Of a stretch of DNA of 64,000 nucleotides, positions 1-64,000 are shown piece by piece. The stretch's first letter is position 1. Each line of letters begins with the position of its first letter. The notes beneath the pieces were generated by a model. That model was not told where the DNA came from and did not search any database. It saw only the letters and a list, made by a program, of their open reading frames with translations. The position numbers were made by a program, and so were the translations under genes. This DNA is from Sulfitobacter maritimus (GTDB taxonomy: Bacteria; Pseudomonadota; Alphaproteobacteria; Rhodobacterales; Rhodobacteraceae): contig NZ_JABVBB010000021.1 in NCBI RefSeq assembly GCF_013346665.1, positions 434,001 through 498,000 of the forward strand. The letters run 5' to 3'.

Positions 1-1008
1 CCGGCGAACCATCCGGATGCCCCCTATGTCATCCGTATCAAGGCGCCGCTCGAAGGCACCACCGTGATCCGGGATCAGGTGCAGGGCGATGTCACCATCC
101 GCAACGACCAGTTGGATGACATGATCTTGCTACGCTCGGACGGCACGCCGGTTTATATGTTGGCGGTAGTGGTCGATGACCATGACATGGGCGTGACCCA
201 TGTGATCCGGGGCGACGATCACCTCAACAACGCCGCGCGACAGATGATGATTTATGAAGCGATGGGCTGGGACGTGCCAGTCTGGGCGCATATCCCGCTG
301 ATCCACGGCGCGGATGGCAAGAAACTTTCGAAACGTCACGGCGCCTTGGGCGCGCAGGAATATCAGGTGATGGGCTTTCCCGCCGCTGGCATGCGCAACT
401 ACCTCGCGCGGTTGGGCTGGAGCCACGGTGATGACGAGTTCTTTACCGATGCTCAGGCGAAAGAGTGGTTTGACCTTGATGGCATCCGCAAAAGCCCCGC
501 GCAGTTTGACCTTAAGAAACTGGAAAACCTTTGCGGTCAGCACATTGCACAGGCTGATGATGCCGCACTGCGGCGCGAAATTGAAGCCTATCTGGATGCC
601 GCTGGCAAAGCTGCCCTTACGGAAGCGCAAGCCGACGGCTTGGAACGGGCGATGTATTGCCTGAAGGATCGCGCGAAGACCTTCCCGGAACTTCTTGAAA
701 AGGCAGCCTTTATTTTGGCCAGCCGCCCCATCGAGCCGGATGAGAAGGCCAGCAAAAATCTTGATACGGTATCCCGTGGCATACTGTCGGAATTGACGCC
801 GCATTTGCAAAATGCTAGCTGGAACAAGGAAACGCTGGAGGAGGTGCTGAACGGCTTTGCTGCTGCGCATGACACCAAGTTCGGCAAGCTGGCGGGTCCG
901 CTTCGGGCGGCACTTGCTGGCAGGGCAGTCACCCCATCGGTTTTTGACATGATGTTGGTGCTGGGGCGCGATGAAACCCTTGCCCGACTGACAGACGCCG
1001 CCACGTGA
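1..1008 (+). CDS. gltX: Glutamyl-tRNA synthetase, C-terminal part (5' truncated by window edge)
   Basis: Class I aminoacyl-tRNA synthetase that charges tRNA-Glu with glutamate in the cytoplasm. The open frame runs from base 1 without an upstream start, so the N-terminal Rossmann half lies outside the window. The KMSKS-type loop reads KLSKRHGA about 100 residues into the visible part, preceded by the conserved [10 protein letters not shown] segment. The remaining residues form the helical anticodon-binding region. The stop is TGA at 1006-1008. Some alphaproteobacteria carry two GltX-like enzymes, so this copy could be discriminating or GluQ-type; the visible part does not decide. The citrate synthase gene follows on the same strand after 118 bases. 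Confidence 0.93.
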
Positions 1009-1126
1009 AGTTTGGTTAACCACTTCTCAAGGCAGCACGATATAAGTGACCGGGTCGGCCCTCTTTTGCGGGGCCTAGCCCAGACGGCGGGGCCTACCTC
1101 GCAGCCAACATTCGGGAAGGGACTTC

Positions 1127-2422
1127 ATGACCAATAAAAACAAGACCGCAACGCTGACGATTGATGAACAGAGCTTCGATCTGCCGATCCACAGCCCGAC
1201 CGATGGGCCTGATGTTGTCGACATTCGCAAGCTCTATGCGCAGGCTGGCGTCTTTACCTATGACCCCGGCTTCACCTCAACTGCCGCTTGCGACAGCACG
1301 ATCACCTTTATCGACGGAGATAAGGGCGTGCTGCTGCACCGGGGCTATCCGATTGAACAGTTGGCGAGCAAATCGCACTACCTCGAAGTGTGCTACCTGC
1401 TGCTCTACGGTGAGCTGCCCTCCCCCAAGGCGCTCGAGGATTTCGAGCGTCTGGTGACCAATCACACCATGCTGCATGAGCAGATGATGTATTTCTTCCG
1501 TGGCTTCCGCCGCGATGCGCACCCGATGGCCGTTATGGTGGGCGTGGTTGGCGCGATGTCGGCCTTCTATCATGATAGCACCGACATTACGGACGAGCAC
1601 CAGCGCGAAGTCGCCTCGATCCGTCTGATCGCCAAGATGCCGACAATCGCTGCGATGGCCTATAAGTACACGATCGGTCAGCCGTTCGTCTATCCGCGCA
1701 ACGATCTGGACTACGCGTCAAACTTCCTGCGCATGTGTTTCGCGGTCCCTGCCGAGGAATATGAGGTTAATCCGATCCTGAGCCGTGCGATGGACCGGAT
1801 CTTTACCCTCCATGCCGACCACGAGCAGAACGCTTCGACTTCGACCGTGCGTTTGGCGTCTTCTTCCGGTGCGAACCCATTTGCCTGCATTGCTGCCGGC
1901 ATTGCCTGCCTTTGGGGCCCGGCGCATGGCGGGGCGAACCAAGCCTGCCTCGAAATGCTCAAGGAAATCGGTACACCTGACCGTATCCCCGAATTCATCG
2001 CCCGCGCGAAGGACAAGAACGATCCCTTCCGTCTGATGGGTTTTGGCCACCGCGTTTACAAAAACCACGACCCCCGCGCCACCGTGATGAAAGAAAGCGC
2101 GGATGAGGTTCTGGAGCTTTTGGGGGTCGAGGACAATCCGATCCTTCAGGTTGCCAAGGAACTCGAAAAACAGGCGCTTGAAGATCCGTATTTCGCCGAG
2201 AAGAAACTCTTCCCCAACGTCGATTTCTATTCGGGCATCATTTTGGAAGCCATGGGCTTCCCCACATCGATGTTCACGCCGATCTTTGCGCTCGCGCGGA
2301 CCGTTGGCTGGATTTCGCAGTGGAAAGAGCAGATTAGCGATCCGCAACTGAAAATCGGCCGTCCGCGCCAGCTGTACCTTGGCGAAGATTCCCGCGATTA
2401 TGTGGATATCGAGAACCGCTGA
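1127..2422 (+). CDS. gltA: Citrate synthase (type II, hexameric class)
   Basis: Condenses acetyl-CoA and oxaloacetate to citrate, the entry step of the TCA cycle. The 431-residue length is typical of Gram-negative type II enzymes. Visible family motifs include GPAHGGANQ (catalytic His region), [10 protein letters not shown] (second catalytic His) and the C-terminal substrate segment with GWISQW and IGRPRQLY. A ribosome binding site GGAAGGGA lies just before ATG 1127. The 118-base leader after gltX contains a perfect TGGTTAACCA palindrome (1013-1022), which may be an operator. A strong terminator follows the gene. The neighbour order gltX-gltA is, from memory, common in Rhodobacterales. Confidence 0.97.
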
Positions 2423-2444
2423 ACGGCATTGATACCGAACAAAC

Positions 2445-2469
2445 AAACGCCCCGCCACGCGGGGCGTTT
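2445..2469 (+). terminator. Rho-independent terminator after gltA
   Basis: An inverted repeat (AAACGCCCCGC, loop CA, GCGGGGCGTTT) ends in a short T run and begins 22 bases after the gltA stop. The symmetric A and T flanks mean it could work on both strands. Confidence 0.85.
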
Positions 2470-2874
2470 CGCGTTTTGGCGGCGCTTTTTTTAAGCGGTC
2501 TTAAACCGTTGTTGCCACCACGGCGACAATCAGACGTGGCGCCCTGCCCTGCACGAATCGCAGGTGCACGGGCCTAACAGTTAAGCTTTCCGCAATCCGC
2601 CCGGAAAAGCGCGAATGTTTCCAAGCGTTTTGCCAGTTTCGAAACACCGCCTGCCAAAATAAGGCTAATTTTAGGCATTGTTGCGCGCTGGTTTACAATA
2701 ATTCCGCCCGCTTGACCCGATTCACAACTTCCCGTTACCGTTAAGCTTAACGCCTCTTTCCGGGGTCGCATTGTTGCAGTGTTCGCGGGCAATCCTGTGG
2801 CGGCGCTATGGCAGCTTACCCGGACTCGATAAACCCGCAGTGGCGAATGCCGCCTCAACACCAAGGATTGCGCT
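2470..2874. other. 405-base gene-poor stretch with a 14-bp palindrome
   Basis: No convincing gene is visible on either strand. The stretch is richer in A and T than its neighbours and contains a perfect 14-bp palindrome CGTTAAGCTTAACG at 2739-2752. A partial copy of its core (GTTAAGCTT) occurs near 2579-2587. It probably holds the promoter of the small gene at 2875. No clear -35/-10 pair could be assigned. Confidence 0.4.
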
Positions 2875-3174
2875 ATGGCCGTATTAGATCGGACAAAGAG
2901 GCTTCGCTGGGACTGCGCGGTTGGCCTGACGCAGCCCTCCTCCGGCGACGTACCGGCACCGCATGGCGCGCTGGTGCCGGACACACAGCATGATTGCGAT
3001 CAAATCGCCGTGGTCTACGACAAGGGACAAAGGCCGCCCAAGATCACCATCCGGCGCGTGTCGGGGTCGGTGCATACCGTTCTGGCGGATGGTGTCGCTG
3101 TGGCGGTGGTGGCGCGGGCCGGTGGCCCGGCGCCTTCGGCAAAAGATGTTTTGCTCGTCGAACGCAGTTGCTAG
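2875..3174 (+). CDS. Small hypothetical protein (99 aa)
   Basis: I do not recognise the family with certainty. A ribosome binding site AAGGA lies seven to eight bases before ATG 2875, which supports translation. There is no signal peptide or membrane segment. The C-terminal half (QIAVVYDKGQRPPKITIRR, then ADGVAVAVVARAGG and DVLLVE) looks like a compact beta-rich domain, and the N-terminus is polar. The gene is convergent with the enoyl-CoA hydratase-family gene, with only three bases between the stops. It could be a roseobacter-specific small protein or a chance frame; the binding site and the neat convergent packing favour a real gene. Confidence 0.5.
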   Translation: MAVLDRTKRLRWDCAVGLTQPSSGDVPAPHGALVPDTQHDCDQIAVVYDKGQRPPKITIRRVSGSVHTVLADGVAVAVVARAGGPAPSAKDVLLVERSC

Positions 3175-3177
3175 CCC

Positions 3178-3954
3178 TTAGCGTCCTTCGAATTTTGGCG
3201 CACGCTTTTCAGTAAACGCCCTGACCCCCTCCATGAAGTCATGCGACTTGCCGCATTTCCCTTGGGCTTTGGCCTCCAGCGTCAATTGATCCTCAAAACC
3301 GTTGTCCCAGCTTGCCCGGATCGCCCGTTTTGCTTCGGCATAGGCTGCTGTCGGCCCTGCCGCCAACTGCGCGGCCTTCGCCCGCCAATGCGCATCAAAC
3401 TCCGCATCGGGCACCGCTTGCCAGATCATGCCCCAGTCATCGGCCTGCTGCGCGGTGATCTTGTCTGCGAAAAGCGCGGCCCCCATGGCCTTTGCCATGC
3501 CCATTTGGCGCGGCAAGACATAGGTGCCGCCCGCGTCTGGGATCAGCCCAATGCGGGTGAATGCCTGCATGAAGTACGCGCTTTCGCTGGCGAAAACCAC
3601 ATCCGTGGCCAAGGCTAGATTAGCCCCCGCGCCCGCCGCTGCGCCGTTCACAGCGGCGATGGTCGGCACCGGACAGTTGACGATCGCCCGCAGCATCGGC
3701 GCATATTCCTCGTCAAGGGTTTGCTCAAGATCGATGGCAGCGCCGCCTGCCCGATCCCCGAGATCCTGCCCCGAGCAAAACGCGCGTCCCGCCCCGGTCA
3801 GCACGACAACGCGCCCTTCCTCGCCACCCTGCGTCACCGCTTGGGTAATCTCAGCCCGCATCTGCGTGGTCAGCGCGTTCATCTTGTCCGCGCGGTTGAG
3901 GGTGATCAATGCGATGCCATCGTTCAGCGCATAGGTGATCGTTTCATAGCTCAT
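3178..3954 (-). CDS. paaG: Enoyl-CoA hydratase/isomerase, PaaG-like (2-(1,2-epoxy-1,2-dihydrophenyl)acetyl-CoA isomerase)
   Basis: Crotonase-fold protein of 258 residues. The segment FCSGQDLGDRAG and the sequences AVNGAAAGAGANLALA and GLIPDAGGTYVLP match PaaG closely, and GMIWQAV is a PaaG-typical motif. PaaG isomerises the epoxide of phenylacetyl-CoA to an oxepin in aerobic phenylacetate breakdown. The start at 3954 is chosen over the upstream ATG because GAGGT sits seven bases before it and the protein then begins at the family's usual position (MSYETITY). No other paa genes are visible here, so the physiological substrate is uncertain; a general enoyl-CoA hydratase role is the alternative. 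Confidence 0.75.
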   Translation of the reverse strand: MSYETITYALNDGIALITLNRADKMNALTTQMRAEITQAVTQGGEEGRVVVLTGAGRAFCSGQDLGDRAGGAAIDLEQTLDEEYAPMLRAIVNCPVPTIAAVNGAAAGAGANLALATDVVFASESAYFMQAFTRIGLIPDAGGTYVLPRQMGMAKAMGAALFADKITAQQADDWGMIWQAVPDAEFDAHWRAKAAQLAAGPTAAYAEAKRAIRASWDNGFEDQLTLEAKAQGKCGKSHDFMEGVRAFTEKRAPKFEGR

Positions 3955-4023
3955 CAGGATACCTCGATATTTGCTTGGCCGCAGCATAGCAAAGCCCGTC
4001 GGCGCGACCAGAAGAACTGCGCG

Positions 4024-4476
4024 TCAGCGATTGAGAATATCGCGCAGCCGGGCCTCTTCTTCTGCGTTAAGCGGCGCTTCTGTCGCCGCCTTGCCGCCTG
4101 CGCGACCTCGAAGATAGACCAGCCCAAGCCCACCAGCCAGCAAGAGCATCAGCGGCCCTGCCCCCCAAAGCAACCAGTTCGCCCCGGTGGCACGCGGATT
4201 GAGCAAGACATATTCGCCGTAGCGGCCAACGATGAAATCGACTGCCTCCTCATCACTGTCGCCCGCCACCAAACGTTCGCGAAGCAAAAGGCGCAGGTCA
4301 CGGGCAAGGCTCGCGTTGCTCTCATCAATGCTTTCGTTCCGGCAAACGAGGCAGCGCAGCCCTTGGCTCAACTCGCGTGCGCGGGCTTCCAAGGCAGGAT
4401 CGTCCAACACTTCGTCAGGCTGGACCGCCCAGAGGGGGCTGGCGAGTAGGGTCAGGATCAGCAGCAGTCGTTTCAT
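4024..4476 (-). CDS. ccmH: Cytochrome c-type biogenesis protein CcmH (apocytochrome thiol oxidoreductase subunit)
   Basis: 150 residues with an N-terminal signal peptide (MKRLLLILTLLASPLWA). The redox motif LRCLVCRNES carries Cys42 and Cys45, and a single C-terminal membrane segment (ANWLLWGAGPLMLLLAGGLGL) anchors the protein. CcmH keeps apocytochrome c haem-binding cysteines reduced in the periplasm and works with CcmF in haem ligation. Its ATG overlaps the ccmF stop by four bases (ATGA), so the two are translationally coupled. The length matches the short, CcmL/CycL-type CcmH without the TPR domain. Confidence 0.95.
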   Translation of the reverse strand: MKRLLLILTLLASPLWAVQPDEVLDDPALEARARELSQGLRCLVCRNESIDESNASLARDLRLLLRERLVAGDSDEEAVDFIVGRYGEYVLLNPRATGANWLLWGAGPLMLLLAGGLGLVYLRGRAGGKAATEAPLNAEEEARLRDILNR

Positions 4477-6437
4477 TCCGCAGGCACCCCTTCGGGCTGT
4501 TTGCGCGCCCCTGCGGCCACCCGAAAGCGCCGGTCACTAAGGCTCAGCAGTCCCCCAAGGGCCATTAAGGCGCAGCCGATCCAGATCCAGTTCGTCATCG
4601 GCTTGATGTAGGTCCGCACGGCCCAACCGCCGCCATCCTGCGCGTCGCCGATAACCACATAGACGTCCCGCGCGAGGTTGTAGTCGATCGCCGCCTCAGT
4701 GGTGGGCATCTGCGCCACCGGGTAGAAACGTTTCTCGGGTCGCAGGGTCGCGATTTTCGCGCCGTCTTGTGCCAAAGTCAGTTCTGCGATGGTGGTGAGG
4801 TAGTTTGGACCGCGCTCTTCACGCACTTCGTTCAGCGTGAGCGTGTAGCTGCCGACGTCAAATGGTGTGTCGATCTGCGCCACGCGGATGTCGTCCACCG
4901 CCCAAGCCATCAGCCCCGCGATCCCCGCCATGGTCACACCAAGGCCGCCATGCGCTGTGGCTTTGCCCCAATCCGCACGCGGAAGACGCCGCAACCGGCG
5001 CAGCTTGCCCGGCCCGCGGCCCAACCGCTGCATCAGGTCAACAACCGTGCCCATGACCAGCCAGGCGCCAAGGAACATACCGATTGGCCCCAAAAGCCCA
5101 CGCCCGCTCTGCATGGCAAAGGCCAGCCCACCGAGCGCCAGCGCAAGAACGAAGGCATAGCGCAGCGGATAAAGGGCGCGCATGATCTTGGCCCGTTTCC
5201 ACGGCATCGCACTGCCAATCGGCAGGATCAGCCCGAGCGCTACCATGAAAGGAGTAAACGCAGCGTTAAAGAAAGGCGGCCCCACGCTCAGCTTACGGTC
5301 AAGGAACATCTCAGCGACCAGTGGCCACATGGTGCCGACGAAGACCACAAAACAGGCCACCGCCAGCAGCAGGTTGTTCACCACCAGCGCGGTCTCACGG
5401 CTTAGCAGGCCAAAGACGCCCTTGGCCTCCAACACGCTGGCGCGCATCGAATAAAGCACCAAAGCGCCACCTGTGAAAAAACCAAGGATCGCGAGGATAA
5501 AGACCCCACGCTCAGGGTCATTGGCAAAGGCGTGAACCGAGGTCAGCAGGCCCGAGCGCACGATAAACGTCCCGATCAGCGAAAAGCCAAACGCCAAGAT
5601 CGCAAGAAGGATCGTCCAGCTTTTCAAACTCTCGCGTTTCTCGACCACAATGGCCGAATGCAGCAGCGCGGCGGCCAAGAGCCACGGCATGAAGGAGGCA
5701 TTCTCGACCGGGTCCCAGAACCAGAACCCACCCCAGCCCAGCTCGTAATAGGCCCACCACGAGCCAAGCGCGATGCCGATGGTCAAAAACACCCAAGCCG
5801 CCAGTGTCCAAGGCCGAACCCAACGGCCCCACGCCGCGTCCACACGGCCTTCGATCAACGCTGCGACGGCGAAACTAAACGACATGCTCAGGCCGACATA
5901 GCCGAGGTAAAGAAAGGGAGGGTGGAAGGCCAAACCGGGGTCTTGCAACAGCGGGTTCAGGTCTTGCCCGTCAAAAGGCGGCGTGCCCATGCGCAAAAAC
6001 GGGTTGGAGGTAAAAAGGATGAACGCCAAAAACGCCACCCCAATCGCCGCCTGAACCGAGAGCACCCGCGCCCGCAAACGCGGCGGCAAATTGCCGCCGA
6101 ACCAAGCGGCCATAGCACCAAACAGTGCCACGATCAGTACCCAAAGCAGCATGGATCCTTCGTGGTTGCCCCATGTGCCGCTGATTTTATAGAGCATCGG
6201 CTTGGCCGAGTGACTATTGGCCACCACCAGACGCAAGCTGAAATCCGAGGTGATAAAGGCCCACATCAGCGCGCCAAAGCTCAGCGCGATCAGGGCAAAC
6301 TGTGCGCCTGCCGCAGGCTCGGCCACCGCCATCCAACTCGCACGGCCGCGCCATGCGCCCCACATCGGCACCACCATCTGTACCAAGGCCACGCCAAAAG
6401 CGAGCACCAGCGCGAAATGTCCAAGTTCTGTAATCAT
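4473..6437 (-). CDS. ccmF: Haem lyase CcmF/NrfE family, cytochrome c maturation
   Basis: About 654 residues with many membrane helices. The tryptophan-rich WWD region reads GSWWAYYELGWGGFWFWDP, the hallmark haem-handling site of CcmF. It takes haem from holo-CcmE and ligates it to apocytochrome c together with CcmH. Start 6437 (MITELGHFAL) matches the family N-terminus; the upstream ATG at 6479 would add a non-conserved arginine-rich stretch. No strong ribosome binding site precedes it. In most bacteria ccmE directly precedes ccmF; here two lysis genes (6498-7690) lie between them. Confidence 0.96.
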   Translation of the reverse strand: MITELGHFALVLAFGVALVQMVVPMWGAWRGRASWMAVAEPAAGAQFALIALSFGALMWAFITSDFSLRLVVANSHSAKPMLYKISGTWGNHEGSMLLWVLIVALFGAMAAWFGGNLPPRLRARVLSVQAAIGVAFLAFILFTSNPFLRMGTPPFDGQDLNPLLQDPGLAFHPPFLYLGYVGLSMSFSFAVAALIEGRVDAAWGRWVRPWTLAAWVFLTIGIALGSWWAYYELGWGGFWFWDPVENASFMPWLLAAALLHSAIVVEKRESLKSWTILLAILAFGFSLIGTFIVRSGLLTSVHAFANDPERGVFILAILGFFTGGALVLYSMRASVLEAKGVFGLLSRETALVVNNLLLAVACFVVFVGTMWPLVAEMFLDRKLSVGPPFFNAAFTPFMVALGLILPIGSAMPWKRAKIMRALYPLRYAFVLALALGGLAFAMQSGRGLLGPIGMFLGAWLVMGTVVDLMQRLGRGPGKLRRLRRLPRADWGKATAHGGLGVTMAGIAGLMAWAVDDIRVAQIDTPFDVGSYTLTLNEVREERGPNYLTTIAELTLAQDGAKIATLRPEKRFYPVAQMPTTEAAIDYNLARDVYVVIGDAQDGGGWAVRTYIKPMTNWIWIGCALMALGGLLSLSDRRFRVAAGARKQPEGVPAE

Positions 6438-6497
6438 GGGCCGAACTATAGGGGGCCAGCGCCCCCTAAGCCATGCCAAATTACGCGGGGAAGATGG

Positions 6498-7088
6498 TCA
6501 ATCGGTCGCAGCTAACGCCCGGCTGCGACGCCATGCATCGAGTGCCGGATTGTCGGAGGGCTCCAATGCGGCAAGGGTCAGACGGCTGTCTTTTCCAGTG
6601 TTCGCGACCTGCGGGGTATCGGTCCTCAGCGTCCGCAGCGCTTCGATATTGTTGACCACCTGCGGCACCCGCGTGATCGTCCCGACGATGGCTTGCTGAA
6701 ACGCCTGTGCCTTGGCCTGTTGCCGGGCACCAAAGTAGAAGGAAACGATCACGCCCAAGAGCCACCAGAGCGGCTCTGGCACCAAGGCGATGCCCTGCAT
6801 ACGCTCGGCAAACCACAGTGGATTGATCATCGCCGTCACAAACAGCCCCAAGGTGCCAAGCGCCAACATCGGGCGCGGCAGGCGGTTAACCCCATCCATA
6901 AAGCGGTCAAATCCACCTTGCCGCGCCACGGCGAACTCCGCCCCATATTGCGCCATGGCTTGACCCTGAACAGTATGCGCACGCTCTGCGCTCGCTTCGG
7001 CGTTTTCGCGGAACACTTCGACGGTGTCGCGCACAATGTTACGCTCGCCGCCGAAAACCATTGTAAAGATACGTTCGATCAACCCCAT
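6498..7088 (-). CDS. Gene-transfer-agent-type three-helix holin
   Basis: 196 residues. The first two thirds include amphipathic segments (MGLIERIFTMVFGGERN) and membrane stretches PMLALGTLGLFVTAMINPLW and EPLWWLLGVIVSFYFGA, matching what I remember of the 3TM holin family used for gene-transfer-agent release in Rhodobacterales. The C-terminal tail is polar. Start 7088 has GAGGG eight bases upstream. It overlaps the 3' end of the endolysin gene by ten bases, so they are co-translated. Expected role: permeabilising the inner membrane so the muramidase reaches peptidoglycan. No phage structural genes are nearby. An uncharacterised membrane protein is the alternative. Confidence 0.8.
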   Translation of the reverse strand: MGLIERIFTMVFGGERNIVRDTVEVFRENAEASAERAHTVQGQAMAQYGAEFAVARQGGFDRFMDGVNRLPRPMLALGTLGLFVTAMINPLWFAERMQGIALVPEPLWWLLGVIVSFYFGARQQAKAQAFQQAIVGTITRVPQVVNNIEALRTLRTDTPQVANTGKDSRLTLAALEPSDNPALDAWRRSRALAATD

Positions 7089-7690
7089 GCTGCCACCCTC
7101 TGCACGAATGCCGCCGGTGTCATATGATATTGCGGTGCGATAAACTCTTCGGCCCGACGGATCCAACCACCTTTGCCCCCCGCCTGATTGCGCGCATATT
7201 TGCGGCTTGCGGGGCGGCGGTCGGCCAGACGGAAATAGTAATTGCGCCGGGCAATACCGTAGGCATCGACCAGATGATCTGGCGCGGCACGCAGCGCCCC
7301 ATGCGCGGCGCGTATGGTCTGGGGGCCAATAGCGCCGTCGACAGCGATATCGTGACCCATTTCTCGTAGCAGCTGTTGCAGGATCTTAACGGCGTTGCTC
7401 CCGGCGTTCACATACATATCAAAGACGCTCGCCTGAAGCGGCTCAGGCAGTTCCGCGATCAGCGGTGCGTCAAAGTAATGTTTGATAAAAATATCCACCG
7501 CCTGGGCTTGGCTCAGGCTGCGCACGTCCGAGAGATCGACCTGCCCATCTCCGGTCAGGTCCAGCCCCAGCCGCCGCATTGTGTGAATGGTGACACCAAA
7601 ATTCGTCGCCCCGCCCGGATCGTCCGGGTCATTCACAAACCCGCCCTCGCGGGCGACAATTGCTTGGGCGATCTCTTTGACTGACTGCAT
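7079..7690 (-). CDS. Holin-associated N-acetylmuramidase (GH108 endolysin, gene-transfer-agent type)
   Basis: 203 residues. The glycosyl hydrolase 108 signature is present near the N-terminus: catalytic Glu15 in REGGF, then NDPDDPGGATNFGVT. Residues 44-55 (DLTGDGQVDLSD) form an EF-hand-like calcium loop, and a peptidoglycan-binding-like C-terminal half follows (AVDGAIGPQT). It should cleave murein glycan strands. Start 7690 has a very strong site AGGAGGG; a 5' extension to 7741 would lack this. The mRNA hairpin at 7700-7720 pairs part of that site. Partner of the overlapping holin gene. In Rhodobacter capsulatus such a pair lyses cells to release the gene transfer agent and lies away from the capsid genes. 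Confidence 0.88.
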   Translation of the reverse strand: MQSVKEIAQAIVAREGGFVNDPDDPGGATNFGVTIHTMRRLGLDLTGDGQVDLSDVRSLSQAQAVDIFIKHYFDAPLIAELPEPLQASVFDMYVNAGSNAVKILQQLLREMGHDIAVDGAIGPQTIRAAHGALRAAPDHLVDAYGIARRNYYFRLADRRPASRKYARNQAGGKGGWIRRAEEFIAPQYHMTPAAFVQRVAAWG

Positions 7691-7699
7691 CTCTGCCCT

Positions 7700-7763
7700 C
7701 CTGTTCTGCGCTAGAACAGGCTGAAGAGGAACGGTTAACACACCGTCTGCGCAACGTGCGCAG
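7700..7763 (-). promoter_or_regulatory. Stacked hairpins between ccmE and the endolysin; one covers part of its ribosome binding site
   Basis: Three inverted repeats lie side by side. The first, 7747-7763, is CTGCGCA-ACG-TGCGCAG. The second, 7731-7746, is ACGGT-TAACAC-ACCGT. The third, 7700-7720, has perfect 8-bp arms CCTGTTCT and AGAACAGG. On the mRNA the 3' arm of the last hairpin ends with the first AGG of the AGGAGGG ribosome binding site. This suggests partial occlusion of endolysin translation or separation from ccmE transcription. There is no T run, so it is not a classic terminator. Confidence 0.5.
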
Positions 7764-7773
7764 CAGAGCTAGA

Positions 7774-8217
7774 TCAGCTATCGCCCTCGCGGTAGACACC
7801 CTGCGCCTTCAGCGCATCCGTCACCTCTTTGGGCATGTAGGTTTCATCGTGTTTGGCAAGGATTTCAGAGGCTACAAAGACGCCGCTCACATAGCGCCCG
7901 GTCCCGACCATCCCTTGGTTTTCCTCAAAAAGATCCGGCAGCACGCCAGTAAATACGACCGGCACAGACGCGCCGCCATCGGTGACAGAAAAGCGGATCG
8001 ACTCACCCTGCCCGCGTTTGAGCGAGCCTTCTTCGACCAGTCCCCCGATGCGGAACACCTCTGTCGGTCCGGGTGGCTCTGCGATGACTTGGCTCGGCGC
8101 ACGGAAATAGTTGATACCGTCCCGTAACGCATAGCCGATCAGCGCGGTCGACAGCACCAGTGCAACGGCTGCCACTGCGATGATCTGGATGCGACGTTGT
8201 TTCTTAAGGCTTTTCAT
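7774..8217 (-). CDS. ccmE: Cytochrome c maturation haem chaperone CcmE
   Basis: 147 residues. A short cytoplasmic N-terminus (MKSLKKQRRI) is followed by one membrane helix (about 10-31) and a periplasmic OB-fold domain. The covalent haem ligand His123 sits in LAKHDETYMP, with Tyr127 as axial ligand. CcmE receives haem from the CcmABCD system and hands it to CcmF. Those genes are not in the window. The gene starts seven bases after the argC stop, so it belongs to the murI-argC transcription direction. The C-terminus after residue 130 is short and polar, as usual. Confidence 0.96.
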   Translation of the reverse strand: MKSLKKQRRIQIIAVAAVALVLSTALIGYALRDGINYFRAPSQVIAEPPGPTEVFRIGGLVEEGSLKRGQGESIRFSVTDGGASVPVVFTGVLPDLFEENQGMVGTGRYVSGVFVASEILAKHDETYMPKEVTDALKAQGVYREGDS

Positions 8218-8224
8218 AACGCCC

Positions 8225-9253
8225 TCATGGGAAGAGCGGAGCCATCATTAGCCCCTCGGTTTCATCCAACCCCAGCATCAGATTGGCGTTCTGCAACGCC
8301 TGCCCGCTGGAGCCTTTGGTCAGATTGTCGAGCGCCGCGACCACGGTGGCGCGGCCGGCCTGACGGTCCGCCACGACGCCGATATGGCAAAAGTTCGAGC
8401 CGCGCACATGCCGCGTGCTGGGGGCTTCGCCCAAGGGGAGCACTTTGATAAAGGGTTCTTCGGCATATGCGGTTTTCAGAGTGTCATGAATGGCTTGCGC
8501 GTCACCCTTAACGTAACAGGTCGCCAGAATACCCCGGTTTGCTGGCACAAGATGCGGGGTGAATTGCACCTGAACGGGCCGACCCGCAATGGCGGAGAAC
8601 TCCTGATCGAACTCGCCTAAATGCCGGTGCGTGCTGCCGAGCGCATAGGCATGATACCCCTCGCTCAGCTCCGCATGCAGCAAGTTTTCTTTCAGCGAGC
8701 GCCCCGCCCCGGATACCGCGCATTTCAGGTCTAGTATGATGTCATCAAGATCAATCACGCCTGCAGCGATCAGCGGGCGCAGAGCAAATTGCCCGGTGGC
8801 TGCATTGCACCCGGTGCCCGCCACCAACCGCGCGGCGGCGATTTCTTTGCGGTAGAACTCGGTCAGACCGTAGACCGCCTCTTTCTGCTGCTCGACCGCG
8901 GCATGGGCGTTGCCGTACCATTTTTCATAAGCCTCAGGGTCGCGCAGGCGGAAGTCGGCGGAGAGGTCAACGATCTTCAGGTCCTTCGGCAGCGCCGAGA
9001 TCACCTCCTGCGACGTCTTATGCGGTAGAGCACAGAAGCACAGGTCAATCTGCGAAAAATCGATCTCGTCGATCGTGACCAACGCAGGCAGGTCAAGATG
9101 CCGCAAATGTGGGAAAACGTCAGCCATGCGTTGACCCGCCTTGGAGTTCGCGCCCAAAGCGGCAATGCGCATTGACGAATGACCAGCAACAAGCCGGATA
9201 AGCTCTGCCCCGGTATAGCCGGAAGCGCCAAGGATTGCGATGTTCTGGGTCAT
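8225..9253 (-). CDS. argC: N-acetyl-gamma-glutamyl-phosphate reductase
   Basis: 342 residues, type 1 ArgC. The NADPH-binding start reads [15 protein letters not shown] and the active-site Cys149 lies in [12 protein letters not shown]. It reduces N-acetylglutamyl phosphate to the semialdehyde in arginine biosynthesis. The ribosome binding site GAGGGG precedes ATG 9253. No other arg gene is in the window. The gene sits 36 bases downstream of murI and directly upstream of ccmE on the same strand. Confidence 0.96.
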
Positions 9254-9289
9254 GGTTTGCCCCTCGTTCGGACGGTAATTACAGCAGGC

Positions 9290-10099
9290 TCAGGCGGCGG
9301 TGAAGGTGATCTGACGTCGCAGGAACTGCGTGGCACGGTCGCTCACACGGGCCGGATCGCCGGTGGTGAGGAATGCCGCTTCGCCCTTGCCGATCATTTC
9401 AGGACGCCGCTCAAGGTAATCCGCGAGCGACTCTGCCACCAATTCCGCTTGGGAGAACACTTGAACCTGCGGCCCGAGTGCGGCCTGAAATGCCTCTTGC
9501 AGCAGGGGGTAATGGGTGCACCCCAGAATGGCGGCATCCGGCTCTGGCATTTTTCGTTTGAGCGCATCGACATGGCTGCGCACCAGCGCTTCGGCAAGGA
9601 TCATATCGCCCTCTTCGATGGCATCCACCACGCCGCCGCAGGCCTGCGCTTCGACGTCTACGCCAATGGCGCGGAAGGACAATTCGCGTTGGAAAGCGCG
9701 GCTCGACACTGTGGCGGGCGTGGCAAAAAGCGCCACATGGTTCACCGCAACCTCGCGCGGCGGGGAGTTGTCGCCCCACTGCCGCTCGGTCATTGCCTCA
9801 ATCAGTGGCACAAAGACGCCCAGCACGCGCTTATCGCGCGGCACCCAGGTCTCTTGCATCCGCCGCAGCGCCGCCGCTGATGCCGTGTTGCAGGCCAGAA
9901 CGACCAAATCACAGCCCGCATCGAACAACCGCTGTACCGCAGCGCAGGTCAGCTCATATATATCGTCCGGCTTGCGTACGCCGTATGGCGCATGGGCGCT
10001 GTCAGCGAGATAGACAAAATCGACGTCAGGAAGACGCTCTTGCACCTTGGCCCAAACGGTCAGCCCGCCGAGACCGGAATCGAAAATACCAACTGCCAT
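9290..10099 (-). CDS. murI: Glutamate racemase
   Basis: 269 residues. The two catalytic cysteines are Cys70 ([11 protein letters not shown]) and Cys194 ([11 protein letters not shown]), and the N-terminus [13 protein letters not shown] is the family signature. It supplies D-glutamate for peptidoglycan. It is the first gene of the leftward run murI-argC-ccmE-endolysin-holin-ccmF-ccmH. The 10-mer TGTCACCTAA lies 8 bases upstream of the start (10107-10116) and again at 10217-10226. Confidence 0.95.
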
Positions 10100-10244
10100 G
10101 GTTCGTTGTCACCTAAACTGGGGCCGGACCTGCCCGGCTTCAGGAGACTCATAAGAGGCTTTGGCAGGGAAATCCATGGGCGCCGTGGCATGTTCCGCAG
10201 GGCGACCACGTCCACCTGTCACCTAAGCATCACCAGCCAAAACA

Positions 10245-10277
10245 AAAGCGCCAGACCCGTCGTAGGTCTGGCGCTTT
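10245..10277 (-). terminator. Rho-independent terminator after the indolepyruvate oxidoreductase gene
   Basis: A perfect 13-bp inverted repeat (AAAGCGCCAGACC and its complement) with a 7-base loop, flanked by A on one side and T on the other. It lies about 50 bases beyond the 3' end of the leftward gene at 10326. Confidence 0.85.
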
Positions 10278-10325
10278 GCCACAGTCATCGCGCCCCAGTC
10301 GCGGGCGATTAACTTTCGCAGGTGA

Positions 10326-13300
10326 TTACTCCGCCGCCTTGGCCGTTGCGGTGCCACCCGCGCGGATCACCGCCAGCAGTTCCTCGCGGCGTTTGGCGGC
10401 TTTCAACTCGGCAGCCTGTTTCACCGGCCCGAACCCGCGAATTTGCAAGGGCAGTTCCGCCAAGGCCACAATTGCCTCACGCGTTTGATCGGTCAGCTTG
10501 GGCAGCACCTCGGCCATATCCGCTTCATATTGTTTGATCAGCGCCCGCTCCATCTTGCGCTCAGCGGTATAGCCGAAGGGATCAAAGGGCGTGCCGCGCA
10601 AGCCCTTGAACTTGGCCATGACCCGCAGCGGCCCTTCGAGCCACTGGCCGAACTCGCGTTTCTGCGGACGGCCATTTGGCCCCATCTTGGACAGCAGCGG
10701 CGGCGCCATGTGGAAGGTCATTTTAAAGTCGCCGTCAAACTCAGCCCGCGCCTTGTCGCGGCTGGTGATGAGCAGACGCGCGACTTCGTATTCGTCCTTG
10801 TAGCTCAACAGCTTATGATAGCCCAAAGCCACTGCCGCTTTGACGTCACGATCTTCAATCCCGTCGAGCATCTTAGCGTAACGCTTCGCCAATCCGCTGC
10901 CTTGATAGGCGGTCAGATGGTTCTTGCGGAAGGCGATTTTGTCGTTAAGCGACTTGGGCAGTTCCACCACTTTCGGCTGGCTGACTGCTTTTGCATCCTC
11001 AGGATAAAGCACCGCCCAACGGCCAATCTCAAAGGCCCGCATATTGCGCTCAACAGCGGCCCCATTCATGCGGATTGCTTCGTGCAGGCTCTCCAAGGTC
11101 AACGGCAGCAAGCCCCGCTGCCACGCCGCGCCAAAGATCATCATGTTGGAAAAGATCGAGTCGCCCAAAGCCGCTTTGGCCAGATCAGAGGCGTCGAACA
11201 TCGCCACATCGTCCTTCAACCGCGCCTCCAATGCCAAGGACAAACGGTCGTAGGGCATCTGGAATTCGGTATCGCGGGTGAAATCGCCGGTGATAATCTG
11301 ATGCGAGTTCACAACGGCCCCGGTGCGGCCAGCACGGGTCAGCCCCAGCGTCTTGTGGCCCGCCGAGACCACCAGATCGCCACCGATCAGCGCATGGGCC
11401 TCGCCCGTGGCCACACGGATCGCGCTGATGTCCTCAGGCCGCTCAGCCAAACGGCAATGGATATGCACCGCACCGCCCTTCTGCGCGAGACCGGCCATCT
11501 CCATCATGCCCGCACCCTTGCCATCTAATTGTGCCGCCTGCGCCAGCAACGCGCCGATGGTCACAACGCCAGTGCCGCCCACGCCGGTGATGACGACGTT
11601 ATGAGTGCCGTTGATTTCTGGCAGGTCAGGCATCGGCAGATCGGGGATGGTCAGTTCTGTGGTGGGGTCTTTACGCACCTTCGCGCCTTCCAGCGTCAGG
11701 AAGGAAGGGCAGAAGCCGTCGAGGCAGGAGAAGTCCTTATTGCAGGAGGATTGGTCAATCGCCCGCTTGCGGCCCAACTCGGTCTCATTGGGCACTACGG
11801 CCACACAGTTGGATTGCACGCCACAATCGCCGCAGCCCTCACAGACGTCCTCATTAATAAACACCCGCTTGTCCGGATCGGGGAACAGTCCGCGCTTGCG
11901 GCGGCGGCGTTTTTCGGCGGCGCAGGTCTGAATATAGACAATTGCGCTGACGCCCTCATGCTCCCGGTAGGCCTTTTGAACATTGGGCATCTCGGCCCGC
12001 TCATGCACTTCAACGCCTTTGAAGCGCGTGAGGTCGACATCTTCTTTCTCGTCATAGACCACGGCGATGTTCTTCACGCCCATCGCTTTGAGTTCTTCGA
12101 CGATGCGGTACGCGTCGAGATCGCCCTCATTATGCTGGCCGCCCGTCATGGCAACCGCATCATTGTAGAGGATTTTGTAGGTGATATTGGTCCCCGCCGC
12201 GATGGCCGCGCGGATCGCCTGCACGCCGGAGTGGTTGTAGGTGCCGTCGCCAAGGTTCTGGAACACGTGTTTGGTGTTGGAGAACGGCGCCTCCCCGATC
12301 CAGTTCGCGCCCTCGCCGCCCATATGGGTAAAGCCGGTGGTCTCGCGGTCCATCCACTGCACCATATAGTGACAGCCGATGCCCGCGTAGGCGCGTGACC
12401 CTTCCGGCACTTTGGTCGAGGAGTTATGCGGGCAGCCTGCGCAATAGTACGGCAACCGTGCCGCTATATCCTCAGCATTGTCCGAGCGGCGTGCCTCGTT
12501 CAGCGCCTCCAGCCCGGCGCGGATGCCATCGGTTTCGCGGCCTTCTTCCAAGAGAATACCACCAATTTTCTCAGCAATCAGGATCGGGTCCAACGCGCCG
12601 CGCGTCGGGAACAGTTCCTCCCCATGCTCCATGCCCGCGCCACCCTTGTGCCAGCCATAGACGCGGCGATGGGTATCGTTGAACAGCGCTTCTTTGATCT
12701 GAATTTCGATCAGTTTGCGCTTTTCTTCAACAACCACGATCAGATCGAGCCCTTCAGCCCATTCATGGAAGCCCTGCATGTCCAACGGGAAGGTCTGGCC
12801 GATCTTATAGGTCGTGATCCCAAGCCGTTCGGCCTCGTTCTCGTCGATATTCAGCAGGCTCAACGCATGGACCAAATCAAGCCAGTTCTTACCCGCAGCC
12901 GCAAAGCCAATCTTGGCCCCGCGCTTGCCCCACATTCGTTTGTCCATCTTGTTGGCGTGCGAAAACGCCTCCGCCGCGAAACGCTTGTAGTCGATCATCC
13001 GCGCCTCTTGCAGGTGCGGCGTGTCGCCCAAGCGGATGCTCAAGCCGCCATCGGGCATGTCAAAATCTGGCGTGATCAGTTTCATCCGGTTCGGATCGCC
13101 GTTGACGACACTGGTGGCCTCCACGGTGTCCTTCATCGTCTTCAGGCCAACCCAGAGGCCAGAGAACCGGCTCAGCGCCCAGCCATAGATACCGTAGTCC
13201 AAGATTTCCTGCACACCGGCGGGCGAGACGACAGGCATATAGGCATCCACCATCGCCCATTCCGACTGGTGTAATACGGTGGAGGATTCGCCCGTATGGT

Positions 13301-13739
13301 CATCCCCCATCGCCATCAACACACCGCCGTGGGGCGAGGTGCCGGCCATATTGGCATGACGCATCACATCCCCGGTGCGGTCCACGCCCGGCCCCTTGCC
13401 GTACCACAGGCCGAAAACGCCGTCGTATTTCCCTTCGCCGCGCAGTTCCGCCTGCTGGCTCCCCCAAAGCATCGTCGCCGCGAGGTCCTCGTTCAAACCC
13501 GGCTCAAAGCGCACGTTATGCTCGGCCAATTTCTTCTCGGCCCGCTGCATTTGCAAGTCCACCGCGCCCAGTGGGCTGCCGCGATAGCCGGTCACATAGC
13601 CTGCCGTATTCAACCCCGCCGCCTTGTCGCGGGCCGATTGCATCATCATGAGCCGCACCAGCGCCTGCGTGCCGTTCAGCAGCACCGGGCTTTTCTCAAG
13701 GTCGAAACGGTCGTTGAGTGAAATCTTCTGCGTTGTCAT
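10326..13739 (-). CDS. Indolepyruvate ferredoxin oxidoreductase, fused alpha/beta type
   Basis: 1137 residues, a single-chain 2-oxoacid:ferredoxin oxidoreductase. Thiamine diphosphate-binding features appear near residue 500 (GDGTYNHSG, YNDAVAMTGGQ). A ferredoxin-like segment is near 630-645 (NEDVCEGCGDCG) with CNKDFSCLDGFC after it, and the gamma domain is near 720 (GVGGTGVVTIGALL). It should oxidatively decarboxylate arylpyruvates from aromatic amino acids to acyl-CoA. Start 13739 is supported by GGAGG upstream. It is divergent from the LysR gene at 13908, which may regulate it. The fused form is common in aerobic alpha- and betaproteobacteria; exact substrate is inferred from family only. 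Confidence 0.88.
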   Translation of the reverse strand: MTTQKISLNDRFDLEKSPVLLNGTQALVRLMMMQSARDKAAGLNTAGYVTGYRGSPLGAVDLQMQRAEKKLAEHNVRFEPGLNEDLAATMLWGSQQAELRGEGKYDGVFGLWYGKGPGVDRTGDVMRHANMAGTSPHGGVLMAMGDDHTGESSTVLHQSEWAMVDAYMPVVSPAGVQEILDYGIYGWALSRFSGLWVGLKTMKDTVEATSVVNGDPNRMKLITPDFDMPDGGLSIRLGDTPHLQEARMIDYKRFAAEAFSHANKMDKRMWGKRGAKIGFAAAGKNWLDLVHALSLLNIDENEAERLGITTYKIGQTFPLDMQGFHEWAEGLDLIVVVEEKRKLIEIQIKEALFNDTHRRVYGWHKGGAGMEHGEELFPTRGALDPILIAEKIGGILLEEGRETDGIRAGLEALNEARRSDNAEDIAARLPYYCAGCPHNSSTKVPEGSRAYAGIGCHYMVQWMDRETTGFTHMGGEGANWIGEAPFSNTKHVFQNLGDGTYNHSGVQAIRAAIAAGTNITYKILYNDAVAMTGGQHNEGDLDAYRIVEELKAMGVKNIAVVYDEKEDVDLTRFKGVEVHERAEMPNVQKAYREHEGVSAIVYIQTCAAEKRRRRKRGLFPDPDKRVFINEDVCEGCGDCGVQSNCVAVVPNETELGRKRAIDQSSCNKDFSCLDGFCPSFLTLEGAKVRKDPTTELTIPDLPMPDLPEINGTHNVVITGVGGTGVVTIGALLAQAAQLDGKGAGMMEMAGLAQKGGAVHIHCRLAERPEDISAIRVATGEAHALIGGDLVVSAGHKTLGLTRAGRTGAVVNSHQIITGDFTRDTEFQMPYDRLSLALEARLKDDVAMFDASDLAKAALGDSIFSNMMIFGAAWQRGLLPLTLESLHEAIRMNGAAVERNMRAFEIGRWAVLYPEDAKAVSQPKVVELPKSLNDKIAFRKNHLTAYQGSGLAKRYAKMLDGIEDRDVKAAVALGYHKLLSYKDEYEVARLLITSRDKARAEFDGDFKMTFHMAPPLLSKMGPNGRPQKREFGQWLEGPLRVMAKFKGLRGTPFDPFGYTAERKMERALIKQYEADMAEVLPKLTDQTREAIVALAELPLQIRGFGPVKQAAELKAAKRREELLAVIRAGGTATAKAAE

Positions 13740-13779
13740 GGCGGGCCTCCCTAGCACGTCAGTCTTGCGTCATTTGCCC

Positions 13780-13810
13780 CTATATAGGTCACACTTGCTG
13801 ACCTGTATAG
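13780..13810. promoter_or_regulatory. 31-bp imperfect palindrome, probable operator in divergent promoter region
   Basis: Arms CTATATAGGTCA and TGACCTGTATAG with a 7-base centre differ at one position. It lies midway between the oxidoreductase start (13739) and the LysR start (13908). A second perfect palindrome, GCATCGCGCGATGC, is at 13827-13840. Binding by the adjacent LysR regulator or another dimeric regulator is inferred. Confidence 0.55.
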
Positions 13811-13907
13811 CAGGTTTTCCGCTGCGGCATCGCGCGATGCGATGCTTTGTGCTGTTTTCTCCCTGTTATTAAGATAGGAGAAAGGCTGGGCAAGGAAAGT
13901 ACGCGTC

Positions 13908-14819
13908 ATGGATTGGGACAAACTGAGAATTTTTCACGCGGTCGCGGATGCAGGGTCACTGACCCATGCGGGTGACAAGCTGAATCTGTCGCAATCCGCT
14001 GTCAGCCGGCAGATTCGCGGACTTGAGGAGCAATTGAACACCAACCTCTTCCACCGCCACGCGCGCGGGCTGATCCTGACCGAACAGGGCGAGCTTCTGT
14101 TCGACGCAACCTCGGCCATGGCCAAACGGCTCGACGCCGCCGCCGCGCGTATCCGCGACAGCGAAGAAGAGGTCTTTGGCGAGTTGCGTGTCACCACCAC
14201 AACCGGTTTCGGCACCCTCTGGCTCGCCCCGCGCCTGCCCAAACTCTATGAGCAATACCCCGACCTCAAAGTCGATCTGATGCTTGAAGAGCGCGTGCTT
14301 GACCTGCCCATGCGCGAGGCCGATGTCGCGATCCGCATGAAAGAGCCAAGCCAGGCCGATCTGATCCGCAAGCGCCTGATGTCCGTGCGCATGGGGCTCT
14401 ACGCCAGCCCCGAATACCTCAAGACCCATGGCACCCCAAAACGGCTCGAAGATATGGCCGATCACCGTTTGATCTGCCAGAACACCGACAGCGATCAAGT
14501 CGGCGCGGGCCTGCAACTGGTCAAAGAACTGATGATGTTCGACCTGCGCTCAATGCTAACGGTCAACAACTACTTTGGCGTCTTGCAGGGCGTGGTCCAC
14601 CACCTTGGCCTTGGTGTGCTGCCTAACTATCTGATTCAGGATTTCCCCGATATCGTGCAAGTGATGCCAGACATTGAATCCGCCGAAGTGCCGGTCTATC
14701 TCGCCTACCCAGAAGAACTGCGGCAGTCCAAACGCGTGGCGGCTTTCAAAGATTTCGTTCAAAAAGAGATCATTACCTACCGCAAGCAGTGGCGTGAGCG
14801 CACCGAGGGCGAGAGCTAG
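13908..14819 (+). CDS. LysR-family transcriptional regulator
   Basis: 303 residues. The N-terminal winged helix-turn-helix is clear (LRIFHAVADAGSLTHAG, then LSQSAVSRQIRGLEEQL) and the effector-binding domain covers about 90-295. The first residues MDWDKLRIFHAVADAGS resemble a conserved alphaproteobacterial subgroup. AGGAAAG precedes ATG 13908. The gene is divergent from the indolepyruvate oxidoreductase gene, with a 31-bp palindrome between them, so control of that gene is a reasonable inference. The ligand is unknown. Confidence 0.92.
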   Translation: MDWDKLRIFHAVADAGSLTHAGDKLNLSQSAVSRQIRGLEEQLNTNLFHRHARGLILTEQGELLFDATSAMAKRLDAAAARIRDSEEEVFGELRVTTTTGFGTLWLAPRLPKLYEQYPDLKVDLMLEERVLDLPMREADVAIRMKEPSQADLIRKRLMSVRMGLYASPEYLKTHGTPKRLEDMADHRLICQNTDSDQVGAGLQLVKELMMFDLRSMLTVNNYFGVLQGVVHHLGLGVLPNYLIQDFPDIVQVMPDIESAEVPVYLAYPEELRQSKRVAAFKDFVQKEIITYRKQWRERTEGES

Positions 14820-14932
14820 ACCGTCCCTAACCCGGCCCAGCCATGCAGAAAACGCATAGCGGCCATGATGACTTGCCATGTTAAATAGCCTTGATCTGAG
14901 CAGCACTGCCTCTTATTTGCTCGTTATGAAGA

Positions 14933-15006
14933 TTGACAGCCCGAGGGCGCGTCGCTTCATACCTCCCTGTTGGACTTGGCCGAGCTTTTAGCTCGGCCTT
15001 TTTTTT
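14933..15006 (+). ncRNA. Possible short RNA or leader with strong terminator upstream of purL
   Basis: A perfect -35 box TTGACA (14933-14938) is followed 17 bases later by a weak -10 (TTCATA, 14956-14961). About 17 bases further is an intrinsic terminator: GGCCGAGC, loop TTTTA, GCTCGGCC, then eight T (14978-15006). A transcript of about 40 bases containing the anti-Shine-Dalgarno-like CCUCCC would result. Alternatively this is simply the terminator of the upstream LysR gene, 160 bases away. Confidence 0.3.
14978..15006 (+). terminator. Rho-independent terminator between LysR gene and purL
   Basis: An 8-bp GC-rich perfect stem with a 5-base loop is followed by eight consecutive T. It is the strongest plus-strand terminator in the window. 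purL must therefore be transcribed mainly from the 112 bases downstream, or through antitermination. Confidence 0.9.
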
Positions 15007-15118
15007 GCCCATGCTTTTGGGGTGGCTGACGTCTTTCCGCCCCAAGGGGTGCAAACCCCCTTCCCCCCCGGCAATCCCCCTTGTATGAGGGCGCAAACGC
15101 GCCAGTCGGGGAATTTCC

Positions 15119-17278
<2,160 letters not shown>

Positions 17279-17294
17279 AAACTCTGGTTTCGGA

Positions 17295-17335
17295 GCCGCC
17301 CTTGCTTGGGACCAAACGGTCGCGCGCAGGGCGGC
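17295..17335 (+). terminator. Hairpin downstream of purL, possible terminator
   Basis: GCCGCCC at 17295-17301 pairs with GGGCGGC at 17329-17335, starting 17 bases after the purL stop. There is no T run, so termination would need Rho or other factors. The rest of 17279-17495 shows no gene. Confidence 0.3.
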
Positions 17336-17495
17336 GGGGCAAGTTAAATCGCCGAGGGGCCCCTTTAGGGGATGCGGCTATTTCGCTTGAACCGACGACA
17401 GGCGGGTGACAGGCCGGGACCGAGTAAGGGTGGCTTTGAAACCTTCTGGTTTTGGTGAGCCCCGCAGCCCCGCGCCCGCCAAGTTCAGCGCCCTT

Positions 17496-18770
17496 CTACC
17501 GTTCTCCCCCCGGCCCGCCGGCCGCGATGCCTGCCATCATACGTGCTTTCTCTCCCAAATCGTCAGGCCGGGAAATCGCCTCTGCCAGTGCTTCCAGCGA
17601 TGCGATGGAGTGGCCTGCGCGAAAACTATCGACAAAGGGCATCATCGCACGAATGCCCGCCGCCTTCGGCGCAAAACCGTCCCAGCGAAGCAAAGGATTA
17701 AGCCAGATCACCCGCTGTGCGCTGAGCTGCAACCGTTGCATCTGCCGCGCTAGCGCCTCGGGATCGTCCCTGTCCAACCCATCGGTGATCAACAGCACAA
17801 CGCTGCCGGAGCCCATCACACGGCGAGACCAATCGCGGTTAAACGCAGCCAGAGCCGCGCCAATGCGGGTACCACCCTCCCAATCCTGCGCCTGCGCCCC
17901 GGCGGCGGCGAGGGCGGCATCGACGTCGCGTGTGGTCAGATGGCGGGTGATATTGGTCAACCGCGTCCCAAAGGTAAATCCATGGACCTGCGCCCAGCCC
18001 GCGCCTTTGCGGTTGGCGACGGCATGGAGGAAATGCAAAATCACGCGGCTATATTGGCTCATAGAGCCGGAAATATCACACAACACCACAAGGTTCGGCA
18101 GACGCGGCCGCGGGCGGGTGCGGTGGAGCTTGGCCATCTCGCCCCCCCGGCGCAACGCGGCCCGCATGCTGCGCGCTGCATCAATGCGCCCCTGAGCGCA
18201 GGCGTTATGGCGTCGGCTCGGCATGGGCGGCACGGGAAGGTCAAGCCGTGCCAACATCCGTTTGGCCTGCGCCATTTCCGCAAGGCTCATTTGCTCAAAA
18301 TCAAGGGTCCGGAGGCGCTCGCGGGCGGACATGGTCAGGCTAGCATCGACTTCCACCAGCGTCTCTTCGGTATCCTCAGGCGTGTCGGGTTGAGGTGCCA
18401 TCGCGCCATCCAACAGCGCCTCCGCCGCGCGTTTTTCTGCGGGCGAGGCCGGGCGGTCTTCCTGCACGCCGCGGATCGCGGGCAGCATGGCGGCCATCAT
18501 ATGTTCCAGATAGCGCGGATCGCGCCAATAAAGGCGAAAGATCTGCGCAAAGACCCGCGACTGTTCCGGGCGGCTTACGAAACAGGCATGGAGGGTCCAG
18601 TAAAAATCGCGCCTGCTGGTAAAGCCGACCGTCGCCACCGCCTGCACTGCATCAACCACACGCCCCGGTCCGATCGACAGGCCCGCCCGGCGCAAGGCGC
18701 GGGCGAAATGAGTGATATTGCCCGCAAGTTTCGGATCATCCGGCAGGTCGAGAGGAAGCTGTTCAGCCAT
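17496..18770 (-). CDS. VWA-domain protein of the CoxE family
   Basis: 424 residues. The N-terminal helical part is followed by an acidic linker (about 128-143) and a von Willebrand A domain. The metal-ion-dependent adhesion site is intact: Asp232, Ser234 and Ser236 in CDISGSMSQY, plus GGTRIG and ITDGLDRDD further on. CoxE proteins act with a MoxR-type AAA+ ATPase to mature metalloenzymes, classically inserting the Cu/Mo centre of CO dehydrogenase. The MoxR partner gene lies 60 bases upstream on the same strand. The CO-dehydrogenase-like cluster is about 23 kb away, so the client is not certain. Confidence 0.88.
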   Translation of the reverse strand: MAEQLPLDLPDDPKLAGNITHFARALRRAGLSIGPGRVVDAVQAVATVGFTSRRDFYWTLHACFVSRPEQSRVFAQIFRLYWRDPRYLEHMMAAMLPAIRGVQEDRPASPAEKRAAEALLDGAMAPQPDTPEDTEETLVEVDASLTMSARERLRTLDFEQMSLAEMAQAKRMLARLDLPVPPMPSRRHNACAQGRIDAARSMRAALRRGGEMAKLHRTRPRPRLPNLVVLCDISGSMSQYSRVILHFLHAVANRKGAGWAQVHGFTFGTRLTNITRHLTTRDVDAALAAAGAQAQDWEGGTRIGAALAAFNRDWSRRVMGSGSVVLLITDGLDRDDPEALARQMQRLQLSAQRVIWLNPLLRWDGFAPKAAGIRAMMPFVDSFRAGHSIASLEALAEAISRPDDLGEKARMMAGIAAGGPGGER

Positions 18771-18830
18771 ACAGAGCCGTCTGGAAGCGCTGCCCCCACC
18801 CCTCCCATGTTTCTTTTGCCAAAACGCGCA

Positions 18831-19739
18831 TCATTGCGGCGGCAGTGCTGCGCGGGCCTGCGCGAGAATGCGGGCGGCCTCAGAGCTTTGCAATTTGGCG
18901 ATGTCGTCTTGGTATTTCAGCACCGCACCGAGGGTATCGGCGATGACGTCAGGGCTGAGCGTTGTCACATCAAGCGCGAGGAGACATTTGGCCCAATCAA
19001 TTGTTTCGGCAACGCCGGGTTTCTTGAACAGATCCTCCGTGCGCAATTGTTGAACAAACGCCACAACCTCGCGGCTCAGATCGGCAGCGGCTTCTGGCGC
19101 ACGCGCTGACAGGATCGCCATTTCGCGCGCCGCATCTGGATAGTCGACCCAGTGATATAGACAACGGCGTTTGAGCGCATCATGCACTTCACGCGTTCGG
19201 TTAGATGTCAGAATGACAATCGGCGGCTCCGGCGCTTGGATGGTGCCAAGTTCGGGAATGGTCACCTGAAAATCGCTGAGCGCTTCCAGCAGGAAGGCCT
19301 CAAACGGTGCATCCGTGCGGTCGAGCTCGTCGATCAACAGCACCGGGGGGCCGGCAGGGTCTGGCCGCAGCGCTTGCAGTAGGGGGCGTTCAATGAGGTA
19401 GTCGTCGCTAAATAACTCATGCGTCAGCGCTTTGCGGTCGGCACCCCCGCCAGCCTCTGCGGTGCGAATGGCGACCATCTGCGCGGCAAAGTTCCATTCG
19501 TAGACGGCACTGGCCGCATCAAGCCCCTCATAGCATTGCAAGCGGATCAATCGGCGGTCCAACCCTGCTGCCAACGCCTTGGCGATCTCCGTTTTGCCCA
19601 CGCCTGCTTCGCCCTCCAGAAACAAGGGCCGTCCGAGCTTCAGACTCAGAAACAGCACCACCCCAAGCGCACGGTCGCAGACATAGCCTTGGCTGTCGAG
19701 CAAGTCTTGCACGGCCTCGATGGTATCTAGGTTTTTCAT
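18831..19739 (-). CDS. MoxR-family AAA+ ATPase (CoxD-like)
   Basis: 302 residues. Walker A GEAGVGKT is at 43-50, Walker B LLIDELD at 134-140, and the sensor Asn180 lies in ILTSN. MoxR ATPases are chaperone-like motors that pair with VWA proteins. Start 19739 (MKNLDTIEAV) is chosen because longer forms add a non-conserved Trp- and Leu-rich leader. The VWA gene follows on the same strand. The divergent region to the glycosyltransferase cluster is 140 bases. Likely role: maturation of a molybdo-enzyme such as the form II Cox complex at 42.5-46.4 kb; this is inference. Confidence 0.88.
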   Translation of the reverse strand: MKNLDTIEAVQDLLDSQGYVCDRALGVVLFLSLKLGRPLFLEGEAGVGKTEIAKALAAGLDRRLIRLQCYEGLDAASAVYEWNFAAQMVAIRTAEAGGGADRKALTHELFSDDYLIERPLLQALRPDPAGPPVLLIDELDRTDAPFEAFLLEALSDFQVTIPELGTIQAPEPPIVILTSNRTREVHDALKRRCLYHWVDYPDAAREMAILSARAPEAAADLSREVVAFVQQLRTEDLFKKPGVAETIDWAKCLLALDVTTLSPDVIADTLGAVLKYQDDIAKLQSSEAARILAQARAALPPQ

Positions 19740-19879
19740 AGACCTAGTGGTGCATTCCCACTGGACGCCGTCAAGGGCTTTGCACGCCACGCCGATTGAC
19801 GTGAATTGGGCCTGATGCCATAGTCTTAACCAATAATTGACGGCCATCGGGGACAACAGCCGGGGCCACAGGGGCAGAT

Positions 19880-20941
19880 ATGGGCAGAGCAACATCTCCA
19901 GCAAACGGGGCGCGGTCTGACCTGCGCATCACCGCTGTGACCTGCGTGAAGAACGAAGGACCGTTTCTGTTGGAGTGGATCGCCTTTAACCGCGTCATCG
20001 GGGTGGGCGATTTTCTGTTCTACTCCAACGATTGCAGTGATGGCACGGATCACCTGCTCGATTGCTTGGAAGATCATGGGATCGTCACGCATCTGCCGAA
20101 CCCGGCCTCCAACCGAAACTATCAGATGCAGGCGTTAAAGGACTCGCGCCGTCATGCTGTCGTCAAAGAGGCCGATTGGGTCTGGGTCGCGGATGTGGAT
20201 GAGTTTTTGAACATCCATGTCGGGGATCACAGCATCCCTGCCCTCATTGCGGCTTGTGGCAATCCACAGGCCATCTCGCTGAACTTTCAGTTTTTTGCCA
20301 ATGGGGGTGTGCAAGACTTTGTCGACACGCCCATTATTTCGCAATTTCTCTTTAGCCATAACCCCGACATCTGGGGGGCGGAAACGGCGATTGAGGTTAA
20401 GACACTGGTGCGACAGGATTTCCCGCTGGGGTATTACGGCGCGCACCGTCCTTTCCACGACGACAGCAAGAGCCAACCCCATTGGACCGACGCATCAGGT
20501 CGGCAGGTGCCGGTGCCCTTTCGCGCTGCGGCCAACAAGCGCCGGATCCGCGCTTTCCCAGCCCGCGGCGCGCGGCGTTTTGCAACGTTGAATCACTACG
20601 CGCTGCGGTCCTTGGATAGCTATCTGGTCAAGAACGACCGGGGCGATGTGAACCGTGCGCATCGCGCCTTTGACGACAATTATTGGCGGGATCGCAATGA
20701 TGCTGCGTGGCGGGATGAGAGTATCCTGCGCTATCTGCCCGCTTTAAAAGCGGAAATGGCGCGGCTTGCGGCCCTGCCCGGCGTTGCTGATTTACATGCC
20801 CGTGCGGTACGCGCGCACCGGGCGAAATGCGATGCCCTGATGGCCGACCCTGGCTACCGCGAAATGCGCCAGCTGCTTCTGGCAACCAGCCCCTATTGCG
20901 CCGCTGAGGCCGCCTTGCGCGCAGAGATCGGTCTGACATGA
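19880..20941 (+). CDS. Glycosyltransferase family 2-like protein (GT2_4 type)
   Basis: 353 residues. The N-terminal nucleotide-sugar fold shows TCVKNEGPFLLEWIAFNR, then YSNDCSDGTD and the metal-binding ADVDEF at 104-109. The C-terminal half is helical and basic. No membrane segment or signal is seen, so it acts at the cytoplasmic side. The donor and acceptor cannot be told from sequence. It opens a packed rightward cluster; its stop overlaps the sulfotransferase start by four bases. Two further GT2_4 domains in the cluster are clear paralogues. AGGGGC precedes ATG 19880. Confidence 0.85.
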   Translation: MGRATSPANGARSDLRITAVTCVKNEGPFLLEWIAFNRVIGVGDFLFYSNDCSDGTDHLLDCLEDHGIVTHLPNPASNRNYQMQALKDSRRHAVVKEADWVWVADVDEFLNIHVGDHSIPALIAACGNPQAISLNFQFFANGGVQDFVDTPIISQFLFSHNPDIWGAETAIEVKTLVRQDFPLGYYGAHRPFHDDSKSQPHWTDASGRQVPVPFRAAANKRRIRAFPARGARRFATLNHYALRSLDSYLVKNDRGDVNRAHRAFDDNYWRDRNDAAWRDESILRYLPALKAEMARLAALPGVADLHARAVRAHRAKCDALMADPGYREMRQLLLATSPYCAAEAALRAEIGLT

Positions 20942-21573
20942 GCGGCCCGCGTATTATCAATCTCGGCCTGCCCAAGACTGGCACCACCACGCTGACCGAT
21001 GCGCTGCGCCATGCCGGGCTGCGGGTTGCAGATTGGCGGATCCGCAAAGGTCAAAGCCGCCGTGAGGACATTACCGGAGAGCATGTTGGACGCATCATCT
21101 ATGCGGATTACTTTGCCAACGGCGATCCTTTGGCGCGGTTGAACGAGTTTGACGTTATCAATGAGATGAGCGCCGTGCGCCATGATCGCAGCCTTTGGCC
21201 ACAGACCGATTTCGGTATCCTGAGCGCCATTCAGGCGCATCACCCAGAGGTGAAATTCCTGCTGTCGCACCGTGACCCCGCTAAGACCGCCAACAGCATG
21301 ATGCGTTGGAACAATCTGGGCCGACGGCGCCTGCCTGCGGCGGACGTGCCGGGGCTGCCACGCGGCTTTGGCCGCAGCGAAGCAGAGCTTGCCCGTTGGA
21401 TCGAAGCGCATTTCGCCTTCTGTCGGAAGGTCTTTCAGGGCTGCGAAAACTTTATGGAGTTTGACATCGAAGACCCCGATGCGCAGTCCCGTATCGCCGC
21501 CTATCTTGGTCTCGAATTGCCGTGGTGGGGTCAGAGCAACAGCGGCAAAATGCCATCGGCGGAGGCTGGGTGA
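20938..21573 (+). CDS. Sulfotransferase family protein
   Basis: 211 residues. The 5'-phosphosulfate-binding loop is intact (GLPKTGTTTL, 10-19), and the 3'-phosphate site appears as HRDPAKTANS (111-120). It should transfer sulfate from PAPS to a hydroxyl or amino group, probably on a glycan made by the neighbouring glycosyltransferases. Soluble, with no signal peptide. Its ATG overlaps the previous stop (ATGA) and its TGA overlaps the next ATG by one base, so translation is coupled on both sides. Confidence 0.82.
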   Translation: MSGPRIINLGLPKTGTTTLTDALRHAGLRVADWRIRKGQSRREDITGEHVGRIIYADYFANGDPLARLNEFDVINEMSAVRHDRSLWPQTDFGILSAIQAHHPEVKFLLSHRDPAKTANSMMRWNNLGRRRLPAADVPGLPRGFGRSEAELARWIEAHFAFCRKVFQGCENFMEFDIEDPDAQSRIAAYLGLELPWWGQSNSGKMPSAEAG

Positions 21574-23915
21574 TGCGTCTTACCCTGCTGATCGGACCGT
21601 CGGAGAAAGGCGCGGCACGCCTGCGCAACATTTTGCAGCAGCAGCGTGACGCCTTGTTAAAACAGGGTGTTTGTGCCCCTGACTGGAACCATGTGCGCCT
21701 CTATACGGCCTGCGCATCACCAAAGGCCGTGGGTATGTTGCGCTACCGCCGAGGCTTGGACAGCCCGCTGATCGGCGCCACGCTGCGTGACGAATTCGCA
21801 GCATTGATCCCCCGCGATCTGAGTGAGACCCGCGCAGATCACGTGGTGCTGAGTGCTGCGCAACTGGGCAATCTGCTGTCAGACCCTGCGGAAATCAGGC
21901 GATTGCAAGCGCTGCTTACGCCCTATTTTGATAACATTCAGATTGTCGCGCATGTCGATGAACAGGCGCGGTTGCTGGCGGCGCATTATGATTACGCGGT
22001 GACTGAAGGACGCCGTCATTCGCTGGAGCAAGAACTGACGTTGGCCGAGAACGCGGACTGGTGGCAGGCGGCGTTGCAAGGCGGTGACGCGGACCCCGAT
22101 TTCGGCCTGTTTCCAGACATACAGAACCCGCCGTTCTGGTTGGACTTTGCAGCCCTGCACCGCCATTGGGCGCAGGTCTTCGGGGAGGATAACGTAACCT
22201 TCAGACCGCTTAACCTTGACCATCTGACCTCAGAAAAAGGCGCGTCAGAGATTGCGGATATTCTAGGCCTTGATACGTCACTTGGCCCTGTAAAGCCGGG
22301 CCGCCTGATCGCCCCCCTGCCTGCGGCATGGCTGGCCAGAATGCGGCAGTTCAACGCGGTCCTGGTCCGCTACCTGCAAGCGCAGGACCTGTCTTGCCCG
22401 CGCAGCACCTGGAACCCGATGTTGCAAGCATTGCAGATCGACGGAAAGCCAACAGCACCGGGCAGCCTCACACCGGTGTCCGAGCGGTTTTCGCACGACA
22501 ATCAATCACTTGCCACCAAATTTCCCGCCCTGCGCGAGGCGCTTACACCGGATGCACCCTTACCGAATTGGGTTGAGCCGGACCCCGAGTTTGGCTTTCG
22601 CGCCACGCAATATCTCACCGCTTTCGCGCATCGTATCCGTGCGACCTCTACCCCGCTGAGCGAGAAACGCGCTGATGTTGCTGAACTCGAACGCTCGGCT
22701 GCAAAGTTTGAAACGATGCTCTCATTGTCGCCACAACACCCTGACCCTGCGCGGCTGCTCAATCGGATCAAAGTGAACCATGAGATGATCCTGCGCGGCC
22801 CCTTCAGGCCGCATAATGCCGCGACCGTTGAGGGCGAAGATCAGCCTGCCTCCCCCTTTACCCCAGTGCCCCCCCGCAGCCTCCCATCCGGGAGCAGTGG
22901 AAATGTCATCGTCGGCTGTATGAAAAACGAAGCGCCCTATATTCTTGAATGGGTCGCCTATCACCGTAGCATCGGCTTCGACAATTTCCTGATCTACACC
23001 AACGACTGCACCGACGGGACGGATGCGTTGCTATCGCATTTGCAGGCTTTGGGGATCGTGGAGCATCGCACCAACGACAACTGGAAAGGCAACTCGCCGC
23101 AGCAGCACGCGTTGAACCGGTCGCTCAAAGAGCCGCTTATCCGCAATGCCGAATGGATCGCGCATATTGATGTGGATGAGTTCGTCAACATTCGCACCGG
23201 CAATGGCACGCTCAACGATTTCTTCGCCGCTGTGCCGGATGCCACAAATGTCGCGATGACATGGCGGCTGTTTGGCCATAACGGCGTGACGCGGCACACT
23301 GATGCGCCGGTCATCGCGCAATTCGACCACGCAGCCCCCAGCTTTTGCCCCAAGCCGCATACCGTATGGGGCTACAAAACCCTGTTCCGCAATATCGGCG
23401 CCTATGGCAAGATTTCCTGCCACCGGCCTAACAGGTTGGACGAGGCTGCAACAGCACGCGTCAAATGGGTCAACGGCTCGGGGCGGGACATGACCAAAGA
23501 CGCACTGCACAACGGGTGGCGGTCGTCTAAAAACACCATCGGCTATGATCTCTTGCAGCTGAACCACTACGCGCTGCGCTCGGCTGATTCATTCCTGATC
23601 AAGCGCCAGCGCGGGCGCGCGTTGCATGTGGATCGCTCAATCGGGCTGAATTATTGGATCCGCATGGATTGGAACGACCACCGCGATGTGTCGATCCAAC
23701 GCAACCTGCCGCGTCTGCGGGCCGAGATGGACAGATTGCTGGCCGACGACAAACTGCGCAGCCTACATAACGCGGGTGTGGCATGGCACCGCGCGAAGGC
23801 CGACGAGCTACATAAAACGCCGGAGTTCAGCGATCTCTACCGAAAGGCTCTGGCCACCCAGCTGACCGCAAGCGAACGTGTGGCCTATGCGCTGGCCCTT
23901 GATATGGAAAGCTAA
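21573..23915 (+). CDS. Fusion: degenerate sulfotransferase-like domain plus GT2_4 glycosyltransferase domain
   Basis: 780 residues. Residues 1 to about 290 resemble roseobacter sulfotransferase-like proteins (LTLLIGPSEKGAARLRNIL, RDALLKQGV), but the expected KTGTT phosphate loop is replaced by SEKGAA, so PAPS binding may be lost. A linker region (about 290-440) follows, then a complete GT2_4 domain from about 443: GCMKNEAPYILEWVAYHR, YTNDCTDGTD and IDVDEF near 530-535. The start at 21573 overlaps the preceding stop (TGATG). The GT domain is paralogous to those at both ends of the cluster. The domain combination suggests an enzyme that recognises a sulfated acceptor; this is inference. Confidence 0.8.
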   Translation: MRLTLLIGPSEKGAARLRNILQQQRDALLKQGVCAPDWNHVRLYTACASPKAVGMLRYRRGLDSPLIGATLRDEFAALIPRDLSETRADHVVLSAAQLGNLLSDPAEIRRLQALLTPYFDNIQIVAHVDEQARLLAAHYDYAVTEGRRHSLEQELTLAENADWWQAALQGGDADPDFGLFPDIQNPPFWLDFAALHRHWAQVFGEDNVTFRPLNLDHLTSEKGASEIADILGLDTSLGPVKPGRLIAPLPAAWLARMRQFNAVLVRYLQAQDLSCPRSTWNPMLQALQIDGKPTAPGSLTPVSERFSHDNQSLATKFPALREALTPDAPLPNWVEPDPEFGFRATQYLTAFAHRIRATSTPLSEKRADVAELERSAAKFETMLSLSPQHPDPARLLNRIKVNHEMILRGPFRPHNAATVEGEDQPASPFTPVPPRSLPSGSSGNVIVGCMKNEAPYILEWVAYHRSIGFDNFLIYTNDCTDGTDALLSHLQALGIVEHRTNDNWKGNSPQQHALNRSLKEPLIRNAEWIAHIDVDEFVNIRTGNGTLNDFFAAVPDATNVAMTWRLFGHNGVTRHTDAPVIAQFDHAAPSFCPKPHTVWGYKTLFRNIGAYGKISCHRPNRLDEAATARVKWVNGSGRDMTKDALHNGWRSSKNTIGYDLLQLNHYALRSADSFLIKRQRGRALHVDRSIGLNYWIRMDWNDHRDVSIQRNLPRLRAEMDRLLADDKLRSLHNAGVAWHRAKADELHKTPEFSDLYRKALATQLTASERVAYALALDMES

Positions 23916-23918
23916 ACG

Positions 23919-24614
23919 ATGAGCGACAGCCCCCCGGCCAAAGACCAGAAATTCATCCGTTCACGCGGTATGAAATTCCCCGATGACCCCAGCATCCTGC
24001 GCGGCCGTTTGCGAAAAATGCTACGGCAAAACGATTACGAGACCAAGGAAACCCAAGCCGTCCTCCGAGTTGTGCGCGAAGGAGACCGGGTGATCGAATT
24101 GGGCGCTGGTGTGGGCTATATGTCCACGTTGGTGGCCAGCAAACGCAAGGTGGCCTCTGTCCATTCGTTCGAGGCCAATCCGAACCTCATCCCCTATATC
24201 CGCCGGGTCTATGCCGCCAATGGGTTGGACAACGCTGAGGTCACCAATGCAATCCTCGGCGCGCGAACAGGCCGCGTTGATTTTCATGTCCGCGCCGACA
24301 TCCTGTCCTCTTCCATGACCCGTTTTGACGGCGAAGAGCCGCCCCAAACCCATCAGATCGACGTGCTTGATGCAGGCGCGGTATTTGCCGATCTAAAACC
24401 CAATGTCCTGATCTGCGATATCGAGGGCGCCGAGGTCGATCTGATCCCGGCCCTTGATTTGTCCGGGCTGCGCGCGGCGGTGATAGAATTGCACCCGCAA
24501 TGGATCGGCCCCGAGGGGGTGAACAAGGTGTTCGCCGCTTTCATGTCCGCCGGTCTCGCCTATTACCACCGCGGCTCGCAGAACAAAGTCGTCAGCTTTC
24601 GGCGGGAATGGTAG
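23919..24614 (+). CDS. FkbM-family SAM-dependent methyltransferase
   Basis: 231 residues. The SAM-binding motif VIELGAGVGY is at 58-67, followed by HSFEANPNLIPYIRR, the FkbM-typical FEANP region. ICDIEGAEVDLI marks the catalytic strand. FkbM enzymes O-methylate sugars or polyketides. Here a glycan target is suggested by context. The gene starts three bases after the stop of the fusion gene. Confidence 0.88.
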   Translation: MSDSPPAKDQKFIRSRGMKFPDDPSILRGRLRKMLRQNDYETKETQAVLRVVREGDRVIELGAGVGYMSTLVASKRKVASVHSFEANPNLIPYIRRVYAANGLDNAEVTNAILGARTGRVDFHVRADILSSSMTRFDGEEPPQTHQIDVLDAGAVFADLKPNVLICDIEGAEVDLIPALDLSGLRAAVIELHPQWIGPEGVNKVFAAFMSAGLAYYHRGSQNKVVSFRREW

Positions 24615-24618
24615 CGGC

Positions 24619-25674
24619 GTGACCCATCTCGCGATCCTTTGCGTCCGCAATGAGGCCGCCTTTCTGTTGGAATGGCTCGCCCATCACCGTGCGATCGGGT
24701 TTGATCATTTCTTAGTGTTTTCCAACGACTGTAAGGATGGCACCGATCAGATGTTGGACCGGTTGCAGGACTTAGGCGGCCTCACCCATATCCGCAATGC
24801 TGGTCCCTATGATAAGGGCGGCATCCAGTTCACCGCGCTCAAGGCCGCCGCCAAACTGCCAGTGGTGCAGCAGGCCGATTGGATTTTACCGCTTGATGTC
24901 GATGAGTTCGTCAACATCCATTGCGGTGATCACAGCCTCGCAGCACTTCATAATGCCCTGCCCGACGCCACAGCGATCACATTGACATGGCGGCTTTTCG
25001 GCAATGCAGATCAGGTCCGTTATGAGGACCGCCCGGTGACCGAGATATTCACCCGCGCCGCCCCATCCGTCATGCATTGGCCATGGCGTGCGGCGATGTT
25101 CAAAACCCTCTACCGCAACGACGGCACCTACGCCAAACCCGGTGTTCACCGCCCCCGCGACCCGGATCTGACACGGCTCGACGCGGCCCACTGGTTCGAC
25201 AGTCATGGGCGGCCACTGGGTGCGCAGTTCAAGACCCGGCGCATCTTTTCCAACTTCGGACGCGACAACTATGGGCTGGCGCAGATCAATCACTATCCCC
25301 TCGGCGCGATGGAGACCTATGTGCTCAAAGCAGACCGAGGCCGCGCCGTGCACAGCGAAGACATGCTGGGGTTGGACTATTGGGTCGAGCGCAACTTCAA
25401 CACCGATAGTGATACGACGATCACCGCCACAGCCGAGGAACGCAATGCAGCCTTGGCCGAACTCAAAGCCGATCCCCGGTTGGCCAAGCTTCACGCACAG
25501 GCCGTTAAATGGCGCCGCGCCCGCTTTGACGCTCTCATGCAACGCGAACCCTTTCGCGCTCTTTTTGGCCGCTTGCTGATGACCCCGCCCAGCCGGCCAG
25601 TCACCGAAAACGCCGCACGGTTTATGATCCGACATGCCAATCTGGCCCGGCAATCCGACGCAGAAAACAGCTAA
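24619..25674 (+). CDS. Glycosyltransferase family 2-like protein (GT2_4 type), GTG start
   Basis: 351 residues from GTG 24619; the protein begins immediately with the first beta strand (THLAILCVRNEAAFLLEWL), so no earlier start is needed. Further motifs are FSNDCKDGTD (34-43) and LDVDEFVNI (92-100). It is the third GT2_4 domain of the cluster, similar throughout to the other two, including the conserved NHYPLGAMETYVLK segment. It starts four bases after the FkbM stop. Cytoplasmic glycan assembly is likely; sugar specificity is unknown. Confidence 0.84.
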   Translation: MTHLAILCVRNEAAFLLEWLAHHRAIGFDHFLVFSNDCKDGTDQMLDRLQDLGGLTHIRNAGPYDKGGIQFTALKAAAKLPVVQQADWILPLDVDEFVNIHCGDHSLAALHNALPDATAITLTWRLFGNADQVRYEDRPVTEIFTRAAPSVMHWPWRAAMFKTLYRNDGTYAKPGVHRPRDPDLTRLDAAHWFDSHGRPLGAQFKTRRIFSNFGRDNYGLAQINHYPLGAMETYVLKADRGRAVHSEDMLGLDYWVERNFNTDSDTTITATAEERNAALAELKADPRLAKLHAQAVKWRRARFDALMQREPFRALFGRLLMTPPSRPVTENAARFMIRHANLARQSDAENS

Positions 25675-25823
25675 ATCGCTGCATCTCCCGCAGGCCAGAG
25701 CCACAGTCTACGTCACATTCTCTTCAATTTCGCACGGATTTTCCGTATTTCTGCCCTATTATCCGATTAGACCGAGCAGAATAGGCGGGGTCTCCTCCGT
25801 CATAGCATAGTCGAGGATGCCAG

Positions 25824-26783
25824 ATGCCGCGTGAGACACCTACAATTGAAAGCTCATTGGCCGATCTGCCAAAGCGCAAATGGCTGCGTGCAGTGGAAGC
25901 AGTGGCCGAAGAAGATGGCTATTTCGAATCTCTGGGACAAAGCCATTTTTCCGCGTTTATCGAACGCGAAACCACCCTCCTCGTCACATTTGAAACCTAT
26001 CAAGGCATGCATGCGCTTTCGGACAAAGCGCAGCCCTTGGGCTGGGACATGGTGCGCAACCACGATTGGTCGCATCTGTGTCTGGCCAGCGATGGCGACA
26101 CTTGGTTCCGCGCTGAAGAAGTCTATGCCTATTTCGACCGGCTGATCGACGATGGCTTCTTTGATGAATTCGAGCAGGTCTTGTTCTACGGCGCTGGCCC
26201 CTGCGCCTATGCTGCCGCTGCCTATTCGGTCGCGGCCCCCGGTGCTGCGGTCGTGCTCATTCAACCGCAGGCCACGCTCGATCCGCGCATCACCGAGTGG
26301 GATGACCGCTTTGTCGACATGCGCATTCACGATTTCACGTCCCGCTATGGCTTTGCGCCTGATATGCTCGACGCCGCCGAGCGGGCGTTCGTACTCTACG
26401 ACCCGAATGAGACGCTCGACGCCATGCACGCCGCGCTCTTCACCCGCCCCAACGTGTTAAAGCTGCGCATGCCGCGCATGGGCGATGCGTTGCAGACCGA
26501 TTTACTAGAGCTTGATCAACTCGACCCGCTCTTACAGGCTGCGGCAGATGGCACATTGGACGCCGCGCGCTTTGCCGCGCTCTACCGCGCGCGCCGCGAC
26601 TACCTGCCCTATCTGCGCAACGTGGCCCATGCACTCAACAGCAATGGGCGCGAACGGCTGCTGGAAGCACTCTATGCCAATGTCACCGCACGCATGAACG
26701 CCCCCCGCTTTGCCCGACGGTTGGAACGCATCCGCGCCCGCCGCGCCGCCCGCGCAGAAGAGACCCGCACGGCCGCCGGATAA
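25824..26783 (+). CDS. Conserved roseobacter protein, often labelled phosphoadenosine phosphosulfate reductase
   Basis: 319 residues. I recognise this as a family common in Rhodobacterales that annotation pipelines often call PAPS reductase. The ECGIH or CxxC-type motifs of real PAPS reductases are absent. The centre ([18 protein letters not shown], about 125-145) looks like a nucleotide- or hydrolase-type glycine-rich turn after a beta strand. The C-terminus is strongly basic ([16 protein letters not shown]). GAGGATG precedes ATG 25824. It lies 149 bases after the glycan cluster and 47 before pyrC. No function can be assigned from sequence. Confidence 0.7.
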
Positions 26784-26830
26784 GGTTTTCAATCTGGCGT
26801 GCGGCAACGCACTGTGCTAGCCCCGCGCCC

Positions 26831-27862
26831 ATGACACAAAGCCTCACGATCCGCCGTCCCGACGACTGGCACCTGCACCTGCGCGACGGCGACATGCTGC
26901 GCGCTGTGCTGCCGCATAGCGCCCGCGACTTCGCCCGCGCCATCATCATGCCGAACCTTGTGCCTCCGGTGGTGACCGGTGCCCAAGCCGCCGCCTACCG
27001 CGACCGGATCATGGCTGCCCTCCCCGAAGGTGCCGATTTCACCCCGCTGATGACCCTCTACCTGACTGAGGATACGGACCCCGACGACGTCGCCCGCGCC
27101 CATGCCGACGGCTTGATCCACGCCGTCAAACTCTACCCCGCCGGGGCCACGACAAACTCCGCCAGCGGCGTGTCGAACTTCGATAAAGTCGCCCCCGTGC
27201 TGGACCGTATGGCCGAGATCGGCCTGCCGCTTTGCACCCACGGCGAAGTCACCGACAATGAGATCGACATCTTCGACCGCGAAGCCGTGTTCATCGACCG
27301 CGTGCTCGACCCGATCCGCCGCGCCCACCCCGCGCTGCGCGTCATCATGGAGCATATCACCACCGCCGAGGCCGCCGATTACGTGCGCAGCAACGACAGC
27401 GGTCTCGCCGCCACGATCACCACGCACCACCTCGTAATCAACCGCAACCACATCCTCGCCGGCGGCATCCGCCCGCATTACTACTGCCTGCCGGTCGCCA
27501 AGCGCGAGACCCACCGCCGCGCCCTGCGCCAAGCGGCCACCTCTGGCGACGCGCGCTTCTTCCTTGGCACTGACAGCGCGCCCCATACCGATGGCGCCAA
27601 ACTGCAACCCTGCGGCTGCGCCGGCTGCTTCACCGCGCCCAACACAATGTCGATCCTCGCCCATGTCTTCGAAGAAGACGACGCGCTCGACAATCTCGAA
27701 GCCTTCACCTCGCTTAACGGCCCTGCCTTCTACGGCCTGCCGCCAAACGAGACGCGCATCACCCTGCGTCGCGAATCCCCTCAGCATCCCAGCAGCATCG
27801 ACACTCCCGACGGCCCGGTCACGGTCTTCGATCCCGGTTTCGATCTGCAGTGGACCTCTTAA
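26831..27862 (+). CDS. pyrC: Dihydroorotase (PyrC type)
   Basis: 343 residues, the short type II dihydroorotase of Gram-negative bacteria. It closes carbamoyl-aspartate to dihydroorotate in pyrimidine synthesis. Zinc ligands His14 and His16 are in WHLHLRDGD; the carboxylated Lys100 sits in [14 protein letters not shown]; further ligands appear in [14 protein letters not shown] and GTDSAPH. No good ribosome binding site is seen. pyrE follows after 55 bases, and a short intergenic repeat begins at the stop codon. Confidence 0.96.
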
Positions 27863-27885
27863 TCTTCATCCTTTCTTAAATACCG
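27862..27885. repeat. Short A/T-rich intergenic repeat, copy 1
   Basis: ATCTTCATCCTTTCTTAAAT followed by ACCG begins on the last base of the pyrC stop. It matches copy 2 at 56355-56379 almost completely. Both copies lie at 3' ends of genes. I recall similar sequences scattered in roseobacter genomes, but that is from memory. Confidence 0.5.
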
Positions 27886-27917
27886 ATCCGACCTCTCCCT
27901 AGCCAAGGACGCCAGCC

Positions 27918-28595
27918 ATGATCCCCACCAGCCACCCCAGCCCCGAAGAAATGGCCCGCCTCGCCGCGCGCATGCTGCTGGAGATCGGCGCGGTGCATTT
28001 TAACGCGGATGAGCCCTTCACGCTGGCCTCAGGTCTGCCTTCCCCGACCTATATCGACTGCCGCAAGTTGATCTCTCACCCGCGTATCCGTTCGACGCTA
28101 ATGGATTTCCTCACCGTCACCGTGATGCGCAACGCGGGCTTCGAGGCGTTCGACAACATCGCGGGCGGCGAGACCGCAGGCATCCCCTTCGCCGCGATGG
28201 TGGCCGAGCGTATGGCCCTGCCCATGACCTATGTGCGCAAAAAGCCCAAAGGCTATGGCCGCAATGCGCGGATCGAAGGCGAGATGACCGAAGGCCAGCG
28301 TGTCCTGCTGGTCGAAGACCTGACCACCGACGGCGGCTCGAAGCTCAGCTTTGTCGACGCGATTCGGGAAACCGGCGCCACCTGCGCGCATACCGCCGTG
28401 ATCTTCCACTACGGCATTTTCCTGCAGACAGAAAAGACCCTTGGTGACCATGGCGTTAGCCTGCACGCGCTCTGCACCTGGTGGGATGTTCTGGCCGAGG
28501 CCCGCAGCCAGAACGCCTTTGACGCGGCCACGCTAGCGGAAGTCGAAGCCTTCCTCAACGCCCCCCGCGAGTGGCAAGAATCCCGCAAAAAGTAA
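27918..28595 (+). CDS. pyrE: Orotate phosphoribosyltransferase
   Basis: 225 residues. The PRPP-binding motif is [13 protein letters not shown], and [17 protein letters not shown] is the family N-terminal signature. It makes orotidine monophosphate from orotate and PRPP. It is the pathway neighbour of pyrC. AGGA lies before ATG 27918. The C-terminus ends in a basic tail (REWQESRKK). dnaB follows on the same strand after about 150 bases. Confidence 0.96.
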
Positions 28596-28746
28596 GCCTT
28601 TTTGCGCCAGATGTTGACGCAGGCGCCCAGCACAATGCAAGATGTGGTGGGCGCTGACAATTCGTCACATATCCACAGAAACATACAATTTGCGCCGCAT
28701 TGCCCCAGTGGCTAAGACGATCCTCTGGGTAGATATGGGTGAGGCC

Positions 28747-30246
28747 ATGAACGAGATTACATCGCTGAACGCGAACCAATTGGCTGTGCAGGCCCCGGAA
28801 ACGATGCCCCATTCGATTGAGGCTGAACAACAGTTGTTGGGCGCGATTCTAACCAACAATGACGTCTATGACCGCGTCGCCTCCGTGATCGGTCCTAAAC
28901 ATTTCTATGAGCCGGTTCACGCCCGCATCTTTGACATCGCCGCCCAGCGGATTGCCAAGAACAATCTTGCTTCGCCGGTCACCCTCAAAGCCTTCATGGA
29001 AGACGATGAGGGGCTCAAGGAACTCGGCGGCCCAGCTTATCTTGCTCGCCTTGCAGGGGCCGCGATCAGCGCCTTTGCCGTGCGCGACTATGCGCAGATG
29101 ATCTATGACCTCGCCGTGCGCCGCGACCTGATCCAACTGGGCCGGGATATCGCGTCCAAGGCGGCGCAGGTCGATGTCTCTTCCGAGCCACGCGAGCAGA
29201 TCGTTGAAGCCGAACAGGAACTTTATAAACTGGCCGAACAGGGTCAGGTCGAGAGCGGCTTTCAGTCCTTCCTTAAGGCCGTAACCGACGCCGTTAACGT
29301 GGCCAACGCCGCCTATCAACGTGACGGTGGCCTGTCGGGCGTCTCCACAGGGTTGATTGACATGGATAAGAAACTGGGCGGTCTACACCGCTCTGACCTT
29401 CTGATCCTTGCGGGCCGCCCCTCTATGGGTAAAACCTCGCTTGCCACCAACATCGCTTTCAACGTGGCCAAAGCCTATAAGCGCGGGATCAAGCCTGATG
29501 GCACCGAAGGCGCGATTGATGGTGGGGTTGTGGGTTTTTACAGCCTTGAAATGAGCGCGGAACAGCTTGCCGCGCGTATCCTCTCGGAAGCAGCTGAGAT
29601 TCCCAGCCAGCAGATCCGATCCGGTGACATGACCGAAGCCGAGTTCCGCCGTTTTGTCGATGCCGCCAAGGCGCTGGAAGCCTGCCCGCTCTTCATCGAT
29701 GACACCCCCGCCCTGCCGATCAGCCAACTGGCCGCCCGCGCGCGGCGGCTTAAGCGGACGCATGGGCTTGATGTGTTGATCATTGACTACCTTCAGCTGG
29801 TGCGTGGCACGGGCAAGTCCGAAAACCGCGTAAACGAAATTTCCGAGATCACCATGGGCCTCAAGGCCATCGCCAAGGAACTCGACATTCCGGTGATCGC
29901 CCTGTCGCAGCTCTCGCGTCAGGTGGAAAGCCGGGAAGATAAACGTCCACAGTTGTCGGACCTGCGTGAATCCGGCTCGATCGAGCAGGACGCGGATGTC
30001 GTAATGTTCGTTTACCGCGAAGAGTACTACAAAGAGCGTGAAAAACCCGGCGATCACGAACTTGATAAAATGGCGGCATGGCAGGAAGAGATGGAGCGCC
30101 TGCACGGTCGCGCTGAGGTGGTGATTGGCAAGCAGCGTCACGGCCCAATTGGCACGGTTGACCTCAGCTTTGAGGGCAAGTTTACCCGCTTTGGCAACCT
30201 TGTGCAGCCATGGCAACAGGGCGGCGGCGACGATCAGGAGTTCTGA
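28747..30246 (+). CDS. dnaB: Replicative DNA helicase DnaB
   Basis: 499 residues. The N-terminal domain begins MPHSIEAEQQLLGAIL; the RecA-like domain has Walker A GRPSMGKTS near 221-229, and the LLIIDYLQLV and SQLSRQVE motifs follow. It unwinds DNA ahead of the replication fork as a hexamer. The length is normal and no intein is inserted. Start 28747 (MNEITSLNA) has GGTGAGG upstream; ATG 28735 is an in-frame alternative. The preceding 150 bases hold no gene. Confidence 0.96.
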   Translation: MNEITSLNANQLAVQAPETMPHSIEAEQQLLGAILTNNDVYDRVASVIGPKHFYEPVHARIFDIAAQRIAKNNLASPVTLKAFMEDDEGLKELGGPAYLARLAGAAISAFAVRDYAQMIYDLAVRRDLIQLGRDIASKAAQVDVSSEPREQIVEAEQELYKLAEQGQVESGFQSFLKAVTDAVNVANAAYQRDGGLSGVSTGLIDMDKKLGGLHRSDLLILAGRPSMGKTSLATNIAFNVAKAYKRGIKPDGTEGAIDGGVVGFYSLEMSAEQLAARILSEAAEIPSQQIRSGDMTEAEFRRFVDAAKALEACPLFIDDTPALPISQLAARARRLKRTHGLDVLIIDYLQLVRGTGKSENRVNEISEITMGLKAIAKELDIPVIALSQLSRQVESREDKRPQLSDLRESGSIEQDADVVMFVYREEYYKEREKPGDHELDKMAAWQEEMERLHGRAEVVIGKQRHGPIGTVDLSFEGKFTRFGNLVQPWQQGGGDDQEF

Positions 30247-30331
30247 TCCGCCCGGGCCTCCCGCAACTCCCAACAATCGCGATCCACGCATAAATTCGCA
30301 TTTGTGAATAAAAGGTTTGGATCGCGCCATT

Positions 30332-30352
30332 GCCTTGCTACTCTGGCAAGGC
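30332..30352 (+). promoter_or_regulatory. Leader hairpin upstream of the DsrE-family gene
   Basis: GCCTTGC at 30332-30338 and GCAAGGC at 30346-30352 form a 7-bp stem with a 7-base loop, 50 bases before the start codon. It would lie in the 5' untranslated region. The region 30247-30331 contains an A/T-rich segment (near 30289-30316) that may hold the promoter. Confidence 0.3.
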
Positions 30353-30401
30353 CAGCCGGGCGTCACGCGCCCGCGCCTGCAACCAACTTGGGAGGAACCA
30401 T

Positions 30402-30857
30402 ATGATCAATATCATCCGCGCAATGTGCTTATTGCTGGCCACCAGCCTCGCCTTTGCCGTTCAGGCCGAAGAGACCGAGCGCTATGGCAAGCAGAAGGTT
30501 GTCTATCATATCAATTATGAAGGCGGCGACGGGTCCAAGAAACACCTAGGCGCCATGCGCAATATCCAAAACCACATCAACGCCGTTGGTGCTGAAAACA
30601 TCAATGTCAAAGTCGTGCTGCACGGCAATGGTCTGAGCCTGCTGGCGGATGCCAAGGGAAACGATAAGATGCAGACTTCCGTGTCGTCCCTTAAGGGTCA
30701 GAACGTGAGTTTCCACGTCTGCAACAACACCCTCAAAGGGCGCAAGATCAGCTACGAAAGCGATCTTTATGACGTTTGGGAGGAGGACATCGTGCCTTCC
30801 GGTGTGGCCGAACTCTCGCGGTTGCAGCAGATGGGCTATACCTACATCAAGCCCTGA
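30402..30857 (+). CDS. Secreted DsrE-family protein
   Basis: 151 residues with a clear signal peptide (MINIIRAMCLLLATSLAFAVQA). The mature part has the DsrE-like alpha/beta fold: VVYHINYEGGD, VKVVLHGNGLSLLA, SFHVCNNTLKGR with one conserved cysteine, and the C-terminal VPSGVAELSRLQQMGYTYIKP. Periplasmic single-cysteine DsrE proteins are widespread, with a suspected link to sulfur handling, but their activity is not established. GGAGGA gives a strong start at 30402. It is monocistronic and convergent with the hydrolase. Confidence 0.85.
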   Translation: MINIIRAMCLLLATSLAFAVQAEETERYGKQKVVYHINYEGGDGSKKHLGAMRNIQNHINAVGAENINVKVVLHGNGLSLLADAKGNDKMQTSVSSLKGQNVSFHVCNNTLKGRKISYESDLYDVWEEDIVPSGVAELSRLQQMGYTYIKP

Positions 30858-30863
30858 ATTGCA

Positions 30864-30887
30864 TCGCCCGGGGCTGACCCCGGGCGA
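30864..30887. terminator. Bidirectional hairpin between convergent genes
   Basis: A perfect 10-bp inverted repeat TCGCCCGGGG with loop CTGA sits between the stops of the DsrE gene (30857) and the hydrolase gene (30896). There is no T run, so efficiency is uncertain, but position and stability fit a shared terminator. Confidence 0.6.
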
Positions 30888-30895
30888 CCGGCTGA

Positions 30896-32218
30896 CTACT
30901 CGCCCGCCTTGCGCAGTTCATACATCAGCCCCTTGGCCGTCCCTTCGGGGAAACCTTTCCAATAGCTGTGATCTTCTTTTTCGGTACCGTCCTCGTCCAC
31001 CGACCAGACGCCCGCGTTCGAGTCTTCCACCAGATCGAAATAGTCGGCTTTCTCCGCCTCACCCTTAAGGTAATGATCCAGCCAAGCGGTGACGAAATGC
31101 TGCGCGATATTGTTCATGCGCGCCGTGTCCCAGACCGCATCGGTATAGTGATCTGAGATGTTGAAACCCTTTTCCTCGTTAAAGTAATAGGCCTCTTTGG
31201 GCGCGGGCATTGGCGCGCCGGCGTTGTGACCGGCGTTCATATAAGTCAACAAGCCGCGGTCGACGTTCGAGGTGTTCTCCCAAATCGCCCGCACACCGTC
31301 CTCATAGAGCGATACATCGTCCTGCGACCCGGCAATAAAGAGCATCGGGATTTGCACCCCGGCCAGCCCTTCGGCGTCCCAAAAGCCACGGTTCATTCCC
31401 CAAGGCCCGAATGCCACGGCGGTCTTGATGCGCGGGTCGGGTAAGGTGTTGTGGCTATCAGAACCTGCCTGATGGATGCCCAGCGTCCCATGTGGCGCGC
31501 CCCACGCATAGCCTACGGACGTTTCCGTCACCCCGCCCCCGGCGGTGATAATGGCGCCGTAGCCACCCATGGAGTAGCCGATCAGGCCGGTGTTCTCGGC
31601 GTCATAGAGCCCGGCAAAAGCGCCACCCTCGGCGCTTTTCTGCGCCATCTGCTCCAACACGAACAGTTGGTCGAGGGAGCGGTTCACCAGTGTCGAGCCA
31701 AAGGCGGCCTGCGTGCGATAGGTGCTGTCGGTATGGTCGATGGAGGCGACGACATAACCCTTCGACGCCAGATTTTCAGCCAGATGCGACAGCAGATAGC
31801 GGTTGCCGGGGTAGCCATGGCTGATCAGCACCAGTGGAAAGGTCTCCCCCGTCGCGGGGACGGCGTCGCGCATGGCTTGACCTTCGAGCGTGACCTCCGT
31901 CGTCCCGTCGCGCAGATAGGCTTTGAACGCAGTCTCGCCCTCTGCGCCCTCATCGGCAGGGTAATAGACCTCCACCTTCAGAGGGCGGTCATAGCGCGGC
32001 ATCTCAGCGGGTTTGTCAGCGGCTGGGTCGATTGCAAGGATGTCGATCTGATCAGGATTGGTCATGTCCAAACTGCGCACACCAACCGCATAATCGCCAT
32101 AGGCCGCCAGTTCCGGCGCATTCGGCAGTTGCGTATCAATCCGATTTTCCGCTCCTGCAGCACCGGCCACAAGGCCGAGCGCCATCGCCCCGGCGGTTTT
32201 TCCTATATGTTTCTGCAT
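30896..32218 (-). CDS. Secreted alpha/beta hydrolase (dienelactone hydrolase / PAF-acetylhydrolase-like)
   Basis: 440 residues with a signal peptide (MQKHIGKTAGAMALGLVAGAAGA). The nucleophile elbow reads IGYSMGGYG, the oxyanion region ISHGYPGNR, a likely catalytic Asp lies in FIAGSQDDVS, and a His lies in MNAGHNAG. The fold resembles platelet-activating-factor acetylhydrolase and chlorophyllase-like esterases. Exported to the periplasm or outside. The substrate is unknown; an ester or lipid is likely. Monocistronic and convergent with the DsrE gene. Confidence 0.8.
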   Translation of the reverse strand: MQKHIGKTAGAMALGLVAGAAGAENRIDTQLPNAPELAAYGDYAVGVRSLDMTNPDQIDILAIDPAADKPAEMPRYDRPLKVEVYYPADEGAEGETAFKAYLRDGTTEVTLEGQAMRDAVPATGETFPLVLISHGYPGNRYLLSHLAENLASKGYVVASIDHTDSTYRTQAAFGSTLVNRSLDQLFVLEQMAQKSAEGGAFAGLYDAENTGLIGYSMGGYGAIITAGGGVTETSVGYAWGAPHGTLGIHQAGSDSHNTLPDPRIKTAVAFGPWGMNRGFWDAEGLAGVQIPMLFIAGSQDDVSLYEDGVRAIWENTSNVDRGLLTYMNAGHNAGAPMPAPKEAYYFNEEKGFNISDHYTDAVWDTARMNNIAQHFVTAWLDHYLKGEAEKADYFDLVEDSNAGVWSVDEDGTEKEDHSYWKGFPEGTAKGLMYELRKAGE

Positions 32219-32310
32219 GGCTGATCCTCTCCCTCTCCTGATGGAGACAGCCTAGTCCTGCGCACTCATCGCGCAAGCATGCTGCGCGTGACGTTACGGC
32301 ACTTGGCGGG

Positions 32311-33036
32311 TCAGCTTCGTGCCGCGCGGGCGATCTCGGCAGCGCTCAACTCGTACTTGGGCGCGAACCTATGTCGTGCGGCCACAAGTCGGGGATCGTC
32401 GGGCTGAAGGCCTAAGGTGCGGATAAAGGCGATGCGCTGTTGTTGTTTCAACGCTTCTGTGTCGATATCGGTCCCCATCGCGCGATCTATGATTTGCCCA
32501 CCGGGGCTGACGTGAAACCATTTGTTGAAGTCGCGAAAGTGGTGCTGGTTGTGCAGTCGGGTGACGTGGCGCTCCAGCGCCGTTTTCGGCAGGTTGAGGT
32601 GCGCTGTCATATGGAACCATTCGTAGCTTAGAAAGGTCAGCACCCCGCCCACCGGCACAACTGCAGTGGCGATCCAAACCGCGGTCTCTGCCCCCAGGAG
32701 CGTCATCACACCCCACACCAGCAGAAAATTCCCGACGAGCATCGGCAGGGCCACCCAGACTGGGACAAAGAACAGCCCGTGGTTGGTGGGGAAATCATGA
32801 TGCCCGTAATGCGCGCGGTAGAGCAGATCGAAAGCCCATTGTCGCTTCGGCGGGTGCAAGTGAAAGACATAGCGATGCAGGTTATATTCATTAAGCATCT
32901 GCGCCACGACCCCGAGCGGCACCAGCGCCCAGCACCAGACCGGCGCATGCAACAGCATCGCGACGACACCTACGGCACAAGCCAGCGCCATCAATGCCAC
33001 CCCGGCATGGCCAAACATAATTTTGATACGCGTCAC
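32311..33036 (-). CDS. Fatty-acid hydroxylase superfamily membrane protein
   Basis: 241 residues from GTG 33036, chosen because GGAGGGG lies upstream. Histidine clusters typical of di-iron hydroxylases and desaturases are visible: HRYVFH, HYGHH, HMTAH and HNQHH. At least four hydrophobic segments lie between them, including VALMALACAVGVVAMLL and WVALPMLVGNFLLVWGV. The family hydroxylates lipids, sterols or carotenoids. No carotenoid or sterol genes are adjacent, so the substrate is open. An ATG at 33015 is an alternative start. Confidence 0.8.
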   Translation of the reverse strand: MTRIKIMFGHAGVALMALACAVGVVAMLLHAPVWCWALVPLGVVAQMLNEYNLHRYVFHLHPPKRQWAFDLLYRAHYGHHDFPTNHGLFFVPVWVALPMLVGNFLLVWGVMTLLGAETAVWIATAVVPVGGVLTFLSYEWFHMTAHLNLPKTALERHVTRLHNQHHFRDFNKWFHVSPGGQIIDRAMGTDIDTEALKQQQRIAFIRTLGLQPDDPRLVAARHRFAPKYELSAAEIARAARS

Positions 33037-33158
33037 ACCACCGCCCCTCCCGGCTAGGTGTCTCAACTGTATCAAAACTGGGACGCTCCTGTCGCGCTTG
33101 ACGTGGCGTTGATCAGTGCCTCTTGACCTTAGGCAGCGCGCCGCCCAAACCATCGGCC

Positions 33159-34202
33159 ATGAGCACCGCGACCCTGACAATCGACCTCACCGCCCTCGCC
33201 GACAACTGGCGCGCGCTTGATAGAAAAACACAGTGCGAGACTGGCGCTGTGGTAAAGGCTGATGGCTACGGTCTGGGGGCCGCTCAGGTCGGCAAGACGC
33301 TGGCGAAGGCCGGGGCGCGCAAGTTCTTTGTCGCACAGGCCGAAGAAGGGCTGGCCCTGCGCGACGCGCTTGGCCCCGGCCCGGAGATTAACGTATTTTC
33401 TGGCCATATGGCCGGTGATGCAGAGGTGATCCGTGGCGCGGCGTTGACCCCGATGATCAATTCCACCGATCAACTCCTGCGCCAGATGGAGGCCCTGCCC
33501 GGCCACCCCTTTGGCATTCAGTTGGACAGTGGGATGAACCGGTTGGGGATGGAGCCTGCGGAATGGGCGGCGCTGCGCGATATCGTTTTGGCCCAACGGC
33601 CAACTCTCGTGATGTCGCATCTTGCCTGTTCGGACGCGCCAGAGCATCCCACCAATGCCGCGCAGTTAAAGTGCTTCCAAGACATGACCCACGGTATCGA
33701 CGCGCCGCGCTCGCTGTCGGCCACCGGGGGGATCTTGCTCGGCGCGGACTATCATTTTGACGTGACCCGCCCCGGAATTGGTCTTTATGGCGGTCGGCCC
33801 TTTAAGGACGCACGGCCCGTGGTCACACTGGACATTCCGGTAATCCAGACTCGCGAATTGGCGGCTGGCGAATGTGTGGGCTACGGTGACAGTTGGACCG
33901 CGCAGGGGCCGACTGTGGTGGCGACCGTCTCAGGCGGCTATGCGGACGGATTGCTGCGCGCCATCGGCAAGACGCCGGGTCGGGCTGGCTTTTATCACGA
34001 AGGACAGCGCTTGCCGATTTTGGGACGTGTCTCGATGGATCTGATCACTGTCGATGTAACCGCACTGAGCGAGGTGCCAGACACGCTGCGCCTGATTGGT
34101 GAAGCGCAAGGCGTCGATGATTTGGCTGATTGGGCTGACACGATTGGCTATGAAATACTGACATCGCTCAGCGCCCGCTACGCTCGATACTATCAGGGGT
34201 AA
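33159..34202 (+). CDS. alr: Alanine racemase
   Basis: 347 residues. The PLP-binding Lys33 is in [11 protein letters not shown] and the second catalytic residue Tyr241 in [19 protein letters not shown] is a further signature. It provides D-alanine for peptidoglycan. Start 33159 ([10 protein letters not shown]) fits the family. The region to the next gene (34203-34457) is A/T-rich and holds a possible sigma-factor site. Whether it is a biosynthetic or catabolic racemase cannot be told; no D-amino-acid dehydrogenase gene is nearby. Confidence 0.95.
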
Positions 34203-34392
34203 GCGCGGCCCGCATTTCGCGCACAGGCAGAATTAGCGGTGCAGTGCAACCCTGTCAACTAAAGTCCTTACGCGATTTTTCACCGATCACGACAGAGTGA
34301 AAAACCTAAATATTTCATTTACGGCCAGACACTTACGCAAGCGCACTCAGTTTGTGCAGCGATTTTTCGCGCATTTATGTTAGGATAGGCGG

Positions 34393-34417
34393 GAACAAAG
34401 CGAGTCAAATGGGGTTT
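34393..34417 (+). promoter_or_regulatory. Possible EcfG-type promoter (GGAAC-N16-GGTT)
   Basis: GGAAC at 34393-34397 is followed by 16 bases and GGTT, one base from the alphaproteobacterial general-stress consensus GGAAC-N16/17-CGTT. The start codon lies about 40 bases downstream. The two arms AAGCGAGT (34399-34406) and ACTCGCTT (34430-34437) also form an inverted repeat across it. A weaker match than the one upstream of the OmpA gene. Confidence 0.3.
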
Positions 34418-34457
34418 TCTCGGCAGAAACTCGCTTATCTTCCAGGGGGGAGAATGA

Positions 34458-35270
34458 ATGACCCAGCTTCGTGATTTTACGCATATCGTACAATATATTT
34501 TCCAACGAATTGCCCTCGCCTTATTTCTAATTGCGGCGGTGGCCTTAACTTTCGCCAGCGCAATGGCTGCGTTTGGCCTGTGGAATTGGATCAGCCTGCC
34601 ACTTGAATACAACGGCGCAGTTGTCGAAAACGCCGGCATGTATGCCCAACTGGCACTGACCGCTCTGGCCATTGGCCTTTGCTTTTTCCTACCCACCAAC
34701 CGCCGCGTGATGCAGTTGGAGAATTCGCACCGTCAATTCGCTGTCGGCATGCAGGATGTGGCGCGGGCCTATGCGGCTGTTCATGCGGCAGACCGGGCCG
34801 AGAATTTTCAGCTCAGCTCTGAGTTTGACTCGGTGCGCGAGCGTCTCGCCTATCTGCGGGACCACCCTGATCTGAGCACGCTTGAGCCTGCGGTGCTTGA
34901 GATGGCCGCTCAGATGAGCCATGTGGCTCGTGATTTAGCGGAAGTCTACTCGGACGATAAAATCGCCCGCGCCCGCAGTTTCCTCAAACAGCGTCAGGAA
35001 GAAGTTGAACTGTTCAACGACCGCCTTGATCAAGCCAAAGCCATTTCTACTGAAATGAAACATTGGCTGCACGAAGTCGAACTCGAAGAAAGCGTTGCTA
35101 TCGCCCAGCTTGAGCGTCTGCGTGATGAGATGCAGGAGATCATGCCGGAACTTGGTATGGAGCGCGTCGTTCCTACGGACGACAAAGCCCCCACGGCAAC
35201 GCCGTTTAAGGCCGATCCGACCACGTTGGATAACATCGTGATCGATCTGCCCCCGAAAGCCGCAGAGTAA
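34458..35270 (+). CDS. Membrane protein with two N-terminal helices and a long coiled coil
   Basis: 270 residues. Two membrane helices (about 16-42, FQRIALALFLIAAVALTFAS; about 62-80, MYAQLALTALAIGLCFFLP) are followed by a charged helical region of roughly 150 residues likely to form coiled coils (for example ARSFLKQRQEEVELFNDRLD). The C-terminus is disordered. I do not recognise a characterised family; it may appear as a DNA repair protein in some roseobacter genomes because radA follows. GGGGGGA precedes ATG 34458. A terminator separates it from radA, so it is its own unit. Confidence 0.8.
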   Translation: MTQLRDFTHIVQYIFQRIALALFLIAAVALTFASAMAAFGLWNWISLPLEYNGAVVENAGMYAQLALTALAIGLCFFLPTNRRVMQLENSHRQFAVGMQDVARAYAAVHAADRAENFQLSSEFDSVRERLAYLRDHPDLSTLEPAVLEMAAQMSHVARDLAEVYSDDKIARARSFLKQRQEEVELFNDRLDQAKAISTEMKHWLHEVELEESVAIAQLERLRDEMQEIMPELGMERVVPTDDKAPTATPFKADPTTLDNIVIDLPPKAAE

Positions 35271-35290
35271 GTCCCGCGGCTGTAGCCCGA

Positions 35291-35329
35291 CCGTTGGCGT
35301 TCCACCCCCTGGAACCAAAGCGCCAACGG
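35291..35329 (+). terminator. Hairpin terminator after the coiled-coil membrane protein
   Basis: CCGTTGGCG at 35291-35299 pairs with CGCCAACGG at 35321-35329, with an inner TTCC/GGAA pairing. A short T run (GTTTTCCC) follows about 7 bases later. Confidence 0.6.
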
Positions 35330-35378
35330 CCGGGCGTTTTCCCTTTGACGCTGCTCAAACCCTGCGCGACAAGGGCCT

Positions 35379-36746
35379 ATGGCAAAATCCTCCTCAAGTT
35401 TTTCGTGCACCGAATGTGGTGCCAAACATTCCAAGTGGTCCGGGCGCTGTGACGCCTGCGGCGCTTGGAATTCCATCGTTGAAGACAAGGGCATTTCCTC
35501 TGGCCCGCCCAGCAAATCGCTTGGGGCAAGACGCGGCTCTAGTATTGAGTTGACCGATCTTGCAACACAGGAAACCCCGCCCCCCCGCGCCCATTCCGGC
35601 ATCGCCGAGCTAGATCGCGTATTGGGCGGCGGATTGGTCCCTTCCTCAGCCATTTTGGTGGGCGGTGATCCGGGTATCGGTAAGTCAACGCTGCTGCTAC
35701 AGGCGGCCGCGCATTTCGCGCAATCCGGGCTTAAAACCATCTATGTCAGCGGCGAGGAAGCCAGCGCCCAAGTCCGCATGCGCGCGCAGCGTCTTGGGCT
35801 TGCCGACGCCCCGGTGAAACTGGCGGCGGAGACCAATCTGCGCGACATCCTAACCACACTCGAAGCAGAGCGGCCCCAATTGGCGATTATCGACTCTATC
35901 CAGACCATGTGGGCCGATAACGTCGAAAGCGCCCCCGGTTCGGTTAGTCAGGTGCGTGCGGCAGCGCATGAGCTGACCAGCTTTGCCAAACGGCGCGGTG
36001 TGGCGGTCATACTGGTCGGCCATGTCACCAAAGAAGGCCAGATCGCCGGTCCCCGTGTGGTTGAGCATATGGTCGACACGGTACTTTATTTCGAAGGCGA
36101 GCGCGGCCATCAGTTCCGCATCCTTCGCGCGGTTAAGAACCGTTTTGGCCCGGCGGATGAGATTGGCGTATTTGAAATGACCGGCGGTGGCTTGACTGAA
36201 GTGACCAACCCGTCAGCGCTGTTTCTGTCAGAGCGTGGCCAACCCTCGCCCGGCTCCGTGGTCTTTGCAGGCATCGAAGGCACCCGGCCTGTCTTGGTCG
36301 AACTCCAAGCATTGGTGGCCCCTTCCCCACATTCACAAGCCAGACGGACCGTGGTCGGCTGGGATTCGGGGCGGCTGGCGATGATTCTGGCCGTTTTGGA
36401 GGCGCGCTGTGGCATCCCCTTTGCCGGGCTTGACGTCTATCTAAACGTCGCCGGCGGTATGAAGATTTCCGAACCCGCCGCTGATTTGGCGGTGGCAGCC
36501 GCCATTCTATCCGCCCGCGAAGATGCCGCCTTGCCTGCCGAAACTGTGGTTTTCGGGGAAATAAGTCTTTCGGGTGCGCTGCGTCCTGCCAGCCAGACCG
36601 AAAACAGGTTGAAAGAGGCGCAAAAACTTGGTTTTACGAGCGCTATTGCACCGCGTGGCGGCAAAGCCGTTGGTGCGACCGGAATTGCGCTAAATACCAT
36701 GAGCGATCTGACCGGTTTTGTTGGCGAAATCTTCGGGGCGGGCTGA
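35379..36746 (+). CDS. radA: DNA repair protein RadA (Sms)
   Basis: 455 residues. The four-cysteine zinc finger is complete (Cys10, 13, 24, 27). Walker A GGDPGIGKST is at 95-104, the RadA motif KNRFG near 253, and a Lon-like C-terminal domain follows. RadA is a branch-migration helicase that processes recombination intermediates with RecA. The downstream cvpA starts 28 bases after the stop, so the two probably share a transcript. Confidence 0.97.
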   Translation: MAKSSSSFSCTECGAKHSKWSGRCDACGAWNSIVEDKGISSGPPSKSLGARRGSSIELTDLATQETPPPRAHSGIAELDRVLGGGLVPSSAILVGGDPGIGKSTLLLQAAAHFAQSGLKTIYVSGEEASAQVRMRAQRLGLADAPVKLAAETNLRDILTTLEAERPQLAIIDSIQTMWADNVESAPGSVSQVRAAAHELTSFAKRRGVAVILVGHVTKEGQIAGPRVVEHMVDTVLYFEGERGHQFRILRAVKNRFGPADEIGVFEMTGGGLTEVTNPSALFLSERGQPSPGSVVFAGIEGTRPVLVELQALVAPSPHSQARRTVVGWDSGRLAMILAVLEARCGIPFAGLDVYLNVAGGMKISEPAADLAVAAAILSAREDAALPAETVVFGEISLSGALRPASQTENRLKEAQKLGFTSAIAPRGGKAVGATGIALNTMSDLTGFVGEIFGAG

Positions 36747-36773
36747 CCTCCCCAATATAAGGGCAAGACGCGC

Positions 36774-37328
36774 ATGGACGGTTTTACCATTGTTGACGGA
36801 ATTGTGGCGGTGGTCATCGTGCTTTCAGCGCTGCTGGCTTATGGCCGCGGGCTGGTGCGCGAGTTGATGGCCATTGTGGGCTGGATCGCAGCGGCGGTTC
36901 TTGCCTTTCTCTTCGCCCCGCAGGTGGAGCCTTTGGTGCGGGAGTTGCCCTATGTTGGTGAGTTCCTGGCCGATAGCTGCGAATTGTCCGTGATTGGCGC
37001 CTTCGCGCTGGTCTTTGCGACTGCATTGATCGTGGTCTCGCTCTTTACGCCGCTGTTTTCCTCGCTGGTGCATCGCTCGATGCTGGGCGGTGTCGATCAG
37101 GGCTTGGGCTTCATCTTTGGTGTGGTGCGCGGCGTGGTGCTCGTGGCGATTGCCTTCTTTGTCTATGACACGGTGATCACCGGCGAGCGTGCCGAGACTG
37201 TCGACAACAGCCGTTCCGCCGCTGTCTTCTCGCAGTTCACTGGCCAGATCGACGACCAAGACCCGCAAGAGGCGCTTGGCTGGATCACCAACCGCTACGA
37301 AGCTTTGGTTGGTAAGTGCAGCGCCTAA
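36774..37328 (+). CDS. cvpA: CvpA family inner membrane protein
   Basis: 184 residues with four predicted helices. The first reads GIVAVVIVLSALLAYGRGLV, then LMAIVGWIAAAVLAFLFAP, LSVIGAFALVFATALIVVSLF and GVVRGVVLVAIAFFVYD. The N-terminal segment (VDGIVAVVIVLSALLAYGRG) is typical of the family. CvpA is needed for colicin V export in Escherichia coli and contributes to envelope robustness; its molecular role is unclear. The purF gene follows, the usual order in proteobacteria. Confidence 0.9.
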   Translation: MDGFTIVDGIVAVVIVLSALLAYGRGLVRELMAIVGWIAAAVLAFLFAPQVEPLVRELPYVGEFLADSCELSVIGAFALVFATALIVVSLFTPLFSSLVHRSMLGGVDQGLGFIFGVVRGVVLVAIAFFVYDTVITGERAETVDNSRSAAVFSQFTGQIDDQDPQEALGWITNRYEALVGKCSA

Positions 37329-37364
37329 GCGCGTTAGCCATTCCTTAACCCCATGCATTTAATC

Positions 37365-37389
37365 AGGCGCCCCGTATTCGAGGGCGCCT
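37365..37389 (+). terminator. Hairpin in the cvpA-purF gap
   Basis: AGGCGCCC at 37365-37372 and GGGCGCCT at 37382-37389 form an 8-bp stem with a 9-base loop. T content after it is low (GTGTCGTTCT), so it may be a weak terminator or attenuator. The remaining 37390-37626 shows no convincing gene. Confidence 0.4.
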
Positions 37390-37626
37390 GTGTCGTTCTA
37401 TAGACCGAAAAACGGGATTTTATGCGTTCGGCACGGTGTCCACGCCGCTCATCATCCTGCGGGATGACGAAAACCTGCGAGAAACAAACAGGTCATCGCC
37501 TTGATGAACCTACAGTATTCGGCTTGAGCGTGACCGAGCGTCACATCCGGGGTGACAGGGGCGCGCGAAGCCCCTACATAGGCCGTGATCTCACCCGGAA
37601 CCGGAGTTGCCCCGTTGTCCAAAATC

Positions 37627-39111
37627 ATGCCACCCGCACATCCTTTCGACACATCCTATCTTCGCGACAACGATGATGAGGACAAACTAAAGGAGGAATG
37701 CGGTGTTTTCGGTGTCGTCGGCCTTGCCGATGCTGCCAATTTCGTAGCCCTCGGGCTGCACGCGCTCCAACACCGGGGGCAAGAAGCCGGCGGAATCGTG
37801 AGCTACGATCCGAAGGTTGGCTTTCAATCCGCCCGCCGGTTTGGCTATGTGCGGGACAATTTCACCTCGCAGGACGTGATGGAAACCCTGCCCGGCGAAA
37901 TCGCCATTGGTCATGTGCGCTACTCCACCTCCGGCGACAGAGGCCCAACCGCGATCCGCGATGTGCAGCCGTTCTTTGGCGAATTTGCCATGGGGGGTGC
38001 AGCGATTGCGCATAACGGCAATATCACCAACGCCAACGCCCTGCGGCGTGAGTTGATCGAGCATGGCTCGATCTTTCAGTCTTCCTCGGACAGTGAATGC
38101 ATCATCCATCTGATGGCCCGTTCCTTGCAGCGCAATATTCCTGAGCGGATGGAGGATGCGTTGCGCCGGGTTGAGGGCGCGTTTTCTGTTGTTGCCATGA
38201 CCCGCACCAAGCTGATCGGTGTCCGCGACCCGCTTGGGGTGCGCCCGCTGGTGTTGGGCCGTGTTGGCGATGGTTGGGCGCTTAGCTCGGAGACCTGCGC
38301 ACTTGATATCATCGGGGCGGAATTCGTCCGCGAAATCGAGCCCGGCGAAATGGTTGTCATCACGGAAAAGGGCGTCGAAAGCCATTTCCCCTTCCGCCGC
38401 GTCGCCTCGCGGTTCTGCATCTTTGAGCATGTGTATTTCAGCCGCCCCGACAGTATCTTGGGTGGTCGCTCGGTCTATGAAACGCGCGAGAATATTGGCC
38501 GCGAACTGGCCAAGGAAAGCCCGGTGGATGCCGATTTGGTCTGCCCCGTGCCGGACAGCGGCACCCCGGCGGCGATCGGCTACAGTCTGGAATCGGGCAT
38601 CCCCTATGCGTTGGGCATTATCCGGAACCAATATATGGGCCGAACATTCATCGAGCCGACCGAGCAGATCCGGAACATGGGCGTGCGGCTCAAGCTCAAC
38701 GTCAACCGGGCACTGATCAAGGGCAAGCGGGTGATCCTTGTGGACGACTCAGTGGTGCGCGGCACAACCTCGCGCAAGATCAAAGAGATGATTTTGGATG
38801 CTGGCGCTGCCGAAGTTCACTTCCGCATCGCCTCTCCGCCCACAGCTTGGCCCTGCTTTTATGGGGTCGATACGCCGCAGCGCGAGAAACTTCTTGCCGC
38901 TACGATGTCCGAAGAAGAGATGCGCGATCATCTACAGGTCGACAGTCTGAAGTTCATCACGCTGGATGGTCTCTATCGCGCCGTGGGCGAAGCCGAAGGC
39001 CGCAAGGCCAGTTGTCCGCAATATTGCGATGCTTGCTTCTCTGGCGAATATCCGGTGACGCCTGCGGATAAGGTCAAGGAAGGGTTTCAAATGAAACCCG
39101 CCGCTGAATAA
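37627..39111 (+). CDS. purF: Amidophosphoribosyltransferase (PurF)
   Basis: 494 residues, first enzyme of purine synthesis. A 24-residue propeptide precedes the N-terminal nucleophile Cys25 (EECGVFGVVG), so the precursor is probably self-processed. The PRPP motif is VILVDDSVVRGTTSRK. Cysteines in SRFCIFEHVYF, WPCFYG and SCPQYCDACFSG fit the [4Fe-4S] Bacillus-type PurF. Start 37627 gives the shortest reasonable propeptide; GTG 37585 is an alternative. The final step of glutamine hydrolysis lies in the N-terminal Ntn domain. Confidence 0.96.
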   Translation: MPPAHPFDTSYLRDNDDEDKLKEECGVFGVVGLADAANFVALGLHALQHRGQEAGGIVSYDPKVGFQSARRFGYVRDNFTSQDVMETLPGEIAIGHVRYSTSGDRGPTAIRDVQPFFGEFAMGGAAIAHNGNITNANALRRELIEHGSIFQSSSDSECIIHLMARSLQRNIPERMEDALRRVEGAFSVVAMTRTKLIGVRDPLGVRPLVLGRVGDGWALSSETCALDIIGAEFVREIEPGEMVVITEKGVESHFPFRRVASRFCIFEHVYFSRPDSILGGRSVYETRENIGRELAKESPVDADLVCPVPDSGTPAAIGYSLESGIPYALGIIRNQYMGRTFIEPTEQIRNMGVRLKLNVNRALIKGKRVILVDDSVVRGTTSRKIKEMILDAGAAEVHFRIASPPTAWPCFYGVDTPQREKLLAATMSEEEMRDHLQVDSLKFITLDGLYRAVGEAEGRKASCPQYCDACFSGEYPVTPADKVKEGFQMKPAAE

Positions 39112-39125
39112 ACGTTCGCTGAACA

Positions 39126-39158
39126 AAAGGCCGCGTCTCCGAATGGAACGCGGCCTTT
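39126..39158. terminator. Rho-independent terminator after purF
   Basis: AAAGGCCGCGT at 39126-39136 pairs with ACGCGGCCTTT at 39148-39158 across an 11-base loop. A and T flanks make it usable by both purF and the convergent small gene at 39190. Confidence 0.85.
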
Positions 39159-39189
39159 GACCTTTCCGGCGCTGCGATTACGCTCGCGT

Positions 39190-39423
39190 TTACTCGGTCA
39201 CTTCCTGTGCCGCGTCATTTGCGCTTTCTGTGGCGCCATCTACCACGTCAGAAATCGCCTCCCCGGCCTTCTCGGCTGCGTCAGTCACCTCATCCGCCAC
39301 CGCCGGCGCATTGATCGCATCGGATGCCTCTGTGGCCACTTCTTGCGGTCCCTTGCCGGTGAAAAGCATGTAGCCTCCAAGCGCAATCACCGCCGCGACG
39401 ACCAACCAGACCAAATTCTTCAT
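39190..39423 (-). CDS. Small single-helix membrane protein (77 aa)
   Basis: A short N-terminus leads into one hydrophobic helix (NLVWLVVAAVIALGGYMLF), followed by an acidic, alanine-rich tail (EKAGEAISDVVDGATESAND) that should be helical and amphipathic. I do not recognise a named family; similar small proteins exist in roseobacters. Convergent with purF across a shared terminator and divergent from infC. Confidence 0.7.
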   Translation of the reverse strand: MKNLVWLVVAAVIALGGYMLFTGKGPQEVATEASDAINAPAVADEVTDAAEKAGEAISDVVDGATESANDAAQEVTE

Positions 39424-39621
39424 GTTATTCCCCTATTCACGTAGCCACGCGGCGCGAGATTACCCGCGTGTCTGTTCCTTCGTCAATTACGCCACAATCG
39501 CCCAACGGCAAGGGCAAAACCGCGCAAACCCCACCAAGAGCGTGATTTTGCGGCTTGAAGAACCATGCGCCCGGGTTTACCTTGCAATCTCGGAATAGGT
39601 AACAATCAAAGGACCATCACC

Positions 39622-40170
39622 ATCGCTCGCAGACCTCATAACGCGCCGCCGCAACGCGACACCGGCCCGCGCGTCAACGAAAAGATCCGCTCAAACGAAA
39701 TCCGCCTGATCGGTGCGGACGGTGAAAACGTCGGCGTTGTGACCCCCTCGCGCGCCATGGAAATGGCCGATGAAGCCGGGCTCGACTTGGTCGAAATCTC
39801 GCCCAACGCCAACCCGCCTGTCTGTAAGATCATGGATTTTGGCAAGTTCAAATACGAACAGCAAAAGCGTGAGAGCGAAGCCCGCAAAAAGCAAAAGATC
39901 ATCGAAATTAAGGAAGTCAAATTCCGGCCGAATACCGATCAGGGTGATTACGATGTGAAAATGCGGAATGTTTTCAAGTTTCTTGATGGCGGCGACAAGG
40001 TGAAAATCACGCTGCGCTTCCGCGGCCGGGAAATGGCGCACCAGAACCTCGGTCGTGAGCTGTTGGAACGGGTTGCAGAAGACACCAAAGAGCATGGCCG
40101 GGTGGAGAACTTCCCGAAGATGGAAGGCCGCCAGATGGTCATGGTGATCGGCCCACTGCCGAATAAGTAA
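39622..40170 (+). CDS. infC: Translation initiation factor IF-3, probable AUC start codon
   Basis: 182 residues. The N-terminal domain begins [21 protein letters not shown]; the C-terminal domain includes [17 protein letters not shown] and ends [11 protein letters not shown]-3 blocks subunit joining and rejects non-AUG start codons. There is no ATG or GTG at the conserved N-terminus. AAAGGA lies eight bases before ATC 39622, and the resulting protein starts like other alphaproteobacterial IF-3 proteins. The only in-frame ATG (39565) would add 19 non-conserved residues and has no good binding site. A rare start codon is the known basis of IF-3 autoregulation in Escherichia coli (AUU). Confidence 0.93.
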
Positions 40171-40217
40171 CCGAACATTCGGTCGCCTGCTTTCGCCAGA
40201 GTCTTTGAGGAATACAA

Positions 40218-40247
40218 AAACGCCCCCGGAGATCTCCGGGGGCGTTT
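40218..40247. terminator. Bidirectional Rho-independent terminator between infC and the OmpA gene
   Basis: A perfect 15-bp-arm palindrome centred at 40232/40233 (arm AAACGCCCCCGGAGA), A-flanked on one side and T-flanked on the other. It lies between the convergent stops at 40170 and 40272. Confidence 0.9.
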
Positions 40248-40271
40248 TGCGTTCACGTTGTCTTGTGCGGC

Positions 40272-42377
40272 TTACCGAAGCAGGCCGGTAATGTTACGCA
40301 CAACAGCACGGCGGTTTGCTGGCTCCGGACCGTTTGTCGGCACCCGCAACTGGCTTTCACCATAGCCCTGCGTGACAAGGTTCGCTGGCGGTACGTCAAA
40401 GTACTCGGTCAGTGCCAGAGCAACGGTTTCCGCACGGCGGTCCGACAGCGCCAAGTTGTAGCTCGCATCACCCACTGCATCGGTATGTCCTTCGACGAGA
40501 ATAACCGTGCGCGGGTCTTTCTGGATCATGTCACGCAGCGTGGCACCAATGTTGGCCAGTGCTTTTGCTTGCTCAGGCTGGATTGCAGCCGACCCGGTTG
40601 GGAAGCGCACTGCGTCCAGTTCCAACTGGGGTGCAAGAGACCGCACCTCTTGGATTTCACGCACCTGACGCAGCGAGAACGTGCGACCTTGGTCTGACCG
40701 CTGTTGAGCCTGCAACGCACGCCGCAGTGCTTCTTCGTCCTGCTGGCTGGCAACAACGGTCCGCTGCGTTTCCTGTACTTTGGGCAGTTCCGAGACGATG
40801 ACCTCTTGCTCATCAACGAGATCGTCAACCAAGACATATTCGCGACCCTGCGCATCAAAATTGGTTCGACGCAGAACCGAGCCATCGCGGGCGCGAATGG
40901 TTTCAATGCGGCTGCCGTCGGCTTTCGTCACGATCGTACGGGTCGAACCGTCGTCGAATGTCTGCGTTTGCACTTGGTCGCCGGGGCGACGGATAAGCGC
41001 GTTATCGTCTTTCAGCACGCGCAGTTCGCCATCTGGATCCTGAACCACAACACGGTCGCCCGTGCGGCTCACGATCTTCTCACCATTGTTCAGCACAGAG
41101 CCTACGGCAACAGCGCCCAGACCCAAAAGCAGGGCCTTTTCGAAGTCCGACATGCCGCTGTCGCTGTCATTCGCTTGCGGCGCGGCTTCACCGGCTGCGG
41201 TCACTTTGGTGTCGAAGTCCTCGTCCGAGCTGCGCACGTCTTCTTCGGTGACTTTTTCTGTCACCACTTCGGCCTCCGCACCCGTTTCTTCCGCAGCGGC
41301 GGCGGCGGCGGCAGCAGCGGCTTCACGTTCGGCCCGACGTTGCGCGCGGCGCTCTTCACGACGCTGCTCACGACGCTCTTCACGGGCCTGCAACTGTTCG
41401 TCGGTCAGGGCAGCTTCGGCTTCTGCATCAGCCTCACCGTCCGCTACAGTGGCGGTGTTCTCCACTGGCGCTTCGGATTCAGTGGCTGTTTCGGCCTCAG
41501 CAGCCGTGTCGCCTTCTCCAGCGGTTTCGGCTTCACTAACGGTGTTAGCCTCACTCGCAGTGTCAGTCTCGACAGCGGTGTTGGCCTCAGCAGCAGTGTC
41601 TGCTTCAATAGCTGTATCGGCATCAACAGCAGTATCGGCCTCAGCAGAGGCTTCTGCCTCAGTTTCCGTACCAGTCTCATTCAGGGGCGTTGCGGCTTCG
41701 TCCTCGGAGATCTCCTGAGCGTCGCTATCCGCGGCCTCGTTCATGGTTTCGTCGTCAGCGGTCGCCGTGTCAGCCGCAACAGCATCGCCTTCCGGCGCAT
41801 CGGTCATGACCGGCGCGTCAGCGGTATCGCTGTCACCCTCGGCTCCATCAGCAGGCGCGACTTCCTCAACGGTCTCGACGGGCGCGTCGGCATTTGTCTC
41901 TGCCTCTGCTTCAGCGCCGTCGGTGGAAACGGTTGCGTTGACATCAGCTTCAGCCTCGGTCGCTTCCTCAACCACCTGTGCTGTTTCATCCGCAACATCA
42001 TCTGCCGCGTCGGCCGCATCAGAACCGGCTTCCGCGGCTTCCTCTGCCGCCTCGTCCGCCATATCTTCCACAGCGTCTGTCGCATCGTCGGCAGCGTCAG
42101 CCGCGTCGTCGATCACTTCGTCTGCTTCCGCGTCTGCCGTTTCTACGTCAGCCCCTTCAGCTTCGGCATCCGCCTCTACATTTGCGCTCAGATCTGCCGC
42201 GATCCGAAGTTCTTCCGCTGTTTCTACGGTCTGATCCTCAAAAGCGCAGGGAAATTCACTTGCCTCACCAACAGGACCGCAGGCCGGCACGTCTTGCTGC
42301 TGTGCAAAAGCGCCTTGCGGAAAGGCGAGCGCAAGGCTCAACCCTAAAGAAGTTGTTGATTTGAGAAGATTTTTCAT
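40272..42377 (-). CDS. OmpA-family outer membrane protein with long acidic low-complexity region
   Basis: 701 residues. A signal peptide (cleavage near residue 25, AFA-QQQ) is followed by an acidic, alanine-rich stretch (about 48-325). Then come a basic helix (REERREQRREERRAQRRAER) with an alanine run, a short hydrophobic segment (ALLLGLGAVAVGSVL, about 427-441), beta-rich repeats (VVVQDPDGELRVLKDD), and a C-terminal OmpA peptidoglycan-binding domain (about 575-700: VEGHTDAVGDASYN, NRRAVV). It should link outer membrane and murein. GAGGA precedes ATG 42377. An EcfG-like promoter match lies 52 bases upstream of the start codon. Confidence 0.87.
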   Translation of the reverse strand: MKNLLKSTTSLGLSLALAFPQGAFAQQQDVPACGPVGEASEFPCAFEDQTVETAEELRIAADLSANVEADAEAEGADVETADAEADEVIDDAADAADDATDAVEDMADEAAEEAAEAGSDAADAADDVADETAQVVEEATEAEADVNATVSTDGAEAEAETNADAPVETVEEVAPADGAEGDSDTADAPVMTDAPEGDAVAADTATADDETMNEAADSDAQEISEDEAATPLNETGTETEAEASAEADTAVDADTAIEADTAAEANTAVETDTASEANTVSEAETAGEGDTAAEAETATESEAPVENTATVADGEADAEAEAALTDEQLQAREERREQRREERRAQRRAEREAAAAAAAAAAEETGAEAEVVTEKVTEEDVRSSDEDFDTKVTAAGEAAPQANDSDSGMSDFEKALLLGLGAVAVGSVLNNGEKIVSRTGDRVVVQDPDGELRVLKDDNALIRRPGDQVQTQTFDDGSTRTIVTKADGSRIETIRARDGSVLRRTNFDAQGREYVLVDDLVDEQEVIVSELPKVQETQRTVVASQQDEEALRRALQAQQRSDQGRTFSLRQVREIQEVRSLAPQLELDAVRFPTGSAAIQPEQAKALANIGATLRDMIQKDPRTVILVEGHTDAVGDASYNLALSDRRAETVALALTEYFDVPPANLVTQGYGESQLRVPTNGPEPANRRAVVRNITGLLR
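41475..41642 (-). repeat. Coding tandem repeat, approximate six-residue units, in the OmpA-family gene
   Basis: Residues 246-301 repeat an approximate hexad (EADTAV, DADTAI, EADTAA, EANTAV, ETDTAS and so on), about nine units. The underlying DNA repeats in 18-base steps with drift. Length could vary between strains through slippage. Confidence 0.7.
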
Positions 42378-42428
42378 TCTTACGTCCTCATTATTACGGG
42401 AACGCCGTTCGGGCAGCGCTTGTCACCT

Positions 42429-42453
42429 AACGCATAATGAGCATGGAGGTTCC
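42429..42453 (-). promoter_or_regulatory. EcfG-type promoter match upstream of the OmpA-family gene
   Basis: On the minus strand GGAAC (42453-42449) is followed by exactly 16 bases and CGTT (42432-42429). This fits the consensus GGAAC-N16/17-CGTT of the alphaproteobacterial general stress sigma factor EcfG. The predicted transcript start is about 45 bases before the ATG. Whether this organism carries EcfG is not visible here. Confidence 0.5.
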
Positions 42454-42479
42454 GCTATCCAATATCACAGCGTTACCCC

Positions 42480-42509
42480 ATAAAAATACCGCGCCCCAGC
42501 GAGGGGCGC
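42480..42509 (-). terminator. Rho-independent terminator after coxM
   Basis: On the minus strand GCGCCCC, loop TCGCT, GGGGCGC is followed by GGTATTTTTA. It lies 31 bases beyond the coxM stop and upstream of the OmpA promoter. Confidence 0.75.
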
Positions 42510-42539
42510 AGTCAGAGCAGAAGCGACTGTTATCGCCTA

Positions 42540-43328
42540 TCAAACGATGGATTGGACCGCACGGCGCGTCATCACCCCGCAAAGGTGCGCTCGGTAAGCG
42601 CCGCTGCCGTGCAAATCACTGATCATTTCGCCGCCATCCAAGGTTAGACCATCCAGCGCGCTGGCTGCGAAAGTGGCCCCAAGCGCAGCCTCCGCTTCGC
42701 GCCAACGGAACACCCCTTCGTTCGACGCCCCGGTGATCGCGACCCGCACGTGACTGTCAAAACGCGCAACGAATGCCGCAACCAAGGGGAACCGAGAGGC
42801 CGGCTGAATGAACTTCTCATAATGCGCTGCCTGCGGAATGGGGAAGCGCACGCCGGTTACGATTTCCCCCTCCTCCAGCGCGGTGGTGAACATGCCTTGG
42901 AAGTAGTCATCCGCAGCGATCTCACGCCGGTCGGTCTCAATGGTCGCCCCGCTGGCCAGCGCACCCGCCGGATAGCAAGCGGAAGGATCGTTGTTGGCGA
43001 GCGATCCGCCGATCGTGCCCCGGTTGCGCACCGCAGGGTCGCCGATCCGCGCAGCAAGGCTGGCAAGGGCCGGATAGCTATCCGCCGCCTCGCGCATAAC
43101 GGTCGCATGGGTTGTGCCGCCACCGATCCAAAGCGCACCATCGCGCATTTCCACGCCCTTGAGTTCATCAATCCCCGCCAGCGACACCAGAACCGAGGGC
43201 ATCGCCAGCCGCGCCTTGAGCGTTGGGATCAGTGTCTGCCCCCCGCTGAGTGGCTGCGCGTCCTCTTGCCCCAGAGCCTTGACCGCATCCGCCACATTGC
43301 CGGGGCGTTCTATTTCGAAATCATACAT
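42540..43328 (-). CDS. coxM: CO dehydrogenase-like medium subunit (FAD binding)
   Basis: 262 residues, xanthine dehydrogenase-family FAD subunit. The FAD diphosphate loops read LSGGQTL (27-33, equivalent to AGGHS) and TIGGSLAN (105-112). It passes electrons from the small iron-sulfur subunit to the respiratory chain. GAAGGA precedes ATG 43328. It is the last gene of the leftward set S-L-M, the order typical of form II Cox clusters, and starts 70 bases after coxL. A terminator follows. Confidence 0.9.
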   Translation of the reverse strand: MYDFEIERPGNVADAVKALGQEDAQPLSGGQTLIPTLKARLAMPSVLVSLAGIDELKGVEMRDGALWIGGGTTHATVMREAADSYPALASLAARIGDPAVRNRGTIGGSLANNDPSACYPAGALASGATIETDRREIAADDYFQGMFTTALEEGEIVTGVRFPIPQAAHYEKFIQPASRFPLVAAFVARFDSHVRVAITGASNEGVFRWREAEAALGATFAASALDGLTLDGGEMISDLHGSGAYRAHLCGVMTRRAVQSIV

Positions 43329-43398
43329 CTCTCATCCTTCCCAGAGGCCGCCGAGCGTCGCCTCTTCTCTCAATCCAATATTCAGCAGGCCGTGGCGC

Positions 43399-45774
43399 TT
43401 AGACATTCATCGCCTCCCAAACCCGCGCGGGGCTGACCGGCATATCGATATGGCCGATGTCCTTCCCGCCCGAGCGTATGGCGTCGAGCACTGCGTTGAC
43501 CACAGCAGGCGGCGAGCCAATCGCCCCCGCCTCCCCGCAGCCTTTCACGCCCAAGGGGTTGTGTGTGCAGGGTGTCTGGCAGGAGTGGTCCACGTCATAG
43601 AACGGCAGATCGCTGGCCCGCGGCATGGCGTAATCCATGTAAGATGCGCTGAGGAGTTGGCCGTCCTCATCGTAAGCGCAGTTTTCTAGCAGCGCCTGAC
43701 CAATGCCTTGAGCCAATCCGCCATGCACCTGGCCGGTCACGATCATCGGGTTGACCACATTGCCGAAATCATCGGCCGCCGTGAAGCGCTCGACGGTGAC
43801 ATGGCCGGTTTCGGGATCAAGCTCGACCTCACAAGCGTAGGCCCCCGCTGGATAGGTGAAGTTCGACGGGTCGTAGAATGCCGTCTCCTCCAGCCCCGGT
43901 TCGATCTCCTCGAGCGGGTAGTTATGCGGCACATAGGCTGCGAGCGTCACATCGCCCCAAGCCACGGATTTGTCGGTCCCTGCCACGCTGAAGGCACCAT
44001 CCTTCAACTCGATATCCCCTTCCGAGGCTTCGAGCAGATGACTCGCAATCTTCTTGGCCTTAGCGATGATCTTTTCCGTCGCGCGGACCATGGCGCTGCC
44101 ACCCACCGCCAGCGAGCGTGAGCCATAGGTGCCCATGCCCATCGGCACCTTGGAGGTGTCGCCATGGACGATCTCGACCATATTTTCGTCGATCCCGATC
44201 ATGTCCGCCACAACTTGCGCAAAAGAGGTCTCATGCCCCTGCCCGTGGCTGTGGCTGCCGGTCATCACGACCAAGCCGCCGGTGGCGTTGACCCGCACCA
44301 TGGCGCTCTCATAAAGCCCCGCCCGCGCGCCGAGTTGTCCGACGAGGTTCGAGGGCGCGATGCCGCAGGCCTCGATATAGCAATTCACACCGAAACCGCG
44401 CAGCTTTCCCTTGGATTCACTCTCGCGGCGCCGCGCCTCAAAGCCCGCGTGGTCGGCGATCTCTTCGAGTTTGTCCATCGTCGCGTTGTAGTCGCCCGTG
44501 TCATATTCCACCGCTACCGGCGTGGCATAGGGAAACTCGGTCACGAAATTCTGGCGGCGCAGTTTGATCGGGTCGACCTTTAACTCATGCGCAGCCTTGT
44601 CGATCAAACGCTCTAGTTGATAGGTCGCCTCGGGCCGTCCGGCACCGCGATAGGCGTCTACTGGCACGGTATTGGTAAACACCGCCTTAACGTTCACATA
44701 GATCAGCGGCGTTTTGTAGTTCCCCGCCATCAGCGTACCGTGCAGCCACGTCGGCACCGAGGGCGCGAAGGTCGAGAGATAGGCGCCCATATTTGCATAG
44801 GTATCGGTGCGCAGGGCGGTGAAGTTATTGTCTGCATCCAGCGCCAGTTCGATCTTGGTTACGTGATCCCGGCCATGAGCATCCGACATGAAAGCCTCGG
44901 ACCGGCTGGAGGTCCATTTGACCGGTCGGCCAACCGCCTTGGCGGCGAAGGTGCAGAACGCTTCTTCTTGATAGTGGAAAATCTTGGTGCCAAAGCCCCC
45001 GCCCACATCCGGGGCCACCACACGCAGCTTATGCTCAGGGATGCCCAGCACGAAAGCGCCCATCAGCAAACGGATCACATGCGGGTTCTGGCTGGTGGTG
45101 TAGAGCGTATGCTCGCCATCCGAACGGTTATAGTCGCCGATGGCCACGCGCGGCTCCATCGGGTTGGCGACAAGACGGTTGTTCACCAGTTCCAACGTGG
45201 TGACATGAGCGGCCTGTTCAAAGGCCTTGTTCACCGCGTCTTTGTTCTCCTCAACAAAACCCCAGTCATAGCAAAGGTTGCTTGTCAGATCGTCATGCAC
45301 CTTGGGCGCGCCGTCCTTAACCGCATCCTTCATATTCACCACGGCGGGAAGCTCATCGATATCGACGACAATCGCCTCGGCAGCATCGCGGGCCTGCGCC
45401 AGCGTTTCGGCCACCACGGCGGCGATGGGCTCGCCCACATGGCGGACTTTTTCATGGGCCAGTACAGGGTGTTTCGGCTCTTGCATCGGTTGGCCGTGTT
45501 TGTCGGTCACCTGCCAGCCGCAGGGCATCCCGCCGATCTCGGCGAAATCCGCGCCGGTGAAAACCTTGAGCACGCCGGGCATGTCTTCGGCGGCAGAGGT
45601 ATCAACCCCCGTCAGCCGCCCGTGCGCCACATCCGAGCGCAGGAAAAACACATGGGTCTGGCGGCGCAGGTTGATGTCATCGGTGTAACGCCCTGACCCG
45701 GTGAGAAAGCGTATGTCCTCCCGTCTCTTGCTGCTGGCGCCAATTCCGCGCGTCGGTTCAAAATCCTTAGGCAT
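43399..45774 (-). CDS. coxL: CO dehydrogenase-like large subunit, form II (molybdopterin binding)
   Basis: 791 residues. The active-site loop reads AYRGAGR (374-380), which marks form II; form I enzymes have AYXCSFR. The catalytic Glu lies in GCGEAGAIG near the C-terminus, and [10 protein letters not shown] is a molybdopterin-contact motif. Form I oxidises CO; form II enzymes are often unable to support CO oxidation, so a xanthine-dehydrogenase-like activity on another substrate is possible. GGGAGG precedes ATG 45774. Partners coxS and coxM flank it. Confidence 0.92.
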
Positions 45775-45888
45775 AATGTCCTCCCGTTTGGTGGCGGTGC
45801 GGATGCACCTGATCTGTCACGCGGCGTCCGGTTCTGGCGGTCCTCCCCCGCCATCACCGTCCTGCTCAGCGTGACACTGTTCTCGGCG

Positions 45889-46374
45889 TTACTCTGCCGC
45901 GAGTGCGCTGACCTCTTGGCCGCTGGCCGCCATGATTGCTTTGACGATATTGTGGTAGCCGGTGCAGCGGCAGATGTTGCCGTCTAGGTAATGCCGCACC
46001 TCAGCCTCGCTCGGCTTGGGGTTTTCCTTGAGCAGGGCCGCCGCGGACATCACCATGCCCGGCGTGCAAAAGCCGCATTGCAGACCGTGGTGGTCCTGAA
46101 ACGCCTGCTGGATGGTGTTGAGCGTGCCATCAGGGGCCGCTTGGCCCTCGATGGTGTCGACCTCGGCGCCGTCGGCCTCAACCGCGAACATGGTGCAGGC
46201 CTTGACCGCATTGCCGTTAACATGCACCACGCAGGCGCCGCATTGGCTGGTGTCGCAGCCCACATGGGTGCCGGTGAGTTCCAGATCATCGCGTAGGAAA
46301 TGCACCAGCAGCGTGCGCCCTTCGACCTCCCCTGACGCGGGTTTGCCGTTCACGGTCATCTTGACCTGTGTCAT
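45889..46374 (-). CDS. coxS: CO dehydrogenase-like small subunit, two [2Fe-2S] clusters
   Basis: 161 residues from ATG 46374. The upstream ATG 46380 directly abuts the GGGAGG site, so the second ATG has the better spacing. The plant-ferredoxin cluster ligands are Cys40, 45, 48 and 60; the second cluster uses Cys100, 103, 135 and 137 ([16 protein letters not shown]). It moves electrons from the molybdenum site to FAD. First structural gene of the S-L-M set. Confidence 0.95.
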
Positions 46375-46460
46375 GTTCATCCTCCCGTTTTATACGCTTG
46401 TTAAGGGCAGTTAAGCACGACACGCCTACGTTGAGAACAAATTTTTTGCAGGGGCTGGGG

Positions 46461-47456
46461 TCAGCGCTTGCCTTTGCCGGGGTTGCGCGGTTGAGGTCGG
46501 GTGGGAATTTCCTTGAGCAGCCCGCCCACGCCCATGGCAGCAATATCCTGACTGCTGACCGGGATGCCGCAGATCACCCGCGAGAGGACCCAATCGGCGC
46601 CATTGAGCGCGGGCGAGCGCGCACATCCCGGCAGACCGATAACAGGCCGTTCGCCATATTCGCCGATAAAGAGCAGGTTACCGGGATCGACCGGCATGCC
46701 AAAGCGTTCAACCCGCCCGCCTGCGCGGCGCAGGGCTGCCGGGGCGACATCGTCAATGTCTGAAGTGGCTGAGGCAGTGAGGATCAAAATCAGATCGGTG
46801 GTGGCCTTTTCAATTTCTTGCGTCAATGGCGCCGCCTGATGGGGCACGTTGACCACCGCTGTCAGGCGCACGCCAAGCGCGTTCAGCCGTGCTTCGATGG
46901 CCGCGCGGCCTTTGTCTCCTGCGCCACCGTCGACCTCAGTTACAATCAGCGTGGCACTGCGCAATTGGGGCGTGCGCAGGTACAGGGCATCGGTTTTTGC
47001 TGCGGCGCAGGCGGCTTGCAAAGCCGCTTCGGGTACCGCGTAGGATATGATCTTGATCGTCGCTACCATGCCACCCGCGGCCATTTGCTGAAACGGCGGC
47101 ACCGTGGCCAAGGTGATCATCGGATGCGCCGCATTGACGGCTTCCAGTGCTGCGCGGTCAAGCATGACGACCCCCGGCCCATCAGCGAGCAAATTGACCC
47201 GCCCGGTAAAGGCGTTCGACATGCGCAACCCCGGCCCCCGCAATCTCTGCGCAAGCCGCGCGGCGGCGGTGTTTTCGTCAATGTCCTGCGGGTCCAGACG
47301 GGCGACAATGACATTTGACACGCCCGCTGCTGCCAAGGCGGCAATGTCTTCGGCGCTCAACACCCTACCCTTGCGCAACCGGCCTTTTTGCAGCGCGACC
47401 GAATGGGCCAGCGTCGCGCCTTCGGCATCGCGCAGGGGGACCGGACCGAACTTCAT
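46461..47456 (-). CDS. Molybdopterin-binding protein (MoeA/MoCF-like) of the Cox cluster
   Basis: 331 residues. The N-terminal half (LRKGRVLSAEDIAALAAAGV) resembles the MoeA linker region, and the second half carries a MoCF-type molybdopterin-binding fold: TDLILILTASATSDIDDVAPAA and PVDPGNLLFIGE, with GLPGCARSP. It lacks other MoeA domains, so it is likely an accessory factor that prepares or delivers the cofactor. Its start overlaps the XdhC stop by four bases. A gap of 86 bases leads to coxS. Confidence 0.75.
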   Translation of the reverse strand: MKFGPVPLRDAEGATLAHSVALQKGRLRKGRVLSAEDIAALAAAGVSNVIVARLDPQDIDENTAAARLAQRLRGPGLRMSNAFTGRVNLLADGPGVVMLDRAALEAVNAAHPMITLATVPPFQQMAAGGMVATIKIISYAVPEAALQAACAAAKTDALYLRTPQLRSATLIVTEVDGGAGDKGRAAIEARLNALGVRLTAVVNVPHQAAPLTQEIEKATTDLILILTASATSDIDDVAPAALRRAGGRVERFGMPVDPGNLLFIGEYGERPVIGLPGCARSPALNGADWVLSRVICGIPVSSQDIAAMGVGGLLKEIPTRPQPRNPGKGKR

Positions 47457-48412
47457 GGCCGGCGCAGGGTTTGGATGATTTCAGCGAGGATCGAGACCGC
47501 GATCTCCGCCGGGCTGGCCGCGCCGATATCCAACCCCACCGGACCGTGGATACGGGCAGTCTGCACGGTGTCAAACCCAGCCTCTGCCAACCGCGCGAGG
47601 CGGCTGGCCTGCGTCCGGGTCGAGCCGAGCGCGCCGATATAAAACGCCTCCGACCCAAGCGCCACATGCAGGGCCGGATCGTCGAGTTTCGGGTCATGTG
47701 TCAGCAACACCACAGCAGAGCGCGCATCCAACCCGATCTCGCGCAAGGCGGCATCGGGCCAGTCGTTCATTAGCGTGCAATCAGGGAAACGCGCAGACGA
47801 GCCAAAGGCGTCGCGGGGATCGACCACGACGTGGTCAAAGCCCGCCTCCCGCGCCATGCTGACCAGATGCTGCGCGATATGCACCGCGCCTACGATCACC
47901 AGACGCAATGGCGGGTTGTGGATGGCGATAAAACGTCCGGTTTCTTCATCCACGCCCGAGCGGTCGCGGCGGAACCTGTCGGCATGGCCTACGCGGGTCA
48001 ACTGCCGTGCGCTGCCGTCAAGCGCCACCTCATAGGCGACGGCTTCGCGTGCGGCCCGTGCCGCCACCAGATCGCCCAACAACTCGATGCTCAACCCGTC
48101 TGGCCTCACCGGCTCGGCCAGCACTTTGATCGTCCCGCCACAGGCCAGCCCCACGGCAAAGGCGTCGCCATCGCTGACGCCATATTCCAACAGCCGTGTC
48201 TTACCGTCTTCCAGCGCCTCTAGCGCCTCCACAACCACCGCGCCTTCGACGCAGCCACCGGAGACCGAGCCCATCATCGTCCCGTCCCCCGCCACCACCA
48301 ATTGCGCCCCGGCGCGGCGCGGTGCGGAGCCCCAAGTCTCAACCACAGTGGCCAATGCGACGGGTTGTCCGGTCTTGGCCCATGCGAGTGCCTGTTCGGG
48401 TATGCGGTCCAT
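47453..48412 (-). CDS. XdhC/CoxI family molybdenum cofactor maturation protein
   Basis: 319 residues. The N-terminal domain reads ALATVVETWGSAPRRAGAQ and SGGCVEGAVV, with a conserved Cys; the C-terminal Rossmann-like domain follows (LRLVIVGAVHIAQHLV, VVVDPRDAF, VVLLTHDPKLDDPAL, YIGALGS). XdhC proteins bind and sulfurate the molybdenum cofactor before insertion into xanthine dehydrogenase-family enzymes. Start 48412 has AAGGAAA upstream. It heads the leftward cox transcript and is divergent from bolA. Confidence 0.88.
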   Translation of the reverse strand: MDRIPEQALAWAKTGQPVALATVVETWGSAPRRAGAQLVVAGDGTMMGSVSGGCVEGAVVVEALEALEDGKTRLLEYGVSDGDAFAVGLACGGTIKVLAEPVRPDGLSIELLGDLVAARAAREAVAYEVALDGSARQLTRVGHADRFRRDRSGVDEETGRFIAIHNPPLRLVIVGAVHIAQHLVSMAREAGFDHVVVDPRDAFGSSARFPDCTLMNDWPDAALREIGLDARSAVVLLTHDPKLDDPALHVALGSEAFYIGALGSTRTQASRLARLAEAGFDTVQTARIHGPVGLDIGAASPAEIAVSILAEIIQTLRRP

Positions 48413-48555
48413 ATTGTTTCCTTTCCAGTCGCCCCAGAGTGTCGCGCTTCGCGTCCAAAGGTCAATGCGTGAAACCCCGGCGCCATCGGCTTGCACGCAG
48501 CGCTGTGCGGCACTACATCTAACGCAAGATCATACAACAGCCGGAGCCACTTGAA

Positions 48556-48792
48556 ATGCCGATGCAAGCCAGTGAAATCGAAGACCTGATCCGCGCGTCT
48601 TTCCCGGATGCCAAGATCACCGTCGAGGGCAATGACGGTGTGCATATGGCCGCGATGGTGGTGGACGAAAGCTTTCGCGGCATGAACCGGGTGCAACAAC
48701 AACGCGCTGTCTATGCTGCGCTCAAGGGCAAGATGGACGGCTCGAACGGCGACCTACATGCGCTGGCGCTGACCACGCGCGCGCCGGACTGA
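48556..48792 (+). CDS. BolA-family protein
   Basis: 78 residues with the BolA fold: EIEDLIRASFPDAKITVEG, VVDESFRGMNRVQQQRAVYAAL and a short DLHALALTT tail with a conserved His. BolA proteins bind CGFS glutaredoxins through shared [2Fe-2S] clusters and help transfer or sense iron-sulfur units. The partner glutaredoxin is encoded two genes downstream. The exact subtype (BolA1 or IbaG/BolA2-like) is not resolved. Confidence 0.9.
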   Translation: MPMQASEIEDLIRASFPDAKITVEGNDGVHMAAMVVDESFRGMNRVQQQRAVYAALKGKMDGSNGDLHALALTTRAPD

Positions 48793-48794
48793 CC

Positions 48795-49139
48795 ATGTGG
48801 ATCTGGGGCATAGGCGCGGTTCTGGGCGTTATTGCCGCCGTGGCCTATGCCCAGCACCGTGCGCGAGCTGGGCGTCATGTACCCCTGTCACAGCGCCAGC
48901 CTGCCCGCCCTGAGACGGGCAAAGTGCCGCTGGGGATGGAAGCGCTCGATCTGGATGCCGTGGCGAGCGCCGCGCGGCGCAATGAGAGCCTTGAGCGCGG
49001 GCATACGAACTGGACCCGGAAACGGGGTGGGTTTTTCCTCGGCGGTGCCGAGTTGGACGTCAAACCCTGGGCCGATGATGAAACCTATGCGCGGCGCTAT
49101 CACGCTGCGTTCAAGAAATCAGATAGTAAGGACAAATGA
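48795..49139 (+). CDS. Small membrane-anchored protein between bolA and grxD
   Basis: 114 residues. An N-terminal helix (IWGIGAVLGVIAAVAYA) anchors a basic, soluble domain (SLERGHTNWTRKRGGFFLGGAELDVKPW). No family with known function is recognised. The start follows the bolA stop by two bases, and one base separates its stop from the grxD ATG, so the three genes are one operon. A link to iron-sulfur trafficking is suggested only by context. Confidence 0.75.
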   Translation: MWIWGIGAVLGVIAAVAYAQHRARAGRHVPLSQRQPARPETGKVPLGMEALDLDAVASAARRNESLERGHTNWTRKRGGFFLGGAELDVKPWADDETYARRYHAAFKKSDSKDK

Positions 49140-49140
49140 C

Positions 49141-49503
49141 ATGAGCGATGCTGCAAGTCAGATCAAAGAGCAGATCACTAAGAACGACGTGGTTCTGTTT
49201 ATGAAGGGCACCAAAGAGATGCCGCAGTGCGGGTTCTCCAGCCGCGTGGCCGGGGTGCTGAACTATATGGGCGTTGAGTTTTCAGACGTGAATGTGCTGG
49301 CCGACGAAGGTCTGCGTCAGGGGATCAAGGATTTCTCTGACTGGCCGACCATCCCGCAGCTTTACGTCAAAGGTGAGTTCGTCGGCGGCTGTGACATCAT
49401 CACCGAGATGACGCTGTCGGGCGAGCTGGACACGCTCTTTGCCGAAAACGGCGTGGCCTTTGATAAGGACGCTGCGGATAAGATCCGCGAAGCCAACGGC
49501 TGA
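49141..49503 (+). CDS. grxD: Monothiol glutaredoxin, CGFS type (Grx4/GrxD)
   Basis: 120 residues. The active-site motif CGFS is in MPQCGFSSRV, with WPTIPQLYV and GGCDI forming the glutathione-binding site. It dimerises around a [2Fe-2S] cluster with two glutathiones and forms heterocomplexes with BolA. Start 49141 follows AAGGAC. In alphaproteobacteria this pair controls iron regulators such as IscR or Fra2-like sensors; which one is active here is unknown. Confidence 0.96.
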   Translation: MSDAASQIKEQITKNDVVLFMKGTKEMPQCGFSSRVAGVLNYMGVEFSDVNVLADEGLRQGIKDFSDWPTIPQLYVKGEFVGGCDIITEMTLSGELDTLFAENGVAFDKDAADKIREANG

Positions 49504-49522
49504 AGCGCCGACAGGTTAAACG

Positions 49523-49562
49523 AAAAACACCCCGGACCGGCTTTGCCCTTCGGGGTGTTTTT
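49523..49562 (+). terminator. Rho-independent terminator after grxD
   Basis: AAAAACACCCCG at 49523-49534 pairs with CGGGGTGTTTTT at 49551-49562, ending in five T. It begins 20 bases after the grxD stop. The gap to 49738 holds no gene. Confidence 0.88.
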
Positions 49563-49738
49563 ATATCTGACATCAGCGCCCTTCTGCCCGGCACCGCCGG
49601 GCCACGCCCGACCTCCCCCCGGAGGGCGTGATTGCAACGTAGCACCTTGCAGCAAACTCAGTGCTTGCAGCAATTGATCCGCAAACAGAACCGTCCCGAA
49701 CGCCCCCAGGTCGGGCGCGTCCCGGCGATGCCTTTGTC

Positions 49739-50188
49739 TCAGTCTTCAATCGCGGTAATCATATCCACGCGGCGGCCATGGCGTCCGCCTTCGAACGCGG
49801 TGTCAAGAAACGCATCGACAATCTCAAGCGCGAGACCGCCCCCGATCACCCGCGCGCCCATCGACAGCATATTCGCATCATTATGCGCCCGGATCATCTT
49901 GGCCGAAAACGTATCGGAGCAGACCCCGCAGCGAATGCCTTTGACCTTATTCGCCGCCATCATGATCCCCTGCCCGGTGCCACAGATCAGAATGCCAAGG
50001 TCAAACTCCCCCGCCGCGATGCGCCGTGCGGCAGCTTCGCCGTGTTTGGGGTAATCGGTGCTCTCAGCCGTCTCGGGACCAATGTCCTCAACCGCAAAGC
50101 CACGCTCGGCCACATGACGCGCGATGTCTTGGCGCAGGGCGATATCGGCATGGTCACTGGAGATGATGATGCGGGGCTTGTCGGTCAT
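49739..50188 (-). CDS. rpiB: Ribose-5-phosphate isomerase B (RpiB)
   Basis: 149 residues. RpiB/LacA family motifs: ISSDHADIALR near the N-terminus and the catalytic Cys69 in ILICGTGQGI; NANMLSMGARVIG-type helix follows as HNDANMLSMGARVIG. It interconverts ribulose-5-phosphate and ribose-5-phosphate in the pentose phosphate pathway. Start 50188 (MTDKPRIIIS) has AGGA at good spacing; an ATG at 50197 abuts its site. The same region encodes tkt, another pentose phosphate enzyme, in the opposite direction. Confidence 0.94.
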   Translation of the reverse strand: MTDKPRIIISSDHADIALRQDIARHVAERGFAVEDIGPETAESTDYPKHGEAAARRIAAGEFDLGILICGTGQGIMMAANKVKGIRCGVCSDTFSAKMIRAHNDANMLSMGARVIGGGLALEIVDAFLDTAFEGGRHGRRVDMITAIED

Positions 50189-50302
50189 GGGGAACATCCT
50201 GCTGCTGATGATAAAGGTCACCGCGATGCGGTGCTGATGCCGCCCCAGAGCATATTCACAGGCGCGGCGCAATCCGACGAAAGGACGCGCCGCGCATGTC
50301 GT

Positions 50303-50695
50303 TTAGTCGGCGGTCTTTTCGTCCACCTCATCGGCCAGGGCTTCGGCCCGCGCGGCGAGTTCGGCCAGAGTATCTTTGACCCCCTGCGGCACGACTGGCA
50401 CTTCGATGCGTTCAGGCTCGACCTTCACGTTGCGCAGGGCGGCCAATTCAGCCTCCCGCTCGGCCAGTTCGGCCCGCACTTCGGCAATTTGGTCTTCGAC
50501 GCTGGCGGTTTTGTCGGCCAAGAGCAGACCGGCCATAAGCAACATGCGCGCTTCGGGCATCCGGCCAACCTGATCGCTCAGCACCCGCGCTTCATCGTCG
50601 AGCATTTTGGCGGCGGCGTGCAGGTAGCTCTCTTCGCCCTCCTGACAGGCAACTTCAAAGCCCCGGCCGCCGATGGTGATCCTAACTTCTGGCAT
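50303..50695 (-). CDS. zapA: Cell division protein ZapA
   Basis: 130 residues. The N-terminal globular part (VRITIGGRGFEVACQEGEESYLHAAAKMLD) is the ZapA fold, followed by a long helix with coiled-coil features (DQIAEVRAELAEREAELAALR). ZapA bundles FtsZ at the division ring. Its ATG overlaps the stop of the upstream coiled-coil gene by one base (TGATG), so it is translationally coupled. The C-terminal tail is longer than in E. coli ZapA (about 109 residues). Confidence 0.88.
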   Translation of the reverse strand: MPEVRITIGGRGFEVACQEGEESYLHAAAKMLDDEARVLSDQVGRMPEARMLLMAGLLLADKTASVEDQIAEVRAELAEREAELAALRNVKVEPERIEVPVVPQGVKDTLAELAARAEALADEVDEKTAD

Positions 50696-51231
50696 CAGTG
50701 AGCCTCTTCTGTTTTGCTGGCGGTGGTCTCTTCGCTGCTGGCGTCGGCGGGGCTGTCTTCGGCCTCGGTCTCTTCGACCAAGGGGGCCAAGGCGCTCAAC
50801 ACGGCGTCAATCTCTGCCATCTCAATGGCGCGGGTGGCGCGCAGGCTCTCCAACTCAGCAATTACGGCAGTGTCGATCAGCTTAGGGTCCGCCAGCCCTT
50901 CAGCATTCGCTTCACGCAGCTTTTCGCAAGCTTGCGACAACTGCTCATTGGCCTGCCGCACGCGTTGCAGATCCAGATCAATCTGCCCCATCTGCGCCGC
51001 GCTGGATTCTACCCGATCCCGCAGAGTCGCCAGTTCAACCTCATATCCCTCGCGCAGGGTCTTTATCCGTTCGTTCAACTGAGCATTCGCAAGACGCTCT
51101 TCTTCCAACGCCTGAACGATATCCTCATCCGGCTCGGCGGGCGCCGGTTTGATCCGGTCCACCCCCTTGGCGACCCGGTCCATCGCGGCCGTGATGCGGC
51201 GTTGATACTCGTCAAGTTCGCTCATCAGCAT
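50695..51231 (-). CDS. Coiled-coil protein coupled to zapA
   Basis: 178 residues of mostly charged helix. The core (about 35-105) contains heptad-like stretches such as EEERLANAQLNERIKTLREG and IDLDLQRVRQANEQLSQAC. The C-terminus is acidic and disordered (ETEAEDSPADASSEETTASK). No signal or membrane helix. I do not recognise a named family. Because it is translated just before zapA and is purely coiled coil, a division-ring partner analogous to ZapB is possible. GAGGAG precedes ATG 51231. Confidence 0.8.
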   Translation of the reverse strand: MLMSELDEYQRRITAAMDRVAKGVDRIKPAPAEPDEDIVQALEEERLANAQLNERIKTLREGYEVELATLRDRVESSAAQMGQIDLDLQRVRQANEQLSQACEKLREANAEGLADPKLIDTAVIAELESLRATRAIEMAEIDAVLSALAPLVEETEAEDSPADASSEETTASKTEEAH

Positions 51232-51535
51232 GAAGTCTCCTCACTCGTTCTTATCCTGTCGGTCGTCTGCCGACATCTTGCCACGGGATACCCAGCCACA
51301 AGGCGCAAAGCACCGCGCGGCGAATCGCCCCAAAGGCCGGTTTCTGCGATCCTAGCCAAAGCCGCAAGCAAATGCGCCCCCCCTCTTTTGATTCAGCGGC
51401 TTGGCCGGCACAGTTCAACCGAAGCCTGTGCCGATCCGCGCTGCTCTGCCGAACCATAGCCCGGTTATGCTTGAACTTTGCCCGTTCGCTGGTATGCACA
51501 GGCCAAATCTGCCACAGCCCCAAAGGAATGCCCTC
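51232..51535. other. Divergent intergenic region between zapA operon and tkt
   Basis: About 300 bases with no convincing gene. A possible tkt promoter has -35 TTGAAC at 51471-51476 and -10 TATGCA at 51493-51498 (16-base spacer). The C-rich segment at 51374-51382 and several imperfect repeats have no evident role. Confidence 0.35.
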
Positions 51536-53551
51536 GTGGATCTGCAAGCCCTCGCCCGCGCCAACCCTGATCATTGGTCCAAGGCCACCGCCATCCGCGC
51601 GCTGACCCTTGATGCCGTCGCTGCTGCGAACTCTGGCCACTCCGGCATGCCGATGGGCATGGCCGATGTGGCCACCGTTTTGTTCGAAAAGCACCTGAAG
51701 TTTGACGCGGCCAACCCGCTGTGGCCCGACCGCGACCGGTTTATCCTGTCCGCAGGCCATGGTTCCATGCTGCTCTATGCGCTGCTGCACCTGACAGGCT
51801 ACGCGCAATTCCCCATCGAAGAGTTAAAGAACTTCCGTCAGATGGGCGCACGCACTGCCGGCCACCCGGAAAACTTCCTTGCCGACGCGATCGAGACCAC
51901 CACCGGCCCGCTCGGTCAGGGCATTGCCAACTCGGTCGGCTTTGCGATGGCCGAAGAAATGCTCCGCGCGCAATATGGTGCCAAGGTTGTCGACCACCAC
52001 ACCTATGTCATCGCAGGCGACGGCTGTTTGATGGAAGGTGTCAGCCAAGAGGCGATCACGCTCGCTGGCCGCCATAAGTTGAGCAAGCTGATCGTGATGT
52101 GGGACAACAACAACATCACCATCGACGGTCCTGTCACCCTGTCCGACAACACCGATCAGGTTGCGCGCTTCAAAGCCGCGCAATGGCATGTCATCGAAAT
52201 CGACGGCCACAACCCCGATGAGATCGACGCGGCGCTGACCGAGGCGAAAGCCACCGACCTACCAACGATGATCGCCTGCAAGACCCATATCGCCCTTGGC
52301 CATGCCGCACAGGACACCTCCAAAGGCCACGGCGCGCTGACCGATGCTGACCAAATGGCCGAAGCGAAGAAGGCTTACGGCTGGACAAGCGGCCCCTTCG
52401 AAGTGCCTGCCGATGTGAAATCCGCATGGGAAGAGATCGGCAAACGCGGCGCCGACGCCCGCCGTGAATGGGAAGAGCGCTTTGACAATATGCCGCGCAA
52501 CAAGCGCGAGACCTTCAACCGCGCCTTGGCCTTGGACGCGCCCAAGAAGATGAGCGCAACGGTTAAGGCGTTTAAAAAGCAAATCTCCGAAACCGCCCCC
52601 AAGATGGCCACCCGCGCGGCGAGTGAGAAAGCGCTCGAAGTGTTGAACCCGATCCTGCCCGAAACAGTCGGCGGCTCGGCGGATCTCACTGGCTCGAACA
52701 ACACCAAGACCTCTGATCTGGGTGTCTTTGACGTCGACAACCGTGGCGGGCGCTATGTCTATTGGGGCATCCGCGAGCATGGCATGGCTGCGGCAATGAA
52801 CGGCATGGCGCTGCACGGCGGCCTGCGTCCCTATGGCGGCACCTTCATGTGTTTCACCGATTACGCACGCCCCGCGATGCGTCTGGCAGCGCTGATGCAG
52901 ATCCCCACGGCCTTTGTCATGACCCATGACAGCATCGGCCTTGGCGAAGACGGCCCGACCCACCAGCCGATCGAGCATCTGGCGATCAGCCGCGCCACAC
53001 CCAACACTTACGTCTTCCGCCCCGCCGATGCGGTGGAAACGGCAGAGGCTTGGGAGATTGCCTTCACCTCGAAGACTACACCCTCGGTTCTGTCGCTGAC
53101 CCGTCAGGGGCTGCCGACTGTGCGTCTGGAGCATAAGAACAACAACCTCACCGAAAAAGGCGCCTATGTGCTGGCCGATGCTGAGGGCAAACGTCAGGTG
53201 ATCCTGATCGCCACCGGCTCGGAAGTGCATGTCGCACTGGCTGCGCGCGACCTGCTGCAGGCCGAAGGCATCGGCACCCGCGTCGTCTCCATGCCTTGCA
53301 TGGAACTCTTCGCAGCGCAAGACGAAGCCTACCGCAAACGCGTCCTGCCCGGTGGTGCTGTGCGTGTCGGGATCGAAGCTGGCGCACGTCAGGGCTGGGA
53401 CCAGTGGCTCTTTGGTGAGCGCGGCAAATACGGCAAGGCGGATTTCGTCGGCATGGACCGTTTCGGCGCCTCCGCTCCGGCAGAGGAACTGTTCGAGCGG
53501 TTCGGCTTTACCGCCGAGAATGTCGCGGAAAAGGCCAAAGCCCTGCTCTGA
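51536..53551 (+). CDS. tkt: Transketolase, GTG start
   Basis: 671 residues from GTG 51536, which has AAAGGA upstream and gives the family-typical start ([22 protein letters not shown]). Thiamine diphosphate motifs include [23 protein letters not shown] and [13 protein letters not shown]. It transfers two-carbon ketol groups in the pentose phosphate pathway. rpiB and gap lie nearby, so this is a sugar-phosphate neighbourhood. A terminator follows the stop. A longer 5' open frame exists but has no conserved residues. Confidence 0.95.
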
Positions 53552-53572
53552 TCGCCATATCCCGAAAAACCA

Positions 53573-53605
53573 AAAGCCCGCCCGGTCCAGCCGCGCGGGC
53601 TTTTT
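53573..53605 (+). terminator. Rho-independent terminator after tkt
   Basis: AAAGCCCGC at 53573-53581 pairs with GCGGGCTTT at 53595-53603 and runs into T (TTTTTC). It begins 22 bases after the tkt stop. Confidence 0.85.
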
Positions 53606-53675
53606 CTATGACGCTAACACCAACCGCAGATTACCTTACGTAAAGCCCCTCAACCCCAGATTGTCACCTTGAGCC

Positions 53676-53681
53676 TATAAT
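53676..53681 (+). promoter_or_regulatory. Consensus -10 box before the 56-residue gene
   Basis: A perfect TATAAT lies 45 bases upstream of ATG 53726. No convincing -35 box is seen at 16-18 bases, so the promoter may need an activator. The half-site ACGCTAACA (53611-53619), like those before gap, is 57 bases further upstream. Confidence 0.4.
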
Positions 53682-53725
53682 GCTTTCATAGACGGAACGG
53701 CGCCCCTCTTCGCATAGGACACTTC

Positions 53726-53896
53726 ATGGCCCTTGCCTACATTCTCAGCGGCATCACCACCGGCAGCCTTGCGGCTGCGATCTGGCTTGGCTCCGGAGGC
53801 AGCATTCTCGGCGCTTTCGGCAGCTATACGCTCATAGGAACACTTGCCGGACTGCTGGTAGCAATTCACAGCCTAACGTCACATTCGCGACGATAG
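53726..53896 (+). CDS. Small hydrophobic membrane protein (56 aa)
   Basis: Predicted from the sequence: two hydrophobic segments (about 2-20, ALAYILSGITTGSLAAAIW; about 34-51, YTLIGTLAGLLVAIHSLT) separated by a glycine- and serine-rich turn, with a basic C-terminus (SHSRR). AGGAC lies before ATG 53726 and a perfect TATAAT is 45 bases upstream. Codon use is GC-rich at third positions in most codons. Convergent with the DUF808 gene, with 10 bases between stops. The small size means it may go unannotated; no family is recognised. Confidence 0.55.
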   Translation: MALAYILSGITTGSLAAAIWLGSGGSILGAFGSYTLIGTLAGLLVAIHSLTSHSRR

Positions 53897-53906
53897 ATAA
53901 CACCCC

Positions 53907-54881
53907 TCAAAGCGCTGCCTTGTGAAAGACCTTGCGCCAAATCGGCGTGACGATCTTCTCACCCACAGGGATCAAAAGCAGCCCAAGCGCGAGCCCGAAG
54001 ATACCATCAATCGCAGCGGTCGTCGTCCACTCTACCGCGCCCATCAAACGCTCCGGCGCCGCATGACCGACCGCAACCGCAATATGGTGAATCCATTCGT
54101 AAGGCGCAGCGAAACCCATTTGCTCCATCCCATGGATAATGATCGAGCCGCCGACCCAAAGCATTGCCGCCGTGCCAATCACCATCAGCAATTTCAAGAA
54201 TCCAGGCATGCCCCGCACCAAGGCCCGCCCGATTGAACGCGTGGCCGCAAACCGCCCGCGCTCCGCCATGAGCAACCCCAAGTCATCCATCTTTACGATC
54301 AAGGCGACAGCGCCATAGACCGCAACGGTGATCATCACCGCCACCATCGCCAGCGTCGCCGCCTCCATCCAAAACGAACTTTCAGGGATCGCCGCCAAGG
54401 CAATGGTCATGATCTCGGCGGAAAGAATGAAGTCGGTCTTGATCGCGCCCGCGGCTTTCTGCTCTTCCAAGAGCGCCGGGTTTTCGGGGACTTTCTTTTT
54501 GTCGGGGTAGTCCGCATGCCCTTCCGCCAGCCCGAGGGCATGGGCCACCTTCTCGGCCCCTTCGAAACATAGGTACGCCCCGCCCAGCATCAGCAAAGGG
54601 GCAATGGCCCAGGGCGCGAAGTTCGATAGGATCAGCCCGGCGGGCAAAAGAAAGACAAGCTTGTTCTTCAGGGAGCCTTTGGTGATTTTCCAGATCACTG
54701 GCAGTTCACGTTCAGCGCTGAACCCCTGCACGTATTTCGGCGACACCGCCGCGTCATCAATCACCGCGCCCGCCGCTTTTGACCCAGCTTTCGCAGCCTG
54801 CCCAATCACGTCATCCACACTGGCCGCCGCAACCTTAGCAATCGCTGCAACGTCATCTACAAGTGCCAGTAATCCGCTCAT
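53907..54881 (-). CDS. DUF808 family membrane protein (YedI-like)
   Basis: 324 residues. The N-terminus (SGLLALVDDVAAIAKVAAASVDDV) is the DUF808 signature. Five or more membrane helices follow, including FLLPAGLILSNFAPWAIAPLLMLGGAYL, read as two adjacent helices, and TLAMVAVMITVAVYGAVALIV. YedI-type proteins have no established function. GAAGGGG precedes ATG 54881. It is monocistronic and divergent from gap across about 210 bases that contain two operator-like sites. Confidence 0.9.
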   Translation of the reverse strand: MSGLLALVDDVAAIAKVAAASVDDVIGQAAKAGSKAAGAVIDDAAVSPKYVQGFSAERELPVIWKITKGSLKNKLVFLLPAGLILSNFAPWAIAPLLMLGGAYLCFEGAEKVAHALGLAEGHADYPDKKKVPENPALLEEQKAAGAIKTDFILSAEIMTIALAAIPESSFWMEAATLAMVAVMITVAVYGAVALIVKMDDLGLLMAERGRFAATRSIGRALVRGMPGFLKLLMVIGTAAMLWVGGSIIIHGMEQMGFAAPYEWIHHIAVAVGHAAPERLMGAVEWTTTAAIDGIFGLALGLLLIPVGEKIVTPIWRKVFHKAAL

Positions 54882-54954
54882 TCTACGCCCCTTCGTTCCA
54901 TTCTGTCCGAAGTAGCATGTGCCTCACATCTGACAAGTCCTGCCCACACCAAAC

Positions 54955-54968
54955 CGCTACCGCTAACA
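54955..54968. promoter_or_regulatory. LacI-type operator-like site 1 upstream of gap
   Basis: CGCTACCGCTAACA matches TGTTANCGNTAACA at 10 of the 12 defined positions. I recall that pattern for the central-carbon regulator CceR of Rhodobacterales. Its centre is exactly 19 bases from that of site 2. Confidence 0.5.
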
Positions 54969-54973
54969 CAAAG

Positions 54974-54987
54974 GTTTAACGCTAACA
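54974..54987. promoter_or_regulatory. LacI-type operator-like site 2 upstream of gap
   Basis: GTTTAACGCTAACA matches the same pattern at 10 of 12 defined positions, with a perfect right half. The gap start codon is about 108 bases downstream. The pair may bind two dimers on the same face or mediate cooperative binding. Confidence 0.5.
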
Positions 54988-55095
54988 TATCGAAATCAGA
55001 CGGTTTTCCCTCTTTCCCCTTCCCACGTCCGACAGATATAGAGCCCGCGACCCCCGACATACGGCCCGACATCGGCCCGAGACAAGGATTGCACC

Positions 55096-56097
55096 ATGAC
55101 CATCAAAGTTGGCATCAACGGATTTGGCCGGATCGGCCGCTGCACACTCAGCCATATCGCAGCGTCAGGCCGCGATGATATCGAGGTGATCAAGGTCAAC
55201 GCCACCGGCCCGCTCAGCACCGCCGCCCATCTGCTGAAATATGATTCCGTCCACGGGCGTTTTCCCGGCGAAGTGAATGTGGACGACGGCTATATGAACC
55301 TCGGCCAGAACGACATTGAAATGATGTCCACCTACAACCTTGAAGAGCTGGATTGGTCCGGTTGCGACGTGGTGCTGGAATGTACCGGCAAGTTCAACGA
55401 CGGTAACAAAGCCAACGTGCATCTGGAAAATGGCGCCAAGCGGGTCCTGCTGTCTGCCCCCGGCAAGAACGTCGACAAAACCATCGTTTTCGGCGTGAAC
55501 GACGATCAACTCGTCGCGTCTGACCGGATGATTTCCAACGGCTCTTGCACGACAAACTGCCTCGCCCCGCTGGCCAAAGTGATGCATGACGCCGTGGGCA
55601 TCGAAAGCGGCCTGATGACCACTATCCACAGCTACACAGGCGACCAGCCAACGCTGGACCGCCGCCACAACGACCTCTACCGCGCCCGCGCCGCCGCCAT
55701 GGCGCTGATCCCCACCTCCACAGGGGCAGCCAAAGCGCTTGGCGAAGTGCTTCCCGCGCTCAAAGGCCGGCTCGACGGCACCGCCATCCGCGTCCCCACC
55801 CCCAACGTCAGCGCGGTCGACCTCACCTTCCAAGCCAGCCGCGATGTCACGGTTGAAGAGATCAACGCCGCCGCCCGCGCTGCCGCAGACGGGCCAATGA
55901 AGCGCGTGCTGGCCTATGATCCTGAGCAAAAGGTCTCGATCGATTTCAACCACACCGAACACAGCTGCATCTTCGCCCCCGATCAGACCATTGTCGTCGC
56001 AGGCCGGACGGTGCGCGTGCTGGGTTGGTATGACAACGAATGGGCCTTCTCTGTGCGCATGGCCGATGTTGCGGTAGCCATGGGCAATCTGGGCTAA
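55096..56097 (+). CDS. gap: Type I glyceraldehyde-3-phosphate dehydrogenase, possibly NADP-preferring (GapB-like)
   Basis: 333 residues. Catalytic Cys151 is in NGSCTTNCLAP, and the Rossmann start is INGFGRIGR. At the residue that gives NAD specificity in classic GAPDH (Asp in VNDL), this protein has VNATG (35-38), similar to Bacillus GapB (INAS), a gluconeogenic NADP-using enzyme. GKFNDGNKANVH also recalls GapB. AAGGA precedes ATG 55096. Two operator-like sites lie upstream. Both directions of the reaction are possible; cofactor choice is inferred. Confidence 0.9.
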   Translation: MTIKVGINGFGRIGRCTLSHIAASGRDDIEVIKVNATGPLSTAAHLLKYDSVHGRFPGEVNVDDGYMNLGQNDIEMMSTYNLEELDWSGCDVVLECTGKFNDGNKANVHLENGAKRVLLSAPGKNVDKTIVFGVNDDQLVASDRMISNGSCTTNCLAPLAKVMHDAVGIESGLMTTIHSYTGDQPTLDRRHNDLYRARAAAMALIPTSTGAAKALGEVLPALKGRLDGTAIRVPTPNVSAVDLTFQASRDVTVEEINAAARAAADGPMKRVLAYDPEQKVSIDFNHTEHSCIFAPDQTIVVAGRTVRVLGWYDNEWAFSVRMADVAVAMGNLG

Positions 56098-56105
56098 GCC
56101 TTGCA

Positions 56106-56144
56106 CGGCGGAATTGTCCCTGTAATATCAGGGGCAACCCGCCG
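56106..56144 (+). promoter_or_regulatory. Extended stem-loop between gap and the 47-residue gene
   Basis: CGGCGG (56106-56111) pairs with CCGCCG (56139-56144), with inner pairings TTG/CAA and CCCTG/CAGGG around a TAATAT loop. It could stabilise the gap transcript's 3' end or act as a partial terminator in front of the small gene. The ribosome binding site GGGAG lies just after. Confidence 0.5.
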
Positions 56145-56155
56145 GGAGCGCTCGT

Positions 56156-56299
56156 ATGACCAACCGTATCGCCATCGTGCTCGCCCTTCTCATCATCGCG
56201 GGCATTCTGGTTGACGGCTATTATTACGGCAGCGATCACATGATCTATCTGGGCAAGAAATTCTTTGCCCTGATCGAATGGATGGCTTTCTGGCGCTAA
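56156..56299 (+). CDS. Small single-helix membrane protein (47 aa)
   Basis: One hydrophobic helix (NRIAIVLALLIIAGILVDGYYYG) followed by an amphipathic tail ending LIEWMAFWR. GGGAG is before ATG 56156. Downstream of gap on the same strand, 58 bases away. I recall similar short proteins following gap in roseobacters, where annotation may mislabel them as GAPDH fragments; they have no GAPDH motif. Function unknown. Confidence 0.65.
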   Translation: MTNRIAIVLALLIIAGILVDGYYYGSDHMIYLGKKFFALIEWMAFWR

Positions 56300-56354
56300 C
56301 CCCAACCCGGCCAAAGCTCAAGCGCGGCGCCGCCTTCAAGGCACCACCCCCCTT

Positions 56355-56379
56355 ATCTTCATCCTTTTAAAAAATACCG
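56355..56379. repeat. Short A/T-rich intergenic repeat, copy 2
   Basis: ATCTTCATCCTTTTAAAAAA followed by TACCG; differs from copy 1 (27862-27885) in the middle only. It lies between the convergent ends of the 47-residue gene and coaD. The A/T stretch stands out from the GC-rich surroundings. Confidence 0.5.
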
Positions 56380-56428
56380 TGCACATCGCCTGCGTCACCC
56401 GCAACGCCCGCGCTTCCTGCGCAGAGCT

Positions 56429-56926
56429 CTAGCCCTGCGCAAACCGCTTGATCAGCTCATCATTCACCGCTGGCGTCACAAATTTACTGACATCCCCATC
56501 CAGCCGCGCGATTTCCTTGACCAGTTTACTGGCAATCGCCTGATGGGTCGCCTCGGCCATCAAGAACACCGTCTCAATCGAATCGTCAAGCTGACGGTTC
56601 ATGCCAACCATCTGGAATTCATACTCAAAATCGGACACCGCGCGCAGCCCGCGGACAATGATCTGTGCGCCAACATCGCGGGCGCAATCGATCAATAGGT
56701 TCTCAAAAGGATGTACGACAATCTCAACGCCGGTTTCTTGGGCCAATTGCACACATTCCGCCTCGATCAAGGCCACACGCTCTTCGAGACTGAACAGCGG
56801 TCCCTTGTCGCGGTTGATCGCCACGCCAATGACCAACCGGTCGACCATCCGCGCAGCACGGCGGATAATGTCGATATGACCCAAGGTGATCGGATCAAAC
56901 GTACCGGGGTAAAGGGCTATGCGCAT
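56429..56926 (-). CDS. coaD: Phosphopantetheine adenylyltransferase
   Basis: 165 residues. The nucleotidyltransferase motif is YPGTFDPITLGHIDII; further signatures are NRDKGPLFSLEERV and the ISSKLVKEI-like IASKLVKEIA. It makes dephospho-CoA in coenzyme A synthesis. Start 56926 has AGGA upstream; a longer frame to 57007 adds no conserved residues. The next gene upstream on the same strand encodes a CBS protein. Confidence 0.95.
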   Translation of the reverse strand: MRIALYPGTFDPITLGHIDIIRRAARMVDRLVIGVAINRDKGPLFSLEERVALIEAECVQLAQETGVEIVVHPFENLLIDCARDVGAQIIVRGLRAVSDFEYEFQMVGMNRQLDDSIETVFLMAEATHQAIASKLVKEIARLDGDVSKFVTPAVNDELIKRFAQG

Positions 56927-57028
56927 TGGGATATCCTGATTTGTGCCGCGTTGCGGCATAGCCAAGCATTTCACCGGGCCGAGCGCAACCCGGTTCGCGT
57001 TCACCATCCCCCGTTTTTACGGGCGCGC

Positions 57029-57463
57029 TCAATGTCCCATGATCATGCCCTCAAGGGCCTGTTTCTCCATCGACAATTCTTGCAACTGCGCTTTGACCAC
57101 ATCCCCGAGCGAGATCAGGCCGACCATTTCACCATCCTCCAGCACCGGCATATGGCGGAAGCGGCCGTCGGTCATCTTTTGCAAAATCGCATCCGAGCGG
57201 TCATCGCGGCTACAGGTTACCAGTTTGGTCGTCATCATGCTTTCAACGCTTTGGTCCAAACAGCCCGCGCCCTGACGGCCCAACTCCCGCACAATGTCAC
57301 GCTCCGACAGGATTCCGTCCGGTGTCTTGCCATCCGCAGAGATCACTAAAGTCCCGATTTTCTTTTCAGACAGCATCTGCGCCGCCTCAGCGACAGAGAG
57401 CCCCGGTTTGGTCGTTACCACCTTGTCATCCGGTTTGGTCTTGAGAATCTGCGATACAAGCAC
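57029..57463 (-). CDS. Two-CBS-domain protein, GTG start
   Basis: 144 residues from GTG 57463, chosen because a perfect AAGGAGG site lies eight bases upstream. Two CBS motifs are seen: LSVAEAAQMLSEKKIGTLV with GILSERDIVREL, and SDAILQKMTDGRFRHMPVL with VGLISLGDVVKAQ. Such proteins bind adenine nucleotides or other ligands and often regulate partners. No partner domain is present. Same direction as coaD, about 100 bases upstream. Confidence 0.9.
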   Translation of the reverse strand: MLVSQILKTKPDDKVVTTKPGLSVAEAAQMLSEKKIGTLVISADGKTPDGILSERDIVRELGRQGAGCLDQSVESMMTTKLVTCSRDDRSDAILQKMTDGRFRHMPVLEDGEMVGLISLGDVVKAQLQELSMEKQALEGMIMGH

Positions 57464-57524
57464 CTGGCCCCTCCTTCGTTGCACGGCGATCAGAGTTCCA
57501 GCGTCACCGCGAAATCCTTTTCTG

Positions 57525-58445
57525 TCAAGCTTTTGGCGCAGTACGTCCTGCGGCTATCGCTTCCAGCCGCGTGGTTTCCGCACGCAGTCCGGCGGCCAGA
57601 GCTTCCGCAAAGGCGGAAAGGCGCGCATTGCGGCGGTCGTCTGCGTGGCGGATCAGGTAAAAGGCCCGCTTCAGGCTGACGTCTTCGGTCAGGATCCGCC
57701 GTACCCCTGCGGTCGCCGGCAGCGAGAAGTCATGCGCGATGCCAACCCCCCCACCTTGCTGGATCATCCGCACCTGCACAGAAACCGAGTTTGACGCCAG
57801 CGCCACGCGTTTGATGCCAAGGTCAGCAAGGTAATCAAGTTCTCGGTCAAAGATCATATCGGGGATATAGCCGACAATACGATGCTGCTGTAAATCAGCG
57901 ACCGATGTGATGTCTGGGTGGGTTGCAAGATAGGTTTCGGCAGCAGCAAGATGCAGCTTATAATCCGTGACCTTTTGCACCACCAACCGTCCCGCTGTAG
58001 GGGCGCTGACCCCAATCGCCATATCCGCCTCGCGCCGGGACAGGTTAAACACACGCGGCAGAGCAATAATCTGCACGTCAAGGTCCGGGTTCTGCGCTGC
58101 AAGCGCGGCACAGACCTGCGGCAGCAGATAGTTCGCCGCCCCATCCGGCGCGCCCACGCGAATCTGACCAGACAGACGGTCGCTTTGCACCGGCACCCCC
58201 GCCGTTGCCGCCCGCATGGCCTGTTCAGCCTTTGTGGCACGTTGCATCAGATCGCTACCTGCCTCTGTCAGCGCATAGCCCTGTGGCGATTTGACGAAGA
58301 GCACGGTCTGCAAGGACTTTTCCAGCCGCGCCATACGCCGCCCCAGCGTAGCCGGATCAAGCCGCAACAGTTTGCCCGCCGCAGAAAGACTCTGCTCGCG
58401 TGCCACGGCCAGAAACAGGCGTAAATCGTCCCAATTCTGTTGCAT
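57525..58445 (-). CDS. LysR-family regulator, divergent from the valine operon
   Basis: 306 residues. Helix-turn-helix at the N-terminus (LRLFLAVAREQSLSAAGKLL, then DPATLGRRMARLEKSL) and a periplasmic-binding-like effector domain. Start 58445 (MQQNWDDLRLF) is family-typical. The gap to mmsA is 110 bases and contains an inverted repeat. It probably regulates mmsA and the downstream genes, perhaps in response to a branched-chain intermediate; this is inference from divergence. Confidence 0.9.
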   Translation of the reverse strand: MQQNWDDLRLFLAVAREQSLSAAGKLLRLDPATLGRRMARLEKSLQTVLFVKSPQGYALTEAGSDLMQRATKAEQAMRAATAGVPVQSDRLSGQIRVGAPDGAANYLLPQVCAALAAQNPDLDVQIIALPRVFNLSRREADMAIGVSAPTAGRLVVQKVTDYKLHLAAAETYLATHPDITSVADLQQHRIVGYIPDMIFDRELDYLADLGIKRVALASNSVSVQVRMIQQGGGVGIAHDFSLPATAGVRRILTEDVSLKRAFYLIRHADDRRNARLSAFAEALAAGLRAETTRLEAIAAGRTAPKA

Positions 58446-58464
58446 CGTGCGGCCTTTCTGCGCT

Positions 58465-58478
58465 TTGCAAATATGCAA
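58465..58478. promoter_or_regulatory. Inverted repeat in the LysR-mmsA gap, possible LysR box
   Basis: TTGCA-AATA-TGCAA, with an additional half-site TTGCAAGG at 58515-58522. LysR-type boxes are often T-N11-A; this element fits loosely. The region divides the two divergent starts at 58445 and 58556. Confidence 0.4.
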
Positions 58479-58555
58479 GGCGGTTTTGCCATCCTTCCTC
58501 TGTTCCATTGCTTTTTGCAAGGCTATCGTGCCGCCAACCATAAAGGAGACCGATC

Positions 58556-60055
58556 ATGCAAGAGATGACCCATTACCTGAACGGCGAACACGTCAAAGGC
58601 ACCTCCGGGCGCTTTGCCGATGTGATGAACCCCGCCACTGGCGAAGTGCAGGCGAAAGTGCCGCTCGCCAATGCTGACGAGTTGAACAAAGCTGTCGAAT
58701 ACGCCGCCGCCGCCCAGCCCAAATGGGCCGCGACCAACCCGCAGCGCCGCGCCCGTGTGCTGATGAAATTCGTGGGCCTTCTGAACCGCGACATGGACAA
58801 ACTGGCCGAAGCGCTGAGCCGCGAACATGGCAAGACCCTGCCTGACGCCGCCGGTGACGTACAGCGTGGCCTCGAAGTGGTGGAATACTGCATCGGCGCG
58901 CCCGAACTGCTGAAAGGTGATTTCACCGACAGCGCAGGCCCCGGCATCGACATGTACTCCATGCGTCAGCCGCTGGGTGTCACTGCGGGCATCACGCCTT
59001 TCAACTTCCCCGCCATGATCCCGATGTGGATGTTCGCGCCTGCCATCGCCTGCGGCAACGCCTTTATCCTCAAGCCGTCTGAGCGTGACCCCTCCGTCCC
59101 CCTGATGCTGGCCGAACTGCTGGAAGAAGCCGGTCTGCCCAAGGGCATCATCCAAGTCGTCAACGGCGACAAAGAAGCCGTAGACGCGATCCTGCACCAT
59201 GACGTGATCCAGTCGGTGGGCTTCGTGGGCTCGACCCCGATTGCCGAATACATCTATGCGACCGGCTGTGCGAACGGCAAACGCGTGCAGTGTTTCGGTG
59301 GTGCCAAGAACCACATGATCATCATGCCCGACGCCGACATGGACCAAGCCGCCGACGCGCTGATCGGTGCGGGCTACGGTGCCGCTGGCGAACGCTGCAT
59401 GGCGATCTCCGTGGCTGTGCCGGTGGGCGACGAAACCGCCGACCGCCTGATCGAAAAACTGGTGCCACGCATCGAAAAACTGAAAGTTGGCCCCTACACG
59501 GCGGGCAATGACGTGGACTATGGCCCCGTCGTGACCGCTGCTGCCAAAGCCAATATCGAACGTCTGGTACAGTCCGGCATCGATCAAGGCGCAGAGCTTG
59601 TCGTCGACGGGCGCGACTTCAAACTGCAGGGCTATGAAGACGGCTATTTCGTCGGGCCACACCTGTTTGACCGCGCCACCAAAGACATGGACATCTACAA
59701 ACAGGAAATCTTTGGCCCCGTGCTGACCTGTGTGCGTGCTCAGGACTACGAAGAGGCGATCGGCCTTGCCATGGACCACGAGTATGGCAACGGCACCGCG
59801 ATCTTCACCCGCGACGGCGACGCAGCGCGTGACTTTGCCAACCGGATCAATGTCGGCATGGTCGGCATTAACGTGCCGATCCCCGTGCCGCTGGCCTACC
59901 ACACCTTTGGCGGCTGGAAGAAATCCGTCTTTGGCGATTTGAACCAGCACGGCCCGGATGCGTTCAAGTTCTACACCCGCACCAAGACCGTGACGGCCCG
60001 CTGGCCGTCGGGCATTAAAGAGGGTGGCGAGTTCTCCATCCCGGTGATGGAGTAA
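58556..60055 (+). CDS. mmsA: Methylmalonate-semialdehyde dehydrogenase (CoA-acylating)
   Basis: 499 residues of the aldehyde dehydrogenase superfamily. Catalytic Cys281 is in [11 protein letters not shown]. The residue that is Glu in hydrolytic aldehyde dehydrogenases is Asn252 ([10 protein letters not shown]), a hallmark of the CoA-acylating MMSDH type. It converts methylmalonate semialdehyde to propionyl-CoA in valine and inositol catabolism. AAGGAG before ATG 58556. It leads the valine degradation genes and is divergent from a LysR gene. Confidence 0.96.
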
Positions 60056-60110
60056 ATCATCACGCCGGCTGCCCTTGGGGTGGTCGGCCCTAAAGAACGA
60101 GGCCAGCGCC

Positions 60111-61220
60111 ATGCAAAAAGAATTCACCATCGGTATCGAAGAAGAGTATCTTCTGGTCGACAAGGATTCACTGGCGCTGGCTGACACCCCCGAAGGGTTG
60201 ATGGAAGATTGCCGCAAGGACCTCGGCGAACAGGTCAGCCCCGAAATGCTGCAATGTCAGATTGAAATCGGCTCGAAACCTTGCACCACCGTGACCGAGG
60301 CCCGCGACGACCTGCGTCACCTGCGCAGCACCATCGCCAAACATGCGGCCAAACATAACCTCGCGCCCATCGCTGTGTCTTGCCATCCTTTCTCGGATTG
60401 GAAGAACCAGGAGATCACCCACAAGGAACGCTACGCCAAAATCGAAAGCGAATTGGAGGACATTGCCCGCCGGATGCTGAGCTGCGGGATGCATGTGCAT
60501 GTTGGGATCGACGGTGATGACCTGCGTGTCGATCTGATGCCGCAGTTCTCTTATTTCCTGCCGCATCTGCTCGCCTTGTCGGCCTCCTCGCCCTACTGGC
60601 AAGGCGAAGACACCGGGCTGGCCTCCTACCGGATGTCGGTGATGAACAGCATGCCGCGCACCGGGCTGCCGCCGCAGTTGCACAGTTGGGGTGAATATGA
60701 GCGCAGCACCGAGACGCTTATCGACCTCGACATCATTCCCGACCAGTCGAAAATCTGGTGGGATCTACGCCCCTCAACCCACTACCCTACGCTGGAAAGC
60801 CGCATCTGCGACGTGCAGCCGCGCCTGTCACATGCGCTTGGGCTGGCCGGATTGACGCAGTCCCTCGCCCGCTTCCTGCTGCGCCTGCGCGACAGCAACC
60901 TGCGCTGGCGTGAATATGACCGTTTTCTGATCGAGGAGAACCGTTGGCGCGCGCAGCGTTACGGTGTGAATGAGACACTGATCGACTTTGGCGGGCCGAC
61001 CCTCAAACCCTTCGATCAGATTTTCGAAGAGATCATCGGTATGATCGCGGAAGACGCCGAAGCGCTCGGTTGTCTGGACGAGGTTTGCGCGCTGCGCGAT
61101 GTGGTCAAGGAAGGCACCTCTGCCGACCGGCAGCGTAAAGTTTGGGCCGAAGCCCCCGAGGGCAAGGGCGGTGAGGCTGTCGTGCGGCATCTGATCGAGG
61201 AATACCACGCCGATCTGTGA
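60111..61220 (+). CDS. Carboxylate-amine ligase, YbdK family (GCS2)
   Basis: 369 residues. The N-terminal signature [17 protein letters not shown] and the motif GMHVHVGID (near 128-136) mark the glutamate-cysteine ligase-like GCS2 superfamily. YbdK from Escherichia coli makes glutamate-cysteine bonds weakly; the true substrate of most members is unknown. It is placed between mmsA and the acyl-CoA dehydrogenase in the valine operon, on the same strand and with short gaps (55 and 84 bases), which suggests co-expression. A direct valine role is not evident. Confidence 0.88.
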
Positions 61221-61304
61221 GCCTTGTTGCGGCATCCGTCGGCTGTTAGAATTAAACAAGTGTTCAGTTCCAAGAACACCGAGACATTCAGGGAGAGAGC
61301 CGCG

Positions 61305-62447
61305 ATGGATTTCGCATTAAACGAAGAACAGTCAGCCATTTTCGACATGGCCTATGCCTTTGGGCAGGACAATATCGCCCCCCATGCCCATCAATGGGAA
61401 AAGGACGAGACCATTCCTAAGGACCTGTGGCCACAGGTTGGCGAGCTTGGGTTTGGCGGCCTGTATGTTTCGGAAGAAAGCGGCGGCGCGGGTCTGAGCC
61501 GCCTCGACGCTACGCTGGTCTTTGAGGCGCTGTCGATGGCCTGCCCTTCGGTCGCGGCATTTCTGTCGATCCATAACATGTGCGCAAAAATGCTCGACAC
61601 TTTCGCCAGTGACGAGATGAAGGCCCGCGTCATGCCGGGTGTGGTAAGCATGAATACGGTGCTGAGCTACTGCCTGACCGAACCCGGCTCCGGCTCGGAC
61701 GCAGCGGCGCTCAAAACCCGCTGCGAACGCACCAACGACGGCTATACGCTCAACGGCAATAAGGCGTTTATCTCAGGCGGCGGCTATTCTGATGCCTATG
61801 TAACCATGGTGCGCACGTCGGATGACGGCGCCAAAGGCGTCTCGACCGTGTATGTCGAGGATGGCGCGCCGGGGCTGAGCTTTGGCGGACTTGAGGACAA
61901 AATGGGATGGCGCAGCCAACCGACGGCGCTGGTACAGTTTGACGACTGCAAAATCCCGGCAGAAAACCTTGTCGGAGAAGAAGGCCAAGGGTTCAAATAC
62001 GCCATGGCCGGACTTGATGGCGGGCGGCTCAATATTTCCGCTTGCTCCTTGGGTGCCGCGCAGACCGCGCTGACGAAAACGCTGGAATATATGGGCGACC
62101 GCAAGGCCTTTGGCAAAAGCATTGACCAGTTCCAGGGCCTGCAATTCCGCCTAGCGGATATGGAGACCGAACTTCAGGCCGCCCGCACCTTCCTGCGCCA
62201 AGCCGCGTGGAAGCTCGACACCGGTGCGCCGGACGCGACGAAATTCTGCGCCATGGCCAAGAAATTCGTGACCGAGACAGGCAGCAAAGTTGCGGATCAA
62301 TGTCTGCAACTGCACGGCGGTTATGGCTATTTGGCCGACTACGGGATCGAAAAGCTGGTGCGCGACCTGCGGGTGCATCAGATCCTCGAAGGCACGAATG
62401 AGATCATGCGCGTCATCGTCGCCCGCGACATGCTGAAAAACCGCTGA
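61305..62447 (+). CDS. Acyl-CoA dehydrogenase, likely isobutyryl-CoA dehydrogenase
   Basis: 380 residues. The catalytic Glu362 is in LEGTNEIMRVIV; the FAD-binding segment CLTEPGSGSDAAAL and the GGYGYLADYGIEKLVRDLR region are typical. In valine catabolism the enzyme oxidises isobutyryl-CoA to methacrylyl-CoA. Assignment to that substrate rests on the neighbouring mmsA, hydrolase and mmsB genes. Start 61305 has GGGAGA upstream; the preceding 84 bases contain no gene. Confidence 0.9.
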   Translation: MDFALNEEQSAIFDMAYAFGQDNIAPHAHQWEKDETIPKDLWPQVGELGFGGLYVSEESGGAGLSRLDATLVFEALSMACPSVAAFLSIHNMCAKMLDTFASDEMKARVMPGVVSMNTVLSYCLTEPGSGSDAAALKTRCERTNDGYTLNGNKAFISGGGYSDAYVTMVRTSDDGAKGVSTVYVEDGAPGLSFGGLEDKMGWRSQPTALVQFDDCKIPAENLVGEEGQGFKYAMAGLDGGRLNISACSLGAAQTALTKTLEYMGDRKAFGKSIDQFQGLQFRLADMETELQAARTFLRQAAWKLDTGAPDATKFCAMAKKFVTETGSKVADQCLQLHGGYGYLADYGIEKLVRDLRVHQILEGTNEIMRVIVARDMLKNR

Positions 62448-62455
62448 GGCTGGCC

Positions 62456-63496
62456 ATGAGCGACATCAACATCCGCAAAACAGGCCGCGCCGGGCGTATC
62501 ACCCTAACCCGGCCCAAGGCGCTTAACGCACTGAGCTATGACATGTGCCTCGCCATCGAAGCGGCCGTGGACGACTGGCGCGACGATCCCGATGTGGCGG
62601 TGATCGTGCTGGATGCAGAAGGTGAAAAGGCCTTCTGTGCAGGCGGTGACGTGGCGCAGCTTTACCAGACAGGCAAAGAAGGCGACTACGATTTCGCCCG
62701 CCGTTTCTGGGCCGATGAATACCGGCTGAACAACAAGCTGCACAGCTATCCCAAACCGGTGATCTCTTTCATGCAGGGGTTCACCATGGGGGGCGGTGTC
62801 GGCATCGGCTGTCATGGCTCGCACCGGGTTGTGGGCGAAAGCAGCAAGGTGGCCATGCCTGAATGTGGCATCGGACTGGTGCCTGATGTGGGCGGCACGC
62901 TGCTGCTGGCACAGGCACCGGGGCGGATGGGCGAATACCTCGGCACGACCGGCGCGCGGATGGGACCAGCTGATGTGCTGCACGCAGGCTTTGCCGATTA
63001 TTTTATCCCCGAAGATCAATGGCCGGCACTTATCGCACAGTTAGAGGAGAACGGCGATCCTTTCATCCTCGACAAGGCCGCAAGCCCGCCGCCTTCCGGC
63101 AAGCTGGCCGAGATCCAGACCGAAGTGGATCGGCTCTTTGCGGGCGAGACCCTGTCGGAGGTCACAGCCGCGTTGAGCAAGGATGAAAGCGATTTCGCAG
63201 CCGAGACCCTCAAGACCCTGCGCCGTGGATCGCCGCTCTCTATCGCCTGCACCATTCACATGCTCGGCAACCTGCGCGGCCCCGGCATTGGCATGATCCC
63301 TGCCCTGCAACAAGAATACCGCTTCACCTGGCGTGCCATGGAGAACGGCGACTTTATCGAAGGTGTGCGCGCCGCGATTATTGACAAAGACCGCGCCCCG
63401 CAGTGGCAGCATCAGGGGGACGTCCCGCAGGCCGATGTCGCTGCCATGCTGGCCCCCTTGGGCGATAATGAATTGAAGTTGGAGGAAAATACATGA
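62456..63496 (+). CDS. 3-hydroxyisobutyryl-CoA hydrolase (crotonase family)
   Basis: 346 residues, about 80 longer than simple enoyl-CoA hydratases, as expected for the hydrolase. Oxyanion-hole motifs are EKAFCAGGDVAQLY and GFTMGGGVGIGCHGSHR; the catalytic Glu is in MPECGIGLVPDVGG. It hydrolyses 3-hydroxyisobutyryl-CoA so the acid can be exported or oxidised. It starts eight bases after the dehydrogenase stop, and its own stop overlaps the mmsB start by four bases. Confidence 0.92.
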   Translation: MSDINIRKTGRAGRITLTRPKALNALSYDMCLAIEAAVDDWRDDPDVAVIVLDAEGEKAFCAGGDVAQLYQTGKEGDYDFARRFWADEYRLNNKLHSYPKPVISFMQGFTMGGGVGIGCHGSHRVVGESSKVAMPECGIGLVPDVGGTLLLAQAPGRMGEYLGTTGARMGPADVLHAGFADYFIPEDQWPALIAQLEENGDPFILDKAASPPPSGKLAEIQTEVDRLFAGETLSEVTAALSKDESDFAAETLKTLRRGSPLSIACTIHMLGNLRGPGIGMIPALQQEYRFTWRAMENGDFIEGVRAAIIDKDRAPQWQHQGDVPQADVAAMLAPLGDNELKLEENT

Positions 63497-64000
63497 GCAA
63501 TCTCACAGTCGGTTTCATCGGTCTGGGCAATATGGGCGGTCCGATGGCCGCCAACCTTGCCGCCGCTGGCCATACCGTTCGCGGTAACGATGTGGCCGGC
63601 ACCACGGCCCAAGGGGTGACACAGGCGGCAACTATTGCTGAGGCGGTTGAGGGCGCGGATGTCGTTATCACCATGCTGCCCAACGGGGCCATCCTGCGCC
63701 AAGTCGCTGAAGAAGCGATCGGCAATATGACCGCGGGCGCGCTTTTGGTGGATTGCTCAACCGTAGATGTCGAAAGCGCGCGGCATGTGGCCGACACAGC
63801 CGAGAAAGCAGGTCTGCTCTTTGTCGACGCCCCTGTTTCCGGCGGCATCGGCGGCGCTCAGGGCGGCACGCTTACCTTTATGGCAGGCGGTGCAGAAGCG
63901 GCGTTTAAAAAGGCCGAACCTTTGTTTGACATCATGGGGCAAAAGGCCGTGCATTGCGGCGAGGCCGGTGCCGGACAGGCCGCGAAAATCTGCAACAACA
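63493..64000 (+). CDS. mmsB: 3-hydroxyisobutyrate dehydrogenase, 3' end beyond window
   Basis: 169 residues visible. The Rossmann motif GFIGLGNMGGPMAANLA, the substrate motif DAPVSGGIGGAQGGTLTFMAGG and the catalytic Lys in GQAAKICNN identify the 3-hydroxyisobutyrate dehydrogenase family. It oxidises 3-hydroxyisobutyrate to methylmalonate semialdehyde, the mmsA substrate. GGAGG precedes ATG 63493. The frame is open to the last base. Confidence 0.94.
   Translation, partial: MSNLTVGFIGLGNMGGPMAANLAAAGHTVRGNDVAGTTAQGVTQAATIAEAVEGADVVITMLPNGAILRQVAEEAIGNMTAGALLVDCSTVDVESARHVADTAEKAGLLFVDAPVSGGIGGAQGGTLTFMAGGAEAAFKKAEPLFDIMGQKAVHCGEAGAGQAAKICNN

Follow-up and report, generated by a model that had tools for sequence, protein, structure and literature searches.

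The locus raises the question of how a bacterium keeps a wall-degrading lysis enzyme silent when its gene lies directly downstream of a housekeeping gene on the same strand. The window (64,000 nucleotides of Sulfitobacter maritimus, assembly GCF_013346665.1, contig NZ_JABVBB010000021.1, positions 434,001 to 498,000; C14:434001-498000 of the 3.79-Mb assembly) carries on its minus strand, in the order of reading, argC, ccmE, an endolysin gene, a holin gene, ccmF and ccmH. About 70 bases of endolysin leader contain three elements: the motif CGnRCG, TTAACC as a half-site of CtrA type, and a predicted hairpin that overlaps the Shine-Dalgarno sequence. The features are:

8225..9253, minus strand: argC, conserved flank (profile match, order in relatives)
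7774..8217, minus strand: ccmE, upstream neighbour (profile match); its stop lies 83 bases upstream of the endolysin
7753..7760, minus strand: CGCACGTT, CGnRCG instance, possible GafA site, 22 bases upstream of TTAACC
7733..7738, minus strand: TTAACC, CtrA-type half-site, 48 bases before the endolysin ATG
7691..7728, minus strand: predicted RNA hairpin of the endolysin leader, inner stem CCUGUUCU/AGAACAGG (7720-7700) (folding, arm co-variation)
7697..7702, minus strand: Shine-Dalgarno AGGAGG, partly within the hairpin stems (sequence, folding)
7079..7690, minus strand: endolysin (GH108 + PG_binding_3), holin-associated N-acetylmuramidase (family profiles, hydropathy scan)
6498..7088, minus strand: GTA-type holin (PF11351), overlapping the endolysin by ten bases (Pfam profile, hydropathy scan)
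6445..6450, minus strand: TATAGT, resembling a -10 element, its end 7 bases ahead of the ccmF ATG
4473..6437, minus strand: ccmF, downstream neighbour (profile match)
4024..4476, minus strand: ccmH, conserved flank (profile match, order in relatives)

Protein families: the first-pass annotation had read the pair as a GH108 endolysin with an REGGF motif and a three-helix holin of gene-transfer-agent (GTA) type, and had named placement of either protein outside these families as grounds for refutation; both were found inside. The endolysin frame (ATG 7690, stop 7079, 203 aa) contains REGGF and was matched by PF05838 (Glyco_hydro_108; 89 bits), PF09374 (PG_binding_3; 86.5 bits) and the NCBIfam equivalog NF040573 'holin-associated N-acetylmuramidase' (359.1 bits, cut-off 240), the scores being taken on a slightly longer open frame (7079-7741); the hydropathy scan gave no 19-residue window above 1.3. 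The holin frame (ATG 7088, stop 6498, 196 aa) was matched by PF11351, GTA_holin_3TM (103.8 bits, cut-off 24.8); no match was obtained in PHROGs or NCBIfam at E 0.01, and the 19-residue scan (threshold 1.3) indicated two hydrophobic stretches, not three. The two frames share bases 7079-7088, as had been claimed, and the same ten-base overlap was present in 70 of 74 loci in which the pair is sandwiched between ccmE and ccmF. The pair thus belongs to an established family, that of the RcGTA lysis genes.

GTA cluster of the genome: one RcGTA-type capsid/terminase cluster was found, about 84–97 kb from the lysis pair, with terminase, portal, protease and capsid genes recognisable in order and a g15 protein matching GTA_TIM, Phage-tail_3 and Rcc01698_C. 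The sole GTA_TIM match of the genome (C14:526114-527007, 508 bits) and the sole Phage_capsid match (C14:533473-534318, 297 bits; ~92 kb from the pair) lie ~84–93 kb from the lysis genes on the same contig. No structural genes were found beside the pair, whose neighbours are argC, ccmE, ccmF and ccmH, and the earlier statement to that effect holds; with both proteins above curated family cut-offs and an RcGTA-type cluster in the same genome, so does the assignment to GTA type. A DUF6456 protein, which we take to be the likely gafA product, is encoded at C14:64561-64974, and TTAAC-N6-GTAAC sits 37 bases upstream of its open frame. The same form of CtrA site is given for the R. capsulatus gafA promoter in the accessible part of PMC6363796. 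The data support an inherited GTA lysis locus, known in kind: in Rhodobacter capsulatus the endolysin and holin (rcc00555/rcc00556) are likewise distant from the structural cluster (PMC6854486, accessible text), as the first-pass annotation had stated.

Gene order in relatives: two panels were used. The named panel consisted of the best 80 of 414 endolysin relatives (scan of genome contigs); ccmE and ccmF both flank the pair in 74 of them, ccmE only in 4 (one at a contig end) and neither ccm gene in 2. The family panel comprised 149 genomes from 148 genera of the family (Rhodobacteraceae, judged from named relatives), 125 of which gave an NF040573 match above cut-off; 130 of the 132 above-cut-off copies were taken (G045 and G144 left out). 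Both neighbours were present at 74 of the 130, ccmE only at 32, ccmF only at 12 and neither at 12 (judged within 1.5–1.8 kb each side, less at contig ends), so that ccmE or ccmF adjoins the pair in 118 copies. Of 190 genomes sampled across the class, 4 passed the NF040573 cut-off and 33 more gave weaker matches; three of the four are Rhodobacteraceae, including the Sulfitobacter maritimus genome itself and a congener. The position between ccmE and ccmF had been described correctly; the accompanying remark that ccmE and ccmF are usually adjacent had not, since in Rhodobacteraceae the lysis pair normally intervenes. Judged by gene order, the ccm-embedded arrangement is old and characteristic of the family, and the shared order bears out inheritance rather than a prophage. 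Seven genomes have a second above-cut-off endolysin copy (L170, L204, L214, L219, L223, L228, L259), with no ccmE or ccmF within the stretch fetched.

Promoter-type motifs: in leaders aligned on TTAACC (80 named loci and the window) the exact hexamer was present in 57 of 81 and TTAA in 75; among ccmE-linked leaders of the family panel it was exact in 62 of 106. At -72 to -35 exact TTAACC occurred in 56/80 endolysin leaders vs 0/445 control leaders (argC, ccmE, holin, ccmF, ccmH and hydratase at the same loci; for the hydratase a later ATG was chosen by us as start). CGnRCG stands 22 bases before TTAACC in 70 of 81 half-site leaders of the family panel (43 with A as fourth base) and in 51 of 73 of the named panel, and in many relatives it overlaps or closely trails the ccmE stop. 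Conservation extends to the 3' side of TTAACC, with a C-A step at +15/+16 and T at +20. According to the accessible parts of the R. capsulatus papers, the lysis promoter is bound by GafA and endolysin expression depends on CtrA (PMC6363796), that promoter has putative CtrA half-sites (PMC9638019), and a printed EMSA primer for rcc00555 includes the complement of GTTAACC; the present leader has, at the level of the DNA, a matching half-site and, in CGnRCG, a possible GafA site. By analogy with R. capsulatus, activation of this lysis promoter by CtrA and GafA may be expected.

A sigma-70 promoter for the pair was sought and rejected: none was found on its strand, and no recognisable sigma-70 -10 is present in the lysis leader. 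No intrinsic terminator was listed in 7691-7773 between ccmE and the endolysin; the two terminator-like sites listed inside ccmE are about the number expected by chance. In some relatives with longer ccmE-endolysin gaps terminator-like repeats were seen by eye.

Genome-wide search with CGNACGST-N14-TTAAC (≤1 mismatch) gave 27 matches vs 36 for the reversed control, and the count is therefore not informative. Two matches were exact, one in a lysS-tailspike gap and one beside no recognised GTA gene; the window's own composite site carries one mismatch. The former (L262:2048-2074; CGCACGGT-N14-TTAAC) has a class I lysyl-tRNA synthetase gene on one side and a 762-aa pectate-lyase-like gene on the other, an order known from the accessible literature as that of tspA in Rhodobacterales. 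It stands ~97–123 bases before the start, whereas GafA binding to the R. capsulatus tspA promoter is placed 50–100 bases before the start in the available text of PMC13420450. A CGCACGGT-like sequence was also seen by eye between the TTGACT and TAGAA-like elements of the structural promoter in this genus.

Leader hairpin: the 48 bases before the window's endolysin ATG folded at -16.3 kcal/mol (z -2.4; 4/200 shuffles as good), with an inner stem of eight pairs ending in the Shine-Dalgarno sequence and an outer stem extending to the base preceding the ATG. Among the named loci the 45-base endolysin leader was better than its dinucleotide shuffles (p ≤ 0.05) in 54 of 80 (mean z -2.68); control leaders at the same threshold: argC 3/76, ccmE 3/78, holin 4/79, ccmF 11/74, ccmH 4/69, hydratase 6/69, the mean z of these six genes lying between -0.53 and +0.29. 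For the family panel one leader was dropped as lacking a start codon (L167), which left 129, of which 106 had ccmE upstream; after exclusion of one leader with N from the folding tests, 55 of 105 ccmE-linked leaders passed p ≤ 0.05 (mean z -1.94). The hairpin is hence not universal among relatives. Rfam gave no match over the endolysin leader at E up to 1.

Arm co-variation: as arm and loop lengths vary, the arms were exchanged between genera (10,000 permutations; the statistics ignore relatedness among genera). For 80 half-site leaders of the family panel, chosen from the 106 by a TTAA-type site at -62 to -44 and absence of N and not by folding, the native combinations averaged -17.26 vs -11.16 kcal/mol permuted (sd 0.31); 0/10,000 permutations were as low, the lowest being -12.33 kcal/mol. 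With all 105 ccmE-linked leaders the values were -16.11 vs -11.10 kcal/mol (z -18.9, 0/10,000), and with 69 leaders of the named loci z was -16.9. Controls: argC, ccmE, holin, ccmH and hydratase at the named loci, z between -1.3 and +2.1; flanking segments, z -2.1 for the bases upstream of TTAACC and -2.5 for the ORF start. Taken singly, 44 of the 80 leaders ranked ≤0.05 with a foreign 5' arm and 31 with a foreign 3' arm; 4 ranked >0.3 in both directions. RNAalifold on seven Aliiroseovarius leaders (one aligned group) returned the helix, compensatory pairs being absent and the covariation term unfavourable; MAFFT placed no internal gaps in 46 leaders of similar length, hence no usable column pairing was obtained from it. 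That the structure of the leader is conserved can be stated with high confidence.

Shine-Dalgarno access: in the 80 leaders the predicted unpaired fraction of the Shine-Dalgarno sequence was 0.24 with the 5' arm vs 0.52 without it, and predicted access rose on omission of the arm in 82.5% of them. At the same loci predicted access was 0.20 for the endolysin vs 0.34–0.52 for five other genes (argC, ccmE, holin, ccmH, hydratase; the holin anchored 3 and the hydratase possibly 33 bases upstream of the likely start). Hairpins were somewhat stronger where ccmE was nearer (Spearman 0.27, p 0.006), the comparison of ccmE gaps <95 with longer ones gave p 0.066, and ccmE-linked copies had stronger hairpins than unlinked ones at p 0.062; L205, with an impossible ccmE gap, was omitted from the gap tests. 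These trends, weak as they are, run in the direction expected of a guard against read-through from ccmE.

The following reading is built on the computed protein families, gene order, motif spacing, hairpin with co-variation and lowered predicted Shine-Dalgarno access. The pair would be the lysis cassette of the genome's GTA, established among the cytochrome c maturation genes of Rhodobacteraceae and provided at the ccmE end with a putative promoter region of its own (CGnRCG motif and CtrA-type half-site). Between promoter and start codon the transcript is predicted to fold such that the 3' arm of the hairpin covers the endolysin Shine-Dalgarno sequence. RNA reading through from argC-ccmE would include the hairpin in full and give little translation; no endolysin should therefore come from housekeeping transcription. 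A dedicated GTA promoter combined with a translational lock against ccmE read-through, after the manner of T4 gene e, is the reading that we favour and regard as probable by a modest measure; the guarding role of the hairpin is judged likely to the same limited extent. The first-pass annotation had reasoned that reading from ccmE into a lysis gene would be dangerous and that independent control is to be expected; as far as the DNA tells, with TTAACC confined to the endolysin among the leaders compared and a co-varying hairpin over the ribosome binding site, this expectation was borne out.

In GTA-producing cells the lock would have to open. Most simply, the activated promoter would start within the hairpin and its message would omit the 5' arm; alternatively transcript abundance or a trans factor might unlock it. 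In T4, according to the available text of PMC3014915, long early transcripts of gene e fold over the lysozyme start, transcripts from the adjacent late promoters lack the 5' arm, and the structure cuts lysozyme synthesis about 100-fold. Shared with that system are the lysis enzyme, the Shine-Dalgarno sequence in a predicted stem and promoter motifs close by on the upstream side. For T4 the absence of the 5' arm from late transcripts rests on mapping (PMC3014915, accessible part), whereas here we infer the start position, the translation block and the opening of the lock; unlike in T4, transcripts reading through would originate in a housekeeping operon of the host, and co-variation of the arms extends across a bacterial family. 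Release of the T4 kind, in which an open message would come solely from a CtrA/GafA-activated promoter with its start inside the hairpin, is proposed tentatively and is rather more doubtful than the lock itself. As the lysis leader has no recognisable -10, the start cannot be placed, and a start upstream of the hairpin would leave the dedicated transcript locked too.

That last case corresponds to a different function, in which the hairpin sits on every transcript, the dedicated one included, and delays lysis until particles have matured, unrelated to read-through; endolysin translation would remain low until the transcript is abundant or a factor opens the hairpin. The fixed spacing from TTAACC to the 5' arm agrees with such a timer or brake, the conserved C-A step at the hairpin foot could be the start site, and the 23 copies without upstream ccmE still average z -1.26. 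However, hairpins tend to be weaker in copies that lack ccmE (p 0.06), and the farther away ccmE lies, the weaker they are (p 0.006). We consider this explanation somewhat unlikely.

Tie to the GTA across genomes: by terminase only, 121 of the 149 family-panel genomes have both terminase and lysis genes, 4 lysis genes only, 15 terminase only and 9 neither (Fisher p 8e-6). GTA status was then defined as kept (full terminase match; capsid checked in 36 genomes, excluding the 9 without terminase and endolysin) or lost (30/149, assembled by hand, collapsed clusters being counted as lost). Among GTA-kept genomes 107 of 119 retain the pair, among GTA-lost ones 18 of 30 (Fisher p 0.0003). The link is real, not absolute, and the 18 retaining genomes count against strict dependence of the pair on the GTA. 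They favour instead a host-owned module of programmed lysis with uses beyond GTA release and a partly historical GTA link, an idea compatible with the lock. The half-site in 76% of 17 ccmE-linked copies from GTA-lost genomes vs 81% in GTA-kept ones (p 0.74) and the second copies in seven genomes speak for it too; the higher retention where the GTA is kept speaks against it, as does the membership of the R. capsulatus lysis genes in the GTA co-expression module (PMC4158056, as far as its accessible text goes). On balance such a module is improbable. The GTA-lost ccmE-linked leaders (16 of 17 scorable) have, if anything, the stronger hairpin (mean z -2.94 vs -1.76, p 0.026), and their leader features fit recent loss of the GTA, further use of the pair or a need for silence.

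Collapsed clusters: the GTA terminase match ends early in 13 of 149 genomes, at residue 183–185 in 11 of the 13. In all nine loci fetched (L275–L283; genomes G099, G073, G169, G133, G121, G108, G166, G173, G014) the residues up to 184 are joined to the C-terminal half of the g15 'megatron'; the junction is identical and in frame, with a later frameshift in one of the nine. Inteins were considered as the cause of the shortened matches and rejected. The capsid is absent from 10 of the 13 genomes and represented in 3 by a distant homologue only (29–34%); 12 of the 13 keep the lysis pair. Because one case falls in the window's own genus, collapse at the same point looks recurrent. G007, of the same genus and 99% complete, gave no GTA terminase match.

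Inverted repeats commonly serve as operators, and the dyad adjoins promoter motifs; it might accordingly be read as the DNA operator of a dimeric regulator instead of an RNA structure. The arms, however, differ in sequence between genera yet still pair, the loop is not of constant length, and the Shine-Dalgarno sequence falls on the 3' arm; persistence of pairing while the sequence changes points to RNA rather than to a protein-binding dyad, and we regard an operator as very improbable. A remnant of a prophage inserted by chance between ccmE and ccmF is barely credible: similar endolysins are common in phages (574 phage records match) and an ancient prophage origin is plausible in view of Methylobacterium nodulans prophage segments in which an rcc00555 homologue adjoins an RcGTA-like head-tail cluster (PMC11409702, accessible part), but the matching phage records are all <60% identical (~33–37% among the matches listed), the gene order is common family-wide and the one capsid match lies elsewhere, so that recent insertion was rejected.

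Relation to known systems: the R. capsulatus literature, in the parts examined, treats transcriptional control of the lysis genes, and nothing was found in the literature searched (most subscription journals absent) on the ccm setting, on a hairpin in the leader or on control at the Shine-Dalgarno sequence; for rcc00555/rcc00556 neither a leader hairpin nor the ccmE/ccmF setting was found described there. New, then, is a leader with a conserved, co-varying hairpin as a putative lock on a GTA endolysin; the kind of control was already known. The LypABC system of the Caulobacter crescentus GTA likewise controls GTA release, and its authors found no holin-endolysin homologues there (PMC13236601, accessible text). 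As GTA release kills the producer, silencing in non-producers is central to GTA persistence. A conserved RNA lock, if true, would form a second layer of control, protecting non-producers at translation as well as at transcription, would account for lysis genes residing in a cytochrome maturation cluster and would offer a simple reporter for the producer switch; with release as in T4 it would be the bacterial, family-wide counterpart of the T4 lysozyme lock. Gene order and leader together serve as a sequence marker of GTA lysis loci across the family.

Leader of ccmF: TATA occurs at -18 to -4 in 51 of 86 ccmF leaders, in 50 of these 51 at -12 or -13, and is accompanied in relatives by a TTGGC-like -35; TATA within the last 18 bases was found in 1/129 endolysin leaders. 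In the window TTGG, the -35 of relatives, is not at the usual distance from TATAGT. The element suggests a separate, near-leaderless ccmF transcript; ccmF would then restart from its own promoter-like element and need not depend on read-through. The ccmF leader (6438-6482) has a strong predicted fold (-24.9 kcal/mol, z -2.6), and co-variation between its two halves is seen across genera, more weakly than in the endolysin leader (z -6.8 named loci, -4.7 family panel); one sub-threshold Rfam match was obtained at 6450-6474. The folded stretch overlaps with the promoter-like region of ccmF on the one hand and with the tail of the lysis transcript on the other.
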